Below are positions 1 to 34,876 of a DNA stretch of 34,876 nucleotides, one piece after another (position 1 is the first letter of the stretch; each line of letters begins with the position of its first letter). Under the pieces are notes generated by a model. The model was not told where the DNA came from, searched no databases, and worked only from the letters and a program-made list of their open reading frames with translations. The position numbers were made by a program, and so were the translations under genes. Source of the stretch: Capsaspora owczarzaki ATCC 30864 (taxonomy: Eukaryota; Opisthokonta; Filasterea); NCBI RefSeq assembly GCF_000151315.2, contig NW_011887310.1:99851-134726 (forward strand). Direction: 5' to 3'.

Positions 1-1111
1 ATAGGGGAGAGAGAGAGAGAGAGCTGGTGGAATGACGTACACTCATGGCAAGAAAGACCTTCAGGCAGGAGCCAGATGAACAAAGCAACAACAGAGAGAC
101 AGAGAAGCACAATGTGAGTCAAGATGAACAGCACAGCAAAGGACAAGGAAAGGCAAGGAAAGGAAAGGAAAGGAAAGAACAATGGAAAACAGAGAGAGAG
201 AAGCATTAGAAACCGCACTTCTTTCAACGAAGAAGACAATGTGATGGCGATGCAAGAAAGCGCAGTTCAAAAAAGGCACACACATGGACGAAGGACGAAG
301 CATTGAAGAAGAAGAAGAAGAAGAAGAAGAAAGATGAAGACGAAGAAGAAGGGAAAAAAAAAAAAAAAGAGATCGCGATTTCAAAACCACATGGTCGAAT
401 ACAAACGCATGGTCAGCTCAAAGGGGGAGGCGAAAGCGGAGAAAGGGGAAGAGAAGGAAAGACAGAGATTGAGAGATTGAGAGAATGAGAAGAAGGGTGA
501 TGAATTGGCATGGCATCCGAACCGAAGAAACGTTGAAAAGCGAAAAAGAGAAAAAAAGAAAAACGAGAGATTGAAAAAAAAAAAAAAAACGTGGAAGTAT
601 TGGAAAATAAAATAAAATAAATAAAAAAATAAAAAATAGGAACGAGTTCTTACAATAAAAATGAAGAGTGAAAACTCAAACAAGAAGGAAAAAACAAACC
701 TGGAAATGGTGATGATGTCAGGACACCAGCGAGTCCCGTCATCATCCGTCTATACTGCGAACAATGCTTGGCTCTAATTTGCGTCAGGGTGGAATGAAAA
801 TCGGGCCCCAAGCGCACAGCACAGCTAATCAGTGATGCAGCGACAAAGACAGCGAAATTGGCTTGCTGTGCCGATTTGCTGTGTGTTTGTGTTGTTTGTT
901 TGCTGTGTGTTTGTCTTCCAGGAATGTGCACTCATTAGTGAAAGCTGGTGACAGAGTCGCGAGCTTTGCGTTGCTTGACTATCCAAGAAATCCGGTCAAA
1001 ACTTCCGGAACCAATTCAACTTGTCGCAGAGATTGAACGCTCGTATGAATACATTAATAGAAGACAGAAAGTCACAGTCAACACAGAAAACCAAACACCA
1101 ACCAACTACGT
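1..1111. other. Purine-rich intergenic DNA, no convincing gene
   Basis: The plus strand is strongly A/G-rich from the window edge to about 700, with a GA microsatellite near positions 9-24, GAA-type repeats around 303-345 and several A runs. Open frames here translate to Lys/Glu/Arg or Phe/Leu/Ser low complexity and match no family I recognise. Positions 700-1111 are mixed in composition and lie directly downstream of the minus-strand gene that ends at 1112. Other genes in this window have pyrimidine-rich sense-strand sequence before the start codon. The purine-rich plus strand here could therefore be the upstream region of a minus-strand gene beyond the left edge; this is inference. Confidence 0.5.
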
Positions 1112-1483
1112 TCACAGAACAAACGTCTGGTTGAAAGTACCCGGGAGATACGCAGTCGGGATGACACGACAAATCATGCACTTATCTTGACGTCGAATCA
1201 TTTCTTGAGCGCACGCCACGCAAACACATGCGTGGCAGCAAGGCATCAGCTTGGCTGTAGTCGGAGCGTTGTAACACAGCATACATTCGCGATCGCTGAC
1301 CTGAACAAACGTCTGGTCGAAAGAACCCTTCAGGTACGAAGTCGGGACTACACGACAAACCATGCACTTGTCCTGACGTCGAATCATTTCTTGAGCGCAC
1401 GCCACGCAAACACATGCGTGGCAGCAAGGCATCAGCTTGGCTGTAGTCGGAGCGTTGTAACATAGCATGCATTCACGATCGCC
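1112..1483 (-). repeat. Tandem duplication of the RING-finger coding unit (186 bp x 2)
   Basis: Two adjacent 186-bp units (about 1298-1483 and 1112-1297) encode RING fingers that are almost identical over about 42 residues: C-x2-C, then PCCH-x3-C-x2-C, then C-x2-C. At DNA level the central 105 bp differ at only a few positions, while the short tails after the last cysteines have diverged (KGSFDQTF versus PGTFNQTF). The period is 62 codons, so the frame is kept. This looks like a recent in-frame duplication or one kept uniform by gene conversion. Confidence 0.9.
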
Positions 1484-4400
1484 GTGTGGGCTCTCTTCCG
1501 TCGCCTCAACCTGATCCGGATCACCCTTCAGCTGAGCAGGGATTTGGCCAAAGGTTGGTCGGTCGTGTCGATCAGGCTTCAGGCAAGCAAGCGCAAGCTT
1601 CGCGACTTCAGTGGCAGCGAGTTTGTCTGCAGCGCTCCATGTGATCGACGCATCCAACTCGGAATCGAATTGACCGTGCGTTGAAAGAGCAGTCTTCACT
1701 GCGCTTGTAAGCACGCTACCAGGCTGCTGCCCAGTCAGCAGCTCGAGCAGAATCATGCCGTAGGAGTACACGTCCGTTTTGATGGAGACCTTGCCTTCAT
1801 CACGGTACTGAGGGCAAATGTATTGGGGAGTTCCTTGAATCGTCTGCGTCTGGATGTAGCTTTGTGTGGCCGTCTGAGCTGGTGCAGAGCGTGTCAGACC
1901 AAAGTCGGCGACCTTTGCAGTAAAGTGAGCGTCCAGCAAAACATTGTCCGTCTTGAGATCCAAGTGGAACAGCGGCTGACGCGGAATGGCAGTCTGCACA
2001 AAGTGCAGAGCGCTCGCAATCTCGGTTGCGATTCTCTGGCGTTGTGGCCAACTCAGAGCAGGCGTGCCATTGTTGCAGTCCAGACGATCGCGCACCGAAC
2101 CGTTTGCCATCAGTTCGTACACCAAGCAGCATTCGCCGCCTTCGTGAGCATAGCACATGATAGTGACAATATTCGGGTGGCGAAAGCGCGAGAGGGATTC
2201 GAGTTCGGCCTGAAATTGAGCGATGCCTTGCATAGAATCGGCCGCCAAACGTTTGACAGCAACTTGTGCACCACCCCAGATGCCAGAGTACACACTACCA
2301 AAGCCGCCGCCCCCAATGCGCCGGGAAGGCGCGAAGTTGCCAGTGGCTTGCGAAACCTCTTGCATGCCAACTCGAGGAATAGTGGTCGCGATTGCTGGAA
2401 CTTGGATGGCTGAGGACGATGAGGAATCAGGCTGTGCGATCGGCGCATCTGCGGGACATCGAGAGGCCTTGAATATGTTCAGAGCCTGTCGCTGCAGCTC
2501 AGATGGCTCCTCGATGCGTGATAAACTGCGTTGTAATACTGGCTGAATGAAGGAGAGCCATTCATCGCGAACCAGCGTCCGTTGCGAATGATCACAACTC
2601 AACTCCTTGTTTGGAAGGACGGCTGCAAGCACCACAGAATGAATCTCAAACAGACATGGATCTGCCACATCCATTGCACACTTTGTGCACCGCAGGTAGG
2701 TTTGCCAAGTAATACCCGTGTACCAGTTCGCAGTCAAATCGTCGACAACGCCAGCAAGCACATCGAGGAGATTGCCTGGAGAAGCGCCGCGCACGACAAT
2801 CACTAGATCAATCACATCCTCTTCCGTGCGACGATGGACCTGAATTAGAGCTCGATGCTGGTTTCTGCTGACGAGCACACAATCTCGCCAGGGGGTCATG
2901 TTGAACTCGAGGTGGTGCAGCCGGGCAATAACTCGCGAGAAGAAACCAGCGGGCATGAAGGCTGTCCGCATCACCAGAGTGGCCTCATGTGGCTCGTCCT
3001 TGTGAGGATTGGCGGACCATGCACTGCTCTCGGGCTGTCCAACAGGCAGAAAAGAAGGCACAAGGTAGCGGGCTTCGGTTGTTTCAGCGTCAGCGAGCGG
3101 ATACAGGAGTTCGTATCGTTGAAGTAGAACGAGGAGCTGATCACACACAGCGGGGTCCAAGTTCCTCCAAACGTGTGCAAGCAGATCAGCACGAGCCAGA
3201 ATGCCCTTCTTGACCCACTTGTGCCTCTGAGTGATCACACCAGTCAACACGGTTTTCGTAAACCACTGTGGATTGATAATGACGAGTTCATCATTCTCGG
3301 CGGCCGTCTGCACTACAGGACTGGTCGCAGAGGCGGCGCCAGCGGCGTGACCCATGCGATGAAGAACGATCCATCCTTGATAACGCAAAAGTTGCATGAA
3401 CTCTTCCACTCCTCTACGAGAAAGCCCGCAATGTTTCCCGCCAAGCACGACAACTTCATTCCATCGCAGGAGCGGCGACTTCTTCTCGGCCTCCATTGTA
3501 TTCGCGAGATCACGCAGCAGATCACGGAACTGCGGGTAGCGGCCGTCGATCTCCAAATTGTAAAATGGCATCTTTCGACCTGCCTGGAGCACTGCCGCTT
3601 TGAGCTCCGGCATGGTCGAGGCGCTTGCGGCTGTGCTCGCGTTGAGGTAAACAGTCGAGAGAATGTTGAAAGAGGTGTGCGTTTTCTTGAAAACGTGCAG
3701 CAGTTCTTCTAGATTCTCTTGCTGCTCTTGTTGTCGCTGCGGCGTGTATGATTCGCCGTCAATGTGGGTGCCGACAAGAATGACATCGACGTTCGGAACT
3801 CGAGCAAGCAAGCTGCGTAGCCAGAACGCCAGGCGCGAATTGCGCGAAATGGTTTCGCGAACGTCAAACAGGGCCAAGTAGACGGTACGTTCGCCGAGGA
3901 AGAACTGATGCGAAGCGAGGTACAGCTCTTGACCAGCAAAGTCCCAAATGTTCAGAATCATGGGCTCTTTATCGCGAAGAATGACAGAGGAAATGTCAAT
4001 TCCATCGGTAGAGGTAGTCTTGATCGTGTTGCTGCCCGCGAAAAACCTGACCACTGCATTGCGCTCATGCTGAGCAATGCCGTGAACAAGTGATGACTTC
4101 CCAACAGCGGGATCGCCAAGTAACACCACACGAACTTCTCGGCAGCGAACAGAATCGTGTCTGCGTTGGTCGCGCATGGTTCTGGACGTGACGAAATCGT
4201 CCAGTCCAAAGTCAGAAATACAGTCACCCAGCCGGTACCAGAAGATTTAACTAAAATAAAGCTCTTACATTTCGCACGATGGAGCACTCCGACGCAAAGC
4301 TATTTCCACGTAATACCCGATCTGATTCTCGTTCAAACTACGAACTCTCCTTGTAAACACATGATAATACTGGCGTCAACAAACCAAAAGTACATACTAG

Positions 4401-5469
4401 AGGGAGCTCAGAATTTTGTTGTCTTGAAGTGCTTCAGCAATCGCGCGCGCTCCCTCATCGCCAATCTGATTTTTGTGCAGACTGTCCATCCCTCCATCAG
4501 TGAGCACTCTTCTGAATCGCCCACTCTCATGCATCAGTCAAAGTGAGATGACTTACGAGAGCGTAGTCAGCGTCTTGTTCACCTTGAGTGCCTCGGCAAT
4601 GGTCTGCGCTCCAGCATCGCCAATCTGATTCTGACTCAGACTGTTCATCCCCTTCAGTGAGCACTCTGAATGCCCCCTACTCGATCGCCCACTCGCATGC
4701 GTCAGTCAATGTGAAATGCCTTACCTGAGCTCGATCAGCTTCGTGTTCACTTTGAGTGCTTCAGCAATCGCTTGTGCTCCAACATCGCCAATCTGATTCC
4801 CCCACAGACTGTCCATCCCCTTCAGTGAGCACTCTGAATACTCTCTGCGGGATCACTTCCTCACATGCATCAGTCAAAGTGAGATGGCTTACTCGAACTC
4901 AGACAGGGTCGTGTTCACTTTGAGCGCCTCAGCAATTGCCTGCGCTCCAGCATTGCCAATCTGATTCCGTTGCAGACTGTCCATCCCCTCCTCCATCAGT
5001 GAGCTCTCAATGCCATCTGCTGAAATCACCACTCATATCATCAATAAAAATGAGACGCCTTACTAGAGGTGAGTCATCGTCGTGTTCACTTTGAGTGCCT
5101 CAGCAATCGCCTGCGCTCCAGCATCGCCAATCCGATTCTCCCACAGACTGACCATCCCCTTCAGTGAGCACTCGGAATGTACTCTTCTGAATCACCCACT
5201 CACATGCATGCAGTCAAAGTGAGATGCCTTACAGGAGCCGCTTCACCGCTTTGTTCACTTTGAGTGCTTCAGCGATCGCCTTCGCTTCTTCATCGCCAAT
5301 CTGCCTCTCAGCCAGACTGTTCCCCTCCATCTTTGTCAGCACACACGCGCTGTCAACAACTGTGTTCCAAATCAACCTGGCTTTCTTCTTACTCGAGCTG
5401 TCTACTCCCATTCCTGACTAGATCAGACAACTCGCGCTGTCTCTCTGTCATATTCTGATAGGACAGCAT
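1112..5469 (-). CDS. LRR-Roc-COR-TKL kinase with two C-terminal RING fingers
   Basis: Predicted signalling protein of 1,239 aa. I place exons at 5469-5393, 5316-5233, 5147-5064, 4976-4893, 4808-4725, 4640-4557, 4481-4398, 4337-4269 and 4181-1112. All eight introns are phase 2, and the summed CDS is an exact multiple of three. Residues about 20-210 are ribonuclease-inhibitor-type LRRs (NQIGDAGAQAIAEALKVN pattern). A Roc GTPase follows, with P-loop GDPAVGKS (239-246), DFAGQE (297-302) and VGTHID (353-358), then a COR-like region. The TKL kinase is closest to the Pelle/IRAK style: IGGGGFGSVY (839-848), AVK lysine about 860, HLD replacing HRD with LKTDN (956-963), and DFG (976-978). Two C3HC4-type RING fingers end the protein (about 1119-1180 and 1181-1239). 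Roc-COR kinases act as regulated GTPase-kinases, and RING fingers usually recruit E2 enzymes. The combined role (sensing through LRRs, then phosphorylation and ubiquitination) is inference. The ATG at 5469 was chosen because its exon ends in a good GTAAGA donor and completes the first LRR in phase. ATG 4177 would give a protein lacking the LRRs. Confidence 0.88.
4398..5316 (-). repeat. Tandem LRR exon-intron units (84-bp exons, about 168-bp period)
   Basis: Six consecutive exons of exactly 84 bp (5316-5233, 5147-5064, 4976-4893, 4808-4725, 4640-4557, 4481-4398) each encode one 28-residue LRR, broken at the same codon position. Start-to-start spacing is 159-171 bp. The introns between them (about 75-87 bp) also resemble one another: most contain sequence related to CAGTGAGCACTC and end with a similar ATGGACAG acceptor when read on the minus strand. 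Exon and intron were therefore copied together as a unit. A seventh, diverged repeat is in 4337-4269. Confidence 0.9.
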
Positions 5470-6722
5470 TTTGGAAGCGCTTTGAAATCAAACACAGCTA
5501 AACAAACAAGAAGACTGCCCCTCAAATCGAAACAAATATTTCGCGACTTCATCCCAGTGCGACTCATTTTGTTATCTAATATTTCCCAACAAGGTGGTGG
5601 CGACGTGCGACAGAGCAGAAGCGGCGATTACGATACGGTCGCGACAGCAAAGTCTGCTCGTGGCGTCGCTCGCAAGCCGATTTTTGGAGCCTGTGATAGC
5701 ATAGAAAAATCAACACAAATGAGTAGATTCTATATTGTTGAGGGCGATGCGATAGGAGGCCTGCGTAATCTTTGGTTTAAAAAGTGGATGTAAACGATTT
5801 TTTTCAGTTGACATAAGCGCTACCGACTTAAGCCATCTCCTCAGCGGCAACCTTCGAGCAAGCAACACCATTTTTACGCCAATGATGCAAATTCATGTGA
5901 ATATTACTAATCCAAAGTATGAACTCAAAATACGGCTTTGCTCTATTGCAGCGGGCCCTGAAACCAAACCTCGGAATATAAATGTGAAAACGACCGCAGC
6001 GCAGGGGGTCAGCAGCCTGGCAACACCTGAAGATAACTAGCAATTTATATTTACAATCGTGTGGGATGTGGGGCGATCTGCGCGAGGGCTTGGGTTGGGT
6101 CGCTCGCTCGATCGGCGTTGAGGGCTTTGCACAACGGCTTGCCGCAATCCTCCTTCTACCTGTCCCTTGCACAGCACCAGTCTTTCGCACACATAATAGC
6201 AACCCACCATATCCACGAATATTTCCATCCAAATAATCGCCGCAACAACACCTCATTTCGGACGATAATCGCATCCCAAAACACCGCGCGGGGAAATTGG
6301 TGAAAACGTGTGGGACAGCACATGGCGCTACCCACCACTCAAACCCAATCCCGCTCCCTTTGCAGTCTCCTGTGTCGGCATGCATCAGCATGCACGATTC
6401 GCGCCACGCGTTGCATCGCGTCCTCTGGCCTGGACGGATGGCGACGCCAAAGAAAAGGATGGCTCGGCAGGTAATGAACTACTAAGTTCAAATCTGTGAT
6501 GAGTGGAAATGATCTCGGCGCATGCATGCCCCCCGGCCTTCACCGGCTGGTCCTTGTGTGATGCCAACGAGAGCAAGGCGATCGCCCCAAAACGTTACGC
6601 AATGGCGTCTCCAATCCATCTGATCCTCCTCCTTTTCTTTATTCTGTGCTTTTTTCTTTTTCCTGAAACTTTTATTTTTTCTTGAAGCAACGAAACAACG
6701 AATCCCTTCTCAACATCCATTT
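5470..6722. other. Intergenic region upstream of the LRR-Roc-kinase gene
   Basis: About 1.25 kb separates the start of the LRR-Roc-kinase gene from the 3' end of the next minus-strand gene. The longest open frame (about 5828-6391, minus) is Cys/Arg-rich, matches no domain I know and has no clear splice partner. I found no further LRR-like exon here. Promoter elements for the gene at 5469 should lie in this stretch, but no distinct TATA box stands out. Confidence 0.5.
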
Positions 6723-6728
6723 TTTATT
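6723..6728 (-). terminator. Polyadenylation hexamer AATAAA for the PycTM-like gene
   Basis: On the minus strand an AATAAA hexamer lies about 25 nt after the TGA at 6755-6753. It would give a very short 3' UTR. It supports the stop codon and strand of the adjacent gene but has not been confirmed with transcript ends. Confidence 0.5.
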
Positions 6729-6752
6729 GAATGTGTGCTGCGCTTGCTGCGC

Positions 6753-8150
6753 TCAGCCGTCCTGATCATACAAGCTCGCCACAAGATGCAACAGCTGCAC
6801 TGCGATGAAGGCAATCACCAGACCAAAGAGCCACAAGAACGATTTCGAGAGAATGTCTTGCTTGCGCTTTCGAATGTAGCTCAGCTTGAGTAGTTGCGAC
6901 GACAGCTCGGTCGCAACGTCGTCCTCGTCCATGGCCGTAACTTGGGCCAGATACGTTGGCAGCGAAGGCTGCATCATGCCGTTCTTGTCCATCCTCCACA
7001 GCAGAAACGTGTTGGGTGGCTCAAGCCCCCCGTTGTCTACATGCTTGGAGGGGTTTTCGGCTGGGAAGATGGCTCTCAACGTGAGCTGGACGTGGTAGAC
7101 AATCTGCAAACCAGCAGGCAGAAAAAAAAAAAAAAGAAAGAAAGAAAAAAAAAGAAGAGACAATCAGCACAATGTCAGTCCCGTGTTCCCCGTTTGTATG
7201 TGTGAAAAAAGCGAGTAAGCGTCTTTGCGCTGGTCAGCGAGAAAAAAAAAACAACAAAAAACAAACTTGTAGTAACTTGCCATGGCGGAAAAGAGGAGCA
7301 AGCCGAAGAGCATTGCACCAATAAATCCACTGTAGCCTCGATTCAACAATGCCTGTAGTACTTCCATACCGCCTGCCTCGAACAGAGCGCCACTGCACAT
7401 CACAGTCGTCATGAGCAAAATGGCAGGTGAGCGAGGGGAAGGGACAAAACACAGTGCAGACAAAGTGCTTGACAATCACCTCAATAACACTGATTCAAAG
7501 GCGACAATCATGCCTGCCACAACCACCAGCCCGGGTGCCATCAAATGAGTACAGTACCACCATGATTCAAGACATCAACATGTCCACGTTCGCTGCAAAA
7601 AAAACCACGAGACTGTGGATGGCTCAGCAGCATACCTGCTTTGGTGTCGAGGAATCGAATCGTCTCCTGCGTGTCCTCTATGGCCGTCTTGAGAAAGTCG
7701 ATATGCAGCTTTGTAGCACGCGGCCGTGTTCGCCGTTCCACTCCAGTCTCACTGGCGGTGCCTGGAGTGAGTGCGAGAAGCGAATCGCTCGCTTTCGAGT
7801 CTGCCTTCCAATCTTCAGCCATACATACAGCGCAACAAACCGGTCAGCTGAAACAAACCAAAAAGCGTTTTTGCATATACAACCAAAAACGCCTCAACAG
7901 CAGTGTTCCGAGTGCATGTATCGATCATCTCGCTGCATGTGAAAGCGCGAATAAACATCCCACAGCTCGACATGTTCGCTACACCCGCATCGCATCGGCC
8001 ACCCCGAACGCGACCCTCCTCCGCCTCCTGTCGCTCCGTTGTGCTCCTACCTTCTGTGGCTGCATCATCGACGCTGCCGTTGCTGTGCCCTTGCGTCCGA
8101 GCGTTCCCTTGTTGTTGTTGTTGTTGCTGCCCTTTGTTTTTCTTTGCCAT
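6753..8150 (-). CDS. PycTM-like (Pycsar effector family) membrane protein
   Basis: I reconstruct five exons: 8150-8051, 7812-7636, 7513-7480, 7392-7263 and 7103-6753, giving 263 aa with matching phases throughout. The N-terminus (1-70) is a polar tail with a seven-Gln run. A helix with RFLDTKAG (86-93) follows, then hydrophobic segments at about 92-112 (weak), 124-147 and 236-256. Before the last segment is an amphipathic stretch (about 196-232, YLAQVTAMDEDDVATELS then KLSYIRKRKQDIL). The order D-T/A-K-A motif, membrane segments, YL..L...E.....L..QL..LS.I...K, final membrane helix matches my memory of the bacterial PycTM domain (formerly DUF5706). That family disrupts membranes when cyclic pyrimidine signals are made during phage infection. 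The eukaryotic role is unknown. The 34-bp exon and the GTTTTT donor at 7262 are the weakest calls. An alternative start at 7822 gives a shorter N-terminus. Confidence 0.66.
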
Positions 8151-8556
8151 GTTGTTTTTTTCCCACTGTTATTTTCAAAAGCAACAAAAAACGAGTGTCT
8201 TTTGTTCAAAACTTGCGAAAAAGCATTGCGAATTCAAATTCGAAATCTTGTTGATTTTCGTTTTGTTTTTCGTTTGTGCTGAGAAACCGGGCTCTGCAAC
8301 AGCTGAGCGTCTGCGAGCGACCGACCAACAAAATCTGATTTCGTTTGTTCTTTCGTTCTTGCTGCGTTGGCTGTTGCTGCACATTTTTTCCCCAACCCAC
8401 ACAGCCATTGCCCGGCATCACCCTCCTTGCGCGATCGGTCGACTTGCAGCCCTCGCATTGGGTCAGCGGCGCACGACCTGCTCTCGGCCAAAGCTCATTC
8501 TCGACTTTCACAAACAAGTGCGTTTGAAAAACTTTTCAACCAGAAATTTTGGCGCG

Positions 8557-8595
<39 letters not shown>

Positions 8596-9518
8596 TTCCA
8601 ATGCATTTCCAGCCAAATTGTTCCAACACGAAATAATCGAAATAATAGAAAAACGAAGGAAATAAAAAAAAAAAGCCAACGTCGCATGGTCGTCGTCTGG
8701 GCGTTGCGGCGTTGCTGTGTTTGAGCGGGGCAACTGGAGGCGCTGCGCCCACGCCGGCTGCACCAAATCGCGTCTGCGCAACACGCCTGTGACGGCCGCA
8801 TCGACGCCGGATGGATTGTTTTGACAATACCGTCGCCGCCGTTCATTTTTTTTTTCACTTAAATAAGTTCAAGAGATCGTCGTTTTTTTTTTTTTTTTTT
8901 TTTTCTTGTTCGACTGTTTGCGGCTTCGTCTCCAGCTTCGTCTGGCACCTGGGGAGATGCGCGATGCACTGGCAAGCGTCTTTTCGTGTGCTGATTGTGC
9001 GGGTGTGAGCGCCGACGCGCCCGGACTGCCCCAGTTGCGTTCCTCGACTTCCGCACTGTGGTGGCGTTGACACGAGGCTTTTTCTTTTTTTTTTTATTTT
9101 CTTTTTATTTTTTATTTTTTTCCAATGGAAACGCATTGACTTTTTTCCCATTTTTCTTTCTTTGGCCTTCCATTTGCTTCTGCAGTCCTTTTTTTTTTTC
9201 TTTTTTTTTTTCCTTCCATTTTTTTTTAATTTTTTATTTAATTTTTTTGAACATTTTGGCGCGAAAATCCGAGTTGGACGACTCCTCTTTTTCCCTTCTC
9301 CCCCAAAGCTGCCCTTTCGTGTTGGTCGATCGATCGTCGCAGTCACACACCATCACCGAGGTTGGCGTTCGTTCACACCCCCCTACAACCCCCATCGCTC
9401 CAACTTGCTGCTGTTTGATCGCGGTGCGCCTTTTTGGCTTTTTGTATGGCAGAATCGTCCCTCTGATTTTTTTTATTTTGCTGTATTTTTTTTTTTTTTT
9501 TTTTCCATCAGAGCAACC
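8151..9518. promoter_or_regulatory. Divergent intergenic region with long T tracts
   Basis: This 1.37-kb region separates two divergently oriented genes, the PycTM-like gene (minus) and the BET gene (plus). It contains T runs of about 35 (8558-8592) and 22 (8883-8904), and dense T-rich sequence at 9080-9260 and 9470-9504, the last ending 15 bp before the BET ATG. Open frames across it are poly-Phe or poly-Lys artefacts. Such T tracts often exclude nucleosomes, so a bidirectional promoter role is plausible. That role is inference. Confidence 0.55.
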
Positions 9519-12500
9519 ATGGACCTCGTTGAGGACGCTGCTGCAGCTGTTGTTGACACACACCAACTCGTGTCGCAACTGCCTGCCGCAGAACCCATGG
9601 AAGCTGCCGAAATCGAGCAATCTGAAGACACGACACCACTGGCTCAACTCGACGGCGTCGACGGCGCCGACGCTGCTGCTGAGCACGCCGAGTCTGCACT
9701 GGCTGCGCTCGAGGATGCGCCTTCAACCGCCGACGCAGTCGCTGAAGAGGCAGCTGTCGCTACAGAGTCTGTTGTTGCGGAGGCTGCTGCTGAGGTCGCC
9801 GAGGCTGCCGCTGACGTTGCCGAGCACGCCGCCGACGCCGCCGAGGCTGCTGCTGCTGCTAACGAGGCAACCGACACAACCGACGTTGCTCTGGCCAACC
9901 CTTCCGACGACGACGCCGCCGCCGCCGCCCCTGCCGAACACACAGAAGCGCCCGCTGAGCCCGCAGAAGAGCAAGCCGCGCCGATGGACATGTTGGACGC
10001 CGCGACCGCGGAATACACTTCGACCGACGATACACACCACACTGGCGACGAGACACAACCCCAACAGATGGACACGCAGGATTCGAAACCGACAGACGAG
10101 GCAGCGGATACTGCTGCCAGCAGCAGCGACGACTCTGCCAACGCGCGGCCAAAGCGATCCTTTGACGAAATGTCGAACGAGGACGCGGAGCCTGCGCACG
10201 GCGAGGACGCCTCGACCGAGTTTGACTTGATTGATGCGGCGGCTGCCGCTGCTGTCGACAACAACAACAACAACAACGCGGCAGCAGGCGACGACGCTCA
10301 CCAAGCCAAGCGGGCACGTCTGGACGGCGAGCAGTCTGCTGCGCCTGCAGAGTCGGCTGACGCTTCCACAGCGCCAGCAGCAGAGCAACACACTAGCGCG
10401 GACGATCAATACTACAACGACGAGTTTGACGACCACTACACATTCACGGACGCGGAGGCTGAAGGCGGGCTCGGCGTTGACGAGACGGAGGACGCAGCAG
10501 ACGAGGCACAGCACGACGACGGCGCCCCCCATGCTGACGGCTCTGATGCTGCTCACACTGCTGACGCGTCTGCGGCCGCATCGTCGTCGGAGGACGGTAG
10601 CGGCATTCCTGCGTCCCGACGAACGACCGACCACCTGCAATGGTACCTGAAGCGTCTGTTGCCTGCCCTTTTCAAAAAGGACACTGCCAAGTGGTTTCAC
10701 AAGCCAGTGGACCTGAACAAGCTGCCTCACTACAGGGAGGTGATTGAGACGCCAATGGACTTTAGCACCATCCGCGCACGCATCAACTCTGGCTACTATC
10801 CCGACGCCGAGGCATGCCGGAAGGACATTGAGCTGGTCTTTTCCAACTGCTTCAAGTACAACGCGCCCGGCGACAACGTCACGGTTGCCGGCGAGCAAGT
10901 CAAGGCACACTACGAAAAAGTGTTGGAGGAAAAGAAAACCCCTGACGTCCGCATCATCCTTCCCGAGAAGAACAGCAAGCCGCGCGCGCCAGCAACGTCC
11001 ATTTCTGCACCGTTCGACCCCAATGCGTTTGGTGGTCAGCGTCGCATGTCCAAGCAAGAGCGTGCTGTCAGCGCCCTGACAACCAAGCAGCTCAAGTTTT
11101 GCGGCGATACCCTCAAGTTCATCACCTCTGGCTCCAACCAAGGGCTTGCAAACCCCTTCATGGAACCCGTCGACCCCATCAAGCACCACGCCTTGAACTA
11201 CCACGAAATTATTAAAAATCCGATGGACTTTGGCACCATTCAGCGACGATTCCGACAAAAGTACTATACCAACGCCCTCGACTTTGCCGACGATGTGCGG
11301 CTCGTCTTCTCCAACTGCTTGCTGTACAACCCTCCAGACCACTTTGTGGCGGACATGGCCAGGAAACTGTCGGCAATCTTTGAAACGCGCTTCCTCAGCC
11401 TGCCCCAACAGTCGGACGACCCGATGGTCTCGCAACCCCTGTCCCCCGACTCGCCCAGCCACGCGGACTTTGTTGCCACCAAAAAGGCATCTTCTGCAAA
11501 GAAGAAGGCGCCGCCAAAGGCCGCACACGCCGCGCACGCGTCGTACCATCCCGCCCCGCACCAACCCGTCCTGACGCATGCTCCGCCAGCTGCCACTCTC
11601 GCGCGATCCGGGCTTGGCGGCACTGTGCGCAAACACGAGCCAGCGCCAGCCGCGTACAATGCGGACTTCCACGGCGACTTTGACACTGACCTCTTCCCGA
11701 ACGATTCGGGCTTTGCGTCTCAACCCGCAGCGCCCCTCCCCTCGGCCATGGCCATGCCCGCGCCTGTTGTCGAGAAGCCCAAAAAGCAAAAGCGCCCATC
11801 CACCAACACTGCCATCACTGGCGGCTCGACGATTTCTCACGGTGGTGCGTCGCCCAGCCCCTACCTCCCGCACATTCCCGCAAGCAGCGGCGTGTCGGCC
11901 CTCCCTTCGAGCGCGGCTCCGACCACCGCCGCAGCTGCCTCTGCTGCAGCACTCGATTCTTCCGTCCAGCTCAAGCAACTGGAGATGCAACAAAAGATTC
12001 TCGAGTTGCAGGTTCAGCTGAAGCAGTACGAACTGCTGCAGCAACAACAACAAACATCGCAAACAACACCTTCGGCCGTCGGCGGAAACAACTTTGGCCA
12101 GCCCTTCCCACCAATGTTGCCAGCGCAGTCACAGCAGCTCTTGCAACAACCGCCGCTCCCCGTCGCCAACCCCACCCCTGCTTCCAAAAAGAAGAATGCT
12201 GCTGCGTCCAACCCGGTCACCCCGCAACCGCTCAGCACTGGCATGGGCTTGCCATACATGCAGCCTGCCTTCAACATGCTCGGCATGCCAAACATGCCCA
12301 GCTTGTCGACCATGCCAAACATGTCGAACATGTCCAACCTGTCCACCATGCCCAACCTGTCAACCATGCCAAACATGTCCACCATGCCCGGCATGTATGG
12401 TGGTCTGCCGTCCACTCCGGGCGCCGTGACGGGCCTGAACGCTTACCAACCAGTCGCCCCTCCGCCAGTCACGCCCGCAACCTCGTTGCCACCGGCAGCG

Positions 12501-15221
12501 GCGCCCAAATCCACACCAAAGGCCGCCTCAGCCACCAAGGCCAAGGCCACTCCTTCGAGCGCCAAGAGCAAGCAACAGAGCGGCGGCATTGCCATCCCCG
12601 CTCCCGAGCCAGTGGCCGTGCCCATGACGTACTTTGAGAAGCAACAACTCTCGAAAGACATTGCGCGTCTCCCCGCCGAGAAGATTGGCGAAGTCATTCA
12701 CATCATTCAGTCGCGCACGCCCGAGCTCCAAGCTGTGAGTTTTTTTCTTTCGCTATTGTTGTTGGTGTGGTTGTGTTTCTTGTCGTTGCGATTCTGTGTT
12801 GCTCACACTCTGTTTTTTTTTTGGGTCTGTTTCTCTCCACAACCGTAGAACGACCCCGACGAAATGGAGGTGGACATTGACGCGATGGACCCGGGTACGC
12901 TGCGCGCACTCGAGAAGTTTGTCAAGAGCGTCTTCCAACCTGCCGTGGCTGCGTCTGCCAAAAAGCCTCCGGCCAAGCAGCGCAAGGATGCTATCAAGAA
13001 GCCACAGGCCAAGAAGGGTAAGGGCGCGTTTTTCTTTCTTTCTGGAATTGAGGTCGGGGGAATTTGGGTCGATTTGACGCGTTTCTGATGTGTTTTTGTT
13101 TTGGGTTTTTGCTGGTGCAGGTAACGCGAAGAAAGCTAGTGATAGCGATAGCGACTCTGACAGCGACAGCAGCTCGTCCTCGAGCTCTGATTCGAGCTCT
13201 GATTCTGGTAATGATTCGAGTTGAACCCCCCGCGCGCTCTCTCTCCCCCTCTCTTCATTTCTCCCTTTCTTTGTTGTTGGATGCATCCAGCACTGACGTG
13301 CATTGTCCTCTTGCTCTCTTTGCTCTCTCAGAATGATTGTGTGTGTGTGGTTTACGAGTTGGTGGGCAATGGGAGGATGGATATGAAAAAAAGAAACCTT
13401 TTTTTTTTGGACGAAAAAAAAACCAAAATCATGCAGCACAAACCCAAAAGAGTCAATCCTGTGTGTGGGTGCACTCTGCTGGAGGTCCTTTCATGGATTT
13501 TGCACTGCCCTGACACTTGCATTACCTTTTTCGGGTGTCGTTGCTCTTTGACTTTTCTTGTTGGAATATCTCATCCTCCCCGCAACCCACCACTTCTTCC
13601 CACCAAACACCACTTCCCGTCCTCCGGGCGTCTTCGCGCTCTGCCGCCCTTCTCCCCTTTTTAATGAAATTGTGTCATTGCTATCGAGTGTTTTTTTTTT
13701 TTGTCGTTGATTTCTTTATTGTTGTATGCGAACGCCTTCTTCTCTCTTTTTCCCTTGTAATTTGGAGGGCTACACCCTCTTTGATTTTGATTTTTCTCTC
13801 TTTTGTGAATTCCAACAGCAGCGTTGATGAACAGCTGCTGTTTGTCACGAATTTGCTGCTTGGAATAAACGTTTTCCCCCCTCTTTTCTTGCTTTCATGT
13901 CTTTTTTTTCTTCTTCTTCTTCTCAATGCTCCGTTCACACCCAACAAAACCTATAGAGTTTAGCATGAGGGGGGGAGTCGCGCTTTCTCTCTCTGATGTG
14001 CTTTTTCTTTCTTTCTTTTGCTAACTTCTTCTTCAAACAATGGTGCTTGCAGAAACGGAAGATGCTAAGCCTACCACCAAGCCTGCATCTGCAAAGTCCA
14101 AGCCAGCACCTGCGTCCGTCTCCAAAGCTGTTCCCGCCGCAGCCCCTGTCCAACCTGCACCGGTGCGTGACACGACCGTTGAAATGCGGTTGGCGTTTCG
14201 GCCACAAAACGTTACCCTCGACTTACACTGATGCCATTCTGCGCCTTGTTTTTTTTTTTTTGCACTTTCTCTCTCTCCTTAGGTTGCTGCACGCGCCGCA
14301 TCTCCACATGTCGACGTCTCGTCGTTTGTGTCGGACCTGGACACCACCGGAACACCCGCTTTGGGCATGGGCTCGCACACCACCGGCAACCCCGTGTCCG
14401 CCGCGGCCGCCGACCGTATCGACTTTTCCGTGGACTTGTCCGCGACTGGCCTGCATCCCAACATCCCACTGCAAGGGTTGAACGACACAAAGGCAATTCC
14501 CATGCTTCTTGAGTCCGGGTGGAAGGAGCAGGATTTAGAGCTGCACAACGAGGGCGCCTGGTCCAACCTTGCCGACCTCGACTCGAGCGATGTTGGCGCA
14601 GATTCCATGGCCGCCAGCTCGTCAGAGTTTGAGCAGTTCAAACAACGCGCCCTCCAAAAGTCCGAGCGCGAACGAATGCTTCGCGAGCAAGAGATGAAGC
14701 TGCAGCAAGAGCAGCTCCAACGCGAACAAGAGCGCGAGGCCGAGCGCCGTCGTGAGCTCGAGCGCAAGCAACGGTACGAATGCTGGAGCGATTGTTGGCG
14801 TTGTTGGTGTTTGGCGGAGAAGGAAAACAAAAAAAAAAAGAAGAAAAAAACAAACACAAAATAGAAGGTGTGTTGCGCTCACACTCACCCGTCTGAACTC
14901 AAACTGCTTTGTGTAGTGAACAAGAGGAACATGAGCGCCAGCTTGCTGAAGAGCATGAGGCCAATCTGCGTCGTGGACAAGACGAGCTCGATCGTCAGCG
15001 CGAGGCAGAACGGCGCGCACGCGAGGCGGTAAGGCTCCGTTCGACAATGCCTTGGTTTTTTTGTTATCATGTTGGAAACGAATGACGTTGGCTCATCTGA
15101 AACTATCAACCATGATTTTCTTTTCTTCTTCTTCTTCGTTCAGATGAATGACGAGATGACGCGAAGCCGTCTTGAGCGCGAGGCTGAGCATGCCAGCTTC
15201 TCGTTGGACGACTTTCAGTGA
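9519..15221 (+). CDS. BET family double-bromodomain protein, BRD4-like
   Basis: Seven exons (9519-12734, 12849-13017, 13121-13207, 14053-14162, 14283-14773, 14917-15028, 15144-15221) give 1,420 aa with consistent phases. BET proteins bind acetylated histones and recruit transcription factors in the nucleus. Residues 1-367 are an Ala/Asp/Glu-rich acidic tail, far longer than usual. Bromodomain 1 spans about 368-472 with the acetyl-lysine Asn in YNAPGD. Bromodomain 2 spans about 520-628 with YNPPDH. The WPF shelf is altered: KWF in the first domain and NPF in the second. A Gln-rich coil (about 810-850) and Met-Pro-Asn repeats (about 920-965) precede a textbook NET domain ([11 protein letters not shown] to [12 protein letters not shown], about 1034-1105, split by intron 1). 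A Ser/Asp run follows (about 1129-1157). The last part has the conserved GAWSNL and [15 protein letters not shown] motif (about 1290-1325) and a long charged coiled coil. The start is the first ATG after a T tract and is followed by an uninterrupted frame. Confidence 0.93.
13208..14052 (+). other. Long third intron of the BET gene with in-frame stop and AATAAA
   Basis: At 845 bp this intron is several times longer than any other in the window. The exon 3 frame reads through the donor for only a few codons (GNDSS) before a TGA at about 13222. An AATAAA hexamer lies at 13864-13869 and is followed by T-rich sequence. Retention or intronic polyadenylation would yield a short BET form ending right after the Ser/Asp run, lacking the BRD4-like C-terminal motif. 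The splice ends themselves (GTAATG donor, TTGCAG acceptor) look usable. Confidence 0.5.
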
Positions 15222-15483
15222 AACTGGACGAGTGGCGTTGTATTGAGGATTGCACTTTGCTCGCCTACTCTATCCCTCTCCCCCCTTTTTTTGATTTGAA
15301 TTGAATTGAATCTTTTCGACCGTTTTTTGTTCAATATACCCCATACCAACAGCCCTTTTTTTGTTTAGGTCGAGCAGAGCAAATGTTCATCTCTTGTAGA
15401 ATTCATTGTTTGGACCAGAGTTGTGATCTCAGATGAGAACAAGACAAAAGCAAATGTTTGGGTGTTGTACACACATCTACGAT

Positions 15484-17046
15484 TTACAAACGTGACAAGA
15501 CTGGCGAGGCTCCTTCGGACACGACGGTACATGTGGCCGTGGCATGCAAAACATCCGTCTCGGGATTGACGCATTGGAGTTCGAGTTCAAGCTGGGAGGG
15601 GGCCGGACGCGATGTTACCTTTGCCGACCATCGGAAAAAGTTTAACAGAGGCATGAAGACCTTGTAGTTGGTGGAAACAGCGGTGACCCGGACCTTTGGG
15701 CGTGCTGCGAGATACTTTGCGACCAACGCATCGACAGTGGCAGGCGATGCCATCCACAGCTGAGCTTCCGACACGGACATGCTTGAAAACAGCCCCAACA
15801 CTTCAGCAATCTCGGCACAAGTGGTGTGCGTTGCGCCGCCGTGGACGGCCATCGCAGGACCCTCGGCCATGGACGTGTACTCGAAAACTGCCACCAGGGA
15901 TTGAATGGCACTGGCCGGGTTGGTGCTCGACGGGGAGCAATCGAGGTAGTACCGCGAGCGAATTTTGGGCGAGGAGAGCACGTTGTGCGAAATGCCCATT
16001 TTCGCGACGAGCAAATAGAGAAAGTCGGTGACGTCGACAAGGTGCTGCTCCCGAAGCGAGTTCTGGAGGGTTTCAACCCACGCGGGGCGGGGCGCGTCGA
16101 AGGCGACGACCTCGGTGAGCCCAGGGAAGGGCAGGCGACCTTCCGCCGGCACAAGCTCGCCTGCAGAATCCGACGCGCCATCGACCTCTGTGCTGAGCGG
16201 CTGTGATGAAGCTGGCTCGTTCCTGATTTGTGTCGGGTCGCGGGAGAACATGGAGTAGAAGAGCGCCTTGGCCCGCGAGTGCAGCAGTCCGGTGGTCTCG
16301 TCCGTCACGTCGGCTTCAATGAACACTTTGCGACCCTCGCGCTTGGCCAACCGGGGACGGATGCGCATGACGGCGTCGCACGGCACTGGCACCAAATGCT
16401 CCAGGGTGAGATTGAGCGTTGCACCGCCGCAATCGTTGTAAAAGCAGAGCAAGCCAAAGCAGTCGTCGACAATCGAGCCAATTGCGCCGGGATGCACGCG
16501 ACCGTCCCAGCTCATTGTGCGCCGCGAGAAGACAGCAAGCGACTGGTTGGCTGTGAGATTGCTCAGGTCAATCCAGGTCTCTGCATGGATGGTCGTAGCG
16601 TCCTGCAGCCGTTGTTTGAGCAGCGATGAGGACTCGGACGAGGAGGTCTTGTTCAGCAATCCCGGCTCGCGGGAGGTCTCGGACGCACTTCCAGCAGTCG
16701 GATTCGCATCAGTGTGCTTGACAGTACCAGCGACAGTGGGACTCGGACTCGGACGGAAGAGCCACAGGTTGTACGAGTAGCCCTTGTGGCCGAGCTCGTA
16801 GTAGTCGAGCGCGTGCGGGTCGTGGAACGCCGTGCCGTGGGTCAGCGGACGGCCTTCGAGCGCAGCCTGCAGCGCAGTCGCAGTGCTCACTGTCGCCGTT
16901 GGTCGTGTGCGCGGGGCGATGGGCAGGCGGAAGCGGAGCGGTGGAGTGACCGCAGCAGCAGAAGCGGCGGCGTTGTTGAGTTGGACCTCCTGCTGCTCGT
17001 CCTGCGCGAGTGGCGCGTGCTGGTGCTGCTGTCGGGTGCCTGGCAT
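15484..17046 (-). CDS. Tandem hotdog-fold protein, acyl-CoA thioesterase-like
   Basis: Single-exon frame of 520 aa. The first hotdog domain carries HPGAIGSIVDDCFG at about 185-198, followed by TLNLTLEHLVPVPCDA and EGRKVFIEADV. This order is typical of THEM4/PaaI-type thioesterases (substrate-site H-G-G-x-I loop, then the paired strands). A second half (about 375-510) repeats the fold with AVHGGATHTTCAEI, YKVFMPLL and a closing strand, so the protein is probably a double hotdog. Such enzymes hydrolyse acyl-CoA; substrate and compartment cannot be read from the sequence. I start at ATG 17046 (MPGTRQQHQ). The frame stays open upstream to 17391, but that part is CT-repeat-derived Ser/Leu/Phe sequence and is more likely 5' UTR or promoter. 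The gene converges on the BET gene with 262 bp between their stop codons. Confidence 0.72.
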   Translation of the reverse strand: MPGTRQQHQHAPLAQDEQQEVQLNNAAASAAAVTPPLRFRLPIAPRTRPTATVSTATALQAALEGRPLTHGTAFHDPHALDYYELGHKGYSYNLWLFRPSPSPTVAGTVKHTDANPTAGSASETSREPGLLNKTSSSESSSLLKQRLQDATTIHAETWIDLSNLTANQSLAVFSRRTMSWDGRVHPGAIGSIVDDCFGLLCFYNDCGGATLNLTLEHLVPVPCDAVMRIRPRLAKREGRKVFIEADVTDETTGLLHSRAKALFYSMFSRDPTQIRNEPASSQPLSTEVDGASDSAGELVPAEGRLPFPGLTEVVAFDAPRPAWVETLQNSLREQHLVDVTDFLYLLVAKMGISHNVLSSPKIRSRYYLDCSPSSTNPASAIQSLVAVFEYTSMAEGPAMAVHGGATHTTCAEIAEVLGLFSSMSVSEAQLWMASPATVDALVAKYLAARPKVRVTAVSTNYKVFMPLLNFFRWSAKVTSRPAPSQLELELQCVNPETDVLHATATCTVVSEGASPVLSRL

Positions 17047-17405
17047 GACGAGCGAGTGGGCAGCAGCAGCAGCAGTGGCCTGGAACGGGACTGGATGCGG
17101 TGGCGTGGGAGTGGAAATCAAACCGCCAACGGGGAATAGGCGGCTAATTCGTCGGCTCAGACTGACAAACGTGATTGTGAAAACGGGAAAAATAAAAGAA
17201 AAAAAAAAGTGAATTGAATTGAATGAAGAAAAAACCGAAAAAGGAAGTAAAAGAAAGAAAGACTGAGAAAAGAAGACTTGAGATTGACTGAGAGAATGAG
17301 AGTTGGAGAGAGAAAGCGAGATGGAGAGATGGAGAGAGAGAGAGAGAGATGGCAGCTGGGGGTACTGTACAATGCCAACGAGAACACTCAAGCAATCGAA
17401 ATGTA
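17047..17405. promoter_or_regulatory. CT-rich upstream region of the thioesterase gene
   Basis: Read on the minus strand this is a pyrimidine-rich stretch (GA microsatellite on the plus strand, about 17300-17350; A-rich 17190-17260) between the ATG at 17046 and the end of the DNA transposon at 17406. It fits the promoter style seen before other genes here. The transposon end lies only about 360 bp from the start codon. Confidence 0.45.
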
Positions 17406-17433
17406 GAGAGGGCCTCCCTAAAAAGACTCAGTC
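17406..17433 (+). repeat. Left terminal inverted repeat of the pogo-like element
   Basis: It pairs with 20518-20545. The segment CTAAAAAGACTCAGTCC is identical in both ends; the part between GAGAGGG and this block differs at a few bases. A TA dinucleotide abuts its outer edge. Confidence 0.85.
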
Positions 17434-17861
17434 CCCCCTGTTCATTTCTTCGCCCTGCCACCTATATCATTGGAAAGAGCATAAATTATATAGTTGATTT
17501 GGTAATTTTGGTGCGAATCGGAGGGGAAAATTTTCGCTTCGATTTGGCTGGGCGTGCATTAGGGCTGAGTCTTTTTAGGGAGAAACTGACTTTGCCAGTC
17601 CCGTGTCGCCCGTGTCGAGGATCTGTCGGCCCATCTTCAACTGGGACATGTAATACCAACTGGTATCTATGTATTGCAGTTGGTGCGACGGTTACTGTAT
17701 GTGACCACAGAACCCGGCAGGTGCCAGACCGCCCGCGCCGGACGGGCATGGTCCAATCTTCCCCTGCCTAGACATGATTTCACCCTTTTTGACCGGAAAA
17801 AACACATAACTACATTGAATGACATGGGATGCACATAGAATTGAACACAAAACACGGAAAA

Positions 17862-20427
17862 TTACAGTGGTAGCGTGTTGCTTCGAGAAAGGTTTGTCAG
17901 GTCGCTGAGCGCCGGCCTTGACGACGCAGGTTGGAGGTCTACACGCGCCAATTTGACATTATGTCCATCTTGCTTCGTAGTACTACGCGTTGGCATGCGA
18001 TAGCGTCGGATTTCTTGGAGTTCGGTGGAGCTCAGCTGATAATCGACTTGAACAACATCGCTCGAGTCTGATGTGACCGTGGTGAAGACGGGCGCGACGT
18101 TTTCATCGTCATCTTCCTGGCGACGCTTGCGGGCGGCTTGAGGTTGACGCTGGACATCGCTGGGGTCCTCCTGGTTGTCGTTGTGGCCGATGGCAGCGGA
18201 AGCCATTTCGGACGACGCTTGATTCTCGTCGTCATCGTCGTCAGACTCGCTTTCCTCCTCGCTGGCTGATTGATCCAAGTCGACAGTGTCGTTCGCCATC
18301 GATTGCGAAGCGAGAATGGGCCTAGGCCTGCTGACGCGCCGAGGAACGAGAGGTGTGGAAGCGGTCGCCGCTGGCTCAAGACTTAGAAGAGTGGGTCGCT
18401 TGAGACGGTTCTTGAAAAATGTCGCGCGGTCACGTACGAGCTTGGTATGCTGCAGGCGAGCAGCAGCTAGCTTGTTTCGGGTCTCCGCGGCAGTTGCCGA
18501 TTCGATGTCCTGCTCGACCTCTTCTCCCAGAGCAGCCAGCTGAGTCTCCAGAGCAAGAATTGTCTCCGCAAGTGTCAAGATGCGTGAGTCAAGGTCTTTT
18601 AGCGTGCGGAGGAAGATGGGCCGTTGCCGATTGTACTCTTCTTTCAGAGGTTCGAGCTGCTTCCTCTTCTCTTGCAACTCCTGCCGCTTAAGCTGGGCAT
18701 CCCTATTCTCCGGCGTAAGCGGGGATCGAGCGGTCGAGTTCATAGAAACGCGCATGGAGCTGTTGCCAATGCTCCTGGACCGCAGGGGCCTGGGTGGGGC
18801 CCGAAGGACTTCTTGCACCGAAAGTTCGACCTCGAGATTTCGACGCAAATCAGCTACCGCTGCATCGTGCACCCTCTTTTGCTGTAGAGCTCTCGGAGTG
18901 CAACCAATGGTTACCAGGGCGGCATCGGCAATCTGACGGACACGGTACAACGCCGAATACCGAGCATCCGGGGTCGGGGGTGGCTCGGGAATGTGCAGCG
19001 AGGGGGGTCGTAGACACGGCAACGTCAGCGACGGAAGGCAACGCTAGGGTCTTGTGCTTTTCCGTGTCCAGCGGATAGATACCAGTTTGGCGAAACCCAG
19101 ATCGGATCAAGTTGGATCGGTCGTCAATTTCGTTCCACGCCCGAATGGCCCCGTGAAGCTTGATGTTCACGTCGATGAGTGGCGAGTCTTCATCCAAAAT
19201 CGACTGCACGTGAGTCTCGAGCAAGTTCTTGTACCAGGCAAAGACGGTGACGTCGAGCGGCTGCAAGTGAGTCGACGTGTGCGATGGAAGGATCGCAACC
19301 AGGATGTTGTTGCTCACCGCGAGGTCAATCAACCCGACAGTGAACTTGTGACACGAGCTGCCATCCATCACCAATAGAACGGGGGTGGTGGTAGCTCGCT
19401 CCTTGACGACCTCGACGAAATCTCGAAACCACTTGTCGAAGATTTCCTCGTTGATGAAGCCGGACTCGGACTGGTGAATCAACTCCTCGTCCAGGCCCTC
19501 GGTGCACCTGTGAGGTAGAGTGGGCCGTGGATGCGCGACAATGAAGTGGGGCGCAACAGGAGCGGTGCCATCAGCACAAACAGTAAACAGACCAGTAACA
19601 TGCGGTCCCATCGTAATGGTTCGGCCAGATCACGGACTGACACGCTTGACACCAACAGCAGCCAGGGCACGCTTCTTTTTACGACCCACAGAGCAATCCG
19701 ACTCGTCCATGTTGAAAATATTGGCCGGCGTAGCGAAAAGAGTCGGGTAAAGATTGCTGTACTCCGCCAGTAGCGCGAACAAACTGCCGAGCTTCTTTTC
19801 ACTCAAAGCAGCCACTCGAAGTGTTTCCAACACGCTGCTACTGCGCCAGCCAATCTGTGAGCTGTGACGGGCGACAAAATCATTGACCCACTTGTCGGAA
19901 ACTTTGTCGTGCTCAAATTGACGTCTTTCCACGCCGTCCGGCCTCGGCACCTTCGAGGCTGCAAGCACATATCGAGTGAATTCCGTTTTGCTCAGAGAGA
20001 CAGCTCCTAAGCAGCACCGCTTGACAAACTCGACGAGCTCTTGCTCCTCGGGGACGGTGAACACGTAGCCTTGTCCCTGGATGGGATCCTCGCGCAGAAC
20101 GTCAGCCAACTCATCTAAGGTCATTCCAGGAATGTCAGAAGCGAGGTTGGCGTGGGCCTTGATGCAGCGGGCGATCATGGACTGCGATCGACCCAGCGCA
20201 TGGGCGATTTGGCGGGTCGTCCAGATTCGCTCGGCGGAGGCTCCCGGAGCTCCGCCGACATCCGTAGTGGATAGGAACGGGTCAAAATAGTATAGTTTGA
20301 GGGCGGTGGCCTTCGTCAGGAGCCTCTGGCGGAAGGGAGACGCGGTCGCAATCTGGGCGAGGCCGACCTCAAGTTGCTCCTGCGCCCGTCTGACCATGTC
20401 TTCCTTGTAGCTGGAATGAGTGTTCAT
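17862..20427 (-). pseudogene. Pogo-like transposase (DDE_1, CENP-B-type), interrupted
   Basis: The frame starts at ATG 20427 (MNTHSSYKEDMV). Residues about 85-115 (RIWTTRQIAHALGRS) look like a first helix-turn-helix. A CENP-B-type DNA-binding region follows (FTVPEEQELVEFVK to WVNDFVARHSSQIG). The DDE_1 catalytic core has FNMDESDCS, LLVMDGSSCHK and LQPLDVTVFAWYK, giving the DDD triad of pogo transposases. A TGA at 19632-19630 lies in frame just after the first catalytic motif, where the family usually has TSG-like sequence. After the core, the frame moves by one near a run of six C (plus-strand G 19002-19007). It then continues as a Glu/Lys coiled coil and an acidic, basic-tailed region to a stop at 17862. 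This copy is therefore probably inactive in itself, although an intron could explain the second break. The long coiled-coil tail is not typical of short pogo transposases. Confidence 0.78.
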
Positions 20428-20517
20428 TGATATTCGAAGACGGCGGCGGGGTGGGAGGAATACAAGCCGAGATAATCGGGTTTGAGTCTTTTTAGGGTGG
20501 GGGCGCAATGGTTTTTG

Positions 20518-20545
20518 GACTGAGTCTTTTTAGGAATCCCCTCTC
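20518..20545 (-). repeat. Right terminal inverted repeat of the pogo-like element
   Basis: Reverse complement of the left end with a few mismatches; TA follows at 20546-20547. The three bases outside each TA are also complementary (ATG and CAT), so the exact end could lie a few bases further out. Confidence 0.85.
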
Positions 20546-20885
20546 TACATGGAGATGGAGAAGTAGGGGTGAACTTGAGTATTGGATCCGACTTTTGCAA
20601 TGGTCCCACCAGTCAAATCCAGCAATGAAAATCCATCCACCCATCATTTGCCCACCCCTCATCTCTTTGAACAATCAATTTTCCCCCCTCTCCCACTCCA
20701 AGCCACAAAGCCATACTTGGATTCAATCTCAGTTTCCTTTTTTTTTTTTTTTTTTTTTTGTTCATTCAAAAGCACATTACAACCAAGTCCAACACTCACA
20801 GCACCGTGCTTTTCAGTCCCCAAACACACATACACACCTTCCATCACCTACTTGTTACTTTCAAAGGAGAGCTCGGATTTTTCCA
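20546..20885 (+). promoter_or_regulatory. Upstream region of the ankyrin gene with T22 tract
   Basis: Between the transposon end and the ATG at 20886 the plus strand is pyrimidine-rich, with a run of about 22 T at 20738-20759 and CA/CT-rich sequence up to the start. No clear TATA box is seen. The whole proximal promoter would be only about 340 bp, so the transposon lies right at its border. Confidence 0.45.
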
Positions 20886-21212
20886 ATGGCGCCGCGGCAC
20901 AGTAGGCTGACCAAGCCTCGCATGTGGACGTACCGGCGGCCCCGCTGGACTGCGCCTCCCCCGCCAGCACCACCTGCACCCCACTCTGCAGCGACACCGC
21001 GCGCGCTGGTGGTTGATTCCGCCGTCGTGAGCACGGGCGAAGGGGCGAACGCGGCAACGGCGTCCTCTGCGGCGGACGGCAGCGCACCGAGCGCATCGCA
21101 CATGGCGAGGAGGAGCAGCAGCAGCAGTGGGCGGCGACGGCGGCGGCGCCTAGATGAAGCCGACCATCCCGATGACGATGATGAAGACGATGAAGATGAA
21201 GATGATGATCAC

Positions 21213-21248
<36 letters not shown>

Positions 21249-24200
21249 CGCATTGACGAGACGCTGAGCGACAGCAGCGAAGACGAGAACGACTGCTTCC
21301 TGTTCCTGCGGCCGCCGCAGTGCTACAGCGCGCTGCTCGAGCCCGACGAGACCCCCGAGGACCTTGCGCGGGTCGCTGCCGTGTCGTCGTCGTCGTCGTC
21401 GTCGTCGTCGTACGCGGGGGACGCCGGCGACGGACTGGGCGCGGACAGGAAGAGCGAGGCAGTCATCCAGCAGCAGCAGGAGGACGACAGCGAGGGCGAG
21501 CGGCTCTACTCGTCAGACTCGTCGGACGACTCGGACGACGATGCCAAGCTCACGCGCTTCTCGGCTGCGTGGCCAAGGCTGTTCGTCCCGCGCAGGCAGC
21601 TGGCTGGGACTGGAGCTGGAGCTGGAGCAGCGCTGCCGCCAATGTACCCGGGCGTCCTTCCTCATGCGGTTTCAGGTGGGCAGATCTCGGCCACAGCACC
21701 ACGGCTGGACCACTCTGCAGGCGGTCTCAATGGAGATGCCAGTCTCATCGCGCTAATAGCTGGCGACCAACCAGGCAATCACCACCATTCTCACGCTGCT
21801 GCTGCTGCTGCAACCGCCGATGCCGCTAAACCAGTCGCAGCCACCACTACTGCTGCTGCGCTCAGTCACTCAGCGATGCACGAGCACTTTGCCAACGGAA
21901 GTAGCATGCACGAGCAATCGCCGCTGCGACCAACCCCAGGTGGAGCAGCAGGCCGGGGCAAGAAGCGACCCTCGCGCGATTGGCGCGTCCCAATACGCGA
22001 CTCTGGCAAGCCAACGATGAATCTAGCAACGCTGCGAGCGTCCAAGCACAATCCAGGACCCCTCTTCCGTCACGGCTTGACCATCATGCTCGCCCAAAAC
22101 TTTTTCAATTTGCCAGCCAACGCAACGCACATCCACATGATCAACCATCTCGCCGACCAGCAGCATTTGCGCGACTTTACCGCGATTGTCACCGGTCCCC
22201 CATCGCTCAACCGCCCGTATGACTTGTCCACGTCTTACCCACCCGAGACCAGCAGTGACAGCAGCAGCAGCAGCAGCATCAGCAGCATCACGACGACGAC
22301 GACGACGTCCACCACCACCTCAACAGCTGTCGATGAAGCTGCCACCTCTTCGCCTACATCAACTCCTACGTACGCGAGTGTGACCGCTCAAGCTCCTCCT
22401 GCCACCAGTAATGCCGCAGACACCCTCGATGAGCCTGCCGATCCCCAATTCGAAGCGCTGCGATCCATCGTCCACCACCTCCCACGCGAGGTCTGCACGT
22501 GGACCGAGTACGCCGAGTTTCTCGATTTGCAGGAGTGGACGGATGCTGAAAAGCGGCGACACAACCGCATTGTCGAGCTGCTCGCAGACACGGCGCCCGG
22601 TGGGACGTGCGCACGGACTCGCCGCGTTCGTCGCGAGTGTCTCGAGTACACGGATTGCTGCCCGTTTGACTGCTCGCGCGATGCTGAAGCTGTTGCAGCT
22701 GTGCTCGACGCGGCGGTGCGTGGCAAACATGTCTTGGCACGCGCTCTGCAGGACGCGAGCGAGCTGGCGCTGGCCGGTCGGTTTTTCTTCCGCAGCCAAC
22801 GTGGCTGGACGCCCTTCGTGCTCGCTGCGCTGCAAGGCGCACCGACGGCCGTGCCACGCTTGCGCGGACGGGTGTCGCTGATGCCGTACTTGCACATTTG
22901 CGACGACGTGTTCCAGCACGATCGCGGCTTTGGCGCTCAGCTCTGCTCGTTGCTCATGCTGCCTGTGATTGGCATGGTGGCCCCGTCGCCTCTGGTGGCT
23001 GCCATCCTCATGGGCCGGATTTTCATGCTTCAACCGCTGCTCGAAGCTGGCGCGCCCCTGGAGCGGCTTGCGCTCACTGTGGCGATTCAGCGCAATGCTG
23101 TGCGTACCATCGAGTTGCTGCTGCACTCTGGCCTGTCGTTGGAGCCGTCCGGCCCCATTCCAGCCGTCGACACTTCTGCCTCATGGTTTGGAGCGCATCA
23201 TCAGCCATCAGCCACGACAGAAGCAGTCTCCTCCATTTGGCTGTCGTGCCGAGCACCTGCCTCAACCGCTGCTCCTCCTCAATCCACTCACGAGAACCAG
23301 TCCTCTGATCCCGCCACCACCAACCCGTCTGAACTAGGTGCAACTGCGCACGTGCGACACCGCTCGGAAGAAGCAGACACGGCCCAAACCAACGCGCCTC
23401 CAAGCCCGCCTCATGCCACTGCTTTCATTCCCGAGGCCATTAGCCGTCCGCACGGCGAGGCGTTCTTGTGGCTGCTCGCCAATCACGACCTGACGACAGC
23501 GATCGGAGAGACGCCCCTGCACGTGGCGGTGCGCGCAGGCGCACAGCGCTCGTTTGAGTATCTGATTGTGCAGCATACCCGGGCGTTCGACCGCATGAGC
23601 CGAACCTACAATGAGTTTGGACAGACGCCGTTGCACGTTGCCGCGATTGGCCTGTGCTTGGACGCTTCGCACGATGGCGGCTCGTGGGCACGCATGCTGT
23701 TTGCCATGCTGATGATTGCGCAAGATCGCAATCCACCCATGCACGCGCCCCGTCTCGTCAGGACGTACGTGCAGCAGACCCAGCCCCAGTTCACGCTGTC
23801 CGCGGCCGAGCATTGGCAGCCCGAGCCGCACGCACCGTCGCGACCAAAGGGAATGTTCCCGGCGTTCTTGGCTGCCTACCGCAACCGCTTTTCTGGCACC
23901 CCACCGCTGCTGGAAGGCGACATGGCCGGCTTTACGCTCGTGCACATTGCGGCGTACTTTGACCACGCGCGGCTGATTGAGCAGCTTGCCCCCGTGCTTC
24001 CGCCCGATCGCCTGCGAGACGAGTTGAGCCGCCACGACGCGCGCGGCCGCACTCCCCTGCACATTGCCGTGCGTCTGCGCAACTACCGCGCAGCCTTTGC
24101 CCTGCTCATGTTTGACGCGCGCGTGGATGTGTGCGACCGCCACGGCCGCACGCCGCTCATGTACCTGCGCCAGCCCGAGTCTGTTCCCGGCGATCTGCGG

Positions 24201-24584
24201 CTCTGGCGCCTGCTTGCCGACGCCTACGAGCGTGCCCGGCTCATTTTCGTGCACGAGAAAGCCATGGCTGCGGCCGGCATCACAGCGACAAGCGAGGCGC
24301 ACGAGGGAGCAGCAGCTGCAAGTGGCTCGGTCGTTGCGACCGGTTCGGATGCTGCTGCTGCTGCTGCTCCTGGTGGCGAGGCCAGTACGAACGCGGGTCA
24401 CGACGCCGAGCTGGATCCCGACGAGAACATTCTCGTACACACGTTTACTGCGCGGGATGCACGCGGCCGTACGATCTGGGACCGTTTCGCGCAACGCGGT
24501 GTCCATCCTGACATGCTCGAGATGCTTCGTCGCAATCTGTACCAGACGGATGAGGACATGTGTCGCAGCGAGCTCGGCGAGTAG
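20886..24584 (+). CDS. Large ankyrin-repeat protein with acidic low-complexity N-terminus
   Basis: Single-exon frame of 1,232 aa from the first ATG after a T tract (MAPRHSRLTKPRMW). Residues 1-90 are Pro/Ala-rich with a basic patch (GRRRRRR), a possible nuclear signal. A run of Asp with few interruptions follows (about 92-122, encoded by GAT repeats at 21163-21250), then Ser-rich linkers to about 500. Residues about 530-760 are a Cys-containing helical region that resembles degenerate ankyrin repeats (WTPFVLAAL, LERLALTVAIQRNAVRTIELLL). Clear ankyrin motifs lie at about 874-905 (ETPLHVAVRAG), 911-925 (QTPLHVAAIG), 1014-1030 (FTLVHIAAYFD), 1053-1075 (RTPLHIAVRLRNY) and 1085-1090 (RTPLMYL). Ankyrin repeats mediate protein binding; partners are unknown. 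I see no catalytic domain. The codon-level Ala/Asp/Ser tracts are likely to vary in length between strains. Confidence 0.82.
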
Positions 24585-24791
24585 TCAGACCTAGACCTTT
24601 GTGATTTTGTGATTTTTTTGAAACAAACCAACCGACTTGATTTTGAAACTCAGATTGATGAAAAACATTACAACTTTTTTCATTTTTTCATTTTGTTTAA
24701 TCGTTATGAAACAACACGCAAGCAAAGCAGGTTCTGAATCCATCTATCTAACATTTAACATAGCTACACACAATCTTTTGGTTTTTTTGGT

Positions 24792-25424
24792 TCATGCGGA
24801 GACAGCCAGCACGCGAGGACGCAGTTGGCGACCAAACTTGGCGGACGAGCGAAGTGTTCGGCTTGGGCTGGCAAGAGTGTCGGCAGGCTGCGAGCGGCGT
24901 CCAGCCTTGCTGTTGCTGTTGCTGTTGCGGGCCAGCGCAGCGATGGCCATGGCGAGCTCAGGATGGGCAGCCAGCACAGCGAGCGAGTCTGCAATCGTGT
25001 TTTGCATGGTGTGCGTGCGGCGCATTGCAGAGGGGCTCGAAGGAGCAGCGGCAACTGCAACTGCTGCTCGTTGCGGCTGCTGGAGCTGCTGCTTCATGGC
25101 GATCTGCTGCTTGCGGGAGAAGGCACGGGTCATGATGGTGCGCTCGACAGCTTGAACGGGGCGGCGAGCCTTGGCCTTGGTAACCTTGGCAGGAGTGGTT
25201 GCAATCGGTGCACCGGTGGTAACATTCGCGGCAGCAGCAGGGGTGGCAGTGGCAGTGGCAGCAACTGCGCCAGGCCAGATCGTCGATGGGAAGGTGGTAG
25301 TGGCGTTGAACCGAGTGTTGAATCGGCAAGGGCCACGGCAAGTCGCGCAGAAGGGGGCAGTGTTGGCGGCAGTGTTGGTGGAAGTGGGCGCGGCGACAGC
25401 GGTGATTGTGATGGCAGAGCTCAT
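24792..25424 (-). CDS. Hypothetical basic Ala/Thr-rich protein
   Basis: Frame of 210 aa starting at ATG 25424 (MSSAITITAV). I do not recognise a family. The first 90 residues are Ala/Thr-rich with a Cys pair in CATCRGPC. The middle is basic (KVTKAKARRPVQAVERTIMTR) and the region about 130-165 contains a predicted helix (NTIADSLAVLAAHPELAMAI). The tail is basic again (RSSAKFGRQLRPR). High net positive charge suggests nucleic-acid or nuclear association, which is inference. It converges with the ankyrin gene, with 207 bp between stop codons. The frame stays open upstream to 25664 without another good start. Confidence 0.5.
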   Translation of the reverse strand: MSSAITITAVAAPTSTNTAANTAPFCATCRGPCRFNTRFNATTTFPSTIWPGAVAATATATPAAAANVTTGAPIATTPAKVTKAKARRPVQAVERTIMTRAFSRKQQIAMKQQLQQPQRAAVAVAAAPSSPSAMRRTHTMQNTIADSLAVLAAHPELAMAIAALARNSNSNSKAGRRSQPADTLASPSRTLRSSAKFGRQLRPRVLAVSA

Positions 25425-26085
25425 GGTTGATTTGATTATTGGGTTGTGGTGTTTGTTAGTGATGTGTCCAAGTAGTGCTTGTGAAGGGGGTTGAGAAGAG
25501 AGCGAAGAGCGAAAAGCAAGACTGAGGAGCGTTGATGCCAAACCAACGATTGCCTTAAAAACCAATGTCAACGTCACAGTTTGCTTGCAACCTCGCAAAA
25601 TTTGGCGCCAAAGCAACCCAAAAGCGGCAACGTCTTTGCACGCCGTGCAACCTGCCTTGCACACGCGGCAACTGGGTGAAAAGGGAAAGCGCGTGGGCGT
25701 CGGTGGAGCATGGAGCAGAGACGGAGCAGCCCGTCACCGCACAGTGAGGCGGAGAAGCGATGGAAAAGCCAGAGGACGAGCGAAATGCGCTCCTAGTTCG
25801 TTCTGTGTGTCACGGCTCAGTCTTGCCGGCGCAGGACGGAGCCAGCAGAGGGCAGACATTGCATGGGGGGTGAGCTGGAGGAGGGCGAGGGAGGGAGGGA
25901 GAGAAGAGCAGGACAAGCAGCTGGAAAAGCAAAAGAGAGCGAAAAGAGTGCTGCTGTTCGCTTTGTACCCACGCTCAGGCTTGCCCCGCCGCCAAATCCA
26001 ATAGCTCGTCATAGCTCTCATACAAAAAAACGAGTCCTTTGGTGCAGCCAGTCGTCATTCCCTTCTGTTCTTCTGTTCTTCTGCG
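25425..26085. promoter_or_regulatory. Divergent intergenic region between two unrecognised genes
   Basis: About 660 bp separates the minus-strand gene starting at 25424 from the plus-strand gene starting at 26086. Open frames here are short and unconserved in appearance. A pyrimidine-rich stretch with repeated TTCTGTTC occurs directly before the ATG at 26086, in line with other start regions in this window. Confidence 0.4.
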
Positions 26086-26840
26086 ATGGACTTGGCAATC
26101 CAGTTCACGCTGAGCAGCCCAAGCATTGCCAATCCCAGCGTGCTGAATGTGCCCATCGCGTGCAATGCAGCACCAAGTGGATCGACGACGACGACAGCAA
26201 GGGGATTCAGCTTGGACCTGAGCAGCACCGTGCTTGATCTGCCAGAGCACCAAAAGCACCAGTTGCCGTCTGCTGCGACCGCACCGCCGACGACGACCAG
26301 CAGTCATGCTAGTGCTGGCAATTGCACAACAGACAGCTCATCATCATCATCATCATCGTCATCGGCAATGGAGGTGGACGACGGACAGCAGCAACTCCCA
26401 GTCAATCCCGCGGTCGAAGCGCTGCGCTCGCTTGCCGACACTGTGGGGCGCGCTCAGTCGCAGCTCAACGATCTGATCAACCAGCACATGGATGCATTCA
26501 AGGCGAACGACGGGAAGCCTGCTGCTGCTGCTGCGACTGCGACTGCTGCTACCACTGTTACTGCCACGGATTCTGCTCCAGCACAAGCAACCCCGACCAA
26601 GCGACGCGCAGAGGACGATTCAAGCACTGCACGAGAAGGTTTGAGTATATGTAGGGTTGATACGATGGAGAGACAAAACAATCGGCGCTCATCTCTGGAC
26701 TTTTGTTCAATGTTTGCACAGACGAAAACGTATCGAGCGACGAGGAAAGCGACAAGTTGGCAAACGCTGCAAAGCACGGCTCCAACAAGCGATCACGACT
26801 CGACCAGCAGGGTGATGAGAAGGTTTCATCAGCAACATGA
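26086..26840 (+). CDS. Hypothetical nuclear-type protein, two exons
   Basis: I join 26086-26638 to 26722-26840 (phase 1, GTTTGA donor, TTGCACAG acceptor) to give 223 aa. No family is recognised. Residues 1-80 are Ser/Thr-rich; a run of Ser (84-93) precedes MEVDDG; residues 108-140 form a likely amphipathic helix (VEALRSLADTVGRAQSQ, then LNDLINQHMDAF) that could be a coiled coil. The tail has two basic clusters beside acidic residues (TPTKRRAEDD and SNKRSRLDQQ) that resemble nuclear localisation signals. Without splicing, the frame would run to 26892 with a less ordered tail; the spliced tail (DENVSSDEESDKL) is more protein-like. The gene converges on the Pkc1-type gene. Confidence 0.6.
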
Positions 26841-27210
26841 CGATGGCTGCAAGCGCACAACGATAGACAAGAAAAATACACACGAAAAATGAAGGTTAAT
26901 GCATTTTTTTTGTCTTGTTCCAAGTCAAAGCAGAAAAAAGAAACCCGAAACATCTCAGCACACACACAGTTGAAAGTACGAAAAAGAAAGGAGTCGAAAC
27001 AAACAAACAAGAAAGACACAAAGACGAAGCGAAACGAAGAGCAAGAAAGCAACAAAAGACAGAACTTCACACAGGAGCACCGCCGCAACAGAGTATTGTG
27101 TACAAAGTCATGAAAACAAAAGAAGGAAAAACGCAAATGAAACATCAGCAGCTTGGCTACGACCATTCGAAATGTTGCTGGTAGCCGTAACAGTTGGCCA
27201 GCCTTTCGAC
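26841..27210. other. Convergent intergenic region
   Basis: This 370-bp stretch lies between two convergent stop codons. It is A-rich on the plus strand (AAAGAAA and GAAAC motifs) and presumably holds both 3' UTRs. I see no gene in it and no perfect AATAAA on either strand close to the stops. Confidence 0.5.
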
Positions 27211-31698
<4,488 letters not shown>

Positions 31699-31753
31699 CG
31701 GAGCTGTGAACAGAGAGAGAGAGAACAGAGAGAGAAGAGAGAGAACAGAGAGA

Positions 31754-31828
<75 letters not shown>

Positions 31829-33608
31829 AGGGAGAAAAAAAAAAAAAGAACAGAATTGAATTGAATTGGATTGAGTTCAATACAAAGACAAGCAGCAGAA
31901 TGGGGAAGTGAAGGGTTTGAGTGAGTGATACGAATTCAGACAACAAGAACCCAGTGTTGGAATAAAGAACAAAACAAAAGAAGGGAGAGGAAGGGGAAGC
32001 AAAAAAAAAAAAAAAAAAAAAGAGATCAAGACAGCATTGTGATGAAGAAGAAGAAGACCAAAAGAAAGGGACCTCGGACTCCATCAAGTCAGTTCAGTTA
32101 GTCGTCAAATCACATCACTGCGATGATTTGATCATTGGATTGACTTTGATGATCGTTGAGCAATGCTGACCATCTGCTTCATGAAGATTCACCGACTGCG
32201 AGACTGGTTGGACTGGTTGGACTGGGGGACTGGTGGACTGGGGACTGACTCCACTCTCCTCCTCCAACAACTCAAAATCCCCAAAGACAAAACCGAGTCC
32301 GCCTTCACCTCACTTTGTTCCATCCATCCAGCGCTCAGCCTACGAAGCACAGAGTACTACCCCCCCTCTCCCCCTTCTCTCTCTTTCTCTCTCTCCATCT
32401 CTAATGCTATGATCACTGGATACAAAAGAATCCGCTTTTTTTTTTTTTTTTTTGGTTTTTTGTAGCGTTGACTGGTCGCGGCGTGTCAGGTTCTGCTTCG
32501 AAAGAGAGTTGCAATTGGGGTGGCCACTCATTTCGCAGCCATGCACGGACGTCCGTGCCCAAAGCTGGCCTGAAATCAAGACGAAAGGGAACAACGAAAA
32601 CGAGCGCAACAGGACGAACTCCAAAAAAAAAAAAAAAAAAAAAAAACAGTTTGAATTTCAGCCGTTTTCCAATGGAAATTCAATAGAAAAAATAAATAAT
32701 AAAAAATAATAATAATAAAAAAGAACCGCAAAGACAAAAAAAAAAAAAGGCATTTGTTTCGCCTTGTTTCGCAGAAATCAGCGACGTGTGTGCTGCCGTA
32801 GTGCGTGAGGGTGAGTCGAGGAGTGCGCTTGTGTGATTCGACAGAGGAACGACGGGAAGAAGGCGCGCGCGTGTGGAGAAAACCAAGTGGGGGGGGGGGA
32901 AGGGGGAAAAAAAAAAACAAAAAAAAAAAAAAAACACAATGGCAAAACAACAACAAGAACCAGAAAAAAAAAAAGAAAAAAAAAGCGGTTTTACGTGAAG
33001 AAGACATGAAGGACATTTTGGCAGCGGAAAAAAAAAAAAAAAAAAAAAAGGAAAGCTGAGAAACTGAAAATGAAGATACGACTCTTGGAACTCAGAGTTG
33101 AGATTGAGTGTAACCGAGTCAAAACCCTGACATGGACCGGCAGTGAATGGACGTGCTTCCCAGTTCAAGTTGCTCTGATGCGAGAGATGACCTTATTTTT
33201 TGCGTTAAGCCCTCCGCTCGCCTTTCCAATTCCCGTGGGGCCTATTCTCCCCCATTCCACCATTTTATGATAATATACCATAGATATCAATAATCCATGG
33301 CAAAAATAGGGCATGAAAATCGACCAGATCGCGAGGAGGCGGGTTTGTTGTGTAATGCCGCGACAATCGCCAGTTGCCCATGACACAGCACCGTCCTGTT
33401 GGCTTTTTCGACCCCCGCTCCACTTCTAATTTACTTGTGTGAAATATTTGTGCACTTGGGACGAAGGCGAACGGGATTGGCGAGACTTGATTTCACTCGG
33501 TTTCATCACTTGTGGAACAATCGGAGCATAACTTTCAATCGACCTGGCATTCAATCTTGTCATGTAATTCGCCCAAACCGTTGACTTTTAACATAACAAC
33601 AACATAGA
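31699..33608. promoter_or_regulatory. A-run and GA-microsatellite region upstream of the Pkc1-type gene
   Basis: No gene is evident. A long GA microsatellite lies at about 31710-31825, directly before the start codon. It is followed by A runs of about 21 (32001-32021) and 24 (32623-32646), a T-rich patch near 32436-32462 and further A runs at 32900-33060. Read in the direction of the kinase gene this is CT/T-rich. From about 33060 to 33600 the sequence is of ordinary complexity, but open frames are short and unlike known proteins. Confidence 0.5.
31710..31825 (+). repeat. GA/CT microsatellite
   Basis: Nearly uninterrupted GA dinucleotides, with occasional ACA or AA interruptions at the left, ending in an A run. 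It sits about 15-130 bp upstream of the Pkc1-type start codon (CT-repeat in sense orientation), a position where length changes could affect expression. Confidence 0.9.
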
Positions 33609-34374
33609 TTATAGGAAAATCACAATAAGCGAGAGCGGAGATGTGGCTTGATGGGCGATCGTCGCTCCGCCAACTCCGAGAATTTTGCTCAAAATGGCCT
33701 TGTTTGTTGTCGCTTCCAACGCAAGCAAGGGCACGTTTGCACTAGATAATTGACTTGAAAGTATATTGTGAATCACCAGTAGTGGAATTTTTGAGTAATT
33801 GGCTGGTGGAAGCGCGAAAAAGGGCATCACGCTAGCAACCATTGTCGCTCAAGTCGCCTAGGCCATCGACGTTGTGCCGGGTCTCCAAGTCGGCTTCGGA
33901 CCCGCCAACCCTCATAGAATTGTTTCCAGTACCCGTAACTCTCTTGGTCCGCTGAAGGAAGTGCTCGGCGTCTTGGATAACGGGTCTGGCGACTCTTCAA
34001 TTCGGTCGAGCTTGTGTTCCGACGGCGTTTCGAGCCTTCCGACATTGCCAGCTTTCTTTTTTTTGTAGCCAGAGAGAATGGAGTGGGGCGGGGCTTTTAG
34101 AAGTGGTACTGCTGCACAGCACCTCGAGCTTTCCAAGTTCGAGCTGTCCGAACTTTGTGTGGAGTGTGCGGATTCAAAGTCGTTGTCTAGCTGCATCATA
34201 GCGCGTTGTCCAGCCGCCTTGACACGGTCCTCGCATGACATGTACATGTGCCCATCCGAATCAAGAAACTCGGAGGCCGAAGGAAGTGCCTGCGGTGGAA
34301 GCAGTGCAACTTTGTCCAGAAAAAAATGGCGGGAGGATAGTGCAGCCTGTAGACATGCACTTGTTATGGATTGA
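33609..34374 (-). other. Orphan minus-strand reading frames, possibly a gene fragment
   Basis: Two adjacent minus-strand frames have protein-like composition. One spans about 34374-33912 and includes FLDSDGHMYMSCEDRVKAAG and a Ser-rich stretch. The other spans 33842-33609 and includes FALPPANYSKIPLLVIHN. They could be exons of a small gene or leftovers of one. I recognise no domain and could not find a convincing splice pair, so this is a weak call. Confidence 0.22.
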
Positions 34375-34530
34375 TGTGTATCTGTATTTGGAGTGTGTTC
34401 ACTCGTCGCTTTGTATAAGTGAAGTCTCTTGTTTCCCTATCATCACTCTCATCATCAACCCATTACTCGTATCTTCGTGGAAGGATCTCTGATCATAACA
34501 CTGCGACGAGTCTCGAGGGTCGAGTAATTG

Positions 34531-34876
34531 ATGTCTAAGGTGACGACTAGAGTAGGAACCAGGAAATTGAATCAGAATCAAGCAATGCCCAATAACGAGC
34601 AGGGCGTCGATACGACGGCGCCCACTGCGGGCACGTCGAGCGCAACAAGCGCACCAGCTGAACCAATGAGCGCGCAAGAGATGATGCGAATGATGACTCA
34701 AGCGATGGTTTCCTCAATGCAGGAGGTCGTCAAGGAGGCGATGCGCAAGGGAACCGCTGAGATCGCTGTATCAAGCCATGCGGCCTCCACCACCACGGCA
34801 AGCCCCACCACCAGCACTGAACTGTGGAGACATGGCATGCAGGTGACACCCTTCGATGGGACGCTGTTGGATCTGG
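34531..34876 (+). mobile_element. Probable LTR retrotransposon, 5' part of gag (runs off the edge)
   Basis: An open frame starts at ATG 34531 and continues to the window edge (about 115 aa visible). It is Thr/Ala/Ser-rich with a Met-rich helix (SAQEMMRMMTQAMVSSMQEV) and then reads VTPFDGTLLDL, resembling the entry to the gag region of Ty3/gypsy-type elements. Only this part is visible, so the family, the state of the element and its age cannot be judged. A TATA-like TATAAG near 34415 and the stretch before the ATG may belong to an LTR or leader, but its limits are unclear. An ordinary host gene is the alternative. Confidence 0.4.

What the first reader, a model, noticed from the sequence alone, without database searches (positions are those of the whole stretch)
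1112..5469. One-chain receptor-like protein: LRR + ROCO GTPase + Pelle-like kinase + twin RING fingers
The frame itself shows P-loop, DFAGQE and THxD motifs, a kinase with intact Lys, catalytic Asp and DFG, and two RING fingers; LRR exons splice in phase to its start. ROCO proteins usually carry kinase, LRR, WD40 or ankyrin modules. I know of no described family that ends in two RING fingers after a Pelle/IRAK-style kinase. The design resembles an innate-immune sensor that could both phosphorylate and ubiquitinate targets. The HLD replacement of HRD also marks the kinase as a non-RD type, common among immune-related kinases.
Basis: partly seen in the sequence, partly recalled or inferred. Interest (0 to 1): 0.8.

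Follow-up and report, generated by a model that had tools for sequence, protein, structure and literature searches.

The report
Capsaspora sensor-GTPase-kinase-ubiquitin-ligase protein
A single-celled relative of animals carries a gene that joins a repeat-based sensor, a GTPase switch, a kinase and two ubiquitin-ligase fingers in one chain; it belongs to a reshuffled gene family that looks like a home-made sensing system, though no function has been tested.

Summary
On the minus strand, 5469-1112 reads as nine exons (1,239 aa; eight GT-AG, phase-2 introns): LRR, Roc, COR-A, COR-B, a Pelle/IRAK-like non-RD kinase and two RINGs. The LRR-to-Roc junction matches an annotated paralog. The database protein for this gene (619 aa) lacks LRR, Roc and COR-A. 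Homolog names and several contig lengths point to Capsaspora owczarzaki. The gene is not alone: I found 16 ROCO genes, 7 with a kinase, 5 of these with at least one RING, and 18 kinase-RING loci without ROCO, all lower bounds. Among 69 RING matches only this gene has two side by side. One kinase clade sits on two separate Roc-COR lineages, so modules were exchanged or fused twice. Most LRRs are one per 84-nt exon, most variable on the predicted concave face. The RING resembles dimeric IAP/MDM2/IDOL RINGs (weak scores), so the twin RING may be a one-chain dimer. My reading: a cytosolic LRR sensor with GTPase switch, kinase and E3 output. Immune use is unproven. My searches listed no RING-bearing ROCO outside Capsaspora.

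The parts
5393..5469 (-). exon 1, N-terminal MLSYQNMTERQRELSDLV..
   Evidence: similar to P0008 start MTPRQRELYDQVKNAS
4269..5316 (-). seven LRR exons (5316-5233, 5147-5064, 4976-4893, 4808-4725, 4640-4557, 4481-4398, 4337-4269), six of exactly 84 nt, phase-2 introns
   Evidence: LRR_6 E 1.2e-35 on the spliced product
1112..4181 (-). exon 9: Roc-COR-kinase-RING-RING, one uninterrupted exon, stop at 1112-1114
3758..4132 (-). Roc GTPase domain
   Evidence: PF08477 E 7.8e-19; GDPAVGKSS, DFAGQE, GTHID
3047..3298 (-). COR-A (matched part)
   Evidence: PF16095 E 7.1e-11
2576..2977 (-). COR-B
   Evidence: PF25497 E 3.8e-14
1532..2323 (-). Pelle/IRAK-like protein kinase, non-RD (HLDLK), DFG and VAVK intact
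   Evidence: PF07714 E 9.5e-40; IRAK1 6bfn E 5.2e-45; motifs
1295..1480 (-). RING 1 with tail ..DQTFVQVS running into RING 2
   Evidence: PF13920; eight metal ligands
1115..1294 (-). RING 2 with C-terminal tail ..NQTFVL
   Evidence: PF13920; 91.1% DNA identity to RING 1 over 180 nt

Best explanation
This is a cytosolic sensor-effector in one chain. The LRR array binds a ligand or partner; binding changes the nucleotide or dimer state of the Roc-COR GTPase; that brings kinase domains together for trans-phosphorylation; and the C-terminal RING E3 then ubiquitylates bound or phosphorylated partners, or the protein itself. In most RING-bearing family members the RING is a single IAP/MDM2-like finger with a conserved C-terminal tail, which would need a second chain (for example through COR dimerisation) to be active. 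In this gene the RING is doubled, which could give a RING dimer within one chain and so uncouple E3 activity from dimerisation. Shown here: domain content, intact motifs, purifying selection, module exchange and LRR variability. Inferred: order of events, activities, ligand, RING dimer, and use in defence.
For: Domains above Pfam cut-offs. Catalytic and GTP-binding motifs intact in this gene. dN/dS between this gene and paralogs L042-L045: Roc 0.10-0.30, COR 0.28-0.32, kinase 0.19-0.41. The two RINGs differ by 8 synonymous and 8 nonsynonymous changes, dN/dS 0.25, Fisher p 0.007 on rounded site counts, so both copies look constrained. Eight RING ligands in 25 of 25 RINGs collected; TFV or TYV near the end of 23 of 25 extracts, L039 and L045 missing. 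Foldseek with the twin-RING model lists MEX-3C, RNF4, cIAP2, MDM2/MDMX, cIAP1, IDOL, XIAP and BIRC7 RINGs. LRR codons at concave-face x positions have dN/dS 1.11-1.19 against 0.36-0.39 elsewhere at 85% and 80% identity floors. A full-length RNF4 fused to a second RING enforces dimerisation and is reported active (PMC3991395, passages).
Against: No biochemical, expression or ligand data. In the closest exon pairs (at least 90% identity, 33 pairs) the face-position dN/dS is 0.53, not above 1; relaxed constraint could explain the rest, and the positions were chosen knowing the family consensus. The twin-RING model is weak (best pLDDT 79.9, pTM 0.53, the other four models 44-55), does not show a cis dimer, and has no Foldseek match under E 0.001; tandem B-boxes also rank high. 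The last Cys pair has no Pro (CMVC, CMIC), which many active RINGs have (recalled). Of 7 kinase-ROCO genes, L042 shows no RING and lacks the DFG pattern, L041 keeps 33 RING residues, L045's RING has lost its tail and Arg, and L032 and L041 have kinase frame breaks, so the full set is not essential to every member.
Confidence: 0.5

Rival explanations
1. A ROCO kinase with an ordinary role in growth, adhesion, chemotaxis or development, with the RING setting its own turnover; the LRR variation is drift on exposed residues.
For: Dictyostelium ROCO proteins act in chemotaxis, division and development (PMC6337361 and PMC11378527, passages). Face-position dN/dS is not above 1 in the closest exon pairs.
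Against: 16 ROCO and at least 18 kinase-RING loci with varying LRR number and module exchange are more than one pathway would seem to need.
Confidence: 0.3
2. A recombined family member without its own function: the twin RING is a by-product of exchange between near-identical RING sequences.
For: RING 1 is closer to the RING of L032 (97.7% over 129 nt) than to RING 2 (95.3%); L032 and L041 have kinase frame breaks.
Against: This gene's predicted 1,239 codons hold no break, dN/dS is under 0.45 in the comparisons that could be computed, and the two RINGs differ more per synonymous than per nonsynonymous site.
Confidence: 0.12
3. The LRR exons and the Roc-to-RING exon are separate genes; translation of the second starts at the ATG at 4177.
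For: An ATG lies 4 nt after the acceptor; the database protein (P0003) starts even further in, at residue 403.
Against: Phase and splice sites fit; annotated paralogs P0001, P0002 and P0008 join LRR and Roc, P0008 with similar residues across the junction.
Confidence: 0.06

Closest known systems
LRRK1/LRRK2 and Dictyostelium ROCO kinases (group 2 ROCO)
   Same: LRR-Roc-COR-kinase order. PDB sequence match to LRRK2 6vno E 5.1e-36, best stretch residues 54-432. Foldseek top rows are LRRK2/LRRK1, though with a poor model and TM-scores near 0.3.
   Different: Pelle/IRAK-like kinase; no ankyrin, armadillo or WD40 match; C-terminal RINGs instead.
Brown algal LRR-ROCO candidate immune receptors (PMC11378527)
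   Same: One LRR per exon, phase-2 introns, exon duplication, LRR-Roc-COR (passages; here).
   Different: [quoted passage not shown] here 84 nt, with kinase and RINGs.
IRAK/Pelle and plant RLK/RLCK kinases
   Same: Best PDB kinase match IRAK1, then plant kinases.
   Different: No death domain or ectodomain; sits behind Roc-COR.
Plant U-box kinases (PUB32/33 type)
   Same: Related kinase and an E3 domain in one chain; among the best non-Capsaspora matches (P0045, 40% identity over 28% of the query).
   Different: U-box instead of RING; no LRR or Roc-COR listed.
IAP, MDM2, IDOL dimeric RINGs
   Same: C3HC4 RING with short hydrophobic C-terminal tail; fold matches at E 0.005 and weaker.
   Different: Tail about 5 residues longer after the last Cys (recalled comparison); doubled here.

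Membership tests
ROCO family | Roc followed directly by COR | tested here: met
   PF08477, PF16095, PF25497 in order
ROCO family | GTP binding and COR-mediated dimerisation | not testable with these tools
   motifs only
LRRK subfamily | ankyrin repeats and C-terminal WD40 | tested here: not met
   no such Pfam match
IRAK/Pelle kinases | kinase domain closest to IRAK/Pelle/RLK | tested here: met
IRAK/Pelle kinases | N-terminal death domain | tested here: not met
   no Death match
NLR immune receptors | NACHT or NB-ARC domain with LRR | tested here: not met
   Roc, no NACHT/NB-ARC match; LRR present
RING E3 ligases | eight zinc ligands | tested here: met
   25 of 25 family RINGs collected, both here
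RING E3 ligases | E2 binding and ubiquitin transfer | not testable with these tools
   Arg after the last Cys in both RINGs is only suggestive
Tail-dependent dimeric RINGs (IAP/MDM2) | conserved hydrophobic C-terminal tail used in dimerisation | tested here: inconclusive
   TFV/TYV near the end of 23 of 25 extracts and weak fold matches; dimer not shown

The most novel reading that the evidence does not exclude
Capsaspora runs a home-grown, combinatorial intracellular receptor system: fast-changing LRR arrays built by exon duplication are plugged onto exchangeable Roc-COR, Pelle-kinase and RING modules, and this gene is its most complete form, sensing, switching, phosphorylating and ubiquitylating in one chain with a built-in RING dimer.
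Probability: 0.3. Interest if true: 0.82.

Novelty: new variant of a known kind. Interest (0 to 1): 0.6.

Why it matters
ROCO kinases such as LRRK2 are studied for Parkinson's disease, and no RING E3 is among the ROCO partner domains named in the review passages I saw (PMC6337361). Here a close unicellular relative of animals joins LRR, Roc-COR, an IRAK-like kinase and RING E3 in one polypeptide and has expanded and reshuffled the set. It offers a testable model of how sensor, switch and output modules are combined, and of whether unicellular holozoans have diversified intracellular receptors.

Tried and rejected
Separate LRR gene: rejected on phase, splice sites and paralog structure. Acceptor at 4252/4251 rejected because it puts a stop in frame. 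Assembly artefact for the twin RING: unlikely, since the copies differ at 16 of 180 positions and more per synonymous site. SpoU_sub_bind match on the LRRs taken as chance. Full-length AlphaFold model: mean pLDDT 59.7, Roc and kinase poorly modelled, used only as weak support. A first LRR-exon detector was too strict (104 exons, finding 4 of this gene's 6 full-length LRR exons) and was replaced (193 exons in 32 loci; some loci may hold exons of a neighbouring gene). First exon boundaries were off by one, corrected. Papers: ten searches listed no paper whose title or shown abstract describes Capsaspora ROCO-kinase-RING proteins; besides the listings I saw passages of four papers (PMC12716839, PMC11378527, PMC6337361, PMC3991395), none in full, and most subscription papers are not held, so prior description elsewhere is possible.

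Full report
What was checked. The reported frame is real: on the minus strand 4246-1112 is open, and Pfam finds Roc, COR-A, COR-B, a tyrosine-kinase-like kinase and two C3HC4 RINGs in order, each above its cut-off. All eight introns are GT-AG and phase 2, six LRR exons are exactly 84 nt, and the product is 1,239 aa (a first attempt with boundaries one base off is). LRR_6 matches the spliced part at 1.2e-35. The junction to Roc, SCEITMRDQRRHDSVRC, lines up with the annotated paralog P0008, SCTIFMPEQRRCDSVRC. No transcript was examined.

Where it is from. The window is contig C19, 99851-134726, of a 27.46 Mb, 29-contig unnamed assembly. The closest homologs are named Capsaspora owczarzaki ATCC 30864. 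Several contig lengths quoted for those proteins equal contigs of this assembly (1,511,883 for C8; 2,141,502 for C4; 2,667,796 for C2); others differ by about 1% or less from any contig seen (for example 919,545 quoted, 916,375 for C14), so two assembly versions may be involved. The database protein from this gene, P0003, has 619 aa and begins at residue 403 of the 1,021-residue Roc-to-RING frame, so that model misses LRR, Roc and COR-A.

The family. COR-B was found at 15 places in the genome and one more ROCO gene (L045) came from the protein search. Of these 16, 7 have a kinase behind COR (window, L032, L041, L042, L043, L044, L045) and 9 show none within the 1.5-2.2 kb of flank held. Of the 7, five have a RING (two in the window gene; one each in L032, L043, L044, L045), L041 keeps a 33-residue stretch and L042 shows none. 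L045's RING has its eight ligands but has lost the Arg and the tail. L043 has a 100-N assembly gap in COR. Another 18 fetched loci are kinase-RING without ROCO (L016, L018-L030, L033, L034, L037, L039), 15 of them with LRRs detected upstream and one, L034, matching the SH2-kinase-RING protein P0025; L031, where kinase fragment and RING lie 4 kb apart, is left out. The whole-genome RING search listed 69 places; read by eye, the window's pair is the only one within 300 bases on one strand. These counts are lower bounds: the first protein search scored 45 of 296 candidates.

Modules have moved. In a kinase tree of 33 rows the 7 ROCO kinases form one clade, support 100/100. In a Roc-COR tree of 16 rows they fall in two groups: window and L042-L045 on one side; L032 and L041 inside a group of otherwise kinase-free genes on the other. 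Holding the 7 together costs 128.9 log-likelihood units, p-AU 4.5e-5; I had seen the quick tree before naming the group, and L007 and L042 have long branches, so the p-value is indicative. One kinase lineage thus sits on two Roc-COR lineages; fusion twice or recombination between paralogs are both possible. L032 and L041 have frame breaks in the kinase, so the second lineage may be decaying.

The two RINGs. They are 95.3% identical over 129 nt and 91.1% over 180 nt; RING 1 is even closer to L032's RING (97.7% over 129 nt), which points to exchange between paralogs. The copies differ by 8 synonymous and 8 nonsynonymous changes (dN/dS 0.25; Fisher p 0.007 on rounded site counts), so both appear maintained. 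All 25 RINGs collected (23 loci plus the window's two) have the eight ligands; TFV or TYV lies within the last six residues of 23 of 25 extracts, the extract of RING 1 ending where RING 2 begins and L039 having TFV followed by four residues. The script's pattern found the Arg after the last Cys in 22 of 25, but L026 and L037 were missed because their extracts are shorter; in the sequences it stands in 24 of 25, L045 lacking it. A model of the twin RING (best mean pLDDT 79.9, pTM 0.53, the other four models 44-55) gives Foldseek matches to MEX-3C (E 2.2e-3), an RNF4 complex, cIAP2, MDM2/MDMX, cIAP1, IDOL, XIAP and BIRC7, with tandem B-boxes also high and none at E under 0.001. RING dimerisation is described as required for activity in such ligases, and a full-length RNF4 fused to a second RING, enforcing dimerisation, as active (PMC3991395, passages). 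Hence the proposal that the doubling makes a dimer within one chain. The model does not demonstrate it.

The sensor part. Across 193 detected 84-nt LRR exons in 32 loci, entropy is highest at the x positions of LxxLxLxxN (3.5-3.95 bits, against at most 2.7 elsewhere). In 109 nearest exon pairs of at least 80% identity dN/dS is 1.19 there and 0.39 elsewhere; at 85%, 1.11 and 0.36 (67 pairs); at 90%, 0.53 and 0.41 (33 pairs). This fits a binding face that changes faster but does not prove positive selection, and the positions were chosen knowing the family consensus. The window gene's own five LRR introns between full-length LRR exons are 76.5% alike on average (at most 84.7%) against 58.7% to introns of other loci, although the single closest intron elsewhere reaches 92.2%; over all loci the means are 60.9% within (339 pairs) and 55.9% between (10,539 pairs). 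So the array grew partly by duplication of exon plus intron, and units also look shared between genes. Brown algal ROCO genes (except two of four groups) show the same one-repeat-per-exon, phase-2 layout and are proposed as immune receptors (PMC11378527, passages).

Constraint and activity. dN/dS against L042-L045 is 0.10-0.41 for Roc, COR and kinase. Of 28 family kinases HLDLK stands in 27, HRD in none, the G-loop pattern in 27 (L039 missing), VAVK pattern in 26 (L023 and L026 missing) and DFG in 27 (L042 missing); this gene has all of them. Of 16 Roc extracts 14 show the P-loop; those of L032 and L042 begin after it. No hydrophobic stretch long enough for a membrane span was seen.

Outside Capsaspora. 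The full-length search found 429 proteins, the best 120 shown; beyond Capsaspora these align over at most about a third of the query, that is over the kinase. A Roc-COR search listed 31 proteins; 17 are Capsaspora or the window's own and 14 others are at 21-32% identity, none with PF13920 among its listed domains. A search with the RING end of P0013 listed 14 proteins, all Capsaspora or the window's own. These searches score only proteins that share short exact words, so distant cases could be missed.

Verdict. A well-supported domain combination that I found described nowhere in the listings and passages seen, within the ROCO family and in a shuffled gene set seen here only in Capsaspora; function and immune role remain inference.

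Noticed in passing
window 1112-2971 (P0003): The database protein for this gene is 619 aa and starts inside COR-B; LRR, Roc and COR-A are missing from that model.
   Followed up: yes
L034 1691-2773 (+), P0025: SH2 + Pelle-like kinase + RING in one protein, an SH2-bearing relative of the family.
   Followed up: partly
L036 739-3843 (-), P0007: LRR protein with three Pelle-like kinase domains in a row.
   Followed up: no
L032 and L041: Kinase reading frame broken in both ROCO-kinase genes of the second Roc-COR lineage; may be decay or sequence error.
   Followed up: partly
window 18853-19629 (-): DDE_1 transposase-type endonuclease (2.7e-13); the adjoining frame 19633-20529 has no Pfam match.
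   Followed up: no
window 9009-12845 (+): BET-type protein with two bromodomain stretches and an extra-terminal domain.
   Followed up: no
window 27430-31935 (-): HR1, C2, two C1 and protein-kinase pieces in successive frames: probably one PKC-type kinase gene with introns (gene type recalled).
   Followed up: no
window 20496-24581 (+): Ankyrin-repeat protein in one large open frame.
   Followed up: no
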